In this document: piece by piece, positions 1 to 64,000 of the stretch
Position numbering within the stretch: position 1 is the first letter of the stretch
Layout: each line of letters starts with the position of its first letter
Assembly (NCBI RefSeq): GCF_001434145.1
Contig: NZ_AZED01000003.1
Span: 1 to 64,000, forward strand
Direction of reading: 5' to 3'
DNA length: 64,000 nucleotides
From: Lentilactobacillus otakiensis DSM 19908 = JCM 15040
GTDB taxonomy: Bacteria > Bacillota > Bacilli > Lactobacillales > Lactobacillaceae
Position numbers and translations under genes: made by a program
The notes under the pieces: model-generated
Told to the model about the DNA's origin: nothing
The model's input: only the letters and a program-made list of their open reading frames with translations
Databases searched by the model: none

Positions 1-306
1 GGCCATGGGCCATTCTTTATTTAATTAGTGTTGCACTTAAAGTGTAAATTCAAGTGCAAAAAAACACAAATTATAATTCATTTGTTCACCAAAATCAGTC
101 ACCCATTTACAAACTGTTTGGCTATCAAAAAATACGTTGATAATTCGTTAGAAGCTCATATACGGACTTTTTAGCAAGTTTCGCTAATTTAATGCAAAAA
201 TATCAAAAATCTGTAAAACGGCTCAAAATGCCCGAGAATCGTCATTGACGTGTACTTTTAGTAAACAAAGAGGTATAATGAAGTAAGTAAAAAGGTGGGT
301 GAAATT
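1..306. other. Non-coding stretch upstream of yaaA
   Basis: No open frame of credible size is seen on either strand. The stretch is AT-rich. It holds one small inverted repeat, TTGCACTT at 31-38 with AAGTGCAA at 52-59, and the yaaA promoter near its end. In related genomes dnaN lies immediately upstream of this position, but none of it is inside the window. No DnaA box (TTATCCACA) was found here. Confidence 0.6.
251..279 (+). promoter_or_regulatory. Probable promoter of yaaA-recF-gyrB
   Basis: A perfect -10 hexamer TATAAT lies at 274-279, 27 bases before the chosen yaaA start. The hexamer at the proper distance upstream (251-256, TGTACT) is a poor -35. A better-looking TTGACG at 245-250 is 23 bp away, which is too far. 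The -10 is therefore firm and the -35 weak. Confidence 0.5.
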
Positions 307-537
307 GTGAAAAAAGATGTTTTTATTGATACGCCATATATCACTCTTGGACAGATGCTCAAAGAAGAATCAATCATTGCCAGCGGTGGCCAAGCCAAAT
401 GGTTTTTAAGAGAAACGACAGTTAATGTCAATGACGAACCTGACAATCGCCGTGGTCGGAAGCTGTATGACGGTGATCACGTTGAAGTTCTAGATGTTGG
501 CTTATTTTTTATTCACTCAAAGCAGGGAAATGAATGA
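307..537 (+). CDS. yaaA: S4-domain RNA-binding protein YaaA
   Basis: Short (76 residues) S4-like RNA-binding protein that sits between dnaN and recF in Firmicutes and is implicated in ribosome assembly. The S4 core is visible: a hydrophobic start (ITLGQMLKE), a glycine-rich turn followed by AKWFL, then VNVNDEPDNRRGRKLYDGD, the typical basic loop and strand. The frame is open from GTG at 295, but an AGGTGG ribosome site at 292-297 is well placed only for the GTG at 307, so I chose 307. The stop overlaps the recF start (ATGA), so the two are probably translationally coupled. Confidence 0.9.
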   Translation: MKKDVFIDTPYITLGQMLKEESIIASGGQAKWFLRETTVNVNDEPDNRRGRKLYDGDHVEVLDVGLFFIHSKQGNE

Positions 538-1652
538 AGTTAACGGAAATTGAACTTCATAATTTTCGTAATTATGTTGATCAAACGCTCAAATTTTCCG
601 ATGGCATCAATGTTTTTCTTGGTGAAAATGCCCAGGGTAAGACAAATTTACTTGAAGCAATCTATGTTTTAGCACTCACGCGCAGTCATCGGACCAATAA
701 TGAAAAAGAATTGATCAATTGGCAAAGCCAGACTGCTCAAATTAAGGGTCGCCTTCAAAAACGTCTGGGAACTGTTCCCATTGAGTTGGATCTGGGTCCC
801 AAAGGAAAACGAGCGAAGGTTAATCATTTGGAGCAGGCGAAGTTGTCCACGTACATTGGGCAGTTGAATGTGATTTTGTTCGCGCCCGAAGATTTATCAA
901 TCGTCAAAGGAGCCCCACAAGTTCGCCGCCGATTCATGGATATGGAATTTGCCCAGATGAGTAACCGGTATTTGTACAATTCCACCCAATACAAAAAAAT
1001 ATTAAAACAGCGTAATCGATATTTGAAAGATTTGCATTATAAACGGCAGAAAGATCGGGTGTACTTGGATGTCTTATCCGATCAGTTGTCGGCGTACGGT
1101 GCAGAAATTATTTATCAAAGACTCCAGTTACTTAAAAAGCTGGAGAAGTTTGCCCAGAATGTTCATTCTGAGATTTCACAAGGAAAAGAAAAGTTGGCAT
1201 TCGACTATCGCACCACGGTTGAGGCTGACCAACTTGGTTCAGTGGAATTAATTTATCAAAGTTTATTGAAGCATTTTGCCAAGATCAAAGACAAAGAGAT
1301 TTTGCGGTCAACTACACTAATTGGCCCACAACGTGATGATTTGCATTTTGTGATCAATGGCAAAGAAGTTCAATCGTTTGGATCCCAAGGCCAACAACGA
1401 ACCACCGCACTTTCAGTTAAGCTCGCTGAAATTGACCTGATGAAGGAACAGACAGATGAGTACCCGATTCTTTTATTGGATGACGTGCTCTCTGAACTTG
1501 ATGATTTTAGGCAAACTCATTTATTAACTGCAATTCAGGATAAAGTTCAAACATTTCTGACCACTACCAGTTTGAGTGGTGTTCAGCAGGAGTTACTAAC
1601 CAATCCCCGGATTTTTCGGATTAGTGAAGGTAATGTGACAATGGAAAAATAG
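534..1652 (+). CDS. recF: DNA replication and repair protein RecF
   Basis: SMC-like ATPase that helps load RecA on gapped DNA during recombinational repair and replication restart. Of 372 residues, the N-terminus shows the Walker A loop GENAQGKTN at about 30-38. The C-terminal half carries the ABC signature region (SFGSQGQQRTTALSVKLAE) and Walker B LLLDDVLSELD near 320. Length is normal for the family. The start ATG overlaps the yaaA stop by four bases, and gyrB follows after 15 bases, so yaaA-recF-gyrB looks like one transcript. Confidence 0.97.
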   Translation: MKLTEIELHNFRNYVDQTLKFSDGINVFLGENAQGKTNLLEAIYVLALTRSHRTNNEKELINWQSQTAQIKGRLQKRLGTVPIELDLGPKGKRAKVNHLEQAKLSTYIGQLNVILFAPEDLSIVKGAPQVRRRFMDMEFAQMSNRYLYNSTQYKKILKQRNRYLKDLHYKRQKDRVYLDVLSDQLSAYGAEIIYQRLQLLKKLEKFAQNVHSEISQGKEKLAFDYRTTVEADQLGSVELIYQSLLKHFAKIKDKEILRSTTLIGPQRDDLHFVINGKEVQSFGSQGQQRTTALSVKLAEIDLMKEQTDEYPILLLDDVLSELDDFRQTHLLTAIQDKVQTFLTTTSLSGVQQELLTNPRIFRISEGNVTMEK

Positions 1653-1667
1653 CGAAGGAGAATCAAA

Positions 1668-3611
1668 ATGGCTGACGAAAAAGAAACTAAAAAAGAATTA
1701 GCTCACGAATATGATGCGAGCCAAATTCAAGTTCTTGAAGGACTGGAAGCTGTTCGTAAACGTCCCGGTATGTACATCGGAACCACTAGTTCACAAGGAC
1801 TCCACCATTTGGTATGGGAAATTGTCGATAACGGAATTGATGAAGCATTAGCTGGATTTGCCAGCAAAATCACCGTTACTGTTGAAAAAGACAATAGTGT
1901 TACTGTCACCGATGATGGTCGAGGAATCCCTGTCGATATTCAGAAGAAGACCGGGAAGCCCGCTTTGGAAACAGTTTTCACGATTCTTCATGCCGGTGGT
2001 AAATTTGGTGGCGGCGGATACAAAGTTTCCGGTGGTCTGCATGGTGTTGGTGCGTCAGTTGTTAACGCCCTGTCGTCCGAACTGGATGTTGAAGTTACCC
2101 GTGATGGTAAAGTTTACTATATGGACTTCAGCCGCGGTCATGTAAAGACCAAGATGAAAGTTGTCCGCGAAGTATCTGACGATCTTCATGGAACCAAGGT
2201 TCATTTCCTGCCAGATCCAGATATTTTCCGTGAAACGACAACCTATGACATCAAAATATTGACTGCCCGTTTGCGTGAATTGGCATTCTTGAACAAAGGG
2301 TTACGAATTGTCATCCGCGATCTCCGTCCGGAAAAGCCAACTGAACAAGATTTCATGTATGAAGGTGGTATTAAACATTACGTTGAATACCTCGATAACG
2401 GCAAAGACACTTTGTTAGATGAGCCAATTTATGTTGAAGGCGTCATGAATGGCATTACTGTTGAAGTCGCTATTCAATATACAAACGATTATCACAATAC
2501 ATTAATGACCTTCACTAATAATATCCATACTTATGAAGGTGGTACCCATGAGGAAGGCTTCAAGCGAGCCTTAACCCGGGTAATTAACGATTATGCCCGC
2601 AAGAACAAACTCTTGAAGGACAATGAGCCGAACCTTTCCGGTGAGGATGTCCGTGAAGGAACCACTGCGGTTGTCAGCATCAAGCATCCGGATCCTCAAT
2701 TTGAAGGTCAGACTAAGACCAAATTAGGTAACTCCGATGCTCGGACTGTTACTGATCGAATTTTTAGTGATCATTTTACGAAATTCCTGATGGAAAATCC
2801 TAAGATGGCCCGGAAAATTGTTGACCGAGGGATGTTAGCCTCCAAGGCGCGTTCTGCAGCTAAACGTGCCCGTGAAGTTACTCGGAAAAAGAGTGGCTTG
2901 GAGATCAGTAATCTGCCTGGCAAATTGGCTGATAATACCAGTAAAGATCCTAAGATTTCTGAATTATTCATTGTCGAGGGTGATTCTGCCGGTGGTTCAG
3001 CAAAGCAAGGCCGATCACGTTTAACGCAAGCCATCCTGCCAATTCGTGGGAAAATTTTGAACGTTGAAAAAGCCAGCATGGATCGGATTTTAGCCAACGA
3101 AGAAATTCGTTCACTATTCACTGCCATGGGAACCGGATTTGGTGAAGACTTTGATTTATCCAAGATCAATTACCACAAACTGATTATCATGACAGATGCC
3201 GATGTTGATGGTGCGCATATTCAGACATTGCTGCTGACATTGATTTATCGTTACATGCGTCCATTGATTGACGCCGGCTTTGTTTACGTTGCCCAACCAC
3301 CGTTGTATCAGGTCCGCCAAGGAAAAATGTCTCGATACATCGATTCCGATGATGACTTGAGTTCCTTCCTGGGAACGTTGCAGCCATCACCAAAACCTGT
3401 GATTCAGCGATACAAAGGTTTAGGTGAAATGGATGCTGAACAATTGTGGGATACCACAATGAATCCAGAAAACCGCCATTTGCTGAGAGTTGAGTCATCA
3501 GATGCAGCCGAAGCAGATAAGGTCTTCTCAATGTTAATGGGCGATAAGGTGGAACCGCGTCGTGAATTTATTGAGGATAACGCAACGTTTGTGGAGAATT
3601 TGGATGTGTAA
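1668..3611 (+). CDS. gyrB: DNA gyrase subunit B
   Basis: ATPase subunit of DNA gyrase, which with GyrA introduces negative supercoils. The 647 residues show the GHKL ATP site (DNGIDEA, DDGRGIP, GGLHGVG in the first 130 residues), the transducer domain, and the TOPRIM domain with EGDSAGGSA near 436 and the metal-binding DADVDGAH near 510. The C-terminal QRYKGLGEM is typical. A GAAGGAG ribosome site precedes the ATG. gyrA is separated by 235 bp holding a large hairpin repeat and a parS-like palindrome, so it probably has its own promoter. Confidence 0.98.
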
Positions 3612-3617
3612 AACCCA

Positions 3618-3742
3618 GAGTGTGACGAGACCCGGGTTGGCCCCGGAGTGTAAGCCGGAAATTTAAATGATGAATGGTTTTTGTTCATCGTTTAAATTTT
3701 TGGCTTACACAGTAGGGGTCAGGGTCGTCGAAACACGTTTCC
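3618..3742. repeat. Long imperfect hairpin element, copy A
   Basis: A ~125 bp near-palindrome directly after gyrB. It begins GAGTGTGACGAG and ends CGTCGAAACACGTTT. Arms pair through GACGAGACCC/GGGTCGTC, GTGTAAGCC/GGCTTACAC and AAATTTAAATGATGAA/TTCATCGTTTAAATTT around a short loop. The same terminal motifs frame an unrelated but equally self-complementary core at 16192-16310. It may end gyrB transcription, although no long T run follows. Confidence 0.75.
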
Positions 3743-3797
3743 ACTAGGTAGAATGACGGTACAAAAAACCAATCTAAAAATAACAAAAATCATAAAA

Positions 3798-3813
3798 TGT
3801 TTCACATGAAACA
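3798..3813. other. parS: parS-like palindrome upstream of gyrA
   Basis: TGTTTCACATGAAACA matches the parS consensus recognised by ParB/Spo0J (TGTTTCACGTGAAACA) at 15 of 16 positions. The single change is in the centre (CACATG for CACGTG). The palindrome extends one base further on each side. Its origin-proximal position suits chromosome segregation. Confidence 0.7.
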
Positions 3814-3846
3814 TACCACCCAAACCCATGAATGGAGGTAAATAAT

Positions 3847-6405
3847 TTGGCGAATAAAGATAACCATGATGAACCAATTGCTGGTCGAGTCACCAACGTT
3901 GATCTATCTAAAAAAATGCGAACTTCATTTCTTGACTACGCCATGAGTGTTATCGTTGCCCGTGCGCTGCCTGATGTCCGTGATGGTTTAAAACCAGTTC
4001 ACCGTCGTATTTTGTATGATATGCATGAACTGGGTGTTACACCTGACAAACCTTATAAAAAGTCAGCCAGAATTGTTGGAGATGTTTTAGGTAAGTACCA
4101 TCCCCATGGCGATACGGCTGTGTACGAGTCAATGGTTCGAATGGCCCAAGACTTCAGTTACCGTTACATGTTAGTTGACGGTCACGGAAACTTTGGATCA
4201 GTTGACGGTGATGGCGCTGCTGCGATGCGTTATACCGAAGCTCGTTTAAGCAAGATTGCCATGGAAATGCTGCGTGATATCAACAAAGATACCATCGATT
4301 TCCAACCCAACTATGATGGTACGGAGCGGGAACCAACCGTTCTGCCATCACGATTCCCCAATTTACTTGTTAACGGAGCGTCAGGAATCGCTGTTGGTAT
4401 GGCAACTAACATTCCGCCTCACAATTTGGCTGAAGTAATCAGTGCGATTCATGTTTTGATGAAGAATCCTGATGCAACAACTGCAGATTTGATGGAAGTT
4501 TTGCCAGGACCTGATTTTCCAACTGGTGGGGTTGTCATGGGTAAATCCGGTATTCGGAAAGCCTATGAGACTGGTAAAGGAACGATTATTGTCCGTGCTA
4601 AAGTTGAAATTGAAGGTGAAGCCGGCGGCAAGCAACGGATTATTGCCACTGAATTACCATACATGGTTAACAAAGCCAAGTTGATTGAACGAATTGCCGA
4701 ACTCGCTCGTGATAAGCGAATCGAAGGAATTACCGATATCAACGATGAATCCGACCGTGAAGGAATGCGGGTTGTGATTGATGTTCGCAGGGATGCAAGT
4801 GCAGAAGTTATCTTGAATAACTTGTACAAATTAACCTTGATGCAGACCTCGTTTAGTTTCAACATGTTGGCCATCGTCAAAGGGACTCCTAAGATTTTGA
4901 GTTTGAAAGAAATTTTGAACTACTACTTGGAGCACCAAGTTGAAGTTATTCAACGACGGACCAAATACGAGTTAAACAAGGCTCAAGCAAGAGCCCATAT
5001 TCTCGAAGGATTGCGGATTGCCCTGGATCATATTGATGAAATCATCAAGATCATCCGTGGGTCACAGACTGGTGACGTTGCCAAAAACCAATTGATTGAA
5101 GGCTTCGGTCTTGATGACAAACAAGCCCAAGCGATCTTGGATATGCGTCTGGTTCGTTTGACCGGTTTGGAACGCGAAAAGATTGATAAAGAATACAATC
5201 AATTGATGAAGGACATTGAAGAATACAAAGCGATTCTTGCCAGCCGTGAACGGGTTAATGAAATCATTTATCAAGAATTACTGGAAATCCAAAACAAATT
5301 TGGTGACCCACGTCGAACTGAATTGTTAGTTGGTGAAGTTCTCAGTCTTGAGGATGAAGACCTGATCGAAGAAGAAGACGTCATTATTTCATTAACCCAT
5401 AATGGTTATATCAAACGTCTGCCTACTTCAGAGTTTAAGGCGCAAAACCGTGGCGGTCGTGGTGTCCAAGGAATGGGTGTTCATAACGATGATTTTGTGG
5501 AACATCTAGTTTCAACTTCAACTCATGACGTGCTGTTGTTCTTCACTGATGCCGGTAAAGTCTACCGGATGAAGGGTTACGAAATTCCTGAATACGGCCG
5601 TTCCGCCAAGGGAATTCCTGTGATCAACCTGTTAAACATTAATAATGACGAGAAGATTCAAGCTGTCATTAATGTTTCAGATAAGAACAAAGATATTGAA
5701 AAAGATCTTTTCTTCGTCACTTTGATGGGAACGGTTAAGCGGACGCCGGTTTCGGATTTCGCTAATATTCGTAGCAATGGTCTCAAAGCCATTAACCTCA
5801 AGGATGACGATCAGGTCAGCAACGTGTTAATCGCTGACAAAGATCAAAACATCATTATCGGCACTCATCGTGGCTACGCGGTCAGCTTTAACGCTGCCGA
5901 TGTTCGCTCAATGGGACGTTCAGCTACAGGTGTTCGCGGAATTCGCCTTCGTGAAAACGATTATGTCGTTGGCTCTGACATCTTGAAATCTGACAGCGAA
6001 GTCTTTATCATTTCTGAAAATGGTTATGGTAAACGTACCCCAGCTGCTGAATATCCAATCAAGGGTCGTGGTGGTAAAGGTATCAAGACTGCCAATATTA
6101 CTGAAAAGAATGGGCCGCTTGCCGGATTAACGACAGTCACCGGTGAAGAGGATATCATGCTGATTACCGATCAAGGTGTGATGATTCGATTCAGTGTTGA
6201 GGATGTTTCTCAGACTGGCCGGGCAACACTGGGTGTTCATCTGATCAGAATGACAGATGACGCCAAAGTGGCAACCATGGCTAAGGTTGAAAAGCAGGAT
6301 GATTCAGATGATGATCAGGCAAAGGATGACCAATCTGATGCAGGTCAAGCTTCTGATAATTCTGACCAAGGTACCGATCAAGATTCTAATTCAGATAATG
6401 AATAA
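3847..6405 (+). CDS. gyrA: DNA gyrase subunit A
   Basis: Breakage-reunion subunit of gyrase. The frame is open from an ATG at 3832, but that ATG lies inside the GGAGG ribosome site (3834-3838), which fits the TTG at 3847 with an 8-base spacer; I chose TTG (852 residues). The catalytic tyrosine is in [11 protein letters not shown] (about residue 129). The quinolone-determining loop reads GDTAVYES, with Thr where E. coli has Ser83 and Glu where it has Asp87. A GyrA-box QNRGGRG marks the C-terminal wrapping domain, followed by a low-complexity Asp/Ser/Gln-rich tail of about 35 residues. Confidence 0.97.
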
Positions 6406-6426
6406 AAACTTAACATTGAATTAATG

Positions 6427-6461
6427 AACCGGTGTGAGCTCTTAGCTCATGCCGGTTTTTT
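6427..6461 (+). terminator. gyrA terminator
   Basis: Stem ACCGGTGTGAGCT / AGCTCATGCCGGT with a three-base loop, followed by six T. A standard rho-independent terminator. Confidence 0.9.
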
Positions 6462-6466
6462 GATTT

Positions 6467-6482
6467 CGTTTCACGTGAAACA
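6467..6482. other. parS: parS-like palindrome downstream of gyrA
   Basis: CGTTTCACGTGAAACA matches the parS consensus at 15 of 16 positions. Only the outermost base differs, and the central CACGTG is intact. It lies just after the gyrA terminator, 2.7 kb from the other parS-like site. Confidence 0.8.
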
Positions 6483-6545
6483 ATCCAGATTGATTTTCGC
6501 GTGAATGAATTATGAAAATTGTCATGAAAAAAGTGAGCGAATTCT

Positions 6546-6573
6546 TTGACTTACTTTTCGTAAGTGATACACT
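6546..6573 (+). promoter_or_regulatory. Promoter of the lactate oxidase gene with internal inverted repeat
   Basis: TTGACT at 6546-6551, 16 bp spacer, TACACT at 6568-6573. The spacer and -35 are spanned by an inverted repeat ACTTAC (6549-6554) / GTAAGT (6560-6565), a plausible operator. Confidence 0.65.
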
Positions 6574-6621
6574 TTTGTTAAGAATAAAAAAACAAAACAA
6601 TTACCTGGAGGTTGTTAATTC

Positions 6622-7731
6622 ATGACTGTTGTTAATGGTTACAAACAAAACGATAACGAAGAAAAAATTAATATTTTAAACTTGGAAGAGCTCGAAGAAA
6701 GAGCTAAGCAAATTATTCCAACTGGCGGTTTTGGTTATATTGCTGGCGGTTCAGAAAACAACTGGACTTTAAAAGCAAACCGTCAAGCATTCACTCACAA
6801 GCAGATTGTTCCTCGTGCTTTGAGCAATATTGAAGACCCTCAACTGGATACTAACGTGTTTGGCATTCCATTGAAGACTCCGATTATGATGGCCCCAACG
6901 GCTGCTCAAGGTTTGGCTCACTCACAAGGTGAAAAAGATACTGCTAAGGGTGTTGCTGCTGTCGGTGGTTTGATGGCACAAAGTACCTACTCATCAGTCT
7001 CAATTGCTGATACTGCTGCAGCTGGTAACGGAGCACCTCAGTTTTTCCAACTTTATATGAGTAAAGACTGGGACTTTAACTATTCATTACTTGACGAAGC
7101 TAAAAAGGCTGGCGTTAAGGGCATTATTTTGACAGTTGATGCCACAGTTGATGGTTATCGTGAAGACGACATCAAGAATAACTTCCAATTCCCAATTCCA
7201 ATGGCTAACCTGACTAAGTTCAGTGAAGGCGATGGAAAAGGTAAGGGAATCGGTGAAATTTACGCTGCCGCTGCCCAAAAGATTGGACCAGACGACGTCA
7301 AGAAGATTGCTGACTACACTGATTTACCAGTTATTGTTAAAGGAATCGAATCACCAGAAGACGCCCTTTACGCAATTGGTGCCGGTGCTGCTGGTGTCTA
7401 TGTATCTAACCATGGTGGCCGTCAATTAAACGGTGGTCCAGCATCATTTGATGTTTTGGAAGATGTTGCTAAAGCCGTTAACGGCCGTGTACCAATTATC
7501 TTTGATTCCGGGGTTCGTCGTGGATCAGATGCCTTTAAAGCACTCGCTTCAGGTGCCGATTTGGTTGCTATGGGCCGTCCAGTTATTTATGGTTTGGCTC
7601 TTGGTGGTGCTGAAGGTGTTCAAGCAGTTTTTGAACATCTCGGTGATGAATTAAAGACCATCATGCAATTGGCTGGAACAAAGACCATTGATGATGTTAA
7701 GAAGACTGATCTCTTAAACATTAAATATTAA
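6622..7731 (+). CDS. lox: FMN-dependent L-lactate oxidase family enzyme
   Basis: 369-residue member of the FMN-dependent alpha-hydroxyacid oxidase family, closest in pattern to L-lactate oxidase of Aerococcus (lactate + O2 -> pyruvate + H2O2). Family marks seen: GGFGYIAGGSENNW at the N-terminus, MAPTAAQGLAHSQGE, the QLYMSKD strand, ILTVDATVDGYREDD, the catalytic-base loop SNHGGRQL, and the FMN-phosphate region FDSGVRRGSDAFKALASGAD. A GGAGG ribosome site precedes the ATG. It stands alone with its own promoter and terminator. Lactate 2-monooxygenase or another hydroxyacid oxidase cannot be excluded from sequence. Confidence 0.88.
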   Translation: MTVVNGYKQNDNEEKINILNLEELEERAKQIIPTGGFGYIAGGSENNWTLKANRQAFTHKQIVPRALSNIEDPQLDTNVFGIPLKTPIMMAPTAAQGLAHSQGEKDTAKGVAAVGGLMAQSTYSSVSIADTAAAGNGAPQFFQLYMSKDWDFNYSLLDEAKKAGVKGIILTVDATVDGYREDDIKNNFQFPIPMANLTKFSEGDGKGKGIGEIYAAAAQKIGPDDVKKIADYTDLPVIVKGIESPEDALYAIGAGAAGVYVSNHGGRQLNGGPASFDVLEDVAKAVNGRVPIIFDSGVRRGSDAFKALASGADLVAMGRPVIYGLALGGAEGVQAVFEHLGDELKTIMQLAGTKTIDDVKKTDLLNIKY

Positions 7732-7732
7732 T

Positions 7733-7828
7733 CTGGGTGCAACTTCCTATCTTGGATATCCTCTACAGAATTGTTTCTGCTCTCGTGATGGGAATTAGCC
7801 TTAGAGGATACCCATGAGTGCTGCACAG
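7733..7828. other. Structured intergenic segment after lox
   Basis: Self-complementary stretch: GGATATCCTCTA (7754-7765) can pair with TAGAGGATACCC (7802-7813), with a base stem CTG..TGCA / TGCACAG and an internal hairpin CAGAattgttTCTG (7766-7779). It is not a simple terminator. I do not recognise it as a known RNA family. Confidence 0.4.
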
Positions 7829-7870
7829 TATTAGAACATTCCCCGTGTTCTTTTCCCCAAAAATATGTTA

Positions 7871-7911
7871 AAAAACGGTGTTCCTCATTTGTTGAGGGAC
7901 ACCGTTTTTTT
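7871..7911. terminator. Bidirectional terminator between lox and a convergent small gene
   Basis: Stem ACGGTGTTCCTCA / TGAGGGACACCGT, flanked by A run on the left and T run on the right, so it can work for both strands. Confidence 0.9.
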
Positions 7912-7925
7912 GAAGCTGATTTTAA

Positions 7926-8117
7926 TTAGTTAATATTTTTTCGTGGTCGACCAGTTGTTTGACCCTTATCCAAAATTTCTGGATGTTCATTGCGCGCATA
8001 TGCGTAAGCGTGAGGATCCTGGCTGTTTTGATAACGATTTGAATGGTTATTTGATTGGGAACTTCTGAAGTAGTAGAATGCTGAAAGCCCAACGATGGTT
8101 AAAATTAAAAGTGTCAT
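7926..8117 (-). CDS. Small single-span membrane protein, unknown
   Basis: Unrecognised 63-residue protein. The N-terminus MTLLILTIVGLSAFYYF is a short hydrophobic membrane segment, followed by a polar Ser/Asn/His-rich cytoplasmic or surface tail ending in Arg/Lys. The frame is open from an ATG 14 codons upstream, but a GAGGAA ribosome site sits just before the internal ATG at 8117, which I chose. It shares a bidirectional terminator with lox. Small membrane proteins of this build are common in lactobacilli and their function is not known. Confidence 0.55.
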   Translation of the reverse strand: MTLLILTIVGLSAFYYFRSSQSNNHSNRYQNSQDPHAYAYARNEHPEILDKGQTTGRPRKNIN

Positions 8118-8518
8118 TGAATTCCTCGTTTCTTTATTTTTGTTTAAGTCATGGGACACGTGCAGAAAAGCGTTTCCAATCTGCCTAATATATTTGGAAT
8201 TGATACTAGTGTACTGCCTAATTGGGAAGAGTCAAGCGACTAAGGGACCTCTTTATTGCAAAAGTTGTTCAAACGCTGATGCAGCAAGGGCTACCAAATT
8301 ATTAAGGAATTATTTAATTCATTGGCAAAAAACTTTTACCAGAAAAAATAATCCTGACGATTTCCATCGTATATAATAAGTGTATCGTGAATCATCATTA
8401 GGCAATTGATATTTAGGTCCACACGTGGTATTATTTTATATTGTGAGTATCTGGGTAAAAACAGAAACTCTCCTTGCTCTCGGGAAGAGGGCCATAAGTC
8501 CACAAGGAGGTGCAAATC
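8118..8518. other. Non-coding region with the rpsF promoter and leader
   Basis: About 400 bases without a credible gene. The left part (8118-8400) shows nothing I can name. The right part carries the rpsF promoter and an ~80-base leader with a small hairpin CTCT-cggga-AGAG (8477-8489) shortly before the ribosome site. S6:S18-binding leaders are known upstream of rpsF in many bacteria, but I cannot confirm that motif here. Confidence 0.5.
8406..8434 (+). promoter_or_regulatory. Promoter of rpsF-ssb-rpsR
   Basis: TTGATA at 8406-8411, a 17 bp spacer and TATTAT at 8429-8434, close to the vegetative consensus. It is about 85 bases upstream of the rpsF start. Confidence 0.75.
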
Positions 8519-8815
8519 ATGGAAGAAAAGAAATACGAAATTACTTACATCATCCGTCCTGATATTGAAGAATCTGCAAAATCTGCATTGATCGAACGAT
8601 TCGACAAGATCTTGACTGACAATGGTGCTAAGGTTTTAAGTTCAAAAGACTGGTCAAAGCGTCGTTTTGCTTACGAAATCGGTGGCTTCAACGAAGGAAC
8701 ATATCATATTGTTACTTTAACTACTGATTCAGACACATCACTCAACGAATTTGATCGTCTTTCAAAAATCAATGGCGATATCTTACGTCATATGATCGTT
8801 GTTCGTGACGACTAA
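8519..8815 (+). CDS. rpsF: 30S ribosomal protein S6
   Basis: S6 of the small ribosomal subunit, which binds 16S rRNA together with S18. 98 residues of family-normal length, with the characteristic [15 protein letters not shown] start and RRFAYEI core. The ATG at 8519 was chosen because AAGGAGG lies at 8504-8510; the frame also opens at GTG 8510, but that overlaps the ribosome site. First gene of the conserved rpsF-ssb-rpsR operon. Confidence 0.97.
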
Positions 8816-8849
8816 TAATTGATTCTAATATGAGAGGAGCAAATTCAGC

Positions 8850-9410
8850 ATGCTTAATCGTGCAGTTCTTACGGGTCGCCTAACCCGCGATGTTGATTTA
8901 CGATACACTCAAAGCGGAACCGCTGTCGGTTCGTTCTCACTTGCCGTTGATCGGCAATTTACCAATCAACAGGGGGAACGAGAGGCTGATTTCATTAACT
9001 GCGTAATCTGGCGTAAATCCGCTGAAAACTTTGCCAACTTCGTTCATAAAGGTTCTCTTGTTGGAATTGATGGTCGTATTCAGACCAGAAATTATGAAAA
9101 CGCACAGGGACAACGTGTTTATGTGACCGAAGTTGTAGTAGAGAATTTTGCCCTGCTTGAGCCCCGTTCTGCAAGGAACAACTCAAACGGTCAGCAAAAT
9201 GGCGCTCCTCAACAAAATAACGGCAATGCCAATCCATTTGATAATAATTCAAATCCTGGTAATGGCGGTAATTCCAACAATAATGCCGGTAGTAAACCTA
9301 CCAACAACAATGGTGGAAATAATGGCAACAGTGGGAACAGTAATCCCAATGATCCGTTCGCTAATTCCGGGGATTCGATTGACATTTCCGATGATGATTT
9401 ACCATTCTAA
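8850..9410 (+). CDS. ssb: Single-stranded DNA-binding protein
   Basis: Tetrameric OB-fold protein that coats single-stranded DNA at forks. The OB domain covers residues 1 to about 110 ([38 protein letters not shown]). It is followed by a ~65-residue Asn/Gly/Gln-rich disordered linker and the acidic tip DDDLPF that recruits partner proteins. 186 residues. A GAGAGGAGC ribosome site lies upstream. It is held between rpsF and rpsR as in other Firmicutes. Confidence 0.97.
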
Positions 9411-9446
9411 TGAATTGGTAAAGTAAATTTTCGAGGAGGAAAAACT

Positions 9447-9686
9447 ATGGCATTTCAAAGACGTGGCGGCGGTCGTCGTCGTCGTAAAGTTGATTTTATT
9501 GCTGCAAATCACATCGAATACATCGACTACAAAGATATCGATTTATTGAAGCGATTTGTTTCAGAACGTGGAAAGATTCTTCCACGTCGTGTTACTGGAA
9601 CTAGCGCAAAGAACCAACGTAGCTTAACAATTGCTATTAAACGTGCACGGATCATGGGCTTGATGCCTTTCGTTTCTGCCGACTAA
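9447..9686 (+). CDS. rpsR: 30S ribosomal protein S18
   Basis: S18, partner of S6 on the small subunit platform. 79 residues with a basic Arg-rich N-terminus ([14 protein letters not shown]) and the family core [19 protein letters not shown]. The GAGGAGG ribosome site is strong. A terminator follows at once, so this is the last gene of the operon. Confidence 0.97.
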
Positions 9687-9700
9687 TAATGATTTATCGA

Positions 9701-9727
9701 AGTCATCCTTTTAGGGATGGCTTTTTT
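9701..9727 (+). terminator. rpsR operon terminator
   Basis: Stem AGTCATCC / GGGATGGCT with a short loop and six T. Confidence 0.85.
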
Positions 9728-9734
9728 GCTGTCT

Positions 9735-9775
9735 AAAAAAGTCGCCTTCCTAAATTAATATAAGGAAGACGACTT
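9735..9775 (-). terminator. Terminator of the NhaC-type transporter gene
   Basis: On the minus strand, stem AAGTCGTCTTCCT / AGGAAGGCGACTT followed by six T. Confidence 0.85.
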
Positions 9776-9787
9776 ATTCTACATAAT

Positions 9788-11203
9788 TTAATTTTCACCA
9801 GTAACAGCTTTGGCATTTTGAACTGGTTGATCTGGACCTAATTTCTTCAAACCAATTCCGGTGAATCCACTCAACAATGAGAAGACTGGGCAAAGGAGAC
9901 TGAAAAAGACAAATGGCAGGTATTGAATAGTAGGAACTCCCAGTGTGTTGGCGATGAAGACACCACCAACGCCCCAAGGAACCAGGTAGTTCAAAACAGT
10001 TCCGCCATCTTCGAGAACCCGACCAAGGGCACGACTGGCAAGGCTACCATTATTGAAGGTCTTTTTGAATGCCCGTCCTGGTAAGATGATTGACAGGAAT
10101 TGTTCACCAACGAAGATATTGACCCCAATGCAGGCTCCTAAAGCAGCTGTAACCAATTTAGCCGGGTTATTCAACCTGGTAGCCAATGGTGACATGATCG
10201 CGCTGATAAGGCCAAAATGGACTAATAAACCACCAAGAGATAACGTCAAAACAATCAAGGCAACCGTGGGCATCATGCTGACGATCCCACCTCTAGAAAG
10301 TAATAGGTTAACTTCGCTGTTGGAAGTCTTGGCAATAAAGCCATTGGTGATAATTGTGCTGGCTTTGGTGACATTCAAACCAGGATTGTTCACAAACATC
10401 ATCCCAGCTGAAACAAAGATGTTTAGGAGCATTGTAGGAATAGCTGCCATTTTGAAACCGGCACAGACAAACACTAAAATAATCGGAATTAACGCCACAA
10501 TTGAAATATGAAAGTCGCTGTTCAATGCCGCAACCGTGGTATTGATTTTGTTCATATCGGCGTGGTTATGTCCCATACCCAGAACAGCGAAAGCGACGGT
10601 CGAAATCGTTGCGGCGGGAATGGTTGACCAAAGAATTGTTTTCATATGATCAAACAAATCGGTATCAACGACCGCTGCTGCTAAGTTATTGGTTTCAGAA
10701 AGTGGTGAACACTTGTCGCCGAAGACCCCGCCTGAAATAATTGCGCCGGCAACTAGTGCTGGGTTGAAGCTCATCGTTACTCCGATGCCAAAGAAGGCAA
10801 TCCCGACGGTGGAGACAACTGTGAAACAACTACCAACTGCGGCACCAACTAATGAACATACCAGAAAGACAGTGGGTAGGAACCATTGGGCACTGATGGC
10901 TTTAAAACCGATAACCATCAGAGTTGGAATCGTTCCAGCGGCGATCCAGGTACTGATCATCGCCCCAATTAAAATGAAGATCACAATGGGAATAATACCT
11001 TTATCAATACCATCTTTGATGCCGGCATTAATTTCATCCCAACTAAATCCAGTGATTTTTGCCCAGAAAATGGTGACGGTAATGGCTAATAATACTGGAA
11101 CTTGTGGCGATAATCCCAGGCCGATAACGCCGGTTCCCATAATTGCTAAAGCAATAACTAAGACCAAAATTGATTCTCTCAAACTAACTTTACTATTTCT
11201 CAT
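9788..11203 (-). CDS. NhaC-family transporter, T-box controlled
   Basis: 471-residue integral membrane protein of the NhaC ion antiporter family, with about 11-12 hydrophobic segments and the family motif GGVFGDKCSPLSETNNLAAA. NhaC relatives exchange Na+ for H+, malate or other solutes. The T-box leader upstream argues that this copy carries an amino acid, since T-boxes sense uncharged tRNA; NhaC-type genes linked to Tyr T-boxes or tyrosine decarboxylase clusters are known in lactobacilli. The ATG has a GAGG ribosome site. The gene is monocistronic apart from the 19-codon frame in its leader. Confidence 0.85.
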   Translation of the reverse strand: MRNSKVSLRESILVLVIALAIMGTGVIGLGLSPQVPVLLAITVTIFWAKITGFSWDEINAGIKDGIDKGIIPIVIFILIGAMISTWIAAGTIPTLMVIGFKAISAQWFLPTVFLVCSLVGAAVGSCFTVVSTVGIAFFGIGVTMSFNPALVAGAIISGGVFGDKCSPLSETNNLAAAVVDTDLFDHMKTILWSTIPAATISTVAFAVLGMGHNHADMNKINTTVAALNSDFHISIVALIPIILVFVCAGFKMAAIPTMLLNIFVSAGMMFVNNPGLNVTKASTIITNGFIAKTSNSEVNLLLSRGGIVSMMPTVALIVLTLSLGGLLVHFGLISAIMSPLATRLNNPAKLVTAALGACIGVNIFVGEQFLSIILPGRAFKKTFNNGSLASRALGRVLEDGGTVLNYLVPWGVGGVFIANTLGVPTIQYLPFVFFSLLCPVFSLLSGFTGIGLKKLGPDQPVQNAKAVTGEN

Positions 11204-11239
11204 GATGCCAACCTCTTTTTATTTTCAAATTTTTAGTTT

Positions 11240-11299
11240 CTATATTAAATTCAGTTGACCATAATATCGTGGCAGGCCGCCATTCGTTGTTCTTTTCAT
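11240..11299 (-). CDS. 19-residue leader open frame between T-box and transporter
   Basis: Encodes MKRTTNGGLPRYYGQLNLI, preceded by a strong AAGGGGG ribosome site at a 7-base spacing. It lies after the T-box terminator and before the transporter, so it is on the read-through transcript only. The adjacent Tyr-Tyr pair is notable next to a T-box whose specifier may be a Tyr codon. It could be a regulatory leader peptide, a small functional peptide or a chance frame; the ribosome site favours translation. Confidence 0.5.
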   Translation of the reverse strand: MKRTTNGGLPRYYGQLNLI

Positions 11300-11321
11300 G
11301 TTAAATCCCCCTTAAGTCAAT

Positions 11322-11550
11322 AAAAAAATCGTCCCTACTGCATCTAAATGCAATAGGGACGATTTTTACCGTGGTACCACCCAACTTGTGTATCAAAAAT
11401 ACACCGCTCACTAGAAGATAATGGATTCTAGTTATTGACCATTGTCGTAATATTACGGTATTTCGTGACCTTACCCTGATTGGTTCGCAGCAACCACCAA
11501 CTTCCTGACGCCCAGATAAGGAACTACTTCATGTAATTCGACTTTAATTA
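11322..11550 (-). promoter_or_regulatory. T-box riboswitch
   Basis: On the minus strand, in order: stem I with the AGTA motif of the specifier loop, an AGGA bulge and a distal loop TGCTGCGAACC; the antiterminator box GGGTGGTACCACGG (RC of 11369-11382); then a terminator with stem ATCGTCCCTATTGCA / TGCAGTAGGGACGAT and seven T (11322-11367). The specifier stretch reads GAAATACC, so the codon is either TAC (Tyr, at 11458-11460) or ATA (Ile), depending on register. I favour TAC because NhaC-type T-box genes have been assigned to tyrosine and ATA is a rare codon. Confidence 0.92.
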
Positions 11551-11558
11551 TTAGAATG

Positions 11559-11587
11559 AGTATAAAACTTGATGAGATTAATTGCAA
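11559..11587 (-). promoter_or_regulatory. Promoter of the T-box transcript
   Basis: On the minus strand TTGCAA (11582-11587), a 17 bp spacer and TATACT (11559-11564), just before stem I of the T-box. Confidence 0.8.
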
Positions 11588-11837
11588 GAAATGTTTTCTT
11601 TGTTCCGATCCTGTCGGACATTAGTGTAATGATCCAAAAAATAGTCATTATTCTAAATAATCTAAACAAATATTCCGTTTTCGCCTAATAATATCCAAAA
11701 AAATCTTATTTTCACCTTTTTAAACAACGAAATGTAACCAAACCTAACATCAAAGTCTGTTTTGTGATAATATAAATGCATTCTCATTAGAACCTTTTAA
11801 TCTAATTCTTATGTTGCTCTTATTTAGGAGGATGCCT

Positions 11838-13229
11838 ATGAAGTCAAAAATTCAAGAGAACCAAGATGGAACCATGCGAGCTTTAAGTAACCGTCACGTT
11901 CAGATGATCGCGATTGGTGGAACGATTGGTACTGGGTTGTTCCTGGGATCTGGGAGTACCATCAGTAAGACTGGTCCATCAGTAATGCTGATCTATTTAG
12001 TCCTCGGACTCTTTTTCTTCTTCATGATGCGTGGAATCGGTGAAATGTTTTACTCCGATCCGTCCCAGCATACATTTGTGTCATTTATTTCCCGTTACTT
12101 AGGTCCGACGGTTGGCCACTTTACCGGCTGGACGTACTGGATCGGTTTGGTATTCGTTTGTATGGCTGAGCTCAGTGCGACTGCCACATATGTCAAATTC
12201 TGGTTCCCCTCGATTCCGGCTTGGATTATTGAAGTCGTGTTCCTGGCAATTCTAGCCAGCGTTAACTTAATTGCTGCACGATTGTTCGGTGAAGCAGAAT
12301 TCTGGTTTGCCATGATCAAAATAATTGCGATTTTAGCCTTGATTTTCACAGGAATTTTCATGATGTTCCGCCATACCGTCACTCCGGTTGGCCATGCCAC
12401 AATTAGTAATCTTTTTAGCAATTTTCAATTATTCCCTCATGGTGGTGTGAACTTTATTGCCGCATTCCCAATGGTTTTCTTCGCTTTTATGGGAATTGAA
12501 TTTGTTAGTATCACAATTGGTGAGGCTAAAAACCCACAAACAGTTATCAAAAAGGCTGTTAATGAAACACTGATTCGAATTTTAATCTTCTATATAGGTG
12601 CGTTGACGGTTATCATGGGAATCATCCCTTGGTCATCAATTACGCCTAATAGCAGTCCTTTCGTTCAGGTATTGAAATTAGCAGGACTCCCAGCTGCAGC
12701 GGCGGTTATTAACTTCGTTGTTTTGACCTCTGCAGCCTCATCGTTAAACAGTTGTATTTTCTCTGCCGGCCGACATTTCTATCAGTTGGCTACAGAAGTT
12801 CCGGAAGACAGCTGGATGCGAAAAACGTTTGCCAAAATTTCCAAAAATGGTGTTCCAGCCCCAGCTATTATCTTCTCGGCTGCCCTGGTCCTCATAACGC
12901 CACTGATTAGTTTAACGAATGGCTTAGCGTCAGTATTTACCATTGTAACTGGGATTTCCAGCGATATGTATATTATCGTTTATACATTGGCAATGCTGGC
13001 CCACAGAAAGTATCGTCAATCTGCTGACTTCCTGCCAAATGGGTTTCTAATGCCCGCATACAAAATTATGAGCCCACTGACGATCGCGTTCTTCGTGGTC
13101 ATCTTTGGATCATTGTTCTTCGTTCCAGAAGATATCATTGGCGCAGTTGGTGCCATCATCTGGACCGCAGTCTTCGGTGGTGTAACGTATCTTCATCAAC
13201 GAAAATTGGTTCCCGACACAGATCAATAG
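11838..13229 (+). CDS. Amino acid permease, APC superfamily (AAT type)
   Basis: 463-residue secondary transporter with about 12 membrane segments. The first one carries the APC hallmark IAIGGTIGTGLFLGSG; the AAT-type GEAEFWFAMIKI loop is present. Substrate is probably an amino acid taken up with H+, but it cannot be read from the sequence. The ATG at 11838 was chosen over upstream ATGs because AGGAGG at 11826-11831 gives a 6-base spacer. It is transcribed divergently from the T-box unit about 270 bp away and ends at its own terminator. Confidence 0.88.
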   Translation: MKSKIQENQDGTMRALSNRHVQMIAIGGTIGTGLFLGSGSTISKTGPSVMLIYLVLGLFFFFMMRGIGEMFYSDPSQHTFVSFISRYLGPTVGHFTGWTYWIGLVFVCMAELSATATYVKFWFPSIPAWIIEVVFLAILASVNLIAARLFGEAEFWFAMIKIIAILALIFTGIFMMFRHTVTPVGHATISNLFSNFQLFPHGGVNFIAAFPMVFFAFMGIEFVSITIGEAKNPQTVIKKAVNETLIRILIFYIGALTVIMGIIPWSSITPNSSPFVQVLKLAGLPAAAAVINFVVLTSAASSLNSCIFSAGRHFYQLATEVPEDSWMRKTFAKISKNGVPAPAIIFSAALVLITPLISLTNGLASVFTIVTGISSDMYIIVYTLAMLAHRKYRQSADFLPNGFLMPAYKIMSPLTIAFFVVIFGSLFFVPEDIIGAVGAIIWTAVFGGVTYLHQRKLVPDTDQ

Positions 13230-13291
13230 AATTATGAAAACCCAAGTAGAATAAAACTAAAGATCTGTTTCCTCCAATAAAATAAATTCAA

Positions 13292-13323
13292 GAATTCCCG
13301 TCAAACGATTGGCGGGAATTTTT
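13292..13323 (+). terminator. Permease terminator
   Basis: Stem GAATTCCCGTC / GGCGGGAATT followed by T run. Confidence 0.85.
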
Positions 13324-13411
13324 CTAGTCCATTTTAGTGCCATCTGTTCAAGAATTCCCCAGGCCATTTAATACCATTTAGTATTCCAAAGTTATCATTC
13401 CCACCCAATAA

Positions 13412-13548
13412 AGTTTTTCGCTTGGCATTGCCAGTCATAGTGAAAGTGCTGTTGAGCGGCTGAAAGCAGCGATTACAGCACCCCGGTATTTCGAGACTAC
13501 AGGCTCGAAATCCGGGCCACTATGGCAGGCGGAGCCAAGCGAAAAACT
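13412..13548. repeat. Cloverleaf-like palindromic element
   Basis: Perfect 15 bp terminal inverted repeat AGTTTTTCGCTTGGC (13412-13426) / GCCAAGCGAAAAACT (13534-13548), continued by CATAGTG / CACTATG. Inside are two further stems: GTGCTGT / ACAGCAC, holding a mini-hairpin GCGGCTG-aaa-GCAGC, and CCGGtATTTCGAG / CTCGAAAtCCGG. No open frame is present. It resembles a small non-autonomous palindromic repeat more than a terminator. Confidence 0.7.
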
Positions 13549-13684
13549 GACAGCCAAAGCGCAATATTTGATTTTTAAACGATATAAATTGAGATGTTAA
13601 TAACCACAAACAGTCGCATGAATAAAAGGAGCCCGGATTTATGGTAAAATAAGACCATTAAGCTATTGATGAAGAGGAATTAAC

Positions 13685-15697
13685 ATGAAAAATTGGTTTA
13701 CAAACAACAGTGGTGAATTGCCACCATTTGTTCATAACCGACGCCTCAGGAGAATCATGATTTTTATCTCGTTAATCGTGATTTATGGCATCGTTATTTC
13801 ATTTTTATATAACATCGTGGCTTCCCTCATTCTAATCGTGATCAGTGTCATTGGTCTGATTTTCACCATCGTGATGATGAACGAAATCAGCTCGGATACT
13901 AACCGTTATATTACCGACTTATCGTATCGAATCCACCGTGGCGAACAGGAATCGCTCCTGGAAATGCCGATTGGGGTCATGATTTTAAATGACGATGATT
14001 TGGTAGAGTGGGCAAACCCCTATATGGTGAAGTACTTTAAGGATGAAAATTTACTGGGCCGAAAGATCGACGATATTGATCATGATCTCCAGCAGTTGAT
14101 CACTAAGTACGCCGAATCAGATGAGTTCCATACGATCACGTGGCGCGATCACAAATTTACCATGCTGATCCAAAAGGAATACAACTCCGTTTACCTGATG
14201 GACATCACTCGCTACGCAAATCTCGAGGAACGGTACAACGAAGAACAGATTTCCGTTGGCCAGATTTTCTTGGATAACTATGACGAAATCACCCAGTCGA
14301 TGACCGACCAGGAAATTTCCAATCTGAGTAATTATGTCACCAACGAGTTGGCCACTTGGTCACAGAAATACGGGATGTATCTTAAGCAGATTGATGACGA
14401 TCATTTCTTCCTGCTGGCTTACTCCAAGTCGCTGACAGCGATCGAAAATGACAAATTCAACATTTTGGACACTGTCCGTGAGACAACTTCCAAGCAAAAC
14501 TTCCCACTGACCTTGAGTATCGGAATCGCTTATGGCGAAGATGACTTGAATAATTTGGCAGATCAAGCCCAAAGTAACCTTGATTTAGCCTTGGGTCGTG
14601 GTGGTGACCAAGTTGTTGTTAAATCATTGGATGGCACTGCCCGATTCTATGGTGGTAAGACCAACCCAATGGAGAAGCGGACCCGGGTTCGGGCTCGGAT
14701 GATTTCTCAAGCCTTGAATGAATTGATGAGTGCTTCAGATCAAGTCTTTGTTCAAGGTCATACGCGACCCGACATGGATTCATTGGGTGCCTGCTTGGGT
14801 ATCCGGCGAATTGCCCAAATGAACAATAAAAAGTGCTGGATCGTCCTTGATAAGGAAAAGGTTCACTCGGATATCCAGCGTTTACTGGAAGCAACCAAGA
14901 AATATCCAGAAATTGCCGATTCAATCATCACCCCGTCTGAAGCCATTTCCAAAGCAACTGATAGTAGTATGTTAATCATGGTGGATCATTCCAAGCCATC
15001 GATTAGTATTTCTGAAGATTTGTATAAACGGATGTCGGCCAAAGTGGTCATCATTGATCATCACAGGCGTGGTGAAGAGTTCCCCGAAAACCCAATGTTG
15101 GTCTACATCGAACCCTATGCATCATCAACTTGTGAGCTGATTACCGAAATGTTTGAATATCAGCCTCATGAAGAAGAACCAATCAACCGAATTGAAGCAA
15201 CTGCGATGTTAACTGGGATCTTTATTGATACCCAGCGCTTCTCAATGCGAACCGGTACCAGAACCTTTGACGCTGCCAGTTACTTGAGATCAGCGGGTGC
15301 CGATTCCGATGAGATGCAGCAGTTTATGAAAGAAAATATCGATAGTTACCTGCAACGCAACCACTTAATCTCCAAAGTCGAATTTTTCCACAAGAATATG
15401 GCTTTGATTGTCGGCGAAGAAGATCAGGTATACGATCCAGTCACTGCGGCTCAAGCCTGTGATTCACTGCTGACAATGTCTGGGGTCGATGCATCATTCA
15501 TCATTACCAAACGATCCGACGGTCAAATTGGCGTCTCCGCTCGAAGTACTGGTACTGTCAACGTCCAAGTCATTATGGAACAAATGGGCGGTGGTGGTCA
15601 CTTATCCAGTGGTGCTACTCAGGTTTCCGACAAGACGATTGCCGATGTGAAAAAAATGCTGCTTGAAACGATCAAGAATATCGATGATAATGAATAA
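13685..15697 (+). CDS. gdpP: Cyclic-di-AMP phosphodiesterase GdpP
   Basis: Membrane phosphodiesterase that degrades c-di-AMP and so tunes osmotic and cell-wall homeostasis. 670 residues in the family order: two membrane segments (about 22-62), a PAS-like domain, a degenerate GGDEF domain, a DHH domain (GHTRPDMDSLGA near 358, MVDHSKPS, IIDHHRRGEEF near 456) and DHHA1 (GGGGHLSSGA near 636). All metal-binding motifs look intact. rplI follows closely, as in other Firmicutes, giving a gdpP-rplI unit. Confidence 0.96.
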   Translation: MKNWFTNNSGELPPFVHNRRLRRIMIFISLIVIYGIVISFLYNIVASLILIVISVIGLIFTIVMMNEISSDTNRYITDLSYRIHRGEQESLLEMPIGVMILNDDDLVEWANPYMVKYFKDENLLGRKIDDIDHDLQQLITKYAESDEFHTITWRDHKFTMLIQKEYNSVYLMDITRYANLEERYNEEQISVGQIFLDNYDEITQSMTDQEISNLSNYVTNELATWSQKYGMYLKQIDDDHFFLLAYSKSLTAIENDKFNILDTVRETTSKQNFPLTLSIGIAYGEDDLNNLADQAQSNLDLALGRGGDQVVVKSLDGTARFYGGKTNPMEKRTRVRARMISQALNELMSASDQVFVQGHTRPDMDSLGACLGIRRIAQMNNKKCWIVLDKEKVHSDIQRLLEATKKYPEIADSIITPSEAISKATDSSMLIMVDHSKPSISISEDLYKRMSAKVVIIDHHRRGEEFPENPMLVYIEPYASSTCELITEMFEYQPHEEEPINRIEATAMLTGIFIDTQRFSMRTGTRTFDAASYLRSAGADSDEMQQFMKENIDSYLQRNHLISKVEFFHKNMALIVGEEDQVYDPVTAAQACDSLLTMSGVDASFIITKRSDGQIGVSARSTGTVNVQVIMEQMGGGGHLSSGATQVSDKTIADVKKMLLETIKNIDDNE

Positions 15698-15736
15698 AGG
15701 TATTTAAATTTTTGAGGATAGTAGGAGTGATCTGTT

Positions 15737-16189
15737 ATGAAAGTAATTTTTCTAGAAAATGTCCGTGGTAAAGGTAAACGCGGGGAAGTTAAAGAAGTTC
15801 CTGACGGCTATGCTCAAAACTTTCTGATTAAAAATGGAAAGGCAAAGGCCGCATCCAAAGCCGCCATGAGCCAACTCAAGGGTCAACAAAAAGCCGAAGA
15901 GAAACGCGAAGAAGAAGAGCTTGAAGAATCCAAACAGTTGAAAGCAAAGCTCGAAGATGACAAGACTGTCGTTGAGCTTAAGGCGAAGTCTGGAACTGAC
16001 GGCCGTCTCTTTGGTTCAATCCCAAGCAAGCAAATTGCCACCGCACTGGAAAAACAGTATGGTGTTAAGATTGATAAGCGCAAGATTGAATTACCTGAGC
16101 CAATTAAAGTTGCTGGATATACCAACGTGCCGGTTAAGCTGCACACTGAGGTTACTGCAACAATTCGGGTACATGTTTCGGAAAAATAA
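15737..16189 (+). CDS. rplI: 50S ribosomal protein L9
   Basis: L9 of the large subunit. 150 residues: the N-terminal rRNA-binding domain with [20 protein letters not shown] and the [13 protein letters not shown] loop, a long charged connecting helix (Glu/Lys-rich, about 45-75), and the C-terminal globular domain. An AGGAGTG ribosome site precedes it. It lies between gdpP and dnaB, the usual order. Confidence 0.97.
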
Positions 16190-16191
16190 TA

Positions 16192-16310
16192 GAGTGTGAC
16201 GAGCAATGGGTGAGGCGGTTTCTAAGGGAGCTTTGGTTGAAGTCCCTTGTTTTGGGACTTTAATCAAAGCTCCCTTAGAAGTTAGCCTCAATTGCGTCGG
16301 AACACGTTTG
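16192..16310. repeat. Long hairpin element, copy B
   Basis: Starts GAGTGTGACGAG three bases after the rplI stop and ends GCGTCGGAACACGTTT. The stem is nearly continuous: CGAGCAAT/ATTGCGTCG, TGAGGC/GCCTCA, TTCTAAGGGAGCTTTG/CAAAGCTCCCTTAGAA and AAGTCCC/GGGACTT. The ends match the element at 3618-3742 while the stem sequence does not. A separate T-run hairpin (16330-16380) follows. Confidence 0.78.
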
Positions 16311-16463
16311 AGTAGATAACAGTAATTATCTAACACTAGACTCACCACAAAGCACGGTGCTTGTGGGGAGTCTTTTTCTCATCAAACCTAATCAGATTTA
16401 TATATAGTTGTGTGCTACAATTTATGTATTGTATTTTAATGTGAACGAATTTGAGGAATAAAC

Positions 16464-17849
16464 ATGAGCAATGAGTTTGTAAACGAGTTACCACCACAAA
16501 ATATCGACGCGGAAAAGGCGGTCTTGGGATCAATTTTCCTGAGCACTGACGCTTTGGTGGAGTCCATGGAGTTCTTGGAGCCGGACGACTTCTACAAGCA
16601 TTCTCACCAGATCATCTATAAAGATATGGTTGAGTTAAACGACCGCGATGAAGCGATTGATGTTGTGACGATAACCAATATTTTAACTGAACAAAAGAAC
16701 TTGGAAGACGTCGGTGGAATGGAATATATTGCCGATCTGGCCGGTTCTGTGCCGACCGCTGCCAATGTTACCTACTATGCCAAAATCGTCAAGGACAAGG
16801 CCATTTTAAGGCGCCTGATCCAAACTGCGACCAACATCGTTACCAGTAGTTACAATACTGATGATGACGTGACAACGGTCTTGGACGACGCTGAACGAGA
16901 CATCATGAACGTGGCTGAGAACCGAACGATGTCTGGATTTAAGCCAATCAAAGAAGTCTTGAACAATGCCTTCAACGAGATCGATCGTTTGTCTCAAGAA
17001 GGGGATGCCGTAACCGGTCTTTCGACAGGGTATCCTGAACTGGATAAGATCACCACTGGTCTGCACAGCGATGAATTAATTATCTTGGCTGCCCGACCAG
17101 CCGTTGGTAAAACGGCCTTTGCGTTGAACTTGGCGCAAAATGTGGGTACCAAGACCGACAAAACAGTGGCCATTTTCAGTTTGGAAATGAGTGCCGAATC
17201 TCTGGTTAACCGGATGCTGTGTGCGGAAGGTAGCATTGATGCCAACCATTTGCGGACCGGTCAGTTAACCGAAGACGAATGGCAGAATTTGGTTGTCGCC
17301 ATGGGTAGTTTATCCCGGGCCAACATCTACATGGACGATACGGCTGGTATCAAGATGTCTGAAATCCGTGCTAAATGTCGTCGTTTAGCTAAAGAAACCG
17401 GCAACTTGGGTTTAGTGGTTGTCGATTACCTGCAGCTGATTGAAGGCAGCAATGCCGAAAACCGGCAACAGGAAGTTTCCGGAATTTCACGTCAGTTAAA
17501 GAAATTGGCCAAAGAACTCCATGTGCCTGTCATTGCGCTATCCCAGCTTTCTCGTGGAGTTGAGCAGCGTCAGGATAAACGACCAGTCTTGTCAGATATC
17601 CGTGAGTCCGGTTCAATCGAACAGGATGCCGATATCGTTGCCTTTCTTTACCGTGATGATTATTATCGGGATGAAGATGATGACGACAGCGATGATTCCG
17701 GCTCCGAGGGTGAAGACGACGAAAATAACGTCGGTGAAGTTGAAGTCATTATTGAAAAGAACCGATCGGGTCCTCGGGGAACGGTTAAATTGCTGTTCGT
17801 GAAGTCGTATAATAAGTTCTCGTCGATTTCGTATGCACAGCAACAGTAA
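16464..17849 (+). CDS. dnaB: Replicative DNA helicase DnaB
   Basis: Hexameric 5'-3' helicase of the replication fork (the functional equivalent of E. coli DnaB, called DnaC in Bacillus). 461 residues: an N-terminal primase-binding domain starting LPPQNIDAEKAVLGSIFLS, and a RecA-like ATPase domain with Walker A ARPAVGKT near 210, the DYLQLI Walker B strand and the SDIRESGSIEQDAD motif. A short Asp/Glu-rich insert lies near 400. No intein is seen. A GAGGAAT ribosome site precedes it and a terminator follows. Confidence 0.97.
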   Translation: MSNEFVNELPPQNIDAEKAVLGSIFLSTDALVESMEFLEPDDFYKHSHQIIYKDMVELNDRDEAIDVVTITNILTEQKNLEDVGGMEYIADLAGSVPTAANVTYYAKIVKDKAILRRLIQTATNIVTSSYNTDDDVTTVLDDAERDIMNVAENRTMSGFKPIKEVLNNAFNEIDRLSQEGDAVTGLSTGYPELDKITTGLHSDELIILAARPAVGKTAFALNLAQNVGTKTDKTVAIFSLEMSAESLVNRMLCAEGSIDANHLRTGQLTEDEWQNLVVAMGSLSRANIYMDDTAGIKMSEIRAKCRRLAKETGNLGLVVVDYLQLIEGSNAENRQQEVSGISRQLKKLAKELHVPVIALSQLSRGVEQRQDKRPVLSDIRESGSIEQDADIVAFLYRDDYYRDEDDDDSDDSGSEGEDDENNVGEVEVIIEKNRSGPRGTVKLLFVKSYNKFSSISYAQQQ

Positions 17850-17876
17850 TGTTTATCTTAAGCAATATAAAATCAT

Positions 17877-17925
17877 AAAAAAGCTGTCTGCCACATCCTA
17901 ATCGAGGGATGCCGCGGACAGCTTT
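17877..17925 (+). terminator. dnaB terminator
   Basis: Stem AAAAGCTGTC / GACAGCTTTT with an inner stem CATCC / GGATG. Confidence 0.85.
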
Positions 17926-17937
17926 TCTGTTTTTGGA

Positions 17938-17983
17938 TAAAAAAATAACAACCACGGCTACAAGTAGCTGCGTGATCGTTATT
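17938..17983 (-). terminator. tRNA-Lys terminator
   Basis: On the minus strand, a long stem AATAACgATCACG..GCTAC / GTAGC..CGTGgTTGTTATT followed by seven T. Confidence 0.85.
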
Positions 17984-18000
17984 TAATGGTATGTAATTGA

Positions 18001-18073
18001 TGGGCAGTCAGGGGCTCGAACCCTGGACCCACGGATTAAGAGTCCGTTGCTCTACCAACTGAGCTAACTGCCC
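18001..18073 (-). tRNA. tRNA-Lys (anticodon CUU)
   Basis: Cloverleaf read on the minus strand: acceptor GGGCAGT / ACTGCCC, D arm AGCTCAGTTGGTAGAGC, anticodon stem ACGGA / TCCGT with loop CTCTTAA (anticodon CTT), T arm with GGTTCGAGCCC. The 3' CCA is not encoded. It has its own promoter and terminator and is transcribed against the flanking genes. Confidence 0.97.
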
Positions 18074-18092
18074 ATTACTAACCGACTTAAAT

Positions 18093-18121
18093 ATAATAGC
18101 ATATGCGCAAAATATTTGCAA
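18093..18121 (-). promoter_or_regulatory. tRNA-Lys promoter
   Basis: On the minus strand TTGCAA (18116-18121), a 17 bp spacer and TATTAT (18093-18098). Confidence 0.8.
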
Positions 18122-18253
18122 CACGGAAAAGTGGATATTTTGAGATAAAAATTAATTGGAATTGGTATAGTGAACACGAAGCCATTTTCTGAAAAATTCA
18201 TTCACGTCGTTTGAAACAATTTGTAAGCTATGCGGGTCTTCATTCGCCTTTAT

Positions 18254-18280
18254 TTGACCAATATGGGTCTGTGTTATAAT
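18254..18280 (+). promoter_or_regulatory. Probable walR operon promoter
   Basis: TTGACC at 18254-18259 and a perfect TATAAT at 18275-18280. The 15 bp spacer is short. It lies about 70 bases before walR. Confidence 0.6.
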
Positions 18281-18350
18281 AGCAACATGTTGGCGTGTGC
18301 AAATTTTTAGAAAATAACAATATTAAAATCCATGTTAGGAGAAATTGTTA

Positions 18351-19067
18351 ATGGCAAAAAAGATATTAGTTGTAGACGACGAAAAACCGATCGTCGACAT
18401 TGAAAAATTTAATTTAACTAAAGAAGGCTACGAAGTTTCTGTAGCTTATGATGGCGAAGAAGCATTACAACAAGTCAAGGACGTTGATCCGGATCTGATT
18501 ATCCTAGATCTGATGTTACCCAAAGTCGATGGCTTGGAAGTCGCTCGTGAAGTGCGCAAAACCAAGGATACTCCAATCATTATGGTAACTGCCAAGGATT
18601 CTGAATTGGATAAAGTTCTTGGACTGGAACTCGGTGCGGATGATTATGTGACCAAGCCGTTTTCAAACCGTGAACTGGTTGCCCGGGTGAAAGCAAACTT
18701 ACGCCGTCAGGGATCCAACAGTAACAACAATAACGAAGAAGACGAAAATAAAGACATTAAAATCGGTGATTTGGTTATTCATCCAGAAGCTTACTCGGTT
18801 TCCAAACGTGGTGAAAACATTGAATTAACTCACCGTGAATTTGAATTGCTTCATTATTTGGCACAACATATTGGTCAAGTGATGACCCGTGAACATTTGC
18901 TCCAAACAGTTTGGGGCTATGATTATTTTGGTGACGTCAGAACCGTTGATGTGACTGTCCGTCGATTGCGCGAAAAAGTCGAAGACAGCCCAAGTCACCC
19001 AACCTGGCTGGTTACTCGCCGTGGAGTAGGTTATTACCTACGCAACCCAGATAGTGATCAAGCTTAA
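18351..19067 (+). CDS. walR: Response regulator WalR
   Basis: Transcription factor of the essential WalRK (YycFG) system controlling cell-wall hydrolases. 238 residues: a receiver domain with acidic pocket DD (9-10), phospho-acceptor Asp53 in [13 protein letters not shown] and the TKPF lysine, then an OmpR-type winged helix ([27 protein letters not shown]). A 12-residue Asn/Glu-rich linker joins the two. I chose the ATG at 18351 because AGGAGAA lies at 18337-18343. First gene of walRKHIJ. Confidence 0.97.
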
Positions 19068-19105
19068 TCTCAATGAAATCAATGCATAAGGGGTATTAAC
19101 CGGTT

Positions 19106-20959
19106 GTGAATAATCGAATTAAGTTTTACCAATCAATCAAATTTAAGATAGCGCTGGTTTTCGCCCTGATTCTCTTGGTAACGCTGGAAATTGTTGGTGC
19201 GGTCTTCGTGCGGCAGTTGGAGCACCAAAATTTGGCGACTTTTAAAAACCAAATTCAGCTGCAGACATATGTCACTAATTCATTGACTACGCAGCTGTCA
19301 CAATCCAATGAAACCAAAGCCAATGGTCGGATCAAGACGATTCTAAACGATTCCGACAGTGGCAATACCGCTCAAATTCAGGTTATCGATAATAAGGGAA
19401 CCATTCGTGGAACCAATCAGATTAATAACCAGGCGATTGTTGGCCAAAAAACCACTGATGATAACGTGAAAAACGCAATCTACAATGGCAAGAAGTTTGA
19501 AAAAACAACCTATGATTCATCAACGGGTGCGCGTTATTACACGATGATCTCGCCGTTGATTAAGAGCTCCAATAATAATAGTACGGTCGTCGGGGTGGTC
19601 TACACTCGGGCGAACCTCGATAGCGTCTATGACAGCATTAACAGCATTACGCTGATCTATCTGTTTGCCGCGTCGATTGCTATTATATTGGGGTTATTAA
19701 TCTCGATCGTGATTTCTCGAGCGATTACGCGACCAATTGAAGAAATGAAGAAACAGACCATCAGAATTGCCCGTGGGGACTATTCCGGCCAAGTTCATGT
19801 GTATGGAAACGATGAGCTGGGTCAACTTGCCAGTGCGGTTAATAACCTGTCTGTCAGGGTTGAAGAGTCCCATGAGTCAACCGAGTCTGAACGACGCCGG
19901 CTGGATTCAGTTCTCGCAAACATGACCGATGGTGTGTTGGCTACCGATCGTCGTGGAAACGTCATTATTATTAATGAAACAGCGGCCAGCTTCCTGGACC
20001 TCGATGAAAATCAGGCCATGGGTAAGTCAATTCTGGATGTTTTAGATATTCGTAAAGATTACAGTCTGCGTGATTTGCTGGAAAAACCGGATGAATTGAT
20101 TCTTGATTTTTCAAGCGAAGATCACAGTCTTGTTTTGCACGCCCATTTTTCACTAATTCAGCGGGAATCCGGCTTTATTAGTGGGTTGGTTTGTGTGCTC
20201 CGTGATATCACCGAACAGCAGCGAATTGACCAAGACCGGAAGCAATTCGTTTCCAACGTTTCTCATGAATTAAGAACGCCGTTAACCAGTGTCCGTTCAT
20301 ACATCGAAGCTTTATCTGACGGTGCTTGGAAGGATCCCAAGTTGGCACCGAAGTTCTTAAAAGTGACTCAGGATGAAACTGACCGAATGATTCGAATGAT
20401 CAATGATCTGCTGACATTGTCACGGATGGATTCCGGGACTCAGAAGATGGAAGTCGAATTGGTCAATATCAATGAATTGTTCAACTATGTCTTGAACCGC
20501 TTCGATATGATTCTCAAAAAAGAGGACCATCCAGAAAAGACTTATACGATCAAGCGCTACTTTACCAAACGTGATCTGTGGGTCGATTTGGATACCGACC
20601 GTTTCACTCAAGTTTTGGATAACTTGATGAATAACGCGATCAAATATTCACCGGATGGCGGCGTGATTACCTGCCGGCTCTACGAGACCAGAAATAAGGT
20701 CATTTTGAGTGTCAGTGACCAAGGTTTGGGAATTCCACGAAAGGATATTCCTCATATCTTTGATCGGTTCTACCGAGTTGACAAGGCACGTTCTCGGCAA
20801 CAAGGTGGTAGTGGATTAGGATTGGCGATTTCAAAGGAAACCGTCGAAGCTTTGCATGGCCAAATTTGGGCCGAGAGTGTGGAAGGCAAAGGATCAACGT
20901 TCTATATTGCCCTGCCATATGAACCGGTAGAAGAGGAGGACTTGTGGGATGAGGTTTAG
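19106..20959 (+). CDS. walK: Sensor histidine kinase WalK
   Basis: Membrane kinase partner of WalR. 617 residues starting at GTG: one membrane segment (about 13-35), an extracellular sensor domain (~40-180), a second membrane segment, HAMP (ISRAITRPIEEM), a PAS domain, HisKA with the phospho-accepting His387 in SHELRTPLTS, and the HATPase domain with NNAIKYSPDGG, DQGLGI and GSGLGLAIS. This is the usual WalK layout for low-GC Gram-positives. The stop overlaps walH by 11 bases. Confidence 0.97.
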   Translation: MNNRIKFYQSIKFKIALVFALILLVTLEIVGAVFVRQLEHQNLATFKNQIQLQTYVTNSLTTQLSQSNETKANGRIKTILNDSDSGNTAQIQVIDNKGTIRGTNQINNQAIVGQKTTDDNVKNAIYNGKKFEKTTYDSSTGARYYTMISPLIKSSNNNSTVVGVVYTRANLDSVYDSINSITLIYLFAASIAIILGLLISIVISRAITRPIEEMKKQTIRIARGDYSGQVHVYGNDELGQLASAVNNLSVRVEESHESTESERRRLDSVLANMTDGVLATDRRGNVIIINETAASFLDLDENQAMGKSILDVLDIRKDYSLRDLLEKPDELILDFSSEDHSLVLHAHFSLIQRESGFISGLVCVLRDITEQQRIDQDRKQFVSNVSHELRTPLTSVRSYIEALSDGAWKDPKLAPKFLKVTQDETDRMIRMINDLLTLSRMDSGTQKMEVELVNINELFNYVLNRFDMILKKEDHPEKTYTIKRYFTKRDLWVDLDTDRFTQVLDNLMNNAIKYSPDGGVITCRLYETRNKVILSVSDQGLGIPRKDIPHIFDRFYRVDKARSRQQGGSGLGLAISKETVEALHGQIWAESVEGKGSTFYIALPYEPVEEEDLWDEV

Positions 20960-22247
20960 TAAATACTTAATACCACTTGCACTCACCATTGCGGTGGTTG
21001 TCAGTCTAACGCTCTCGGTTGTTCTCTGGACCAATCCAGCCAACTATCGGACCAATAAACAAACGTCTCAAACGCCCCAGACGCAGCAGATGATTAAGCC
21101 TAAACGGTACGTTTATTCACCCGTTCAGGCTATTCATACCAATGCGGACGGCAGTCAGCAGATCTTGGTGAACAAGTTAGTCAACACGGTAACTGAAGTT
21201 AAGAAGACCATGCATAACTACAAGGATCCAAAGATTAAGACCTTGAGCAAAAATTCGCGAACCGACTATTTCCGGATTGCCAACCAGACCGATTCGATTA
21301 TGCTGAACTATTCAGATACCGTTTCAATGCGAGCTCTGAACGCAATTGTCAAAAATCGTTTCCGTAAATTACCGAATTACAAAATTAATCGGATTGTGCT
21401 GCCGACTAATAATTCCACTAAGCTATACCTTTTATATGATAAGAATTTCACGGTATACGAAGTAGATGTTAAAAAGCACAGTCTCAAGTCCTTGAATAAG
21501 GTCTTGAAGATGGACATGCGGACGCAGCCTGCCAGTTTTAAACTGTTAAATAATAAACCAATTGTATATGTTACGACTGCAGTGCAGATGCAGCCATACA
21601 AATATTTGATCGATCGTCAATCAGACGACTATTACGTCAGCCGGTTGTTAAACACACAAGATTCAACCAGCATCAACGTCAAGCGCCGAAAGAACATGAC
21701 GATTTATGGTGATCAAAGCTCTCTGCAGTTAACGTTTAATTCCAAGAACCGAATGGCTGAATTTTCCGACTTCCGGCCCAATCATAACCGGCGTAATTTG
21801 ACGGCCACGATCAACGATTCGTATAAGAATCTCACTAAACTGGGATTGCCAATGGATAACGTTCGTTTCTTCAGTTATGATGACAACAATCGAACTGTTA
21901 CGTATCGAACTTATGTAGAAGGGTTCCCAATCTTTAGAACTAACGGATTTGGTACTGTTTCTACTCGAACAATGAATTCCAGTGCGCAACGGATACTATT
22001 TTCATTGGATAATCCGGAAGTGCCACTTCCAAGTAATAAAGGTTATGTTTCTCTGCCATCAACTGAAACAATGTTGAAACGGCTGGAGAATCATGGTTAT
22101 AAGCTGAAAGACTTGCAAAAGGTCCGTTTGGGTTACACTTGGAAGAAGGATTCAACCTCACCATTGTTGATTGATTTGAATCCGGACTGGTACGTTTATT
22201 ACAACAATAAATGGCGCAGTTACACGTCACTTATGAACCAATATTAG
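20949..22247 (+). CDS. walH: WalK regulatory membrane protein WalH (YycH)
   Basis: Single-span protein that adjusts WalK activity from outside the membrane. 432 residues with an N-terminal membrane anchor (about 7-29) and a large extracytoplasmic part. Recognised mainly by position between walK and yycI, and by size; the family is poorly conserved in sequence. The ATG lies inside the end of walK, with GAGGAGG upstream. Confidence 0.88.
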   Translation: MRFSKYLIPLALTIAVVVSLTLSVVLWTNPANYRTNKQTSQTPQTQQMIKPKRYVYSPVQAIHTNADGSQQILVNKLVNTVTEVKKTMHNYKDPKIKTLSKNSRTDYFRIANQTDSIMLNYSDTVSMRALNAIVKNRFRKLPNYKINRIVLPTNNSTKLYLLYDKNFTVYEVDVKKHSLKSLNKVLKMDMRTQPASFKLLNNKPIVYVTTAVQMQPYKYLIDRQSDDYYVSRLLNTQDSTSINVKRRKNMTIYGDQSSLQLTFNSKNRMAEFSDFRPNHNRRNLTATINDSYKNLTKLGLPMDNVRFFSYDDNNRTVTYRTYVEGFPIFRTNGFGTVSTRTMNSSAQRILFSLDNPEVPLPSNKGYVSLPSTETMLKRLENHGYKLKDLQKVRLGYTWKKDSTSPLLIDLNPDWYVYYNNKWRSYTSLMNQY

Positions 22248-22263
22248 GAAAGGAGGGAGCCTG

Positions 22264-23094
22264 GTGAACTTTCGAAGAATTGAGATCATCTTTTTGGTGA
22301 CCTTTATCGCGATCGACATTTTCCTGTTTGGGATGTTCAAGAAGAACATGGATATGCAGGCCGACAACGTCTCTCAAGGAGATTCGGATTCCGTGATCGT
22401 CAAAGAAATGCGCAATGACCAGATCAAAGTCGGCAATTTATCTAAGAAGAATGAAAATGCCTACTATATCTCCGGTGAACAAAGCGATGTTTTACGTAAC
22501 CAGATGGGTCAACTTGCCAACCAGACTCCCCAATTTGTGGGCCATGAGCTGGAAAGTGAACTCAAAACTCCGATTACGGTTGATAAGAACAATCCACGGA
22601 AGTCGATTGATAAGCTGTTAACGGATTCAACGTTTGTCTTGTTCGGCGATCAATACGTTTACAGCAAAAACCTTTCAACCAGCCGCAATATCGTATACAA
22701 TCAAAAGGCGATGGGGAGTTCGATCTATTCCTCTGAGGCCCAAATCAGATTTACTTTAAATTCGAATCATCAAATTGTCAGTTATACCCAGTCATATTTA
22801 CAGGGGATTAAGAGCCTGCGCGAAAGCTCGGAAACTATTTCGGAAACTCGGGCATTGATTTGGCTGTATCAATATAATGAAATTCCCAATAACACGACGG
22901 TTGCCTGGACAAACCTGGGATATACGAAGTTATTATCAATTGATGGTGATCGCGTCTTTATCCCAACCTGGATTATCGCGATCAGACCGCAAAACTCGAC
23001 TCAGATTCAGTTGAAGCGGATTAACGCGTTTACCGGTGGCATCATCAAGGAAACCGACGAGAATTTGAAGAATAATCCCTCATCAATGAATTAA
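22264..23094 (+). CDS. walI: WalK regulatory membrane protein WalI (YycI)
   Basis: Second small regulator of WalK, which in Bacillus forms a membrane complex with WalH. 276 residues: an N-terminal anchor (RRIEIIFLVTFIAIDIFLFGMF) and an extracellular YycI domain. The GTG start is preceded by AAGGAGGG, the best ribosome site of this operon. Gene order walH-walI-walJ supports the call. Confidence 0.9.
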   Translation: MNFRRIEIIFLVTFIAIDIFLFGMFKKNMDMQADNVSQGDSDSVIVKEMRNDQIKVGNLSKKNENAYYISGEQSDVLRNQMGQLANQTPQFVGHELESELKTPITVDKNNPRKSIDKLLTDSTFVLFGDQYVYSKNLSTSRNIVYNQKAMGSSIYSSEAQIRFTLNSNHQIVSYTQSYLQGIKSLRESSETISETRALIWLYQYNEIPNNTTVAWTNLGYTKLLSIDGDRVFIPTWIIAIRPQNSTQIQLKRINAFTGGIIKETDENLKNNPSSMN

Positions 23095-23114
23095 AGTTAG
23101 GAAGAAGAACCGTT

Positions 23115-23918
23115 ATGAATAATGATGACATGAAAATCAGTATCCTTGCCAGTGGAAGTGGCGGCAACGTGACTTACATTGAAACACCGGATCACAAGAT
23201 TTTGTGCGATGCCGGTTTAAGTGGTAAGAAAATTGAAGCGCTGATGCAATCGATCGGTCGTGATCTCAGCGACGTTGATTCACTTTTTGTGACCCACGAG
23301 CATTCTGATCACCGATTGAGTGCTGGGGTTTTGGCACGCAAATACGGTATCCAAGTTTATGCCAATGAAGGCACTTGGAATGCGATGGCGCCTAGAATCG
23401 GCAAAGTGGCTGATGATCAAAAGAACATTATTGCACCAGATAGTGTCATGGACATGGGTGATATTGACGTTGAAAGCTTTTCAGTATCCCATGATGCTGC
23501 CGAGCCACAGTTCTATGTCTTTCATCATAACAACAAGTCCTTTGTTATCCTGACCGATACCGGTTATGTTTCGGATCGAATGGAAGGCGTCATTAAAGAC
23601 GCCGACGGTTATCTGTTGGAATGTAATCACGATATTGAAATGTTGGAAAACGGGGATTATCCTTGGCTGACTAAGAAACGAATTTTGGGCGATCAAGGCC
23701 ATTTGTCCAATGAAGATGGCGCCAATGCCATGTTGGACGTTATTGGCCATCGGACGAAGAAAGTCTTCCTGGGTCACCGAAGTGTTCATAATAATATGAA
23801 GACCTTGGCACATTTGACGGTTGCTTCTATCTTGGAAGACCACGATATGGGTGTTGGAGAAGATTTCAAACTGTACGATACCTCCCAGGACCACGCGTCA
23901 CCTTTAATGATTATTTAA
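23115..23918 (+). CDS. walJ: Metallo-beta-lactamase-fold hydrolase WalJ (YycJ)
   Basis: Cytoplasmic member of the metallo-beta-lactamase fold, proposed to link the wal operon to DNA metabolism in Firmicutes. 267 residues. Metal motif THEHSDH is clear, and further ligands fit DTGYVSD and the C-terminal LGHRS region. It is the last gene before htrA. Confidence 0.93.
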   Translation: MNNDDMKISILASGSGGNVTYIETPDHKILCDAGLSGKKIEALMQSIGRDLSDVDSLFVTHEHSDHRLSAGVLARKYGIQVYANEGTWNAMAPRIGKVADDQKNIIAPDSVMDMGDIDVESFSVSHDAAEPQFYVFHHNNKSFVILTDTGYVSDRMEGVIKDADGYLLECNHDIEMLENGDYPWLTKKRILGDQGHLSNEDGANAMLDVIGHRTKKVFLGHRSVHNNMKTLAHLTVASILEDHDMGVGEDFKLYDTSQDHASPLMII

Positions 23919-24010
23919 AGACTCTTTAGATATTTCTAAACTTTTAAACACACTTTCGTCATGAAAAAAGTATATTATAGGTAATATAAAATAATAAGGG
24001 GGCACACTAA

Positions 24011-25270
24011 TTGGCACAAAATAATGGTTTTGGAAAATTCATTGCGACCGCTGTAATCGCCGGCGCACTTGGCGGCGGAATTACTTACGGCGGAGTTTCT
24101 TATTTCAATAACAACAATAACGGAACTGGAACAGAGCTGGTCTCTGGCACGAACAAGAATGGCAACACCAAGGTCAGCAATGTGAAGGTGAACCTCAATA
24201 CACAAGCAGAAAAGGCGTTTAACGCAACTAAGAGCACCGTCGTTTCTGTTATTAATTTACAAAAACAAAGTTCAAATGATGACACATTGTCTGGTATCTT
24301 AGGTCAAATTCAAGGCGGTTCTTCAAGTAGCAAGAAGAGCAGCGGCGAACTTGAAGCCTCAAGTGAAGGATCCGGTGTGATTTATAAGAAGAGCGGCAAT
24401 ACCGCTTATATCGTTACCAATAACCACGTGGTTGCCGGTGCCAACGCCCTTGAAATTATTTTGAGTGACGGCTCCAAGGTTTCCGCTTCAGTTGTCGGAA
24501 AAGATGCCGTTTCTGATTTGGCAGTTATCAAGATCAAGTCTGATAAAGTGACAAAAGTCGCTACGTTTGGTGATTCTGATAATATCAAGGTTGCCGAACC
24601 GGTTCTCGCAATTGGTTCTCCACTTGGTTCTCAGTACGCAACTTCAGTGACCCAAGGAATCATTTCCGCTAAGAAACGGGAAGTGCCACAAACCTCAGAA
24701 AGCGGTGCCCAAATTGGTAACGCAACGGTTATTCAAACTGATGCCGCCATTAACCCTGGTAACTCAGGTGGTCCATTAATCAACTTCGCGGGCCAAGTTG
24801 TTGGAATCAACTCGATGAAGTTGGCTTCTGATCAACAAGGTACCAGTGTTGAAGGAATGGGCTTTGCAATTCCAAGTAACGAAGTGGTTATGATCATCAA
24901 TCAATTGATCAAGAACGGTCAAGTAATCCGTCCAGCATTGGGAATTGGCTACACAGACTTGTCGAACATTTCCGAGCAGCAGCAACGCTCTATTTTGAAG
25001 CTGCCTAAGAGTGTGACCCAAGGTGCAGTCGTTCTCAATGTTAACTCGAATTCACCTGCTAAGCGGGCTGGATTGGCCAAATACGATGTCATTACCGAGT
25101 TGGATGGCACTAAGATCACCCAACAAAGTCAATTGCGTGATATCTTATACAAACACAAGATTGGTGACAAGATTTCTGTAACTTACTACCACAAGGGTGA
25201 CAAGAAGACTGGTTCAATTACATTGAACGAAAAAGCAACCAGCAAAGTTTTGAGTGAAGCAACTAAATAG
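24011..25270 (+). CDS. htrA: Serine protease HtrA (DegP/HhoA family)
   Basis: Membrane-anchored surface quality-control protease. 419 residues starting at TTG with an AAGGGGG ribosome site. An N-terminal membrane segment (about 10-30) is followed by a Ser/Asn-rich linker, a trypsin-like domain with triad His139 (TNNHVV), Asp169 (SDLAV) and Ser252 (NPGNSGGPL), and one PDZ domain (about 305-400). It has its own terminator; the 92 bp gap after walJ probably carries its promoter. htrA next to wal is the usual order in lactobacilli. Confidence 0.97.
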   Translation: MAQNNGFGKFIATAVIAGALGGGITYGGVSYFNNNNNGTGTELVSGTNKNGNTKVSNVKVNLNTQAEKAFNATKSTVVSVINLQKQSSNDDTLSGILGQIQGGSSSSKKSSGELEASSEGSGVIYKKSGNTAYIVTNNHVVAGANALEIILSDGSKVSASVVGKDAVSDLAVIKIKSDKVTKVATFGDSDNIKVAEPVLAIGSPLGSQYATSVTQGIISAKKREVPQTSESGAQIGNATVIQTDAAINPGNSGGPLINFAGQVVGINSMKLASDQQGTSVEGMGFAIPSNEVVMIINQLIKNGQVIRPALGIGYTDLSNISEQQQRSILKLPKSVTQGAVVLNVNSNSPAKRAGLAKYDVITELDGTKITQQSQLRDILYKHKIGDKISVTYYHKGDKKTGSITLNEKATSKVLSEATK

Positions 25271-25284
25271 TGATGATTAAACAG

Positions 25285-25321
25285 ATAACCTTCGTTCAGT
25301 GATGAACGGGGGTTATTTTTA
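25285..25321 (+). terminator. htrA terminator
   Basis: Stem ATAACC-tt-CGTTC / GAACG-gg-GGTTAT with T run. Confidence 0.85.
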
Positions 25322-25453
25322 TATCTGGAGATGATTTGGGTGGGTTCGCTTACTTAACATAAGTGTAATACTTAATATTCGTGTAATGTTAATTAATTCA
25401 CGAATGAGATACAATTGGGGATGTAGTACAAATTCACCAAAGGGGAAATGCAC

Positions 25454-27634
25454 ATGAGAATTCATATTAAGGAATCAGTCGTTGTTTCGATGGCTGCACT
25501 CGGATTCTTTGCTGCAGTTGGGATATCGCAATCCGCAACTGCCTCGGCAAAGTCACGGGTAAGAGTTACTTCGAACGTCAAGTTACGGACGGACGCTTCA
25601 TCAAGAAACGTTGCCTTCACTGGGAAGGCTGCGCTGTGGACCAAGGCTTCTTCACTGAAGAGTGCTAAGAAAGTTGCCACAACGCTCACGTTGAAGGATC
25701 TTGCCAAATCTACCAGATCCGCCAAAAATGTCCGTGCATATCGAGTTGCCCGAACTAACCGCGGTAAGGTTTATTACAAGGTTGTTACCTTCGATGGTAA
25801 GGACCGCGGTTGGATTTACGGTGGCAAGAGTAGATCTAACTTTGCCGGTGGTTTGAAATCTTATCAAACCTTTCAGCAAGGGTCACTTTCAAATGATATG
25901 ACGACTGGAACTTTCCAGTTTGCTAATCCAGGAACTGCTAATGACAACCAAACGGTTACATACAAGCAGCCAGCTTGGACACAATATAAGATTGGTCGTC
26001 AGGTAACTGACTCGACGCCATACGCAAATGTGACCTACAAGATTGACCAAACCGGAACCAGAACGCGTGAAGGCGATCAATGGGTTCACATCTATGCGAT
26101 TAATAATGGTAACTCCGGTGCTGATGGCTGGATTTTATATTCCGGCTTGAAGGCCGCAACGAATGTTAACTCACCAATTGCTGACAACGCTGTTCGCATT
26201 AATTTAGTTGATTCAGCTACTGGTGCTTCAATTACCTCCGTTGATTACGCCAAGAATGGCGCTACCAAAGGTGCCACATTAGGTTCCAACGTCAACGGTA
26301 CTTGGAAGTTGGATTCAAATGATTCTAGTGCTATCCAATCACAGATTGCTTCAGCACTTTCATCACGCGGATACACCGGCTTTACCTTGACTCAAGGCCA
26401 AATGGCAGCGATTGCTCAAGGGACTTTTGGATCAAGTGTCACCATCTCAGTTGTTAAACCAACTATTAATAAGGCCGTTCGGATTGTCTTAACTGACCCA
26501 AGCGGTAATGTGATCAATTACGTTGATTACACAAATGCTAACGCTGTGAATGGTCAACCTCTTGGAACCCAGAATGGTTCAACTTGGACATTGGCCGCAG
26601 CTGATTCATCTGCCATTCAGGCAAAATTAGTTGATGCTTTGAAAGGTACTGGTTTTGCATTAAGTGCCAACAACACATTGACGACGGACCAACAAGCATT
26701 AATTGCGCAAACTACATTCGGTAACCAAGTTTCCATTAAGACGGTTGCTGTAAATCCAATTAAGGATAATCAGGTTCAGTTGTCGTTTGTTGATCAATCT
26801 GGAAACCCTGTTGGTTCAACCACATTGACGAAAGCTACTGCTGATAAGACTGCTTTAGATACGATTAAAGCTGCCAGCAAAGGTGATCCAACTTCGACCA
26901 ACTCTGATACTTTAAAGGCAGCCTATGATACATTATTGGCAGCTGCTGGTATTAAGGGATACTACACTACTGACCTCACCGCTGATCAACTTAAGGCCAA
27001 TTTGGCTGCGTTGAATAAGGCTGCTTATGGTCAAAGTGTTAAGTTGATTGTTGCTAAGATTCCAGTGAAGGCCTTGGCTTCAAAATTTAGTTTCTTTGAC
27101 CAAGCTTGGGAAATTATTACTACCAAGGATGAACCCGTTAACTATTTTGAAAATTCAAACGGCAAACGCGACAGTGATACAAACTTTAGTAAAGCATTAG
27201 TTGCAGATTCAAATCTTAATGGGTATGCAGGTGACGTTGTTTCTGTTGCTAAATTTAATCAGGCATTAAAAGATCAAGGATTGGCTACGATTTATTATGC
27301 GGCACAAGATGATAAGCCTCCTTACCTGTTTGGTGGAACTCATTTTGGGGCTGATGATTTAAATGGTACGTCTGGTTCGATATTTAATTCTAAGTGGCAA
27401 GGCAAGAACGTTTGGGTTTATAAGATGACAATTACAGCCAAAGAAAATGACAAAGGCGTTGCAATTGGTACGACTCCACTATTTGATAAGGATGGTAATG
27501 TCACGATTGGCACTACTGGTAAAGACATTACGTTAAGAAGCAGCAGTAGTGATGGGCATAAAATTAACCTAGATGCCAAAAACTATGCTGTTAGTTCACT
27601 ACAGGAATTGTATAATAATGCTACTGCAAAGTAG
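25454..27634 (+). CDS. S-layer-like surface protein with three repeated domains
   Basis: Secreted 726-residue protein. A signal peptide ends near ATASAKS. The next ~110 residues (RVRVTSNVKLRT, AYRVARTNRGKVYYKVV, GWIYGGKS) match the cationic wall-binding N-terminus of L. brevis/buchneri/kefiri S-layer proteins. Three related modules of ~95 residues follow (about 247-340, 342-435 and 437-540), each starting with a strand like AVRINLVD and ending with a TFGssVtI-type strand. The C-terminal ~180 residues are not recognised. No LPXTG. I chose the ATG at 25454 over 25448 for ribosome-site spacing. Either an S-layer protein or an S-layer-associated protein. Confidence 0.78.
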   Translation: MRIHIKESVVVSMAALGFFAAVGISQSATASAKSRVRVTSNVKLRTDASSRNVAFTGKAALWTKASSLKSAKKVATTLTLKDLAKSTRSAKNVRAYRVARTNRGKVYYKVVTFDGKDRGWIYGGKSRSNFAGGLKSYQTFQQGSLSNDMTTGTFQFANPGTANDNQTVTYKQPAWTQYKIGRQVTDSTPYANVTYKIDQTGTRTREGDQWVHIYAINNGNSGADGWILYSGLKAATNVNSPIADNAVRINLVDSATGASITSVDYAKNGATKGATLGSNVNGTWKLDSNDSSAIQSQIASALSSRGYTGFTLTQGQMAAIAQGTFGSSVTISVVKPTINKAVRIVLTDPSGNVINYVDYTNANAVNGQPLGTQNGSTWTLAAADSSAIQAKLVDALKGTGFALSANNTLTTDQQALIAQTTFGNQVSIKTVAVNPIKDNQVQLSFVDQSGNPVGSTTLTKATADKTALDTIKAASKGDPTSTNSDTLKAAYDTLLAAAGIKGYYTTDLTADQLKANLAALNKAAYGQSVKLIVAKIPVKALASKFSFFDQAWEIITTKDEPVNYFENSNGKRDSDTNFSKALVADSNLNGYAGDVVSVAKFNQALKDQGLATIYYAAQDDKPPYLFGGTHFGADDLNGTSGSIFNSKWQGKNVWVYKMTITAKENDKGVAIGTTPLFDKDGNVTIGTTGKDITLRSSSSDGHKINLDAKNYAVSSLQELYNNATAK

Positions 27635-27656
27635 GTTTAATACGAATTGATTAGGT

Positions 27657-27694
27657 AAGTACCCGACACATTGTTTGTTGTTGGGTACTTTTTT
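27657..27694 (+). terminator. Terminator of the S-layer-like gene
   Basis: Stem AAGTACCCGACA / TGTTGGGTACTT followed by T run. Confidence 0.88.
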
Positions 27695-27704
27695 CGATTT
27701 GTGG

Positions 27705-27842
27705 TTAGATTGTATTCAAAGGAATGTACAAGATAACACCATCCTGAGTCTGAAACACGGTATAAGCCTCATGCTTCGGGCAAATATCCCCAGGGATCGG
27801 CAATATCAGCTCCCCATCATTATTGATCAATTTAACTGTCAT
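27705..27842 (-). CDS. 45-residue MazE/PemI-like protein without a toxin partner
   Basis: Encodes a small protein beginning MTVKLINNDGELILPIPGD and ending VILYIPLNTI. The pattern (short strand, LxLPIP turn, then YTVFQTQDGVILYIP) resembles the N-terminal DNA-binding swapped hairpin of MazE/PemI antitoxins; compare the antitoxin at 35077-35289. It has a GGAG ribosome site 8 bases before ATG. The toxin-binding tail is absent and no toxin gene adjoins, so it may be an orphan regulator or a remnant. It lies convergent to the S-layer gene and beside the DnaA-box cluster. Confidence 0.6.
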   Translation of the reverse strand: MTVKLINNDGELILPIPGDICPKHEAYTVFQTQDGVILYIPLNTI

Positions 27843-28054
27843 CACTCATTCTCCAATCTTTAAACTAGATTTGTTCGGGTTATATCATGTAAGATCATGA
27901 AAATTGGTACGATTTGTCCGCAAACATTGGACCGCATCACTGTTTACGAACGACCTTACCAAATACATGGAACTTGTACCGTACACATAATATAAATACG
28001 AACGACAACCCCGGTTTTATTTAAAAGATTCAGCGGATGTAAAGATTTGATAAA

Positions 28055-28372
28055 CTATCCACATTTTGGCTGTGGATAACTCTGTGGACAATCCACAAGG
28101 TTCTGTTATCCATTGGTAGAATAACGTTGAATAGTTATCCCCCGAAATCGCGAAGTTATCCACAGAAATTGTGGATAACTTTTTTTGTCATTAAAAAGGG
28201 GTTTGTTCGTCGTAACAAAGACTGATATAATAGGGTTTGCGGTGAAAGATTGCGAACACATGTTGTCCACAGTTCTGTGGATAACATTTTTGAGGCTTGA
28301 CAATTTTTAAAATAATGCGGGTCATCAAAAAATTGATTAGGTGCATAAACCTGTGGATAACTCTGTGGACAA
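28055..28372. other. Cluster of nine DnaA boxes
   Basis: Five perfect TTATCCACA boxes: 28071-28079 (-), 28156-28164 (+), 28170-28178 (-), 28276-28284 (-), 28352-28360 (-). Four boxes with one mismatch: 28055-28063 (+, CTATCCACA), 28083-28091 (-), 28263-28271 (+) and 28364-28372 (-), all three TTGTCCACA. The 21-base block TGTGGATAA-ctc-TGTGGACAA occurs twice, at 28071 and 28352. Boxes 28156/28170 and 28263/28276 form convergent pairs. This density is typical of a replication origin or a DnaA-titration locus. Confidence 0.85.
28203..28231 (+). promoter_or_regulatory. rlmH promoter inside the DnaA-box cluster
   Basis: TTGTTC (28203-28208), a 17 bp spacer and TATAAT (28226-28231). The transcript would run through four DnaA boxes before rlmH, so DnaA binding could influence it. 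Confidence 0.65.
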
Positions 28373-28431
28373 CTTGTTCATAAGCACCGTTTTTTACACA
28401 GGATCATCAAACTTTTGGAGGAAATTACATA

Positions 28432-28911
28432 GTGAATATCAAATTGGTCGTTGTTGGTAAACTCAAGGAAAAGTATTTTAAGCAGGGGATTGCGGAATAC
28501 GCAAAGCGATTGTCGCGTTTTTGCAAGTTTCAGATTGTGGAAGTTCCCGATGAGAAGGCACCCGAATCTCTCAGCCAAGCTGAAATGGATGAGGTGATGG
28601 ATAAAGAGGGTGCGCGAATCCTGGACAAAATAAAGGATCGCGAGTACGTGTATGCACTCGCAATCCTAGGTAAGGAGCGATCTTCAGAAGAGTTCGCGAA
28701 GGAGATTGCGGACTTGACCACTTATGGTCATTCCGATATTACCTTCGTGATTGGTGGTTCGCTGGGGCTGTCGAAGCACGTTCTCGATCGTGCCGATACC
28801 CAGATTTCATTTGGCAGATTCACCTTACCCCACCAGTTGATGAGATTGGTGTTGAGCGAGCAGATCTACCGGGCATTTATGATTAATGAGGGGAGTCCGT
28901 ATCATAAATGA
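28432..28911 (+). CDS. rlmH: 23S rRNA pseudouridine-1915 N3-methyltransferase RlmH
   Basis: SPOUT-fold methyltransferase acting on the 70S ribosome (orfX in staphylococci). 159 residues, family length, with the knot motifs [10 protein letters not shown] and [24 protein letters not shown] and the conserved C-terminal HK. Starts at GTG after GGAGG. The rlmH 3' end is the SCCmec integration site in staphylococci; no integrated element is seen here. Confidence 0.97.
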
Positions 28912-28987
28912 GGCTGTCTAACTAAACTTTGATGATTTTGTACATTGCGTGGTCCGTATTATGAAAGTAAATTTCAAACGCCTTTCT

Positions 28988-29017
28988 TTTACACCCCCAT
29001 CTCCGACCAGATATAAT
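28988..29017 (+). promoter_or_regulatory. Promoter of the SDR gene
   Basis: TTTACA (28988-28993), an 18 bp spacer and TATAAT (29012-29017). A cre-resembling GTAAGCGTTTTA follows but has three mismatches to the consensus. Confidence 0.55.
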
Positions 29018-29057
29018 GAGGTCGTAAGCGTTTTATGCAAGAAAGGGAGGCTTTTTC

Positions 29058-29825
29058 ATGACAGATCGTTTAAAGGATAAAGTAGCCATTATTACTGGTG
29101 CCGGTTCAGGAATGGGCGCCGCAATGGCCAAGTTGTTTACCGCTGAAGGTGCAAGCGTTGTTGCTGCAGATTTGAACAAGGATCGGGTTGATGAAGTCGT
29201 TGCTGATATTGCCAAAGATGGTGGCAAGGCTGTTGCCATTAAGACGGATGTTTCCGAGGAAGACGATATTCAGGCAATGTTCAAGCTCGCCAATGATGAG
29301 TTTGGCAAACTTGATATTGTCGTTAATAATGCCGGAATCATGGACAACATGGCGCCAGTTGGCAATTTGACCGATGAGATGTGGAAGAAAGTCTTTGCGG
29401 TCAACACAGACAGCGTGATGTATTCAACTCGTGCCGCAATCAAAGAATTCTTGCCGAAGAAGCAAGGAGTCATTTTGAACATTGCTTCCGTTGGTGGAAC
29501 AAATGGTGGCCGTGCCGGAGTCGCCTACACAGCTTCCAAGCATGCGGTTGTTGGTTTGACCAAGAACACCGCCTATATGTACCAAAATGATGGGATCCGA
29601 GTTAATGCGATCGCTCCTGGTGGGATCAAGACCAACATTGCTGAATCAATGGGTAAAAACGTTGATAAATTTGGCTTTGAGCGTCAATCCCAAGGGATGG
29701 GTGCCTCACCTGAACCCGGAACCGCAGAAGAAATCGCAAACACTGCCCTGTTCTTGGTTTCCGATGAAGCCCGTTATGTAAATGGTGCTGTATTGCCGGT
29801 AGATGGCGGTTGGACAGCTTATTAA
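29058..29825 (+). CDS. Short-chain dehydrogenase/reductase
   Basis: NAD(P)-dependent oxidoreductase of the classical SDR family, 255 residues. The coenzyme loop TGAGSGMG is at about 14-21, the NNAG motif near 90, and catalytic Tyr157 and Lys161 in YTASKHA. Asp at the end of strand 2 (AADLNKDR) favours NAD. Substrate unknown; relatives are annotated as 3-oxoacyl-ACP reductase, acetoin or alcohol dehydrogenases. GGGAGG ribosome site, own promoter and terminator. Confidence 0.9.
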   Translation: MTDRLKDKVAIITGAGSGMGAAMAKLFTAEGASVVAADLNKDRVDEVVADIAKDGGKAVAIKTDVSEEDDIQAMFKLANDEFGKLDIVVNNAGIMDNMAPVGNLTDEMWKKVFAVNTDSVMYSTRAAIKEFLPKKQGVILNIASVGGTNGGRAGVAYTASKHAVVGLTKNTAYMYQNDGIRVNAIAPGGIKTNIAESMGKNVDKFGFERQSQGMGASPEPGTAEEIANTALFLVSDEARYVNGAVLPVDGGWTAY

Positions 29826-29840
29826 AATTGATTTTGTTTG

Positions 29841-29868
29841 AAACCGTGGACTTGTTCCGCGGTTTTTT
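29841..29868 (+). terminator. SDR gene terminator
   Basis: Stem AACCGTGG / CCGCGGTT followed by six T. Confidence 0.88.
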
Positions 29869-29997
29869 GTCAAGAAAATTCAATTAAGAAACGTAGACCC
29901 ACCGTTGGTTAATCAGTTGGTTCAGGTTAAGTAGTGGTCATTTCCATGATTCAGTGCTAGTATTTTTGCAACAACAAATTTACGAGGAGTGATCGCC

Positions 29998-30756
29998 ATG
30001 GGCAAACATTATACAATTGGAATTCCCGCTGAAATCAGAGTTATTAAAAACTTGGATCGCAACACTGTCAACAACGACGAAGTTGCCGGCGTCATCAAAC
30101 ACGGCGGCATCCCCGTCCTCATCCCAACACGAAATCCAGAATTAATGGCACAATATGTGGATGTGATCGACGGTTTATTACTGCCAGGTGGACCGGACGT
30201 TGCCCCGAAGTTTTATGGGGAGGAACCGGTACCTAATTTAGGCGACACCGATGCGTTTTTGGACGCCAGTGAAATTGAACTGGTCAAACTGGCAGTCGCC
30301 AAGCACAAACCGATTTTTGGTATTTGTCGTGGGGTTCAGGTGTTAAACGTTGCCCTTGGCGGCACGCTTTACCAAGACCTATACAGTCAGCGCAATCGGC
30401 CAACTCTCCAGCACTACCAGAAAGCGCCGATGCCACAAGGTACCCACACGATTTCTGTGACGCCGGATTCTTACCTGGCCAAAATCATCGGGCGTGATGA
30501 CACGACTTTGGTTAACAGCCATCATCATGAGGCGGTCAAGGCAGTTTCTTCTCAGCTCAACATTTCTGCGCTTGCCAAAGACGGTGTGATTGAAGGCGTT
30601 GAAAGCAAGGAGGATGACTTGATTATCGGTGTTCAATGGCATCCTGAAGCCATGTTCCGGACCGACGAGAAGCAAGATGCATTATTTGCGGATTTTATGG
30701 CAAGGGTGGAAAAATTTGCGACGGCTAACGCTGAAGCAGACCTTTCCTCAAATTAA
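29998..30756 (+). CDS. Class I glutamine amidotransferase-like hydrolase (peptidase C26 family)
   Basis: 252-residue cytoplasmic hydrolase of the gamma-glutamyl-GABA hydrolase (PuuD) type. The nucleophile is Cys110 in GICRGVQ, with LLPGGPDV before it and the triad His/Glu in QWHPEAM. Start at ATG 29998 after ACGAGGAG; the GTG at 29989 overlaps that ribosome site. Relatives free GABA or short-chain glutamyl compounds. No polyamine genes adjoin, so the real substrate is unknown. Confidence 0.88.
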   Translation: MGKHYTIGIPAEIRVIKNLDRNTVNNDEVAGVIKHGGIPVLIPTRNPELMAQYVDVIDGLLLPGGPDVAPKFYGEEPVPNLGDTDAFLDASEIELVKLAVAKHKPIFGICRGVQVLNVALGGTLYQDLYSQRNRPTLQHYQKAPMPQGTHTISVTPDSYLAKIIGRDDTTLVNSHHHEAVKAVSSQLNISALAKDGVIEGVESKEDDLIIGVQWHPEAMFRTDEKQDALFADFMARVEKFATANAEADLSSN

Positions 30757-30768
30757 AGCAAATTAAAA

Positions 30769-30812
30769 AGGATCCGTTACAATTTGGATTGACCAAGTTG
30801 TGGCGAATCCTA
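30769..30812. terminator. Shared terminator between convergent genes
   Basis: Imperfect stem AGGATcCG / CGaATCCT enclosing a paired AATTTGG/CCAAGTT segment, with T runs on the two opposite flanks. Confidence 0.65.
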
Positions 30813-30817
30813 TTTTG

Positions 30818-31636
30818 TTAGTGGTCGTCACGATCATCATCTTCGTGGAGGCCGATGTAGTGGCCATCAAGGTAGCCACTGTCGTAATTGTCATCACGCC
30901 GGGGTTCATCCGGATCCTCAATCCAAATTCGTTTGGGATGCTTTCTGCGGTACCGGATGTGGAGGATAATCCAAATGACAATAAGGGCGAAAATGATTCG
31001 AAAAGTCAAATCGTCCCACGACATTCCAGGATTGATTTGCTCAGAATTTGAAAAATGTTTTTCAATGTGTCCAGCAATAACGTTAACAGTTTGCATTGTA
31101 TTTGAACCTGAGACTTCATTAAAATTTATCTGTTTGGTTAGGATGTAGTTTCGAATGTCGCCAATTGATTGAGTTACTGAGTATGATAATAATGGCATAA
31201 CATGATACTTAAGATTTGGATCAACAATAATCATATTTACTTGGTATTGGATAGTTTGTCTGGTTGGCCAATTTTCATCCTCATCATATTTGATGAATTT
31301 GTGAGTGAAGTAGCTTCCATCCCCGCTAGCATCATCATTTAAACTGTTTAATGAAAATCCAGAGTCTTCAATGGACTCATAATCTGGATAATCACCCTCA
31401 ATTTTTTTAGCAGGCACATTCGACGTGACCACCCATAATTGCTGCGGATTTTTGGCTTTCATCAAAGTACGGTTAATTTGTTTAATTTCATTAATCTGGT
31501 CATGGTTGAGTAGATGCAATTCATCAGAAATTACCGGTCGAACTTTTGGCGCAGCGTGGACTGGTTGGATACCAACAAAGACAAATAATAGCGTGAACAG
31601 TAGCGTATATATGGCGTGATGATGATGCGAGCCCAT
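30818..31636 (-). CDS. TPM-domain membrane-anchored protein, copy 1
   Basis: 272-residue exported protein. Signal peptide at about 10-30 ending in VHAA, then a TPM domain (VISDELHLLNHDQINEIKQINRTL, LWVVTSNV, NMIIVDPNLKYHVMPLLS), a membrane helix near 208-225 (IIFALIVIWIILHI), a basic stretch and an acidic Asp/His-rich tail with YDSGYLDGHYIG. The ATG at 31636 was chosen because GGGGG precedes it. TPM proteins have roles in membrane repair and phosphatase-like activity in other organisms; the role here is unknown. Paralogue of 34065-34910. Confidence 0.78.
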   Translation of the reverse strand: MGSHHHHAIYTLLFTLLFVFVGIQPVHAAPKVRPVISDELHLLNHDQINEIKQINRTLMKAKNPQQLWVVTSNVPAKKIEGDYPDYESIEDSGFSLNSLNDDASGDGSYFTHKFIKYDEDENWPTRQTIQYQVNMIIVDPNLKYHVMPLLSYSVTQSIGDIRNYILTKQINFNEVSGSNTMQTVNVIAGHIEKHFSNSEQINPGMSWDDLTFRIIFALIVIWIILHIRYRRKHPKRIWIEDPDEPRRDDNYDSGYLDGHYIGLHEDDDRDDH

Positions 31637-31801
31637 TGAAATTCCCCCTCGTGCATTTGATACGGTGAGTATATCATCATTATTTTGCAAGGTGTTGAAT
31701 GAAAGCGGTTAATTGTGTTTGGAGGGGCGAAGTGCTTTAAAATCAAGCTTTGGAAAGGTAAGATTGTTGGTAGAACTTATTAGGTTAGAGGAGGTAACAC
31801 C

Positions 31802-32470
31802 GTGCAACTAACCACTGCGAAAAATTATTTATTGTTAACCGAGAGAATCGGCAAGAAGCCCATGCTGCGGACGCGATTTACTGCTCAGGCTTATTTTGTC
31901 TTGGCAGCTTTGTTTGATTTGGTGGATCAAGGCATTCTGGGAATTGGGGATGCCATTTCAGTAAAAGACGAGCAAAAATTTGCCGAGTTACCGGACTACT
32001 TTGGTGTTTTCAAGTCAGAGCTGATTGATGAAATCAAACAGGGGCATGACCTGCAGAAGCAGTTGGAGATTATCACCAGCTGGGACATTGCCAACCAGAT
32101 TTATGACGGTGTTGGCGCGGAGTTGCTGGCTGATGGTTTGGTGGAAAAAAAGTCGGTTAAAACAAATTTGGATACGCATATTATCTATCTGCCAAAGGAT
32201 GCCGCCCGCAAGCAGGTTCGAGATTATTTGCAAAAGCAGATTGGCGCCGCAAAGATCAGCCAAGATGCCATTAGTTTAGTGATGATTTTAGAAGAGCTGG
32301 ACGCCTTGAAATGGGTATTCACCGACAAAGATGAACTCGCGAGTTTGACCGCAGAATTCCATCAGAAGGTTGATGGGGATGCATTTTACACAAAAGAAAA
32401 AGCCCTGGCCAAATTGGCGCAGGACATTATTACCAAGAAGAAGTTTTGGTTTGATTCTTGGTTGAGTTGA
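31802..32470 (+). CDS. GPP34-like protein, uncertain
   Basis: 222-residue soluble, mostly helical protein without signal or membrane segment. The start MQLTTAKNYLLLTERIGKKP and the LAALFDLVDQGIL helix resemble the GPP34 (Golgi phosphoprotein 3-like) family found in many bacteria, but I am not certain. Starts at GTG with an AGAGGAGG ribosome site. It is divergent from TPM copy 1 and ends in a good terminator. Function unknown. Confidence 0.6.
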   Translation: MQLTTAKNYLLLTERIGKKPMLRTRFTAQAYFVLAALFDLVDQGILGIGDAISVKDEQKFAELPDYFGVFKSELIDEIKQGHDLQKQLEIITSWDIANQIYDGVGAELLADGLVEKKSVKTNLDTHIIYLPKDAARKQVRDYLQKQIGAAKISQDAISLVMILEELDALKWVFTDKDELASLTAEFHQKVDGDAFYTKEKALAKLAQDIITKKKFWFDSWLS

Positions 32471-32491
32471 GAAAATTTTGTTTGGAATTGT

Positions 32492-32519
32492 GAGATCAGA
32501 TTGTTATCTGATCTTTTTT
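32492..32519 (+). terminator. Terminator after the GPP34-like gene
   Basis: Perfect stem AGATCAGAT / ATCTGATCT with a four-base loop and T run. Confidence 0.88.
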
Positions 32520-32538
32520 ACGATTTGTTACTTTGAGA

Positions 32539-32973
32539 TTAAATGAATCGGTATCCTCGAGGAATGTAATAGTGTTTGACTTTGGAATGGAACATGGCAA
32601 TTGTACCGTCTTGAATTAAGGCGGTATGATAGTGGCCGTTTACCTTAGCCTTGCCGAAGTGATAAGAATCGGTGGCAGCAACATGACCAGTCAGCTGAAA
32701 CGTCACTATTGTATGCCGATGACTTCGCCCGTAAACAACTGATAATTTACGACCTTTTAAGCTGTATCCTTGGCCTTCACTTGAGTATCGATATGAATGT
32801 CGGGTCACATGAATTTTCTCCCAAAATCCATAATCCTTGCTATAACCGTACCAAGTTCCCCGCATCGCCCGTGGCGTCGTGTGCGTGATCATGGCATTTG
32901 CTTGGTGTGGTGCGAAAAACAACATTCCAAATCCCAATGAAATTAACGCTAATCCTAGTTTAAAGTTCTTCAT
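32539..32973 (-). CDS. Small secreted protein with TPRAMRGTWY motif
   Basis: Unrecognised 144-residue secreted protein. Signal peptide of about 27 residues (LGLALISLGFGMLFFAPHQANA), then a mature part rich in His, Tyr, Arg and Gly with a predicted all-beta character. It begins with ITHTTPRAMRGTWYGYSK. The shorter protein at 33106-33480, divergently transcribed, begins its mature part the same way (RGTPKALRGNW). These are probably surface proteins of the lactobacilli that share this fold; their function is not known. GGGAGT ribosome site. Confidence 0.7.
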   Translation of the reverse strand: MKNFKLGLALISLGFGMLFFAPHQANAMITHTTPRAMRGTWYGYSKDYGFWEKIHVTRHSYRYSSEGQGYSLKGRKLSVVYGRSHRHTIVTFQLTGHVAATDSYHFGKAKVNGHYHTALIQDGTIAMFHSKVKHYYIPRGYRFI

Positions 32974-33105
32974 GAGTCATACTCCCTTCAAATATTTACG
33001 ATTTAATTATAGCCTTTTCATCTCGACTGGGATGCGAAGATTTTACGTACATTTTCTGAACTGGCAGTATAATTAATGTGTAAGAACACCGATAGGGAGG
33101 ATTTT

Positions 33106-33480
33106 ATGATGAAAGTAAAGGCCATTGCAACGACTGCAACACTTTTGATAGGCTTAGGGATCGGCTTAGTTTCTACAAGTTCATCTGCCAACGCTGCTAC
33201 TTGGCATCGGGGGACACCAAAGGCACTCCGTGGTAATTGGCGAGATAGTACTCACAAGGTCTGGTTCCACATTCGGAAATCTGAGATTGATATGTATAAT
33301 TCATACACGCCGGGGGGTAAATTTGGTCAGGGATATAACCGGTTGAAGTACAAGTATGTCGGTCATCATACATACAAATTCAAGATGTTTGATATGAAGT
33401 ATCAGCACTACACAACGGATACTTGGCGGTATGTGACTCATAATCGGTTGTATCATGGTGGGATGTTTTATAGGTATTAA
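33106..33480 (+). CDS. Small secreted protein with TPKALRGNW motif
   Basis: Unrecognised 124-residue secreted protein. Signal peptide ends near SANA; the mature part starts ATWHRGTPKALRGNW and is basic and aromatic-rich (KYKYVGHHTYKFKMF). Paralogous in layout to the divergent neighbour at 32539-32973. AGGGAGG lies five bases before the ATG at 33106; a second ATG at 33109 would also do. A TATAAT at 33068-33073 probably is its -10. Confidence 0.7.
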   Translation: MMKVKAIATTATLLIGLGIGLVSTSSSANAATWHRGTPKALRGNWRDSTHKVWFHIRKSEIDMYNSYTPGGKFGQGYNRLKYKYVGHHTYKFKMFDMKYQHYTTDTWRYVTHNRLYHGGMFYRY

Positions 33481-33531
33481 TTAAAGTGGCGAAACCATAT
33501 CATTCTGGTTTTGACTTCTTGATTATATGTG

Positions 33532-33561
33532 TTCGTCAATCCCTACCATGCATGTTATAAT
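33532..33561 (+). promoter_or_regulatory. Promoter of the antisense antitoxin RNA
   Basis: TTCGTC (33532-33537), an 18 bp spacer and a perfect TATAAT (33556-33561). Confidence 0.6.
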
Positions 33562-33567
33562 AATGAC

Positions 33568-33688
33568 AGAAAAAGAGAAGCTCTGGGTTAACAGAGCTTC
33601 TCCTTGCAGAGCCGCATAAGACGGTGACATATGAACAGGTTATAAAATAACCGCTAGCTGGTCAGAGCTAAGGCGGCTATTTTTTTTG
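33568..33688 (+). ncRNA. Putative antisense RNA antitoxin of the Hol-Tox type I system
   Basis: Inferred ~120-base RNA that runs against the toxin gene. It begins with hairpin GAGAAGCTCTG / CAGAGCTTCTC, which on the other strand, followed by five T, is the toxin mRNA terminator. It ends with stem CCGCTAGCT / AGCTAaGGCGG and eight T, overlapping the last codons of the toxin. This convergent, overlapping layout is that of Fst/par- and Hol-Tox-type systems. Boundaries are read from promoter and terminator only. Confidence 0.65.
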
Positions 33689-33781
33689 CTGATTTTTAAT
33701 CAACTCAACAACTAAGACAATCAGGTTAATGATCAACAGACCAGTCCCAATTGCTAGTTGTAAAGCGTCCGAAATGGACAC
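33677..33781 (-). CDS. Holin-like type I toxin (Hol-Tox family)
   Basis: 34-residue peptide from a GTG start with AGGAG eight bases upstream: MSISDALQLAIGTGLLIINL followed by IVLVVELIKNQQKK. One membrane helix and a Lys-rich C-terminus are the marks of the putative holin-like toxins of Firmicutes (SprA/TxpA/Fst-like). Such peptides damage the membrane when not repressed by an antisense RNA. The mRNA has a leader of about 100 bases. Confidence 0.85.
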   Translation of the reverse strand: MSISDALQLAIGTGLLIINLIVLVVELIKNQQKK

Positions 33782-33888
33782 TTAGGCTACTCCTTTCATT
33801 AGGATTTGTGAGCTTTATCGGTTTAACACCATAAGCACCACCCCTTTTTCAGGAAATAGCCACCGCCTTAACTTCTCTACGAAATATA

Positions 33889-33917
33889 ATTATACTAGAA
33901 AAGGCAAACTATGTGAA
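33889..33917 (-). promoter_or_regulatory. Toxin promoter
   Basis: On the minus strand TTCACA (33912-33917), a 17 bp spacer and TATAAT (33889-33894). The leader holds TAAGGCGGtggCTATTT (RC of 33854-33870), able to pair with AAATAGCCGCCTTA around the toxin stop codon. Confidence 0.75.
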
Positions 33918-34064
33918 TAGGGTGAGCACAAGGATAATCAGAAAATTATTGATTTATTCAAAAGAAGTAATATTTTCATTTCTCAATAACCACATAGTTA
34001 TTTCCCCACGATAGCGGTATTATTAAATCATATCCAATAAACTACTGAGGGGAGTTCTTTAGCC

Positions 34065-34910
34065 ATGATCGCGCGACACACTAATAGTAAGCTGATCCGC
34101 CCGATTTTACTTGTCATTTCGGTTATATTTGGCATGTTGATGTTGATCAAGCCCACATTCGCAGACTACGACATAACACCGGTAATTGACGATCAGTTGG
34201 GAATTCTTAGCGAGAGCCAAAAGCAGGCGATTACTGATGCTAACGAGCAACTGGCTTCCAAGCCTAATAAGCAGCAGATTTGGTTTATTTCGACTGATAT
34301 GAAAAATGATGATCTCAATAATGGCGATTATTATATGGATTGGGACTCCTTAAAAGAACTGGGGTTCAACTTTGCCAATCTGCAGCAGGAAGGCGTGGGT
34401 TTGCACGATGCTTTGGTTAGCAAGTACACTCATACTTCATACTCATCGGATGATTATGAAAGTGTCCAGAAAAATAATGACGCGACAAACAAGGTCAATA
34501 TTATCTTTGTCGATCCCAATTACAAATACTCGGTGCTGCCATTATTGTCCTCGATCGGGGAAATTGCAGATGGAACGCTCCACAGCTTTTTTCTGACGCA
34601 TCAATTCAATTACACGGATACCAGTGCGGATAACGTTATGAGCTCATTTAACCACCTGTACCATTTCACGAATAAATATGTTGCCATAAAAGATGTCGAA
34701 CCTGGGTTGGATTTTTCGCAGATGACGGCCATCGTTATTCTGGCGATCATTCTCTTGGGAATCTTCCTGTGGTTGCGTCATCGGCACAATTATCATGGTC
34801 CCAAACACACGAGTTTCTGGGACAGTGATGGTGACTCCAGCTACGACAATGGCTTTATTGATGGCTGGAATTATGGGGATAATGATGATAACGATACGTT
34901 TAAATATTGA
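34065..34910 (+). CDS. TPM-domain membrane-anchored protein, copy 2
   Basis: 281-residue exported protein with the same plan as 30818-31636: signal peptide (about 10-33, ending TFAD), TPM domain (VIDDQLGILSESQKQAITDANE, IWFIST, NIIFVDPNYKYSVLPLLS), a membrane helix near 222-240, and a tail with YDNGFIDGWNYG and acidic residues. Clear paralogue of copy 1 with conserved order of motifs. GAGGGGAG ribosome site. The substrate or partner is unknown. Confidence 0.78.
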   Translation: MIARHTNSKLIRPILLVISVIFGMLMLIKPTFADYDITPVIDDQLGILSESQKQAITDANEQLASKPNKQQIWFISTDMKNDDLNNGDYYMDWDSLKELGFNFANLQQEGVGLHDALVSKYTHTSYSSDDYESVQKNNDATNKVNIIFVDPNYKYSVLPLLSSIGEIADGTLHSFFLTHQFNYTDTSADNVMSSFNHLYHFTNKYVAIKDVEPGLDFSQMTAIVILAIILLGIFLWLRHRHNYHGPKHTSFWDSDGDSSYDNGFIDGWNYGDNDDNDTFKY

Positions 34911-34936
34911 GAATTTTTAATTATACATCCGTAATC

Positions 34937-34981
34937 AAGGTGCAGCTTCTACTAGTTGAATAGTGTGAGCTGTACCTTTTC
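34937..34981 (+). terminator. Terminator after TPM copy 2
   Basis: Stem AAGGTgCAGCT / AGCTGTACCTT followed by a short T run. Confidence 0.7.
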
Positions 34982-35031
34982 TTGTGATACTGTTAAAAAA
35001 CATTTGTAAACCATAAATGCAAAAGTCGTGA

Positions 35032-35062
35032 TATAATATAAATGAATACATCGTGAATACAT
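35032..35062 (+). promoter_or_regulatory. -10 and direct-repeat operator of the pemIK operon
   Basis: TATAAT at 35032-35037, followed by two copies of TGAATACAT at 35043-35051 and 35054-35062, one helical turn apart, covering the presumed transcription start. This is a good candidate for antitoxin autorepression. No clear -35 is visible. Confidence 0.55.
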
Positions 35063-35076
35063 TGGAGGGATAAGTT

Positions 35077-35289
35077 ATGAAAGTCAGAGAACAAGGCAAT
35101 TCGCTTGTGGTCACCGTCCCTAAAAAGTTTGGTATTAAGTCCGGTACCGAAGTGATTGCCGTAAAAGGAAAAGATGGTTCATTTACTTACATTCCCAAGA
35201 TGAAAAATCCGTTTACAGATGAAAATGTTCATTTTGAACACAACAGTGAAGAATTTGACGACCATACTACAGGACGGGAAGAAATATGA
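35077..35289 (+). CDS. pemI: PemI/MazE-family antitoxin
   Basis: 70-residue antitoxin: an N-terminal SpoVT/AbrB-like DNA-binding half (MKVREQGNSLVVTVPKKFG) and an acidic C-terminal tail (NPFTDENVHFEHNSEEFDD) that would wrap the toxin. GGAGGGA ribosome site. Overlaps the toxin start by four bases (ATGA), as usual for coupled toxin-antitoxin genes. Confidence 0.93.
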   Translation: MKVREQGNSLVVTVPKKFGIKSGTEVIAVKGKDGSFTYIPKMKNPFTDENVHFEHNSEEFDDHTTGREEI

Positions 35290-35675
35290 CAGAATTTGAG
35301 TACTCATATCATGGTTATACCCCTGAACAGGCTGATTTAATATGGGCAACTTTTGATCCACAAGAAGGTAGGGAAATTCAAAAGAGACGACCAGCATTAG
35401 TCGTGAGCTCAACTGAATACAATAAAAAAACTGGCTTCATTCAAATTTGTCCGATTACAAGTACAATCCGAAATCGCCCAGGTTTTTTTGATGTGCATGA
35501 GAAGAATGGAATCAATGGCCAAGTGAATGCCATTCAGATGAGATCAATTGATTTTCTTTCACCAAAGCGAAATATCGAAAAAATTGGCGAGCTACGCATG
35601 GATGTTTTTGGGGAAATTGCTCAATTTATTGTGTATATTTTTAATTTTGATAATATGATCGAATCAGGAGAGTAA
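35286..35675 (+). CDS. pemK: PemK/MazF-family endoribonuclease toxin
   Basis: 129-residue sequence-specific mRNA interferase. Family marks: PxxADLIWATFDPQEGREIQKRRPALVVSS, the QICPITS strand with the catalytic Thr/Ser, and GQVNAIQMRSIDF. All catalytic-region motifs are present, so the toxin is probably active. Preceded by pemI in the same operon. Confidence 0.93.
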   Translation: MTEFEYSYHGYTPEQADLIWATFDPQEGREIQKRRPALVVSSTEYNKKTGFIQICPITSTIRNRPGFFDVHEKNGINGQVNAIQMRSIDFLSPKRNIEKIGELRMDVFGEIAQFIVYIFNFDNMIESGE

Positions 35676-35790
35676 CTTATTTTTAGGATGTTAATAAGGC
35701 GTGATCTGGTTAGTAACTACCGAAGGATTGATGACTTAGTCTATTGATCATTTGTTGATAGTCCAGCTTGCCTATTTGGAGGATAATATT

Positions 35791-36528
35791 ATGTCATCAA
35801 ATTCACTGATTATTAAACTAGTTGATAAGCGACATTTACATCAATTCCTGAAGGTTGGAGAATTACATTTTGGAACAACTGTTCAATATCAAGAAATTGA
35901 GAATAGTGGCAAAAACTCTGGAATTGGAGATCGACTAGAAGGGGACTACGATCCGTTCATCAATACCAAAGGAATATTCAAAAATACTGTGAATTTTCCA
36001 AAAAAGCTTCATTTCTTTCGACCAGCAAATATATTTTGCACAACTCAATTAAGGCCGGGTATAGAAACTAACGAGTTTATTAAACCCGAAGTGATTAAAG
36101 GACTTTATGAGTCATTGATGTCGGATACTAATTACCCCAAACAAATTGTACTATTCAAAGATTATAATGTTATTCACAGTCGAATTTTGAAGAAACTGGA
36201 GAAAATAGTTGCTGAGTCTGGATCTGAACACTTGGAAGGGCCAGTGGTTTATAGCGATGTTCGAGCTATTGATGCAGAGTTGTTGGCCCAAAAAGTAAAT
36301 CCTGGTGAGCCTCGGATGAAATCGGCAATATCAACAGTTAACTTAGTTAAAGATCGGAAATTTGAGATTGAGAAAGAATATCGTTACGTTTTTTTCCCAT
36401 CAGAAGGAATGAAACGACGACTTCAAAAACATAACAATAATTTGTATATCGGAAACCTAGAAGATCAAGCAGTTTTGATCGACTCTTTGGCTGAACTTCA
36501 GAATTCTGTTCAGATCACTTTTAGTTAG
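35791..36528 (+). CDS. Unknown protein next to pemIK
   Basis: Unrecognised 245-residue soluble protein. The opening KLVDKRHLHQFLKVGELHFG, then YQEIE..IGDRLEGDYDPF, FCTTQL and a later FEIEKEYRYVFF recall the plan of DUF2971-like proteins (a gate-keeping loop with xxGELxF, GDxxEG and ExRxxFF), which occur in defence and mobile regions; this is only a pattern resemblance. The ATG at 35791 follows GGAGG at the right distance; an upstream ATG at 35752 lacks one. Possibly part of a small defence or stress locus with pemIK. Confidence 0.5.
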   Translation: MSSNSLIIKLVDKRHLHQFLKVGELHFGTTVQYQEIENSGKNSGIGDRLEGDYDPFINTKGIFKNTVNFPKKLHFFRPANIFCTTQLRPGIETNEFIKPEVIKGLYESLMSDTNYPKQIVLFKDYNVIHSRILKKLEKIVAESGSEHLEGPVVYSDVRAIDAELLAQKVNPGEPRMKSAISTVNLVKDRKFEIEKEYRYVFFPSEGMKRRLQKHNNNLYIGNLEDQAVLIDSLAELQNSVQITFS

Positions 36529-36688
36529 AAATAGCAGTGAAATGATGCTATTGATGTCATGACAAATGTGTTGCAATATTGGGAAATATATTTGTTTAAT
36601 TTTGTAGTTGATGACATAAGTTTTAAGATATCTTGATGTAAAATCGGTTATTAACCACACAAGTATTTCACAAGAAAGGTTGGATAAC

Positions 36689-36940
36689 ATGGTAGTCAGC
36701 ATTTTCGACAGCATCCCCATGAAGCAGCTCGATAAAGATGGCGTGAAGTTCGACGTCTTGGGCGCGATCGACAAAATTCAAATCAGTGAGGGTAAGCCGC
36801 CGTTCTTATACATGATTGATACATTTGAAATTAATGGTTATCGCAACGGCGGATATGAATTTTTTGCCGTTTTGAAAAATGGATATTCGAAGGACGATCT
36901 TTCTAGTCAGTTCTCGAAGAATGCTCATGAGAACGATTGA
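36689..36940 (+). CDS. Small hypothetical protein
   Basis: Unrecognised 83-residue protein with no signal or membrane segment; Asp/Lys-rich, with aromatic strands (PFLYMIDTFEING, GGYEFFAVLKNGY). The ATG at 36689 follows AAAGG at nine bases. Followed by an inverted repeat GGCCCATAATT / AATTATGGGCC (36959-36994) that may act as terminator. Confidence 0.55.
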   Translation: MVVSIFDSIPMKQLDKDGVKFDVLGAIDKIQISEGKPPFLYMIDTFEINGYRNGGYEFFAVLKNGYSKDDLSSQFSKNAHEND

Positions 36941-37082
36941 TATGCTTCACAAATTAAGGGCCCATAATTACTGTTATCCCAGCAATTATGGGCCTATTCC
37001 TTGCTCATCCACAAACACCAAAATACCAAGCCCCTTTCGTTGCATTTCACAAGGAACCTGCGATAATAAAGTTGCTTCGAAC

Positions 37083-37096
37083 TGTAACCGTTTACA
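37083..37096. promoter_or_regulatory. cre site upstream of the hydroxyacyl-CoA dehydrogenase gene
   Basis: TGTAACCGTTTACA fits the catabolite-response consensus TGWAANCGNTNWCA at every position and is a near-perfect palindrome. It lies 24 bases before the start codon, so CcpA bound there would most likely repress. Confidence 0.7.
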
Positions 37097-37119
37097 TTTA
37101 TCCTGAGGGGGAGTAATTT

Positions 37120-38010
37120 ATGGCAATTCGAAAGGTGACTGTTGCAGGTAGTGGGGTCTTGGGCAGTCAGATTGCATTTCAGAGTGCGTTTAAAGGTTTT
37201 GATGTGACTGTTTACGATATTAGCCAAGAAGCCGTTGACAAAGCAGAGGAGCGAATCAAGGGACTTCGACATGCTTATCGTCACGACATCGCCGCTACGG
37301 ACGAGGAATTTAATGCTGGAATTTCAAGATTGCAATTCACCGATGATCTTGCAGGTGCTGTTAAAGATGCAGATTTGGTCATCGAGGCGATTCCTGAGAA
37401 TCCAGATATCAAGCATGATTTCTACAAGAAACTCAGCAAGCTGGCACCAAGCAACGCGATTTTTACCAGTAATTCATCAACGTTGGTACCCAGCATGTTT
37501 GCGGCGGATACTGGTCGGCCAAAACAATTTCTGAATATGCATTTCTCGAACCAGGTTTGGCTGAACAATACTGCTGAAATCATGGGTTCACCTGAAACCG
37601 ATCCGGCTATCTATCAAGAAATCGTTGAGTATGCCCGCCATATTGGCATGGTACCAATTCAGCTCAAGAAGGAACAACCCGGATACATTCTGAACTCATT
37701 ATTGATGCCATTAAACGCTGCGGCAGGAATGCTCTGGCTGAAAGGTATCGCAGATCCCAAGATGATTGACCGTACCTGGATGGCTGCTACCGGTGCACCA
37801 TGGGGACCATTCGGTATTTTGGATGCAGTTGGGATTCGGACCGCCTACAACATCACGAATGCGAGCGCTCAGAAAAATCCAGCTTTACAGCCACTTGCCG
37901 ATGCATTTAAGAAGATGATGGATGAAGGCAAGCTTGGTGTTGAGTCGGGCGAAGGATTCTATAAATATCCAGATCCTGAGTATAAAGACAAGAAGTTTAT
38001 GGAAATTTAG
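37120..38010 (+). CDS. 3-hydroxyacyl-CoA dehydrogenase family protein
   Basis: 296-residue NAD-dependent dehydrogenase of the 3-hydroxybutyryl-CoA dehydrogenase family. Rossmann motif VAGSGVLGSQIA, the Asp of the NAD-binding turn (VYDIS), the SNSST loop, the catalytic His-Glu region (NMHFSNQVW) and the C-terminal helical domain (APWGPFGILDAVGI, GEGFYKYPDPEY). A lactobacillus without beta-oxidation may use it on another hydroxyacid. It has a GGGGGAG ribosome site and is followed 30 bases later by fdh, probably one operon under the cre site. Confidence 0.88.
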   Translation: MAIRKVTVAGSGVLGSQIAFQSAFKGFDVTVYDISQEAVDKAEERIKGLRHAYRHDIAATDEEFNAGISRLQFTDDLAGAVKDADLVIEAIPENPDIKHDFYKKLSKLAPSNAIFTSNSSTLVPSMFAADTGRPKQFLNMHFSNQVWLNNTAEIMGSPETDPAIYQEIVEYARHIGMVPIQLKKEQPGYILNSLLMPLNAAAGMLWLKGIADPKMIDRTWMAATGAPWGPFGILDAVGIRTAYNITNASAQKNPALQPLADAFKKMMDEGKLGVESGEGFYKYPDPEYKDKKFMEI

Positions 38011-38040
38011 ATCGGTCGTTTATGAAAGGACCAAATAATC

Positions 38041-39237
38041 ATGACAAAAGTATTAGCAGTTCTCTATCCAGATCCTAAAGATGGTTTCCCACCAAAGTAT
38101 GTGAGAGATGACGTTCCTAAGATTACGCACTACCCAGACGGCTCAACCGTTCCAACTCCTGAAGCGATTGACTTCACTCCGGGCGAGTTACTCGGCAGTG
38201 TTTCCGGTGGCCTGGGACTCAAGAAATTTCTTGAATCCAAAGGTGTGGAGTTCGTTGTGACCTCGGACAAGGAAGGCCCCGACTCTGTATTTGAAAAGGA
38301 ACTTCCAACCGCCGATGTTGTCATTTCCCAACCATTCTGGCCTGCTTATTTGACCAAGGATTTACTGGATAAGGCCAAGAATCTGAAATTAGCCATCACC
38401 GCTGGAATCGGTTCCGATCACGTTGATTTGAACGCAGCCAACGAGCACAACGTCACCGTCGCCGAGATCACATACAGCAACAGTGTTAGTGTGGCCGAGG
38501 CTGAAGTCATGCAGCTGCTGGCGTTAGTCCGGAACTTTATTCCCGCACATGACATCATCAAAGAAGGTGGCTGGAACATCGCTGACGCCGCTTCCCGAGC
38601 CTATGACATCGAAGGGATGACGGTTGGTGTCATTGGTGCGGGCCGAATTGGCCGTGCCGTCCTCGAGCGATTGAAACCGTTTGACGTTAAATTAGTCTAT
38701 AACCAACGTCATCAATTGCCAGACGAAGTTGAAAATGAGTTGGGATTAACCTACTATCCTGACGTTCACGACATGGTGAAAGTCGTTGATGCGGTTGTCT
38801 TGGCAGCACCTCTTCATGCTCAAACATACCATCTGTTCAACGATGAAGTGCTTGCTACGATGAAACGTGGCGCCTACATCGTCAACAACAGTCGTGGTGA
38901 AGAAGTCGATCGAGACGCGATTGTTCGTGCATTGGAATCCGGCCAGATCGGTGGTTACTCTGGGGATGTTTGGTACCCACAGCCAGCACCTGCTGACCAT
39001 CCATGGCGAACCATGCCTCACGAAGCCATGACCCCACATATGTCCGGAACCACGCTGTCCGCGCAAGCCCGATACGCAGCTGGAACTCGTGAAATCTTGG
39101 AGGACTTCCTCGAAGACAAACCAATCCGGCCTGAGTATCTGATTGCCCAAGGCGGTAGTTTGGCCGGTACCGGTGCCAAATCTTACACCGTTAAGAAAGG
39201 TGAGGAGACACCAGGGAGTGGAGAAGCTGAAAAGTAA
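38041..39237 (+). CDS. fdh: NAD(P)-dependent formate dehydrogenase
   Basis: 398-residue metal-free formate dehydrogenase of the D-2-hydroxyacid dehydrogenase superfamily (formate -> CO2 + NAD(P)H). It follows the Pseudomonas enzyme almost throughout: DFTPGELLGSVSG, SQPFWPAYLT, AGIGSDHVDL, GAGRIGRAVLERL, GDVWYPQPAPADHPWRTMP and HMSGTTLSAQARYAAGTREIL. Catalytic Asn147, Arg285, Gln314 and His333 are present. Gln222 replaces the NAD-selecting Asp, as in NADP-using FDHs; two reactive Cys are Ser146 and Ala256. Known from L. buchneri; rare in other lactobacilli. Confidence 0.93.
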   Translation: MTKVLAVLYPDPKDGFPPKYVRDDVPKITHYPDGSTVPTPEAIDFTPGELLGSVSGGLGLKKFLESKGVEFVVTSDKEGPDSVFEKELPTADVVISQPFWPAYLTKDLLDKAKNLKLAITAGIGSDHVDLNAANEHNVTVAEITYSNSVSVAEAEVMQLLALVRNFIPAHDIIKEGGWNIADAASRAYDIEGMTVGVIGAGRIGRAVLERLKPFDVKLVYNQRHQLPDEVENELGLTYYPDVHDMVKVVDAVVLAAPLHAQTYHLFNDEVLATMKRGAYIVNNSRGEEVDRDAIVRALESGQIGGYSGDVWYPQPAPADHPWRTMPHEAMTPHMSGTTLSAQARYAAGTREILEDFLEDKPIRPEYLIAQGGSLAGTGAKSYTVKKGEETPGSGEAEK

Positions 39238-39259
39238 ACGAATTTAAATAAATACTTGT

Positions 39260-39303
39260 GAAGCCTCGATTGACTAGAAATAGCTGATCGGGGCTTCTTT
39301 TGC
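39260..39303 (+). terminator. fdh terminator
   Basis: Stem GAAGCCTCGAT / ATCGGGGCTTC followed by T run. Confidence 0.85.
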
Positions 39304-39373
39304 AACAAAAGCAGTTACAAATCAGCTATAATAGTGCAAACAAGGCTCTAAGTTTAAGTAAAGGAAGTTCACT

Positions 39374-39790
39374 ATGGGAAAATATATTGTGAAATCAAAG
39401 CTCAGAAAAGTTGGCGCCCAAGTCGACACCCAAACAGGCATTCATCAATTTATCGTCGATGAGCCAATCGCAGGTCATGGAACGGATGCTGGCCCGAATC
39501 CTGTGCAGTATTTGCTGTCAGCGGTTGGTAGCTGCATGGCCATTACCGCTAACGATATCGCAAGGAAGCACCCTGAAATCCAGATTAAGAAGTTCAATAC
39601 CAAGACGACCGGGGAAACCACTCAGTATCAAGATGGCCGTTCGGCAGTGACCAAAATTGTGGTTCAGATTGAAGCCGAAACGAATTTAGATGAGGCGGCG
39701 CACAAGGCGTTTATGCGCTCGGTGGTTAAGGACTGCACCGTTCATGAGACCTTGAAGCATGCGGTGCCGATTGAATTGCAGTTTGTGTAA
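39374..39790 (+). CDS. OsmC/Ohr-family peroxidase
   Basis: 138-residue thiol-dependent peroxidase of the OsmC family, which reduces organic hydroperoxides. The two redox Cys are Cys54 (AVGSCMAITAN) and Cys121 (VKDCTVHETLKHA); GPNPVQYLLSA is the family helix. Its closest type is YhfA/OsmC-like rather than Ohr. A TATAAT lies at 39327-39332. Stand-alone gene. Confidence 0.88.
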   Translation: MGKYIVKSKLRKVGAQVDTQTGIHQFIVDEPIAGHGTDAGPNPVQYLLSAVGSCMAITANDIARKHPEIQIKKFNTKTTGETTQYQDGRSAVTKIVVQIEAETNLDEAAHKAFMRSVVKDCTVHETLKHAVPIELQFV

Positions 39791-39852
39791 GATTAATAGC
39801 AGAATATGTATTAAAACCGTTGAATTGGAGAAATCTGATTCTTTTTTAATAC

Positions 39853-39898
39853 GAAAAAACGGTTACCGGTGATAGAAAAATCTATCACTAGTAACCGA
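39853..39898 (-). terminator. alsSD terminator
   Basis: On the minus strand, stem CGGTTACTAGTGATAGA / TCTATCACCGGTAACCG followed by six T. Confidence 0.9.
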
Positions 39899-39910
39899 TC
39901 AATTCCGAGT

Positions 39911-40624
39911 TTACCCTTCCGCATTATGAATATCATTCGCAATATTATCACGCGAAAAATCATGGCTCATATATTCACTATTGCTGACAGGCAAGTGCTG
40001 TTCAAATGTATCAAATAACTGATAAGAAACCTCGCCCTTATCTAAATGGAAATCCAACAAGTGGCCGCCAAACCGGTGGTCGTCTGCCAGAAAGTGGTTG
40101 TGGAATCCCGCAACTGCGGCACCATCAAACAGTTCAGGTGAATAGTAACTAATCAACGTTCCCTCTACCTGATCTCGCGTGAAAATACTCTGATTGCGGG
40201 CGGTTTCTGCCAAAGTGTGAAATGGTGGGACAGATTTCTTCACTGCTCGCGTTTTGACATTTGAGAAACTGCCGGTAATTTTGATTGAGAAGAAGGTGTT
40301 GGCAGCATGGGTTAAGGAAATGATTTGTTTTTCCAATTCATCTTGGCCGACATTCTCCAGTTCCACTAATGGTGAATACTGCGCGTAGTGAATATTTGCA
40401 AATGGCATGATGAACGAATCTGAAACCAGATTAACATTGCCGTTACTATCAACTTGGTAGGGCTTGCCATCTAATATGATTAACTCACCATCAAGTCCTT
40501 CACCAGTTCCGATGCCGGTATCACCGTGTTTGAGAAGGTTACCCATCGTCAGCGTGCCTTTCAACAAGCCGGGGACCAGTAACGCCAGAGTGCCGTGCTG
40601 ATACAAAGTTGTAAATTTTCCCAT
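39911..40624 (-). CDS. alsD: Alpha-acetolactate decarboxylase
   Basis: Converts (S)-2-acetolactate to (R)-acetoin, second step of acetoin formation. 237 residues; family marks are YQHGTLALLVPGLLKGTLTMG, GIGTGEGLDGELIILDG, and the zinc cluster FHNHFLADDHRFGGH. Lies 18 bases after alsS in the same operon. Disposes of pyruvate and limits acidification. Confidence 0.95.
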   Translation of the reverse strand: MGKFTTLYQHGTLALLVPGLLKGTLTMGNLLKHGDTGIGTGEGLDGELIILDGKPYQVDSNGNVNLVSDSFIMPFANIHYAQYSPLVELENVGQDELEKQIISLTHAANTFFSIKITGSFSNVKTRAVKKSVPPFHTLAETARNQSIFTRDQVEGTLISYYSPELFDGAAVAGFHNHFLADDHRFGGHLLDFHLDKGEVSYQLFDTFEQHLPVSNSEYMSHDFSRDNIANDIHNAEG

Positions 40625-40642
40625 TATAAGACTTCCTTATTT

Positions 40643-42319
40643 CTAGTTTAAAATATCTTTTAATAATGCTGACTTCAACTCAATGTTATCACTGTAGTCG
40701 ACCGGAATGTCGATGATGACCGGGCCGGCTTCTTTTTGTGCTTGATCAAGGGCAGTTGCCAGCTCATCAGCGTTGGTGGCGCGGAGCCCTTTAGCACCAA
40801 AGCTTTCTGCGTACTTGACGTAATCCACCGGACCGAATTTAACACCAGCATTCTTGCCATACTTGGCTTCTTCTTGGAATTTAACCATGTCGTAATAGCC
40901 GTCGTTCCAAATCAACTGAACGATGTTTAATTTCAGACGAACCGCAGTCTCAAGTTCCTGGCCTGAGAAGAGGAAGCCGCCATCACCAGACACGGAAATG
41001 ACTTTCTCGTTTGGTCGAGTCAACTTGGCCGCGATTGCCCATGGCAGTGAAACGCCCAGGGTCTGCATGCCATTACTAAATAATAGATGACGAGGCTTGT
41101 AGATACGGAAATGGCGGGCCATCCAGATGTAATGACTGCCAATATCGACTGTCACGGTGGTGTCATCATCGACCTTTTTCTGAAGCGTATTCACAATATC
41201 AAGTGGATGCATGGTGCCTGGTTTAGCGTTGATTTCAACGTCGCTTTGACCATCAAATTCTTCCCGTAACTTGGCTAATTGATCCACAGCTGATTGAGCA
41301 AGCCGATAATCCTCTGGCAAGGCATCGGTTAAGGCCGATAAGGTGCCAGCGATGTCTGATTCGATAACCACATTCGGCTGATAATCAACGGTCAGCTCTG
41401 GGGCAATGGCATCAATGTTGATAATTTGGTCATTATGTTCAACATTCCAGTTCCGGGCTTCGTATTCCACCGGATCATAGCCGATTGCAATGACTAAATC
41501 GCTTTGTTTCAGTAACGTATCGCCAATTTGATTTCTGAACAGGCCAACGCGGCCAAAGTAGTTTTTTTCAAATTCATGGGAAATGACACCGGCACCTTGA
41601 TAGGTTTCTACGACTGGTAGTGAAACCTTTGCCAGTAGTTGGTGCAGCGCATTGGTGACTCCTTCTGAAGAGGCTCGCATGCCGGCTAAAATTACTGGGA
41701 GTTTGGCGTGCTGGAGCATCTTAATTACTTTGTCGAGGGTCTTGGTGGCAGTTTGAGCAGGCTCCGCTGGTTGTAGCGGTCGCATTTCTGGACGAGTGAC
41801 TTCACCGCTTAAGACATCAGCCGGCAGTGAGATAAATGAAGCGCCCGGTTTGCCTGAGATAGCCGTGTTATAGGCGTTTGTGAAGACTTCGGACAGGTTT
41901 TCCGGATCCTGAACTTCCACGCTGCTTTTGGTGGCGACACTCATCAGTTCTTTGCTGGGGATGCTTTGGTGAGTGAGTCGGGCGAGGTCGTCACGGGGAA
42001 CCTGGCCGCCAAGTCCGATGACCGGATCGCCTTCAGCGGTTGCCGTCATGAGGGCCGTGACCAAGTTGGAAACGCCGGGGCCTGAGGTGGTTGCCACCAC
42101 ACCGGGCTTGCCTGTTAAACGACCAATGCCGGCCGCAATGAAGGCGGCGTTTTGCTCGTGGCGGGTCACGATTAGCTTGGGTGCTTCGGGTTGGTCACTA
42201 TATTGAAGGTCTTCAAATAGTTGATCAACTTTGGCGCCGGGGATGCCAAATACATATTTAATTTGCTGGTTAATCATCGATTGAATTAAAGCCTGTGAAC
42301 CACGTTTTTTATCTGTCAT
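40643..42319 (-). CDS. alsS: Catabolic acetolactate synthase
   Basis: TPP-dependent enzyme that joins two pyruvates into acetolactate. 558 residues: N-terminal PYR domain with the catalytic Glu in TRHEQNAAFIA, a central domain without FAD-specific insert, and the PP domain with the Mg/TPP motif GDGGFLFSGQELETAVRL..N. No small regulatory subunit adjoins, and alsD follows, so this is the catabolic and not the branched-chain enzyme. Transcribed divergently from a MarR gene with shared operators. Confidence 0.95.
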   Translation of the reverse strand: MTDKKRGSQALIQSMINQQIKYVFGIPGAKVDQLFEDLQYSDQPEAPKLIVTRHEQNAAFIAAGIGRLTGKPGVVATTSGPGVSNLVTALMTATAEGDPVIGLGGQVPRDDLARLTHQSIPSKELMSVATKSSVEVQDPENLSEVFTNAYNTAISGKPGASFISLPADVLSGEVTRPEMRPLQPAEPAQTATKTLDKVIKMLQHAKLPVILAGMRASSEGVTNALHQLLAKVSLPVVETYQGAGVISHEFEKNYFGRVGLFRNQIGDTLLKQSDLVIAIGYDPVEYEARNWNVEHNDQIINIDAIAPELTVDYQPNVVIESDIAGTLSALTDALPEDYRLAQSAVDQLAKLREEFDGQSDVEINAKPGTMHPLDIVNTLQKKVDDDTTVTVDIGSHYIWMARHFRIYKPRHLLFSNGMQTLGVSLPWAIAAKLTRPNEKVISVSGDGGFLFSGQELETAVRLKLNIVQLIWNDGYYDMVKFQEEAKYGKNAGVKFGPVDYVKYAESFGAKGLRATNADELATALDQAQKEAGPVIIDIPVDYSDNIELKSALLKDILN

Positions 42320-42346
42320 ATAAGTGACACCTCTTCATTTTTGTGT

Positions 42347-42399
42347 GTTGACAATTCAACTTACGTATAAAGATAATGGCATCGTGTTGAATTGTCAAC
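42347..42399. promoter_or_regulatory. Divergent alsS/marR promoters with paired operators
   Basis: Perfect 14 bp inverted repeats GTTGACAATTCAAC (42347-42360) and GTTGAATTGTCAAC (42386-42399), 25 bp apart. Each contains the TTGACA -35 of one promoter: alsS reads TTGACA (42393-42398), 17 bp, TATCTT (42370-42375) on the minus strand; marR reads TTGACA (42348-42353), 18 bp, GATAAT (42372-42377). Each arm is itself a near-palindrome (TTGA..TCAA), as expected for MarR dimers. Confidence 0.85.
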
Positions 42400-42451
42400 T
42401 AAAAAATGCTAATCTGACGTTAAGATTTAAGAATGCGAAAGGAAAATTATT

Positions 42452-42880
42452 TTGAAAGATATCGGTTACCTCGCACAAGACATTTCAATTTTGCATCGGC
42501 AATACTATAAAGATACCGGTGAGCTGTTCAAGGAGCAGGACTTGAATCCAACCGCGGCGTGCATTTTGTTAACGATCAACGACAGCTCGCCAATTAATCA
42601 AAACCAAGTCGCCAAATCGTTGGTGATCGACAAAGGATTGGCCACCCGTGAAATTAAAAAAATGCAGGAGTTGGGTTATCTGACTAAAACTGCCGGGAGT
42701 GGGAAATCCATGATGTTGAACTTGACGGATGCCGGCAAGAAAGTGATTCCGGTTATTCAAAACATTAGACGAAACTGGTGGGAAACGCGGTTTTCTGAGA
42801 CTGGGATTTCTCCTGATAGTCCTTTGGTTGGGGCGATTGAGGAAGTTGTTGATTCGATTGTTAGTGAGAGTTTGGAGTAG
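42452..42880 (+). CDS. MarR-family regulator, probably of alsSD
   Basis: 142-residue winged-helix repressor. The recognition region reads INQNQVAKSLVIDKGLATREIKKMQELGYLTKT, the classical MarR helix-turn-helix and wing. Starts at TTG after AAAGGAAAA. Its divergent position and the symmetrical operators over both -35 boxes make autoregulation and control of alsSD very likely; the effector (acetate, pyruvate or pH) is not shown by the sequence. Confidence 0.88.
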   Translation: MKDIGYLAQDISILHRQYYKDTGELFKEQDLNPTAACILLTINDSSPINQNQVAKSLVIDKGLATREIKKMQELGYLTKTAGSGKSMMLNLTDAGKKVIPVIQNIRRNWWETRFSETGISPDSPLVGAIEEVVDSIVSESLE

Positions 42881-42904
42881 CGTGTGTATATTTTTCATAA
42901 TAAA

Positions 42905-42937
42905 TAGCGGTTTATGGGACTTTCCCATAAACCGCTA
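42905..42937. terminator. Hairpin between convergent marR and permease genes
   Basis: Perfect 14 bp stem TAGCGGTTTATGGG / CCCATAAACCGCTA with a five-base loop. No long T run, so it is at best a modest terminator for either strand. Confidence 0.6.
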
Positions 42938-42968
42938 TGTTGCTATTTGGGGATGTAAAAAGGTAAAA

Positions 42969-44330
42969 TTACAAATCCAAATTGGTATTTCTCTGCGTCA
43001 TTCTCAAAATGGTGTAGTAAACAATCCCAATTATCAACCAAGTGATTCCGATCTCTTTAGCCAATGGATCAAGATTGATCATAACAAAGCCAATGATGAT
43101 GAATCCAACAATCGGCGAAACCAAATGTTTCCAATAATGATGTGATCCGTTCTTAATTACATAATAATAAACCACCGATACATGGATCACTAAGAAGGCG
43201 GTCAAAGCACCACAGTTAACAATTGAGGATAAAACACCAACATTATCCATAAAGATTAGACCAACGACTAATGAAATGCCACCAACAAGGTAAGTGCTGA
43301 CATAGGGTGTTTTGAACTTGGGGTGAACCTTCGCTAAAATCTGCGGCAAAGTTTTATCTCGTGCCATCCCAAAGAGAATTCTGGAAATGGCAGCTTGAGC
43401 AGCAAGTGCGTTTGCGATCCCCCAAGCAAGGATGGTCGCAATTGTCGTGAGGTATTGCAAGAATGGTCCACCGACTTTAAATGCAATTTCGTAGAAGGCA
43501 GTATCTAAGTCCTTAAATGAATTGTAGTCAGGCATGATCAAACTGGCGATGTAGGTTTGAGCGATGAATAAGACACCAACAATCATTAATGCCCATAAAA
43601 TTGCCCGACCAACGGTTTTGTTGCCACCCTTGGTTTCTTCTGCCAGGGTACTGATACCGTCAAAGCCTAAGAAACTCAAGACCGCCACTGACACTGCTGT
43701 CAGGACGAAATTCATGTTGAAGTGCGAAGCATCAAAAAATGGTTTGATCGTAAACCCATCACCAACACCATGAGTAATCCCCCAAAGCCCGAAGGCCATG
43801 AAGATCAGTAAAACTAATATCTCACCCACTAAGAATACAATATTTGTCCGCGCAGTAAACTCAATCCCTAGGACATTAATAATTGTGTTTAAGGCGATGA
43901 ACAATACTAGCCAAATCCACACAGGAATTCCCGGAAGTAACGATTTAATTGAATTGGCAGAAATTACATATAGCAATGATGGCACAAAAATATAATCAAG
44001 AATAATCATCCAACCGGCGAGAAAACCGACACTTTTATTAATTCCACGTTGAGCATAGGCGTAAACAGATCCAGCGATTGGGAAGGCTTGAGACATCTGG
44101 CCGTAACTAATTGCCGTGAAGAACATGGCAACCATCCCAATTAGGTAAGTTAAGGCAATCATCCCTTGAGATGATGAAACCACTGAACCGTAAATTCCAA
44201 ATGGCGCAATCGGCACCATAAAAATTAAGCCGTAAATAATTAAATCTTTTAACGTTAAGGAACGTTCCAGTTGTTGCTTATAGCCAAAGTCAGATAGTTT
44301 TGCAGTGGAATTTGGATTATCTTTTTCCAT
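42969..44330 (-). CDS. Amino acid permease, APC superfamily
   Basis: 453-residue transporter with about 12 membrane segments. LIIYGLIFMVPIAPFGIYG and YGQMSQAFPIAGSVYAYAQRG are APC motifs, as is the FLGFDGISTLAEETKGGNKTVGRAI loop, close to the YveA/putrescine-importer-like or basic amino acid branch. The substrate is not certain. It follows an iminopeptidase-type gene by 21 bases on the same strand, so it may import the amino acids or peptide fragments that enzyme handles. Confidence 0.85.
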   Translation of the reverse strand: MEKDNPNSTAKLSDFGYKQQLERSLTLKDLIIYGLIFMVPIAPFGIYGSVVSSSQGMIALTYLIGMVAMFFTAISYGQMSQAFPIAGSVYAYAQRGINKSVGFLAGWMIILDYIFVPSLLYVISANSIKSLLPGIPVWIWLVLFIALNTIINVLGIEFTARTNIVFLVGEILVLLIFMAFGLWGITHGVGDGFTIKPFFDASHFNMNFVLTAVSVAVLSFLGFDGISTLAEETKGGNKTVGRAILWALMIVGVLFIAQTYIASLIMPDYNSFKDLDTAFYEIAFKVGGPFLQYLTTIATILAWGIANALAAQAAISRILFGMARDKTLPQILAKVHPKFKTPYVSTYLVGGISLVVGLIFMDNVGVLSSIVNCGALTAFLVIHVSVVYYYVIKNGSHHYWKHLVSPIVGFIIIGFVMINLDPLAKEIGITWLIIGIVYYTILRMTQRNTNLDL

Positions 44331-44351
44331 ACATTTGGTCTCCTTTTGAAT

Positions 44352-45254
44352 TTAAAATTTCCCAGCTCGCACATCTTTAAAATAATTTCTCAAATTGGTG
44401 AAGAAAACGGCTGGGTTATCAACCATGTGGTTATGACCGCCGTCTGGAGTGACAGCTAGACGGGCATGAGGAAAGTCTTTGGCCATTTGTTTGGCGGTCT
44501 CTAATGGCATGGTTTCATGATCCGCGAATAATAGCTGGGTTGGGACATTGATTTTTTTGATTTCTTCAGAATAATCCCAAGTTCCCAAATCACCGGTGAT
44601 CACAAATTCGTTGTCGCCTTGAAAATGGTTATACACCGGCTTAGATTGAATGTCCGTGACATGTGCTTGGGCAGCTGGCTGACGTCGATGAATATACTGG
44701 TTGTACAGATACTTAATATATTTTCGATAAGTTGGATCGGAAAAGTCTTCGCGTTGCTCAATGTCATTCATGTAAGCAATCTGGGCAGGACTGAATTCTT
44801 TTTCACGAATATCCTTCATTCTTTTACCGTAGTCAGCAATGTTATCAATCATACTAATGATAATTAGACCCTTTAGATGCTCAGGATGTTTTCGGGCATA
44901 CATCATGGCGATCATGCCGCCCCAAGAGTGACCAGCTAGATATATTTTATCAAGTCCTAACTTTTGACGGACTTCATCAATTTCGTTCACATAATAGTCT
45001 TCATTTAGATATTTTTTCCGGACATCAGGATCATCCCAATCCGGAGTATCTGAATACCAGGATCCAAGCTGATCGTAGGTGTTTACTTCAATGCCCATAT
45101 CCTTCAGCTCGGAACCAAACTGTTCATACACTTCATGGGTATCCCCAGGGCCACCGTGAAGGCAAAGCATTTGATCTTTGCCACCAGAGTTCCAGGTGTG
45201 TGTCCATAAGCTGTAGCCGTTATCTAACTTAATGATATGAGTTCCGTTTTTCAT
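44352..45254 (-). CDS. Proline iminopeptidase-like alpha/beta hydrolase
   Basis: 300-residue serine hydrolase of the proline iminopeptidase (S33) family. The oxyanion HGGPGD at 33-38, nucleophile Ser110 in GHSWGG, the Asp region FADHE and the His of GGHNHM are all present. PepI would remove N-terminal proline from peptides; related family members cleave other esters or amides. The ATG at 45254 was chosen because GAGGAGG precedes it by seven bases; the frame extends ten codons further up. Operon with the permease at 42969-44330. Confidence 0.82.
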   Translation of the reverse strand: MKNGTHIIKLDNGYSLWTHTWNSGGKDQMLCLHGGPGDTHEVYEQFGSELKDMGIEVNTYDQLGSWYSDTPDWDDPDVRKKYLNEDYYVNEIDEVRQKLGLDKIYLAGHSWGGMIAMMYARKHPEHLKGLIIISMIDNIADYGKRMKDIREKEFSPAQIAYMNDIEQREDFSDPTYRKYIKYLYNQYIHRRQPAAQAHVTDIQSKPVYNHFQGDNEFVITGDLGTWDYSEEIKKINVPTQLLFADHETMPLETAKQMAKDFPHARLAVTPDGGHNHMVDNPAVFFTNLRNYFKDVRAGKF

Positions 45255-45577
45255 TTTGGATTCCTCCTCTTTCAAATTACTCAATAGTTTACATTAAAAT
45301 ATGATGAGTGTAAATCTAAGCGTTGTTCAAATCGCTATGATGAGTGGTGTATAAAAATTACATTCAACCCAAAAAATAAGAATAAAACAAATGGACTAAT
45401 TCGTTGACTTTGGGAATGAAATCGCATACAATTGTGTTGAAAATTAAGTTAACCGATTAACTATTTTTCCATTTATTTTGTCTGACTAATCTTGACTTTT
45501 AGGGACTTTTTGAAATTCCTGTTGTCTCAATTAGTTAAACGGTAAACCTAATTTATCAATTAAGGGGAGGTGTGAAT
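45255..45577. promoter_or_regulatory. Control region of sugar operon 1
   Basis: Promoter TTGACT (45404-45409), 17 bp, TACAAT (45427-45432). A cre-like TGAAATCGCATACA (45417-45430; one mismatch) covers the -10. Two LacI-type palindromes follow: GTTAACCGATTAAC (45448-45461) and GTTAAACGGTAAAC (45534-45547), centres 86 bp apart. The left part of the gap (45255-45400) shows nothing else. Confidence 0.85.
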
Positions 45578-46315
45578 TTGAACCATTATATATTGAATAC
45601 AATTGCTTTTAAAGACCAGTTGGATGAGGGGGTATCTCAAGCCGATTTGGTTTCAAAAGCAAAGAATTCAGGGTTTAACTTTGTAGAGATTCGGAACGAG
45701 TTTTTGGATGGTAGTACTGCTGAATTGGAAAAGATCAAACAGGCTGCTGATTCGGTCGCTATTGGCGTGTACTACAGTGTTAATGATCCACTCATCAAAA
45801 AGGGGCAAGTGAATCCGGATATTGATCGATATATTAGTGAAATGAAGGCGCTTGGGTCCTCACATTTGAAGATGAATGTTGGAAATGTGGATAATATTTC
45901 ATCAACCTTTGCAGATGACCTAAAGGCAAAGATTTCTGCTAATGGTGAGTTTGAATTCAATGTCGAGAACAATCAAACACTTGAAGAAAGTGAATTAGAA
46001 AACATTGTGGCGTTCTTCAAGCTGGTTGATAAGTCGAAGTTACCGATCGGATTCTGTTTTGACACTGCTAACTGGTATTGGACTGAATCGGAGCCTAATA
46101 CGGCTGCGGAACAACTTGCTTCTGTGACGAAGTATCTTCATCTAAAGAACAAGTCTGGAACTGGTAACAGTAAGTCTGCAACTTCTTTAGATAAAGGTGA
46201 AATTGATATTAAGTCTTTAATCAGTAAATTTAATGTGAACGAGTATGGCTTTGAGTATGCTGCTCCATCTGCTGAGATTGAGCACGACTTGAATGAAATT
46301 ATGGCATTAAATTAA
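45578..46315 (+). CDS. Sugar phosphate isomerase/epimerase-like TIM barrel
   Basis: 245-residue member of the xylose isomerase-like TIM barrel superfamily (AP endonuclease family 2 fold). Seen: AKNSGFNFVEIRNEF, the metal-ligand-like ENNQTLEESE, CFDTANWYW and KYLHLKNK, then EYGFEYAAP. It should be an epimerase, isomerase or lactonase-like enzyme for a small sugar; the reaction is not known. The ribosome site AGGGGAGG (45563-45570) fits the TTG at 45578 better than the GTG at 45572. First gene of operon 1. Confidence 0.75.
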   Translation: MNHYILNTIAFKDQLDEGVSQADLVSKAKNSGFNFVEIRNEFLDGSTAELEKIKQAADSVAIGVYYSVNDPLIKKGQVNPDIDRYISEMKALGSSHLKMNVGNVDNISSTFADDLKAKISANGEFEFNVENNQTLEESELENIVAFFKLVDKSKLPIGFCFDTANWYWTESEPNTAAEQLASVTKYLHLKNKSGTGNSKSATSLDKGEIDIKSLISKFNVNEYGFEYAAPSAEIEHDLNEIMALN

Positions 46316-46344
46316 ACATTAAAGGCTCCGTTTTCCGTATCGTT

Positions 46345-46358
46345 TGTAAGCGTTTGCT
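46345..46358. promoter_or_regulatory. Possible internal cre site before the EIIC gene
   Basis: TGTAAGCGTTTGCT fits the cre consensus with two mismatches at its right end. It lies 27 bases before the EIIC-like start. Weak on its own, but this cluster has other cre-like sites. Confidence 0.4.
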
Positions 46359-46385
46359 GATAAGTTTGGAAAGGAAGATAAAAAT

Positions 46386-47849
46386 ATGTTACAGACATTT
46401 AATGATATTTTCCAAACATTCGGTGCCAGCGTAGTTGTTCCAATCATGATTTTCATTGTTGCTTTGTTCTTAAGAGTTCGAGTTCGGACTGCAATGATGA
46501 GTGCCTTCTACGCAGGTGTTGGACTAACAGGTTTTACTTGGATTATTTCATCGTTTACACCAGTTGTTACTAAGATTATTAAGCAAATGGTTAACGGAAC
46601 TGGCATTCACCTGCCGATTGTTGATATTGGTTGGCAGGCAGGCTCGTTAGCTTCCTTTGGATCAAGTGTTGGTTTGAGTTTCTTTGTATTCGGGCTTATT
46701 TTGGAATTGGTATTATTTTTCACCGGAATTACAAAGATTTTTATGCCATCAAACCTTTGGAATAACTTTGGATTTATGATTTGGGGAACTCTTTGTTTCT
46801 ATGTAACTCATAACTTCTGGCTTTCACTTGCGCTGTCGTCATTTATGCTCCTCTACACTTTGGTTATTGCAGAAATGCAGGCTGATCGTTGGTCTAGTTA
46901 TTATGGCGTTAAAAATGCGACTGTTTGTTCCATTCACAACATGGAACAAGCCGTTCCAGCTATTTTATTGGATCCACTTTGGAATTTACTCGGTTTAAAT
47001 AAAGTTAAGATGACACCTGAATACTTCAAGAACAAGCTTGGGGCATTTGGTGAGCCGACCACTTTAGGTGCAATCCTCGGTGTCATCATCGGTGTACTTG
47101 GTAATTTAGGCAAGCTGGGAACATTAGCTGCTTGGGGTCAAATCTTAACTTTCGCTATTCAGCTTGCTGCTGTTATGACCATCTTCCCATTGGTAACTGG
47201 TGTCTTTGCAAAAGCATTCTCACCACTTGCTGAAGAGATCGATAAGCGTCGTAAGATCAGCACAAAGTCTGAAGAAGAAGAGGAAGAGGAAGCCATTCAT
47301 GACAAGAAGCGTTGGTTCCTTGCTGTTGATGATGGTGTTGGTTACGGTGAACCAGCCACAATCATTTCCGGAGTTTTACTGATTCCTATTATGGTAGTTA
47401 TTGCTTTCCTGCTCCCAGGAAACAAGACCTTGCCAGTTGTCGACTTAATCTCCATCCCATTCATGGTTGAATCAATTGTTGCTGTTACTCGAGGAAATAT
47501 TCTGAAAGTAATCTGCAATGGTATTGTTTGGTTCAGTATGGGTCTGTACGCAAGCAGCTGGCTTGGTACCATTTACACTGGCGCAATTTCACACTATGGA
47601 GTTGCAATTCCAGCAGGTATTGTTTTAATTACTAGTTTCAACTTAATGGCTCGTCCTTTGAATGCTTTGATCTTTGCTGCATGGATTAGTCAAAGTCCAA
47701 TTTGGATTGGGATCACTATTGTTGCCTATATTGCCTTTGCTGTGCTTCTCAGAACTCGTCGTTCACAAATTTGGGTTTACCTCAAGAAGATGTCTGAAAA
47801 GAATGCCGGGTTTGAAGGTAGTAAAGATAAGATTACCTACGGTGACTAG
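46386..47849 (+). CDS. EIIC component of the galactitol type, without EIIA/EIIB
   Basis: 487-residue membrane protein with about 12 hydrophobic segments and the pattern of the galactitol/ascorbate PTS EIIC superfamily: FGASVVVPIMIFIVALFLRVR, RTAMMSAFYAGVGLTGF, FGFMIWGTLCFYVTHNFW. A Glu-rich cytoplasmic loop (SEEEEEEEAIHDKK) interrupts the C-terminal half. No EIIA or EIIB is found anywhere in the window, and the cluster includes its own sugar kinase, so this may transport a free sugar without phosphorylation, or use PTS proteins encoded elsewhere. Confidence 0.82.
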   Translation: MLQTFNDIFQTFGASVVVPIMIFIVALFLRVRVRTAMMSAFYAGVGLTGFTWIISSFTPVVTKIIKQMVNGTGIHLPIVDIGWQAGSLASFGSSVGLSFFVFGLILELVLFFTGITKIFMPSNLWNNFGFMIWGTLCFYVTHNFWLSLALSSFMLLYTLVIAEMQADRWSSYYGVKNATVCSIHNMEQAVPAILLDPLWNLLGLNKVKMTPEYFKNKLGAFGEPTTLGAILGVIIGVLGNLGKLGTLAAWGQILTFAIQLAAVMTIFPLVTGVFAKAFSPLAEEIDKRRKISTKSEEEEEEEAIHDKKRWFLAVDDGVGYGEPATIISGVLLIPIMVVIAFLLPGNKTLPVVDLISIPFMVESIVAVTRGNILKVICNGIVWFSMGLYASSWLGTIYTGAISHYGVAIPAGIVLITSFNLMARPLNALIFAAWISQSPIWIGITIVAYIAFAVLLRTRRSQIWVYLKKMSEKNAGFEGSKDKITYGD

Positions 47850-47898
47850 TGGATTATTTGATTGAGTTAGTAAATATAAGTTTTGGAGGCTTATTATT

Positions 47899-48873
47899 AT
47901 GAAAAAAATTGATGGACACTTGCATTTAGTTCGTTCGGTTGCTGGTTTTAACGGAAAAGGCCGTATGACACCACTTGGCAAAGGTCGTACAATTTGGGAC
48001 GATGGTACTGTTATCAAACTGATTCCCGATGGCTGGGGCGATGATGATTTCACTGCTGAATCAGCTTTAAAGGTCATGGATGAAAACGGAATTGATAAAG
48101 CCGTATTACTCCAAGGCAGTTTGAACGGTTATCAAAACTATTATTCATATCAATCTATTAAGAAATACCCTGACAAATTTATTGGAGCATTTTCAGTAGA
48201 TCCATTTAGTGAATTTTATATGAAGATCGTAAAGCGTCATGTTGAAGACCTTGGATTCCGTGCAATGAAGTTTGAAATTAGCCAAGGTGGAGGGATGCAT
48301 GGTTATCACTTCACAACACCATTCCGTCTTGACACTGATCCTCGAATTGGTAGAATTTTCCACTTCCTAAGTGATTATCCTGGCTTTACTGTAACTGTTG
48401 ATTATGGTGATTTTTCACAATTTAGTTACCAGCCAGAAGCAATTGCTAACTTAGCAAAGATGTATCCTCGCTTAGACTTCGTGGTTTGTCACCTGTCATT
48501 CCCTAACGCTGATCATTTGGATCGTTTGCAAAATGCATTAGAGCAATGGGCACCTTACAAGAATATCTACACTGACATTTCAGCTATTCAAGATATTGAA
48601 GGTGAGACTGAATTCCCGTTCCCACGTTGCCAAAAGGATGTATCGTTGGCTAAAGACATTTTGGGTGCCGGTCGTATTATTTGGGGTACTGATTCTCCAT
48701 GGTCATCAACATTCAACTCATACAAGAATCTCTCAACTTGGCTTGAAGAATCACAGATCTTCTCTGACTCTGAGTTGGAAGATGTCATGTATAACAACGC
48801 GATGAAAGTTTACTTCAAAGATTCTGCTATTAAGGCAGTTAAAGAAGCTGACGATCCCGCAATGAAAGATTAA
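47899..48873 (+). CDS. Amidohydrolase-family enzyme, possible lactonase
   Basis: 324-residue metal-dependent TIM barrel of the amidohydrolase 2 type (PF04909-like). N-terminal metal motif DGHLHL, CHLSFPN later in the barrel, and the WGTDSPW aspartate. This family covers sugar lactonases (L-rhamnono- or L-fuconolactonase), LigI-type hydrolases and decarboxylases such as ACMSD. In a pentulose cluster a lactonase or decarboxylase would fit. Third gene of operon 1. Confidence 0.8.
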   Translation: MKKIDGHLHLVRSVAGFNGKGRMTPLGKGRTIWDDGTVIKLIPDGWGDDDFTAESALKVMDENGIDKAVLLQGSLNGYQNYYSYQSIKKYPDKFIGAFSVDPFSEFYMKIVKRHVEDLGFRAMKFEISQGGGMHGYHFTTPFRLDTDPRIGRIFHFLSDYPGFTVTVDYGDFSQFSYQPEAIANLAKMYPRLDFVVCHLSFPNADHLDRLQNALEQWAPYKNIYTDISAIQDIEGETEFPFPRCQKDVSLAKDILGAGRIIWGTDSPWSSTFNSYKNLSTWLEESQIFSDSELEDVMYNNAMKVYFKDSAIKAVKEADDPAMKD

Positions 48874-48919
48874 TTGTTTGATTTTACTGGATTTTAACTA
48901 AGAAAGGAATAGATATTTC

Positions 48920-49897
48920 ATGGCTAAAGCAAAAGTATTAGTAACTGGTATCATCCCAGAACAAGGGCTCACTGAATTACAAAACACATTTGATGTAACA
49001 TATTCTCCTGATAAACCATTTTCACGTGAGTGGGTGTTGGAACATCTGCATGAATATGATGGCTTGCTTTTGATGGGCTTAAAGGCCGATAAGGAATTGA
49101 TCGATGCCGGAACCAACTTGAAGATTATTACTGCCAACGGTGTTGGTTTTGATCATATTGATATCGATTATGCTCAAGAAAAAGGCATTGTGGTTGCAAA
49201 CGCCCCTCAGGGTGTACGTATTCCAACTGCTGAAATGACAATTGCTTTAATGTTAGCAACTGTTCGTCACTTACACGAATACGACAAGATTGTCCGTTCA
49301 GGTAACTGGGTTGATGTTAGTGAACCTAAATATATGGGTATGAGTTTAGGTGGCAAGACCTTGGGTGTCTTTGGAATGGGTCGTATCGGAAGCACTGTTG
49401 GTGAATTTGCTCAAGTACTTGGCATGAAAGTTATCTATAACGATGCTCATCATTTGGATGCAGACCTTGAAAAGAAGCTCAATGTTAAATATGTTGACTT
49501 TGATACTCTGGTTAAAGAATCAGATGTCATTACACTTCATGCACCATCATTGCCATCAACTGAAGGCAAGTTCAATAGTGATGTTTTCAAGCAAATGAAA
49601 GATACTGCATACATCATCAACGCTGCCCGTGGTTCGTTAATTAAGCAGGACGATTTGATTGATGCCTTGAAGAACCACACAATTGCTGGTGCTGGATTAG
49701 ACGTATATGAAACTGAACCAGATGTTCCTGAATCATTACGTGAATTAGACAACGTCATTATGTCACCACATGCTGGTACTGGGACATTGGAAGCTCGTAT
49801 CGCCATTGCTGAAGAAGCATCTGGCAACCTGATTTCATTGCTGAAGGACGGCAAAGCAAAGAACATGGTTAACAAAGTAGCTAAATATATGGATTAG
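48920..49897 (+). CDS. D-2-hydroxyacid dehydrogenase family protein
   Basis: 325-residue NAD(P)-dependent dehydrogenase of the glyoxylate/hydroxypyruvate/phosphoglycerate dehydrogenase superfamily. NANGVGFDHID, the coenzyme motif GMGRIGSTVGEF, catalytic Arg in NAARGSL, Glu in the DVYETEP strand and His in SPHAGTGTLEAR. In this setting it may interconvert a 2-keto sugar acid and its 2-hydroxy form. Last gene of operon 1, followed by a strong terminator. Confidence 0.87.
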   Translation: MAKAKVLVTGIIPEQGLTELQNTFDVTYSPDKPFSREWVLEHLHEYDGLLLMGLKADKELIDAGTNLKIITANGVGFDHIDIDYAQEKGIVVANAPQGVRIPTAEMTIALMLATVRHLHEYDKIVRSGNWVDVSEPKYMGMSLGGKTLGVFGMGRIGSTVGEFAQVLGMKVIYNDAHHLDADLEKKLNVKYVDFDTLVKESDVITLHAPSLPSTEGKFNSDVFKQMKDTAYIINAARGSLIKQDDLIDALKNHTIAGAGLDVYETEPDVPESLRELDNVIMSPHAGTGTLEARIAIAEEASGNLISLLKDGKAKNMVNKVAKYMD

Positions 49898-49915
49898 TTT
49901 AATGCTACAGTTCTG

Positions 49916-49961
49916 AAGGCATTGAAGTACGCTCAAACGAGACGTGGCTTCAATGCCTTTT
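49916..49961 (+). terminator. Operon 1 terminator
   Basis: Stem AAGGCATTGAAGtACG / CGTggCTTCAATGCCTT followed by T run. Confidence 0.88.
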
Positions 49962-50010
49962 GATATATAATAGGTATGTATCATTTGATACGGATGATGG
50001 GGGAATATCA

Positions 50011-51006
50011 ATGGAAAAAATGACAATTAAAGACATTGCAAAGCTGGTTGGTGTTTCCACAGCAACAGTCTCTAATTACCTGAATGGTAATCTTACCAAG
50101 ATGTCTCCAGTAACCCAACGCAAAATTGCAGAAATGATTCGTAATACCAATTATGTGCCAAGTAGTGTCGCTCGGGGGTTAGCGACAAATGACAACAAAA
50201 CCATTGGTGTTTCAGTTGCAGATATTACCAACCCATTTACATCAACTGTCTTATCCGGAATTTATGAGGAATGCGGAAAGCATGGGTACAGAGTTCTCTT
50301 TACAAATGCCAGCAGTGATGCCTCACGTGAGACTGACAATATTTCGAAGCTGCAGAATCAGCAGGTTTCTGGATTGATCATTGACCCGGTTGAAGGTGAT
50401 AGCCCTATTTTTAAGACAATTACGAATCGTGATGCTGTGATGATTGATCGGCAAGCAAGTCAAATTAAAGTTGATACAGTTGTTACTGACAACTTTGAGT
50501 CTGTCAAAAGGTTTGTTTCGAAGATGCTGGATGAAGAATATGACACATTGTATTACGTAAGTTGGCCGTTAAAAAATGTGAGTACCCGTTGGAACAGATA
50601 TAATGGATTTCTTGAAGCAACCGGCTATACATCTGGGACGCATTATCTCTCAGTCCATAATACTGGTGATACAAGTGAGTTTGTTGACCAGCTGACAGAA
50701 ATTATGGAAGACAATGTTGGAAAAAAGGTTGGATTCTTTACAATGAATGGTCGTGTCCTAATTCGGTTGTTAGCTGCGATGGAATTTCTTGGACTGGAGT
50801 ACCCTATCGATTATGGAGTTGGAAGTTATGAGGACTTGGATTGGATGAGTATTATGAAGCCCGGCATCAGTTGTATTCACCAAGATTCATATGCCATTGG
50901 TACAAAGGCAGTTGAAATACTCTTGGATAAACTTAATTCCAAGACTGAAGCCGAGCCTAGATTAATTGAAGTTCCGACAACTGAAAAGATACGTGCCTCA
51001 TACTAG
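50011..51006 (+). CDS. LacI-family regulator 1 of the sugar island
   Basis: 331-residue repressor: a LacI helix-turn-helix (MTIKDIAKLVGVSTATVSNYLNGN, hinge VPSSVARGLA) and a periplasmic-binding-type effector domain (GVSVADITNPFTSTVLSGIYE). It resembles the second regulator at 59020-60027 along its whole length. ATG at 50011 after TGGGGGAA. Its leader contains TATAAT and a perfect palindrome GTATCATTTGATAC (49978-49991). It lies between operons 1 and 2, whose operators have the form GTTAACCGGTTAAC. Confidence 0.9.
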   Translation: MEKMTIKDIAKLVGVSTATVSNYLNGNLTKMSPVTQRKIAEMIRNTNYVPSSVARGLATNDNKTIGVSVADITNPFTSTVLSGIYEECGKHGYRVLFTNASSDASRETDNISKLQNQQVSGLIIDPVEGDSPIFKTITNRDAVMIDRQASQIKVDTVVTDNFESVKRFVSKMLDEEYDTLYYVSWPLKNVSTRWNRYNGFLEATGYTSGTHYLSVHNTGDTSEFVDQLTEIMEDNVGKKVGFFTMNGRVLIRLLAAMEFLGLEYPIDYGVGSYEDLDWMSIMKPGISCIHQDSYAIGTKAVEILLDKLNSKTEAEPRLIEVPTTEKIRASY

Positions 51007-51027
51007 TATGCGGTCTTATAATGGAAA

Positions 51028-51192
51028 TTGACATCTATTGTGAAAGCGAATACAATAAGAAAAGAATCAAGTTAACCGGTTAACCATATTTATCATTTTT
51101 CATTGCCGTCTTTTTGAAAATATGCTGACGACAATTGCTGTTGTCCATAATGGCAAAAATAAGTTTTGATAATCTTAAGTTAATCGGTTAAC
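51028..51192 (+). promoter_or_regulatory. Control region of sugar operon 2
   Basis: Promoter TTGACA (51028-51033), 17 bp, TACAAT (51051-51056). cre-like TGAAAGCGAATACA (51041-51054; one mismatch) covers the -10. Operators: perfect palindrome GTTAACCGGTTAAC (51071-51084) and GTTAATCGGTTAAC (51179-51192), centres 108 bp apart. Confidence 0.88.
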
Positions 51193-51232
51193 ATAAATAT
51201 TTGAAAACTGAAATAAAGGAAGGACTTCTGAA

Positions 51233-52237
51233 ATGAAATTCACGAAAACTTTTTCTGACACACTGGATCATTGCTACGCAATTATGCGCCTAACTGACGA
51301 TGATCATGACTATATCATTGTTGCATCCGAGGAAAACCAACCTTGCTATGCATATGATCTTAATGACAACTTTAAACGAATCACAGTTTGGCCTGACGTA
51401 GGTGGAACAATGACTTTGGTTCGAATTCCAGGTACGATGAATTTTTTAGCTACTCAAAGATTTTATCCTGGGTTTAATTCTGCCAAGTGTCGAATTGTTA
51501 AAGAAACCTTTAACGGTGAAGGATGGGATCAATCTGTAGTTGGTGATTTTCCATATGTCCATCGGTTTGATATTATTCCTCACGGTGAAGGCCTTTGGTT
51601 TGTTGGTTGCTCAATTGCTAACTCAAAGAAAAATACTGATGATTGGACTGATCCGGGTAAGGTTTGGGTTGGAGACTACAACGATCAAAAGGAAGAAGTT
51701 GAAAATCTTCGTGCCCTGGATATTCGCTTGACTAAGAATCATGGCTACAAGAATATGGATGGGTATTCATTGATTACCTCTGCTGACGGCGTTTTCCGTC
51801 TAGACTATCCGACTCGTGATAGTGACTGGATGATGACTAAATTCTCCAATGAGGAGACTAGCGATATTGCATCCGCAGATATTAATGGTGATGGACATCC
51901 AGAGTATTTAGCCATTGAAGGATTCCATGGTCCACACATTCGAATTTATGACGACCGATTTGAATCTATCTATTACAGCGATCCTAATTCTCCATTTGGC
52001 CACGCAATTTGGGGCGGTAGTATTGGTGATAAACAGTACTTCATCTTTGGTTGGCGTCAAGGATCACAAGAGTTGGAACTGATTAGCAGCAAAGATGGTG
52101 AAATTACGACTCAAACGATTGATAAGCAAGTCGGACCAAGTAACGTCACGGTATTTTCAAAAGACAATGAACTATATCTGTTGTCCGCAAACCGGGAGCA
52201 TAATGAGGTAGCCATTTATCACATTACCGACTTCTAA
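51233..52237 (+). CDS. Cytoplasmic beta-propeller-like protein, unknown
   Basis: Unrecognised 334-residue protein without signal peptide. Repeated short strands with a WD/FG-GAP flavour (VWPDVGGTMTLVRIPG, KVWVGDYNDQ, GVFRLDYPTRD, then the calcium-loop-like DINGDGHPEYLAIEG) suggest a beta-propeller. Propellers in sugar operons often are lactonases, epimerases or lyases. It opens operon 2, before the kinase. The role is unknown. Confidence 0.6.
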   Translation: MKFTKTFSDTLDHCYAIMRLTDDDHDYIIVASEENQPCYAYDLNDNFKRITVWPDVGGTMTLVRIPGTMNFLATQRFYPGFNSAKCRIVKETFNGEGWDQSVVGDFPYVHRFDIIPHGEGLWFVGCSIANSKKNTDDWTDPGKVWVGDYNDQKEEVENLRALDIRLTKNHGYKNMDGYSLITSADGVFRLDYPTRDSDWMMTKFSNEETSDIASADINGDGHPEYLAIEGFHGPHIRIYDDRFESIYYSDPNSPFGHAIWGGSIGDKQYFIFGWRQGSQELELISSKDGEITTQTIDKQVGPSNVTVFSKDNELYLLSANREHNEVAIYHITDF

Positions 52238-52260
52238 GCAAAAAGGCGGGGAATTTTAAA

Positions 52261-53796
52261 ATGACAAAATATTTTTTAACAATTGATAATGGTGGTACAA
52301 ACACCAAGGCAATAATCTTTAATGATCACGGAGATCAAATGGGATCAGTTGCTTTTCCAACTCCTCGGATTGAAGAACAGGCTGGATTTCATGAGATTGA
52401 CCTCAATGAATCATGGGGTTCAATTAGCAATGCAATCAACAAGGTAATTGCAAAGTCTGGTATCACCAATGACGAGATTGCTGGGATTTCTTGTGTTGGA
52501 CACGGCAAAGGTTTGTACGCACTAGATAAAGACCATAAAATTTTCATGCATGGAATCCTTTCAACTGACTCAAGAGCTTTATCACTTGCTGAGAGGTTTG
52601 AGAACAAAGTTTCAGATATTTATCCTATCAGCCATCAGCATGTGATGGAAACTCAGTCTCCAGTACTTTTGCGCTGGTTGAAGGATCACAAACGTCAAGA
52701 TTATGATCAAATTGGCACAATTCTTGCTGCTAAGGACTATATTCGATTCCGGTTAACGGATAATGTCAATCAAGAATATGGGGATGCATCTGGAAATAAC
52801 TTTGTCGACTTGGATAAGCAGGCATACTCAAAAGAATTATTTGATTTCTTTGGTATTCCTGAAATGTTTGACAAAATGCCATCTTTGAAAAAATTTAGTG
52901 ATTTTTGTGGTGGAGTTACTCCTCAGGCAGCTAAAGAAACTGGTTTAAAAGAGGGTACCCCAGTTTATGCGGGGATGTTTGATATTGATGCTTGTTCACT
53001 AGCAACAGGTGTCTTAAATGATGATTATTTCAGTTCGATTGTTGGAACTTGGAACATCAATGTGTTCCCTTCTAAAACTAGAGCAGATCAGGATAGTGGC
53101 TTGATGAATTCTATCTATCCAACCGGTTCCAATTTAGTGGAAGCTTCAAGTGCCACTTCTGCTGGAAACTTGGACATTATGATCAAAACATTGATGAGTG
53201 AAGAGATTAAGAATGCAACTGCACACTCTCGTTCAATTTATGATGTCTTAGAAGAGTTTTTGGATCATACAGATGCAACGTTTACAAAAACTATTTTCTT
53301 CCCCTTTCTTTATGGGTCTAATGTGGCGCCGGATGCCGAAGGTAGCTTCATTGGCATTCAAAGCAGCACTACCAAGTCAGCAATGATTCGTTCCGTGTAT
53401 GAGGGAATTATCTTTGCTCATCGTTACCACATTGAGAAACTGCTCAAAGTAGCCGGTCACAAGCCAAAGGCAATTCGAATTTCTGGTGGCGGTACCAATT
53501 CTAAAGCCTGGGTTCAGATGTTTGCTGACGCTTTGGGCCTACCGATTGAGACAGTTAAGGGGTCTGAACTTGGTGGCCTCGGTGGAGCTATGGCATCAGC
53601 AGTCGGCACCGGATTATATGCAAATATCGATGAAGCAGTAAAGCATATGTCACAACTGAAAGACCGGGTTGAACCTGATGAACAACAGTACAAAATTTAT
53701 ACTCAAAAGTATGACGTTTATCTTGATTTGCTTCATACTCTTGATCATGGATGGGCAAAACTTAGAAATATGCAGGAAAGGATAGGTCAGTTATGA
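52261..53796 (+). CDS. lyxK: FGGY carbohydrate kinase, L-xylulokinase type
   Basis: 511-residue ATP-dependent sugar kinase, similar across its length to enteric LyxK (L-xylulose kinase). Phosphate loop TIDNGGTNTKA at 7-17, FGGY-type catalytic Asp in GMFDIDACSLATG, FLYGSNVAPDAEG, and the ATP-binding GGGTNSKAWVQMFAD and GSELGGLGGAMASA. Likely phosphorylates L-xylulose or a close ketopentose at C5. Overlaps the epimerase start by four bases (ATGA). Confidence 0.82.
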   Translation: MTKYFLTIDNGGTNTKAIIFNDHGDQMGSVAFPTPRIEEQAGFHEIDLNESWGSISNAINKVIAKSGITNDEIAGISCVGHGKGLYALDKDHKIFMHGILSTDSRALSLAERFENKVSDIYPISHQHVMETQSPVLLRWLKDHKRQDYDQIGTILAAKDYIRFRLTDNVNQEYGDASGNNFVDLDKQAYSKELFDFFGIPEMFDKMPSLKKFSDFCGGVTPQAAKETGLKEGTPVYAGMFDIDACSLATGVLNDDYFSSIVGTWNINVFPSKTRADQDSGLMNSIYPTGSNLVEASSATSAGNLDIMIKTLMSEEIKNATAHSRSIYDVLEEFLDHTDATFTKTIFFPFLYGSNVAPDAEGSFIGIQSSTTKSAMIRSVYEGIIFAHRYHIEKLLKVAGHKPKAIRISGGGTNSKAWVQMFADALGLPIETVKGSELGGLGGAMASAVGTGLYANIDEAVKHMSQLKDRVEPDEQQYKIYTQKYDVYLDLLHTLDHGWAKLRNMQERIGQL

Positions 53797-54665
53797 ACTC
53801 ATTAGGAATTTATGAAAAAGCACTCCCCAAGAATAAATCTTGGAAGGAAACTTTGCAGACTGCCAAGGATTTAGGATTTAACTTTATTGAATTTTCGGTC
53901 GATGAAAGTGATGAAAGATTGGCTCGACTTGATTGGACAAAAGAACAGCGTGAGGAACTAAGAGATGCTAGCTGGCAAACAGGGGTTAGAATTCACACCT
54001 TAATGCTCAGTGGGCACCGTCGATTTCCACTTGGGTCTGCAGATCCCGCTGTCCGTGAAAATTCATTAGAGATGCTGACAAAGGCAGTTGATCTTGCTAG
54101 CGACCTTGGTATTAGAAATATTCAGCTTGCTGGATATGATGTTTATTATGAGCCAAAGACTATTCAATCACGTGAATGGTTCATGGAAAACCTCAAAAAA
54201 GCTGTTGAAATTGCTGCGAAAAAAGAAGTTATGTTGGATATTGAGACAATGGACGATCCGTTCATTAATTCATTAACTAAAATTGCCGAGATCAAAACTC
54301 AAATTCACAGCCCATGGCTTCAGGCGTACCCTGATTTAGGTAATCTGACCGCATGGCCAGAAAATAATGTTGGCCGTGAACTTGAAACAAACATCGACAA
54401 CATTGCTGCTGTTCACTTGAAAGATACAACGCCTGTGACTGAAACCTCTAAGGGCCAATTCCGAGATGTTCCATTTGGAGAAGGAACAGTTGATTTTAAA
54501 GGCTGCTTGCAGACTCTTAAACGCCTGGGATATAATGGAGCATATACCATTGAAATGTGGTCAGAGAAGTCTGATGATCCTTTGGCTAAGGTCAAAGAAG
54601 CAAAGAAATTCTTTGATGATATTTTTGCTGAAGTTGGTATTGAACAGGAACCTATTGCTAAATAA
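53793..54665 (+). CDS. ulaE: L-ribulose-5-phosphate (L-xylulose-5-phosphate) 3-epimerase
   Basis: 290-residue TIM-barrel epimerase of the UlaE/SgbU family that turns L-xylulose-5-P into L-ribulose-5-P. Start LGIYEKALPKNKSWKETLQTAKDLGFNFIEFSVDE, metal ligands within LDIETMDDPFIN, YPDLGNLTAWP and HLKDTTP, then DVPFGEGTVDF. Coupled to lyxK by a four-base overlap. Confidence 0.92.
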   Translation: MNSLGIYEKALPKNKSWKETLQTAKDLGFNFIEFSVDESDERLARLDWTKEQREELRDASWQTGVRIHTLMLSGHRRFPLGSADPAVRENSLEMLTKAVDLASDLGIRNIQLAGYDVYYEPKTIQSREWFMENLKKAVEIAAKKEVMLDIETMDDPFINSLTKIAEIKTQIHSPWLQAYPDLGNLTAWPENNVGRELETNIDNIAAVHLKDTTPVTETSKGQFRDVPFGEGTVDFKGCLQTLKRLGYNGAYTIEMWSEKSDDPLAKVKEAKKFFDDIFAEVGIEQEPIAK

Positions 54666-54680
54666 TTGGAGGATAGTGCA

Positions 54681-55409
54681 TTGTTAGAAGATCTTAAGCA
54701 AGAAGTTTATGACGCCAATATGCGTTTACCTCAACTTGGTTTAGTTACATTCACTTGGGGTAATGTTTCCGCAATCGACCGTGACAAGGGCTTATTCGTT
54801 ATCAAGCCTTCCGGTGTTGAATACGACAAGATGAAGCCATCAGACATGGTGGTTGTTGATTTAGACGGTAAAGTTGTTGAAGGGGATATGAACCCATCAA
54901 GCGATACCCCAACTCATACTTACCTGTACAATCATTTTCCTAATATCGGTGGAATTGTGCATACTCATTCACCTTGGGCCGTTTCATTTGCTGCAGCCAA
55001 GATGGATATTCCAGCTGTAAGTACGACTCATGCCGACACCTTCTACGGTGACATTCCGTGTGCCCCTGCTTTGACTAAGAAGCAGATTGAAGAAGCATAC
55101 GAATTAAACACTGGTAAAGTCATCGTTGACGAATTCGAACGTCGCGGTGTTGACCCAGATGCTGTTCCAGCTGTCTTGGTTAGCCAACATGGCCCATTTG
55201 CTTGGGGTCCAACAGCTGACAAGGCTGTTTACAACGCCAAGGTATTGGAAGTTTCAGCTGAAATCAGTTATCACGCATTGCAATTAACTCGTGATGAAAC
55301 CCATGTCCCACAATACTTGCTTGACAAGCATTACTACCGTAAGCATGGTAAGAACGCATACTATGGTCAAAACAATGCAAAGTCAAAGTCACATGCGGAA
55401 CACGAATAA
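54681..55409 (+). CDS. araD: L-ribulose-5-phosphate 4-epimerase
   Basis: 242-residue class II aldolase-fold epimerase making D-xylulose-5-P, which feeds the phosphoketolase pathway. Zinc ligands His94 and His96 (IVHTHSPWA) and His170 (VSQHGPFAWG) are present, as is FTWGNVSAIDR. Starts at TTG 54681, with GGAGG at 54668-54672; codons further upstream overlap that ribosome site. Functionally equivalent to UlaF/SgbE. Its codon use is smoother than that of its neighbours, suggesting higher expression. Confidence 0.92.
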   Translation: MLEDLKQEVYDANMRLPQLGLVTFTWGNVSAIDRDKGLFVIKPSGVEYDKMKPSDMVVVDLDGKVVEGDMNPSSDTPTHTYLYNHFPNIGGIVHTHSPWAVSFAAAKMDIPAVSTTHADTFYGDIPCAPALTKKQIEEAYELNTGKVIVDEFERRGVDPDAVPAVLVSQHGPFAWGPTADKAVYNAKVLEVSAEISYHALQLTRDETHVPQYLLDKHYYRKHGKNAYYGQNNAKSKSHAEHE

Positions 55410-55425
55410 TCGTTAATCAGATAGT

Positions 55426-55459
55426 CAAAGAGGACCTGCCTTGGCAGGTTCTCTTTTTT
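55426..55459 (+). terminator. Operon 2 terminator
   Basis: Stem AAAGAGgACCTGCC / GGCAGGTTCTCTTT followed by T run. Confidence 0.9.
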
Positions 55460-55510
55460 AGAATAAACTAATAGTTGAAGATGATTCTTGTACAGATAGA
55501 GGTGAAGAAA

Positions 55511-56155
55511 ATGATTAACAATTACTTTTTCGACTTTGATAAGACGTTGGCCGACAGTGGCGATTCCTCAGTGATTGCTACTAAAGAGGCGTTTAAATCC
55601 ATGAATTTGACCGTTCCGGACTCTGATACAATTTCGGGGTATATTGGTATTCCAGCCAAAATATCTTTTAAAAAGATGGCTAAAGAGCCATTATCCGATG
55701 ATAAAATTATGAAATTGACGAATAAGTTCTTATCAATCTATTCCGAGGTAGAGGATGCAAATACAAAACTATTTCCCGGAATATTAGATATGCTGTCACA
55801 ACTAAAATCCGCTGACAAAAAGTTATACGTGGTATCAAGCAAGAAAACCGATGAGTTAGACAGAAACTTAAAGCATTTGAATATTCGACAATATTTCGAT
55901 GACATTGTCGGCTATGATTTGGTGACCAACTATAAGCCTGCTCCTGATGGCATCGTATTGCTTCTTAAAAAGTATGATCTAAAGAAAGATGAGAGCATGA
56001 TGATTGGGGATGCTAAGTACGATATTCAGATGGGTCAATCTGCCGGCGTGAGGACATGTGGAGCTCTCTGGGGAGCGTTTGATGTGGATAGCTTAACGAA
56101 CCAAGTACCTACGTATTTAGTTGATCAGCCGGTACGGATTGTGTCATTAGCGTGA
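55511..56155 (+). CDS. HAD-family phosphatase
   Basis: 214-residue phosphoglycolate phosphatase-like hydrolase. Motif I DFDKTLADSG with nucleophile Asp, motif II VVSSK, motif III Lys in NYKPAPDG, and motif IV IGDAKYDI. Likely dephosphorylates a sugar phosphate, perhaps guarding against overflow of the neighbouring kinase. The ATG at 55511 follows AGAGGTG. It stands after the operon 2 terminator and has its own terminator. Confidence 0.85.
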   Translation: MINNYFFDFDKTLADSGDSSVIATKEAFKSMNLTVPDSDTISGYIGIPAKISFKKMAKEPLSDDKIMKLTNKFLSIYSEVEDANTKLFPGILDMLSQLKSADKKLYVVSSKKTDELDRNLKHLNIRQYFDDIVGYDLVTNYKPAPDGIVLLLKKYDLKKDESMMIGDAKYDIQMGQSAGVRTCGALWGAFDVDSLTNQVPTYLVDQPVRIVSLA

Positions 56156-56236
56156 ATGTAATTATTTTTATGCTTGGCAACTGAAATTGCTGGCAATTGT
56201 TTTGGTATTAAAGCAAAAAGTTTTATGAGTATATTG

Positions 56237-56279
56237 AGGTCTATATTTACTGATTTAATGGTAAATATAGGCCTTTTTA
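56237..56279 (+). terminator. HAD phosphatase terminator
   Basis: Stem AGGTCTATATTTAC / GTAAATATAGGCCT followed by T run. Confidence 0.85.
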
Positions 56280-56323
56280 TTTATAAAATTAGAAAAATCT
56301 CTTGAAAATTATTGAACAAAGCC

Positions 56324-56506
56324 TTGACCTCACGAAAGAAAACGCATACAATCATAATTGTAGAAAATGGTTAAGCGGTTAAGTAAGAAAAAATAAAATT
56401 AGCTAATAATCATTTCTGCTGATATAGGCCTATATATCAAGTGTTCGACCTCATTTTACACTTATTGTTCACTGAGTAACATTAGCCATAATGTTAACCG
56501 TTTAAC
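56324..56506 (+). promoter_or_regulatory. Control region of sugar operon 3
   Basis: Promoter TTGACC (56324-56329), 17 bp, TACAAT (56347-56352). A cre-like AGAAAACGCATACA (56337-56350; two mismatches) covers the -10. Operators: GTTAAGCGGTTAAG (56370-56383) and GTTAACCGTTTAAC (56493-56506), centres 123 bp apart. Confidence 0.82.
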
Positions 56507-56560
56507 GGAAACTACGTTAGCTGATGAAGCTCTGATTTGTTTCTAGGAGGATTTGAAAAA

Positions 56561-57016
56561 ATGCTATTTGTAAACCTCAAGGGCTTTGATGCTTCTGATT
56601 ATTCGAGAATATTGGAGGCGGTTAATTTCCTCAACACGACTGACCTAACAACAACTCCGTTAGGACGAAGTCATCAATCCGGCGAATCATTCTACTGCCA
56701 AACATTGGAATATCGAACAGAAGATATCAATAATTTCCAGTTTGAAATTCATGAAAAGCGCTTGGATTTACACTACATCGTTAGTGGGGAAGAACAGATT
56801 GACGTATCTCCTGATACAGCATTTGTCCCTGTCACTGAGTACAATTCGGATCGTGATATTCAGTATGTTAAGGAACCAAGCCATTATAATAAAGTCATTT
56901 TACATGCTGGAGATTTTGTACTGATCGGGATGCATGAACCGCATCGGACAAATGGGATGGTTGATGGAAAGTCAGCAGATGTTAGAAAAATTGTTTTGAA
57001 GTTAGGGAAAGAATAG
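56561..57016 (+). CDS. YhcH/YjgK/YiaL-family protein, copy 1
   Basis: 151-residue cupin-like protein of the DUF386 family (YiaL, YhcH, EbgC relatives), which act on sugar anomers or sugar acids. HEKRLDLHYIVSGEEQIDV and GDFVLIGMHEPHRTNGMVDG with the conserved His and Glu. Starts at ATG 56561 after AGGAGG. YiaL lies in the enteric yiaK-S operon for 2,3-diketo-L-gulonate, matching the L-xylulose enzymes here. Confidence 0.82.
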   Translation: MLFVNLKGFDASDYSRILEAVNFLNTTDLTTTPLGRSHQSGESFYCQTLEYRTEDINNFQFEIHEKRLDLHYIVSGEEQIDVSPDTAFVPVTEYNSDRDIQYVKEPSHYNKVILHAGDFVLIGMHEPHRTNGMVDGKSADVRKIVLKLGKE

Positions 57017-57041
57017 GAAGCAACTATAGGGAGGCTTAATC

Positions 57042-58322
57042 ATGGAAGATCATATGAAAGCGATATCCAGTAAATGGACTGGAAAACAAATGATGATCTT
57101 AGCCGGAATCTGGCTAGCATTTTTAATTAGTTTTATTACTCGATTGTCTTGGTCGACAATTATGCCATCAGCAATCGATTCACTGCACTTTACTGTTCAA
57201 CAAGGTAACACATACGTTACGGCTTTTTACATTGGATATGCGATCACTGTACTGCCTGGTGGTATGTTGGCTGATAAGTTTGGTTATCGGAAAATGCTGT
57301 TAGCAGCTGTTTTAGGGAACTTGGTTGTTATGACTGCAATGGTATTCATGCATGGCTACTGGGATGGATTAATTCTTCGATTGGCCTTAGGGCTTGTCAG
57401 TGGGCCTGATTTGTCAGCATGTTTGGGAATCATCACGGAATGGTTCGATGTTAAGAAGCGAGCCACTGCAACTGGTATTTTTAATACTTGTACTTCATTT
57501 GGATTAACAGTTATTAATCTTTATGCACCAATTGTTTTGGTTCATTATGGATGGAGAGCTGCTCTTGCGGTTACTGCATTCTTCCCACTAGCTGCGTTTA
57601 TATTTTCTTACTTTGCTCTAAAGGGTAAACCGCCTTTCCCACAACAATTTGTTATCCGTGAGAAGAACGGTAAAGTTGAAACTGAAACCGCAATGATGCG
57701 CTTGAAGAAAGCAATTAATAACCGAAGCGTTTGGATGTTAGCTATCACTGGATTATTTGCCACTGGTGCAAAATGGGGTGTTACTAACTGGGCCAACCTA
57801 TTCATTGTTAAGAGCTTGAAGTTTGATCTTGTTACTGCCGGAAAAGCAATGTCGCTCTTTGGGATTACCTCAGTTATTTCAATGATTGTTGCTGGATATA
57901 TATCCGATCACTCGAAGTGGAGCCGTCATACATGGGCTGCAATCTTTATGGCAATCTTCACACCAACGATTGTCGGATTTGCCTTTATTCCACACGGTAG
58001 CTTTGGTTGGCTTTACTTCTGGACTGGAGCTATGGGTGTCGGGGCCTTCATGTTTAGTACCATTACCAACAACTTATCTGTTGAAGTTGCGCCTCCAGAT
58101 CAACGTGGTACCGTTTCAGGATTTATCAATGCGTTTAACCAGGTCGGCTCTTTCATTGCCCCAGTTATTTTAGGACAAATCTTAGCTGCCACAAGCAGTT
58201 ATGTTGAATCATACCTGATCATTGCAGCATTCCCACTAATCGCCGTTGTTGCATTGATGTTCGTGCGTGAATCAGATGCTACTCAAGATGTTGAACCAGT
58301 AACACAAGCAGAAGAAAAGTAG
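57042..58322 (+). CDS. MFS transporter, anion:cation symporter type
   Basis: 426-residue permease with 12 membrane segments. MFS motif A in GGMLADKFGYRKMLL, and a second half starting after a charged central loop (about 205-235). Overall pattern (RLSWSTIMPSAID, WFDVKKRATATGIFNTCTSFG) is that of the ACS family, which carries hexuronates, aldonates and similar anions. A carrier of sugar acids would agree with the YiaL-type neighbours. GGGAGG ribosome site. Confidence 0.85.
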   Translation: MEDHMKAISSKWTGKQMMILAGIWLAFLISFITRLSWSTIMPSAIDSLHFTVQQGNTYVTAFYIGYAITVLPGGMLADKFGYRKMLLAAVLGNLVVMTAMVFMHGYWDGLILRLALGLVSGPDLSACLGIITEWFDVKKRATATGIFNTCTSFGLTVINLYAPIVLVHYGWRAALAVTAFFPLAAFIFSYFALKGKPPFPQQFVIREKNGKVETETAMMRLKKAINNRSVWMLAITGLFATGAKWGVTNWANLFIVKSLKFDLVTAGKAMSLFGITSVISMIVAGYISDHSKWSRHTWAAIFMAIFTPTIVGFAFIPHGSFGWLYFWTGAMGVGAFMFSTITNNLSVEVAPPDQRGTVSGFINAFNQVGSFIAPVILGQILAATSSYVESYLIIAAFPLIAVVALMFVRESDATQDVEPVTQAEEK

Positions 58323-58341
58323 AAAAGGGAGATAATTAATC

Positions 58342-58818
58342 ATGGAATTTGGAAATAGTAAAGATCATAAATATAACGCTGTCATTCAAGAACGGATTCA
58401 AACTGCACTTGACTGGCTTGACGCTCGCTCAACTGATGAATTATTAGCTGAACCAATTGGCAACAAGGAAATTGCTGAAGGTGTTGAACTTCGTTTCCAA
58501 TCATATGACACCCGCGAATACGCAACGATGAACTACGAAACTCATCGTGAGCATATTGATATTCATTACATGATCAAAGGTGCTGAATGGGTACGCTGGG
58601 CAGATGCCGGTACAGCTGACCCTGTCAGCGAATATGATCCAGAGGTAGAAATTCAATTCTTTGGTCACCCAAAGACACCGCATGGCAAAGCATTGTTGAC
58701 TGACCGCCATTATGCAATCTTCTACCCAGCTGATCTACATGCAGCTCATGGGATGGTTGACGGCAAAGTTGCTCACAACCGCAAGCTCTGTGTCAAAATT
58801 TCAACCAAAGTAAATTAG
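58342..58818 (+). CDS. YhcH/YjgK/YiaL-family protein, copy 2
   Basis: 158-residue second DUF386 member, on the other side of the MFS gene. Conserved THREHIDIHYMIKGAEWV and RHYAIFYPADLHAAHGMVDGK, with the metal-type His and Glu/Asp. Divergent from copy 1, so the two probably act on different anomers or acids. Last gene of operon 3. Confidence 0.83.
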   Translation: MEFGNSKDHKYNAVIQERIQTALDWLDARSTDELLAEPIGNKEIAEGVELRFQSYDTREYATMNYETHREHIDIHYMIKGAEWVRWADAGTADPVSEYDPEVEIQFFGHPKTPHGKALLTDRHYAIFYPADLHAAHGMVDGKVAHNRKLCVKISTKVN

Positions 58819-58860
58819 ATCACTTTCACTAATTGACTCTTAAACTGTAAATATTCACAC

Positions 58861-58906
58861 AACGAGCAATCGGATTGATCTGATGATCATGAATGGTTGC
58901 TCGTTT
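58861..58906 (+). terminator. Operon 3 terminator
   Basis: Stem AACGAGCAAtC / GgTTGCTCGTT followed by a short T run. Confidence 0.75.
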
Positions 58907-59019
58907 TGCCTTGCACGGTAATTAAGGGGCTTCAGTGTTTTTTATTCGAAATTGTTTTATAATCATTTGAGTAAGTATGTATTACGAATTAAAAAGAATG
59001 AAATGTTGGAGGAAAAGTT

Positions 59020-60027
59020 GTGGAAAAGCTCACAATTAAAGATATTGCTCGACTAGCGGACGTCTCCACGGCTACTGTCTCTAATTACTTAAATGGTAAT
59101 TATTCCAGAATGTCTGAAAAAACTCGTAAGAGACTTGAAGATATGATCCGGGAAACAAACTACGTGCCGAGTAGCGTTGCTAGAGGATTAGCAACAAATC
59201 ATAATAAAACCATTGGTGTTTCTGTTGCTGATATTACCAATCCTTTCACATCTACGGTTCTTTCAGGAATCTATGATGCTTGCGGAAAGTTGGGATACAC
59301 TGTTGTGTTTACAAATGCCAGCAGTGATTCTACAAGGGAAATTGATAACGTTAACAAGCTGAAACACCAAGAAGTGTCAGGGTTGATCATTGACCCAGTC
59401 GATGCCGAGAATGCGATTTTTAAGACTCTAAGCAATGATTCAACAGTCATGATTGACCGGCAGGCGGCAGCTGTCAAAATTGATTCTGTGGTGACTGATA
59501 ACTATAATGCAGTGAATAAGTTTGTTGGAAATATGAAGAAAAGCGGTTATATCGATGAAGATCTGTACTTCATCAGCTGGCCACTTAGAAATGTCAGCAC
59601 GCGGTTAGAACGTTATCGTGGGTTCAAGACGGCGACGGGAATCAAGGATGATAGTCATCTGATTTTGGTTGATGATAGTGGTGATGATCAATACTTTATT
59701 AGTCAGATTAAACAAATTGTTGATCGAAAGCGTTCAGGTAAAGTTGGATTCTTTACAATGAACGGACGAGTCTTGCTTCATTTGCTTAAGGCAATGCAGG
59801 CTCTCAATTATCGCTATCCAGATGACGTTGGAATTGGTTCTTATGAGGATTTAGATTGGATGGAGATCATTCAGCCTGGAATTAGTTGTATCCATCAGGA
59901 TTCGTTTAATTTAGGCGTCACGGCTGTGAATACACTTGTTCGTAAGCTAGAGGATGAAAAGACTAAACATTTTGTGCCTCAGTTGATTGAGGTGCCTACT
60001 ATGATTAAGATGCGCGGATCGTATTGA
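59020..60027 (+). CDS. LacI-family regulator 2 of the sugar island
   Basis: 335-residue paralogue of 50011-51006, with nearly the same helix-turn-helix (LTIKDIARLADVSTATVSNYLNGN) and hinge, and an identical VSVADITNPFTSTVLSGIY stretch. GTG start after TTGGAGGA. Similar recognition helices predict overlapping operators; different effector domains would let two signals act on one operator set. Confidence 0.9.
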   Translation: MEKLTIKDIARLADVSTATVSNYLNGNYSRMSEKTRKRLEDMIRETNYVPSSVARGLATNHNKTIGVSVADITNPFTSTVLSGIYDACGKLGYTVVFTNASSDSTREIDNVNKLKHQEVSGLIIDPVDAENAIFKTLSNDSTVMIDRQAAAVKIDSVVTDNYNAVNKFVGNMKKSGYIDEDLYFISWPLRNVSTRLERYRGFKTATGIKDDSHLILVDDSGDDQYFISQIKQIVDRKRSGKVGFFTMNGRVLLHLLKAMQALNYRYPDDVGIGSYEDLDWMEIIQPGISCIHQDSFNLGVTAVNTLVRKLEDEKTKHFVPQLIEVPTMIKMRGSY

Positions 60028-60041
60028 TCGGCGTTTTTTTT
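60011..60041 (+). terminator. Terminator overlapping the lacI-2 stop
   Basis: Stem CGGATC / GATCgG around the stop codon, followed by eight T. Short but with a good T run. Confidence 0.6.
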
Positions 60042-60355
60042 GTCCACTGAAGTTGGCAAAACACTTTTTACTTGCAGATGTGCTGATAGTTTTATGGCCA
60101 CCAATATTTCATCCAGTTTGGCATTCTGCTTTGTAATGGTTGATTAAATGGCTACACTCGTTCATGAGAAATAGCGAGGATAGGGGTGTCAATACATTAA
60201 AATCAAAATTCAAGGGGCTTTAATTTGCTCTTTTTTATCACTAATCCTTGATGATATACTTAAGCATATCGTAGAAGTTTGCAAGCAGATCAAAAAGTCA
60301 TTGAAAACGAATGACCTTGTGTTTTCAAATGGCTTAATGACGGCGTTTGTTTAGT
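60042..60355. other. Non-coding leader before the CRISPR mini-array
   Basis: About 310 bases without a gene. An AT-rich stretch (60225-60330) contains the inverted repeat TTGAAAAC (60301-60308) / GTTTTCAA (60321-60328) and a -10-like TATACT (60255-60260), without a convincing -35. This is where the array and cas promoter should lie. Confidence 0.5.
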
Positions 60356-60505
60356 GTATTCCCCACGTGTGTAGGGGTGATCCCTACGGTGCTGACGGTC
60401 AACAAGATTACACTAAGTATTCCCCACGTGTGTAGGGGTGATCCTACCGTCGGTGATTTCGATGACATGCAAAAGGGGTATTCCCCACGTATATGGGGGT
60501 TATTA
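60356..60505 (+). CRISPR. Type I-E mini-array, two spacers, last repeat degenerate
   Basis: Two identical 28-base repeats (60356-60383, 60417-60444) starting GTATTCCCCACGTGTG and ending GGGTGATCC, and a third at 60478-60505 with seven changes, mostly in its 3' half. Two 33-base spacers lie at 60384-60416 and 60445-60477. The stem CCCCACGTGTGTAGGGG is of type I-E form, and its orientation (GGGTGATCC at the 3' end) reads towards cas3, whose start is 38 bases after the array. Confidence 0.95.
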
Positions 60506-60543
60506 ATAGCAATGTGAATACAAAAGTTTAAGGAAGTGAGTAA

Positions 60544-63345
60544 ATGAGTATATCGCAGAGCACCAGCAGTCTTTGGGCTAAAAAGAAAGTTGAAAATGGG
60601 AAAGATCTTTGGTTACCATTGGTTACTCATCTGATTGATACTAAAAATGTGATGAATTGGTTATATCAGAACTGGCTAAGTGATAGTCAAAGACAACTGT
60701 TCAAACAATCACCACTTGGTGCCAATCTTGAAAAGACAGATGTTGAAAAGTTAGTTAAATTCATTGGCTTTTGTCACGACATCGGTAAAGCTACTCCAGT
60801 TTTTCAAAGAAAACCATCTCACGCCCATGACGCTGAACTAGACACTCGCGTAATGGAGCAATTACTAAAAAGCGGATTTGCTGGGCTGAATGTTAACGAA
60901 CTATCCAATACTAAAAAGTCACCACACGCAACGGCTGGTGAAGCACTGCTTGAACGCTGGCAGGTGCCGGTTAGCATTGGTGCAATCATTGGTGGCCATC
61001 ATGGATTGCCCCTAGAGGAAAAGCCCGATAGACAGATTGATGCTTATACAAACAACTATTTTCTAACGGATGAAGAACCTGATAAGCATAATATTTGGCT
61101 ACGAACTCAAACAGAACTATTTGAATATGGGCTAAATCTGGCTGGGTATCGGGCTGTGAATGAAATTCCGAGTGTTGACCAACCGCAAGCCGTTATTTTA
61201 GAAGGATTGCTAATTATGGCTGACTGGCTGGCATCAAGTGAGTATTTGAGTAATGAAGATCGGGTTGAATTATTCCCACTGGTACCGCTCAATACCTCAT
61301 GGAAAGACATTGACACTGAACAACGTTTTAAGCATGCGATGGCAAACTGGAATTTAAGCGGCCACTGGCTGCCACAAGTAGTTTCCACCAGTAGTGACCC
61401 TTATCAGAAACGCTGGGGCTTTGATGCCCGACCAGTACAGGCAGCCATCACTAAAGCGGTTGCCAAAACCAAAGAACCGGGAATGTTGATCGTTGAAGCA
61501 CCAACTGGTCTAGGAAAAACTGAAATTGCCTTGGTTGCTGCGGAACAGTTAGCCTACATTGACGGAGAAAATGGCGTTTTTATGGGCTTACCAACCCAAG
61601 CAACGACTAATGCCATGTTTGATCGGGTAGACGACTGGTTGGAAAAAGTAGCCCAATCACAAGACGAAAGTTTTTCTATTAAACTTATGCACGGAAAAGC
61701 CCGCTTTAATAAACATTACGAAAGGATTCCCAATGCATCTAACGTGGAAGACCCAAGTACCCGAGCAGCTAGTGTCACAGTCAACGGCTGGTTCTCCGGT
61801 AAGAAGTCAATTTTAACCGAATTTACTGTGGGGACAATTGATCACTTGCTACTGATGGGACTCAAGCAAAAGCATTTATTCCTAAGGCATCTGGGATTAA
61901 GCGGTAAAGTGGTGATTATTGATGAAGTCCATGCCTATGATAGTTTTATGAACCAATACTTATATAAAGCGATCAACTGGTTAGGGGCTTATCATGTACC
62001 ATTGGTAATCTTGTCCGCCACACTGCCAAAAGCTAAACGGAATGCCTTAATCGAAGCATACTTAGTCGGTAAATATGGTACCAAGCATCCTAAAAACTTC
62101 AAAGCACCTAAAAACTGGCAGGAAAGTGAAGCTTATCCACTCGTTAGCATCGTGGATGGGACGGAATTAAAGCAGGTTACTAAGTTTGAAGGTAACAGTG
62201 ACCAAAAGCCGTTTCACATACAGGTGAAACGAATCAATCCTGATAATAACCAATTAATTCAGGCGGTGTTAGCGAAAATTTCTGAAGGTGGGGTTGCCGG
62301 AATCATTGTCAATACCGTCAAGCGGGCGCAAGCTTTGGCAAAGTTAGTCCCAAAAGGTGTAGAACTGATGATGTTACACTCAGCATTTTTAGCGCCAGCC
62401 AGAGAAGTACAGGAAGAAAAGCTGCAAAAAGCCATCGGTAAACGCGGGCAGCGGCCTAAAAAAATGATTGTGATCGGCACGCAAGTCCTTGAGCAGTCAT
62501 TGGATATTGACTTTGACGTGCTGTATACCGACATTGCCCCGATGGATTTAATCTTACAGCGGGCTGGGCGGATGCATCGACACCAGATTAAGCGACCTAA
62601 AAATTTACAAACACCAGAGCTGTTTGTAATGGGGATTAACGGCCCCGGTGATTACGGCAAGGCGAATGAGTTTATTTACCAAAAGTATCTGTTAATGAAA
62701 ACCGATTATTCTCTGGGCGATCGTATTAGCATCCCGCAAGACGTATCAAAATTAGTGCAGGCGGTCTATGAGCAGGCTAATGATAACCAGATACCAGTAG
62801 AACAAATGCCGAGCTTAGCCGATGTTAGAAAAGTTTTTAACGACTATGTGAAAAAAGAGTCGGCTAAAGCGCAAACCTATCAAGTCAATTCACCCAACTA
62901 TTTTGCTGATTTACACGGCTGGCTGACCCGGCCACAAAAGGATATCGATCAAGACGAGCAAAAAGCCAGTGCCGCAGTCCGGGACATTCAAGAAACTTTG
63001 GAAGTCGTGTTATTGCAGCATACGGACAAAGGCGATTTTTTGATCCCTAAACAAACCGGTCAAAAGCCCACACCAATCGCCAAGGCAAGTAATAATCAAA
63101 TTGCCCAACAAGTGATTCGGATCCCGGCAGTAGTAACGGCTGGGGAGGACTTAAATAAAGCACTTGACGAGCTAACCGAGATCACCAGCCAGCTTTATCC
63201 AAACTGGCAAAATGATGTCTGGTTAAAAGGGAGTCTGGCCTTACCATTGGATAACCATTTAACTGCCACGTTAGGCAGTTGGCAGTTAAGCTACTCAACT
63301 GGGTTAGGGATGAGCTATGTGAAGGAGAGTCACAATGACAATTAA
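60544..63345 (+). CDS. cas3: CRISPR-associated nuclease-helicase Cas3 (type I-E)
   Basis: 933-residue effector nuclease recruited by Cascade to degrade target DNA. The N-terminal HD nuclease has His78-Asp79 (GFCHDIGK) and GGHHG at 151-155. The SF2 helicase has Walker A (APTGLGKTE near 318), DEVHAYD near 460, SATLP near 492 and QRAGRMHRH near 669. Motifs look intact. Ribosome site AAGGAAGTGAG. It runs into casA with an 11-base overlap and has the mini-array directly upstream. Confidence 0.95.
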   Translation: MSISQSTSSLWAKKKVENGKDLWLPLVTHLIDTKNVMNWLYQNWLSDSQRQLFKQSPLGANLEKTDVEKLVKFIGFCHDIGKATPVFQRKPSHAHDAELDTRVMEQLLKSGFAGLNVNELSNTKKSPHATAGEALLERWQVPVSIGAIIGGHHGLPLEEKPDRQIDAYTNNYFLTDEEPDKHNIWLRTQTELFEYGLNLAGYRAVNEIPSVDQPQAVILEGLLIMADWLASSEYLSNEDRVELFPLVPLNTSWKDIDTEQRFKHAMANWNLSGHWLPQVVSTSSDPYQKRWGFDARPVQAAITKAVAKTKEPGMLIVEAPTGLGKTEIALVAAEQLAYIDGENGVFMGLPTQATTNAMFDRVDDWLEKVAQSQDESFSIKLMHGKARFNKHYERIPNASNVEDPSTRAASVTVNGWFSGKKSILTEFTVGTIDHLLLMGLKQKHLFLRHLGLSGKVVIIDEVHAYDSFMNQYLYKAINWLGAYHVPLVILSATLPKAKRNALIEAYLVGKYGTKHPKNFKAPKNWQESEAYPLVSIVDGTELKQVTKFEGNSDQKPFHIQVKRINPDNNQLIQAVLAKISEGGVAGIIVNTVKRAQALAKLVPKGVELMMLHSAFLAPAREVQEEKLQKAIGKRGQRPKKMIVIGTQVLEQSLDIDFDVLYTDIAPMDLILQRAGRMHRHQIKRPKNLQTPELFVMGINGPGDYGKANEFIYQKYLLMKTDYSLGDRISIPQDVSKLVQAVYEQANDNQIPVEQMPSLADVRKVFNDYVKKESAKAQTYQVNSPNYFADLHGWLTRPQKDIDQDEQKASAAVRDIQETLEVVLLQHTDKGDFLIPKQTGQKPTPIAKASNNQIAQQVIRIPAVVTAGEDLNKALDELTEITSQLYPNWQNDVWLKGSLALPLDNHLTATLGSWQLSYSTGLGMSYVKESHNDN

Positions 63346-64000
63346 AAGCTTTAATTTAACGATTGACCCGTGGCTAAAAGTAATCATCAAAGATACCATG
63401 CAGGAAGAAACGGTTTCTTTAATTGAGCTGTTTGAGAATGCCGGAAAGTACCAGCGATTAGCCGGTGAGATGCGGGCGCAGGACCTAGCTGTTTTCCGAT
63501 TCCTACTGGCAATTTTGACCACGGTTTATTCCCGTACTGATGGCAATGATCAACCGTATGATTGGCTAGGAGACAACTACCAACTTAACGGGAATGTTGA
63601 CCAAGATAACCAATTTGACAGCCATCGGATAATGACTGATCTATTAGGAACGTGGAAAGAACTGTATCGGCAAGGACGTTTTACCGCAGCGGTAACAACT
63701 TACTTGAAACAGAATGCCAAACAGTTGGATTTGTTTGGCGATACTCCGTTTTATCAAGTCAGTTTAACTGATTACAACCACTTCGTGACAAAAGACAAGC
63801 AGATAACTGACAAAAAGCATCCCGGTACGGTAGCAGTCAGACAGATTAACCGGAAAGTGTCTGAAAGTAATAATAAAAAAGCGTTATTTATTCCGCGGGT
63901 TACTGAAACCAAAGACCAAATCAAGCTTGATGAGCTAACCCGCTGGCTGATCACCTATCAGAACTACACTGGAGTAACTGATAAGTCAAAAGTCGCCATG
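63335..64000 (+). CDS. casA: Cascade large subunit CasA/Cse1, partial at window end
   Basis: First 222 codons of the type I-E Cse1 family, cut by the window end. MTIKSFNLTIDPWLKVI is the typical opening of the family, followed by SLIELFENAGKYQRLAGEM, a helical stretch and a region rich in TPFYQV. Cse1 recognises the PAM and recruits Cas3. AAGGAGAG ribosome site; the start lies inside the end of cas3, so cas genes are coupled. Confidence 0.92.
   Translation, partial: MTIKSFNLTIDPWLKVIIKDTMQEETVSLIELFENAGKYQRLAGEMRAQDLAVFRFLLAILTTVYSRTDGNDQPYDWLGDNYQLNGNVDQDNQFDSHRIMTDLLGTWKELYRQGRFTAAVTTYLKQNAKQLDLFGDTPFYQVSLTDYNHFVTKDKQITDKKHPGTVAVRQINRKVSESNNKKALFIPRVTETKDQIKLDELTRWLITYQNYTGVTDKSKVAM

Follow-up and report, generated by a model that had tools for sequence, protein, structure and literature searches.

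A CRISPR array of only two spacers stands directly before the cas3 operon in the window, the 64,000-nt stretch of DNA analysed here (bases 1-64000 of contig 17 in a genome of 2.35 Mb), and is likely to be an ordinary type I-E array of small size that possesses a leader of its own. It is array-like in its leader, its repeats, the size of its spacers, the C or T with which these begin, and a trailer-end repeat that is decayed, as in the main array of the same genome. Most likely, it is not a repressing guide for its own cas promoter. As an ordinary array, it would be transcribed from its leader towards cas3, its transcript would be cut by Cas6e within the repeats, and Cascade would carry the two resulting crRNAs as defence guides against mobile elements.

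The cas genes of the locus are open frames that form a type I-E operon. The first of them, cas3 (60544-63345, + strand, 933 aa), matches helicase and HD models above the cut-off, and is followed by the start of cse1 (casA; 63335-64000, + strand), which runs past the window end and scores 64.2 bits against TIGR02547, just below the cut-off of 70.05. Downstream are cse2, cas7, cas5, cas6e, cas1 and cas2, the last of which is fused to a DEDDh-type exonuclease domain. The models for Cas3, Cse2, Cas7, Cas5, Cas6e, Cas1 and Cas2e are all above cut-off, with Cse1 slightly below. The main array lies beyond the cas genes and has 12 repeats and 11 spacers, the last repeat again being decayed. Right behind it stand an AAA+ protein gene and its partner (10834-12384 and 12396-13757 of region L007), which we take from their motifs to be McrB- and McrC-like. 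On the other side of the locus, directly before the CRISPR leader, is an island flanked by two genes (49960-51006 and 59020-60027) that presumably encode LacI-type regulators and that resemble each other at 72% along 300 nt of DNA; between them are genes which we assume to be of a sugar-metabolism type.

The array itself (60356-60505, + strand) consists of repeat 1 (60356-60383), spacer 1 (60384-60416), repeat 2 (60417-60444), spacer 2 (60445-60477) and a third, trailer-end repeat (60478-60505), giving a period of 61 nt. The first two repeats are intact and identical at 28 nt, and both spacers are 33 nt long, in agreement with the preliminary description, which had also correctly placed the array 38 bases from the start of cas3 at 60544. 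The third repeat is decayed at 6 of 28 positions, one fewer than the seven counted before, and differs from the main-array repeat at 4 of 28 in a comparison by eye. Even so, it can fold by itself (-9.3 kcal/mol), and 20 of 200 shuffles fold equally well. A chance origin of the repeats is excluded: allowing up to three mismatches, the repeat has two matches in the window and none in 100 shuffles of it. Spacer 1 begins with C and spacer 2 with T, bases that are probably derived from the PAM. Both thus fit a rule seen across the 19 loci scanned, wherein 489 of 503 distinct spacers begin with C or T; the last main-array spacer, which is outside this count, begins with G against the rule. The repeat is therefore effectively 29 nt long, and the PAM of the system is probably AAY, with the 29th repeat base taken from it.

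The 112 nt before repeat 1 (60244-60355, + strand) are identified as a CRISPR leader by their similarity to three other array leaders, found by comparison with 24 genomes of the genus, including its own. This stretch is 71% identical over all 112 nt to the DNA before a three-repeat array in G015 (E 1.4e-9), 83% identical over 63 nt to the DNA before an array on contig 18 of G013 (E 1.9e-11), and, in its last 29 nt, 86% identical to the leader of the main array (E 0.015). In the G015 array, repeats 1 and 2 have the same sequence as those of the window. The related leaders in G015 and G013 belong to stand-alone arrays, and at E 1e-3 neither of their contigs carries cas genes related to those of the window. 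Seven plasmid records match the first repeat plus 19 to 33 leader bases; phages gave no match. A plasmid origin of the leader-array unit was considered and rejected: the G015 contig with the related leader looks chromosomal, since four of its genes are 80-94% identical to window genes (those at 31.9-45.3 kb), and its array is not before cas3.

The spacers have no convincing source among the sequences searched. Searches of phages and plasmids returned nothing better than E 0.3, and the matches were short and mostly to elements of unrelated hosts; one of them, to a Lactobacillus delbrueckii phage (the same record twice), covers 17 nt of spacer 2 at E 4. In viral contigs, two patterns of spacer 2 gave no match, and spacer 1 has a single 22-nt match (L037, 1429-1450, on a contig of 71.8 kb). 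L037 was rejected as the origin of spacer 1, as the match adjoins TTT and not AA, and 8 of the last 10 bases differ by eye. These missing protospacers say little, because the spacers of the main array likewise find nothing clear: searched whole against phages, that array yielded one record at E 0.02, covering stretches longer than a spacer, with the rest at E 9, and none of the four main-array spacers tried matched the viral contigs.

Arrays before cas3 are usual among the relatives of this locus. Our sample comprised 73 genomes with a cas3 match, from which G060 and G130 are absent and to which G016 contributes two loci, giving 72 loci whose cas3 starts were estimated from alignment. Within the available stretch, repeat-like DNA occurs upstream of cas3 in 48 of the 72 loci and a good repeat in 35, and 28 loci have at least five good repeats. 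The stretch available was short in four genomes (G008, 136 nt; G095, 377 nt; G377, 382 nt; G374, 386 nt). With an ordinary type I-E array, the array of the window shares a repeat of 28-29 nt, the 61-nt period, a leader, co-directional orientation, cognate cas genes and the decayed trailer-end repeat; it differs in having two spacers only and in lying 38 nt from cas3. A secondary type I-E locus is reported in all but one of the studied Lentilactobacillus parabuchneri strains, and has fewer repeats in the strains listed (PMC9724434).

None of the other loci among the 48 with repeat-like DNA before cas3 has a gap as short as these 38 nt, the next being 63 nt. This leaves little room for a separate cas3 promoter, and cas3 may thus be transcribed from the array leader, in which case the transcript would cross the array and continue into cas3, provided that it does not end there. 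A tentative extension, which we hold to be possible but somewhat doubtful, is that leader and array have replaced the usual cas3 promoter, so that cas3 is transcribed through the repeats and Cas6e cuts the 5′ end of its message. In favour of this, a candidate promoter at 60232-60260 (+ strand), with an extended -10 (TG, TATACT) and a weak -35 (TTTTTA) at a spacing of 17 nt, is the best in 60028-60543, scoring 9.5 against 9.0 for the next, whereas the best promoter-like site with its -10 after 60440 scores 7.5. Its extended -10, TGATATACT, aligns with TGATATAAT in the G015 leader. Moreover, in 8 of the 11 relatives that bear regulatory guides, discussed below, the target of the guide starts 33-118 nt before cas3, the place taken here by the array. 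However, the promoter score is home-made, and a separate promoter scan was no better than chance, with two sites against 1.9 expected and the leader candidate not among them. The same scan, run also for terminators, found one weak terminator-like hairpin, inside the third repeat, which speaks against transcription through the array, and a cas3 promoter could overlap the array itself.

It is also conceivable, though rather unlikely, that the array is a dead remnant, once longer, which has shrunk and now neither is expressed nor gains spacers. Such a remnant is compatible with the ordinary-array explanation in kind but not in activity, and the second reading of the preliminary description, that of an ordinary array which is small or has shrunk, agrees with the leader, the repeats and the decay at the trailer end. 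The presence of only two spacers agrees with shrinkage, as does the genome of G015, which has an array of three repeats behind the related leader (L118, 7952-8102) and one of two repeats (L117, 7068-7156), and in which cas3 finds no match at 1e-60. Against loss of activity, no decay is seen in the leader end or in repeats 1 and 2, and the cas genes are open frames.

The preliminary description had also offered a different role, that of a self-regulating guide of the CreR type, in which one spacer would bring Cascade to the cas3 promoter and so keep the operon repressed. CreR, a cas-regulating mini-CRISPR, is attributed to Liu et al. (Cell Host Microbe, 2023). Guides of this kind are thus already known: one review covers CreR in type I and type V-A systems (PMC12737573), and another states that cas-regulating RNAs bring about autorepression in systems of types I-B, I-E and V-A by being partly complementary to the promoter (PMC13131331). 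In CreA modules, the first repeat is the one that diverges most (PMC9458426). Keyword searches of open papers, judged by title and the start of the abstract, found none on CreR in lactobacilli.

Related loci provided a positive control, in which cas3 is preceded by a guide, roughly 20 or 32 nt long, between two mostly degenerate repeats, and this guide matches DNA just before the gene. The 72 loci were joined by L009 and L017 for this purpose, giving 74 upstream regions, and a strict scan of 1080 tests tried every repeat-like end in three registers. The scan required AA in front of the target, left positions 6 and 12 unscored, and compared each row with 300 shuffles that permuted blocks of 25 bases. 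Twelve rows passed, from 11 of the 74 regions: G013, G017 (twice, once shifted by a base), G014, G016b, G333, G224, G201, G126, G208, G119 and L009 (regions also numbered L012/L029, L030, L032, L035, L052, L057, L063, L075, L092, L093 and L009). None of 300 shuffles reached the passing rows, except for the shifted row of G017 (1/300). All targets are on the + strand and adjoin AAC or AAT in the common register, and the seed is complete (10/10) in 10 of the 11 loci, with 9/10 in L009. Position 6 is mismatched in 7 of the 11 loci, position 12 likewise in 7, and both in 5, with neither mismatched in G017 and G119; across the remaining positions 1-12 there is one mismatch only, at position 7 of L009. 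Type I-E Cascade skips every sixth base when it reads a target. Since the scan ignored positions 6 and 12, mismatches there are permitted and do not count as proof; the findings proper of the strict scan are only the C or T that follows AA, the placement on the + strand and the shared register. Judged by sequence, the passing relatives are what a CreR should look like.

A looser guide scan gave more candidates, for example G179, G108, G032, G149, G230, G118, G092 and G241, and also picked what look like ordinary spacers (G037, G167, G367, G323 and G312), and the guide counts given here rest on the strict scan alone. Two of the loose candidates that failed the strict scan, L087 and L090 (G149 and G230), have guides some 265-286 nt upstream of where cas3 is estimated to start, with targets that directly abut the first repeat of the guide itself, an arrangement that would suit a guide RNA acting at the promoter from which it is made. 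G016 (L. raoultii) has two type I-E cas3 loci, L035 and L034, and a CreR-like guide in only one of them within the stretch examined.

The spacers of the window behave differently under such a scan. In a stretch from about 540 nt upstream of cas3 to 40 nt inside the gene, with the array itself excluded, the best AA-flanked seed in the register used by the relatives is 6/10 for spacer 1, reached by 213 of 300 shuffles, and 7/10 for spacer 2, reached by 60 of 300. Of the remaining registers, the one with the fewest such shuffles is register 0 of spacer 2 (23 of 300); an 8/10 match of spacer 2 in that register is found, but on the array itself. The comparison of the spacers with the whole genome that the preliminary description had proposed gave no site with AA and a full 10-base seed for either spacer anywhere in the 2.35 Mb. 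The five-base partial match of spacer 1 near the leader that it had reported (CTACG) is present, at 60274 on the - strand, and is the only occurrence in 60028-60543 outside spacer 1, but it is preceded by TT and not by AA.

A guide encoded elsewhere in the genome was likewise sought. A stem pattern allowing up to three mismatches found only 13 array repeats; as this pattern is blind to some diverged first repeats, the 25 places with RGGGTGATCC were added, of which 12 are array repeats. None of the 25 gave a full-seed match to the stretch before cas3 or to the main leader, in a scan that misses first repeats with a changed 3′ end and leaves aside the last main-array spacer. Three of them, L130 and the main-array spacers L140 and L139, reach a seed of 9/10. 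The match continues to 11/17 in L130 and 10/17 in L140, both by AAA, and to 13/17 in L139 in a register unused by the relatives. We regard these three as probable chance matches.

The array does resemble CreR in being a short repeat-spacer unit before the cas genes in the same orientation, and its position and orientation recall the guides of the relatives, as does the presence of a decayed repeat. However, unlike CreR, its spacers have no above-chance complementarity to the DNA upstream of cas3, its first two repeats are intact and identical (degeneracy of the first repeat being a criterion of CreA, carried over here to CreR), and it has two spacers where the CreR-like units of relatives have one. 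Similarly, it shares with the CreA of CreTA, a guide that matches the promoter of a linked toxin gene, the small number of repeats near cas genes, but its first repeat is not degenerate, and for its spacers the genome holds no AA-flanked site, counting full-seed sites only. Because the spacers match like shuffled sequence and lack any AA-flanked full-seed site, an ordinary array is preferred over a CreR here; with seeds of 6/10 and 7/10, no full-seed match from the 25 further places, and relatives that are positive under the same scan, self-regulation of the CreR type is rejected as highly improbable. That a CreR was once present at this locus and has been lost is a conjecture, since the stretch upstream of the leader resembles relatives no more than shuffles do.

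This means that a small array before cas3 is not to be called a regulator without a match test, and that such a test has a working positive control in the relatives, whose guides match the DNA before their own cas3 genes, next to AAC or AAT, in all or nearly all of the seed. We regard it as unlikely that a leader-bearing array has replaced the cas promoter at the level of the lineage, with a 5′ end of the cas mRNA cut by Cas6e and a leader that controls cas where relatives use an RNA guide. Ultimately, if array and operon are indeed fused, the locus would be a natural case in which the activity of a CRISPR leader directly sets cas expression.
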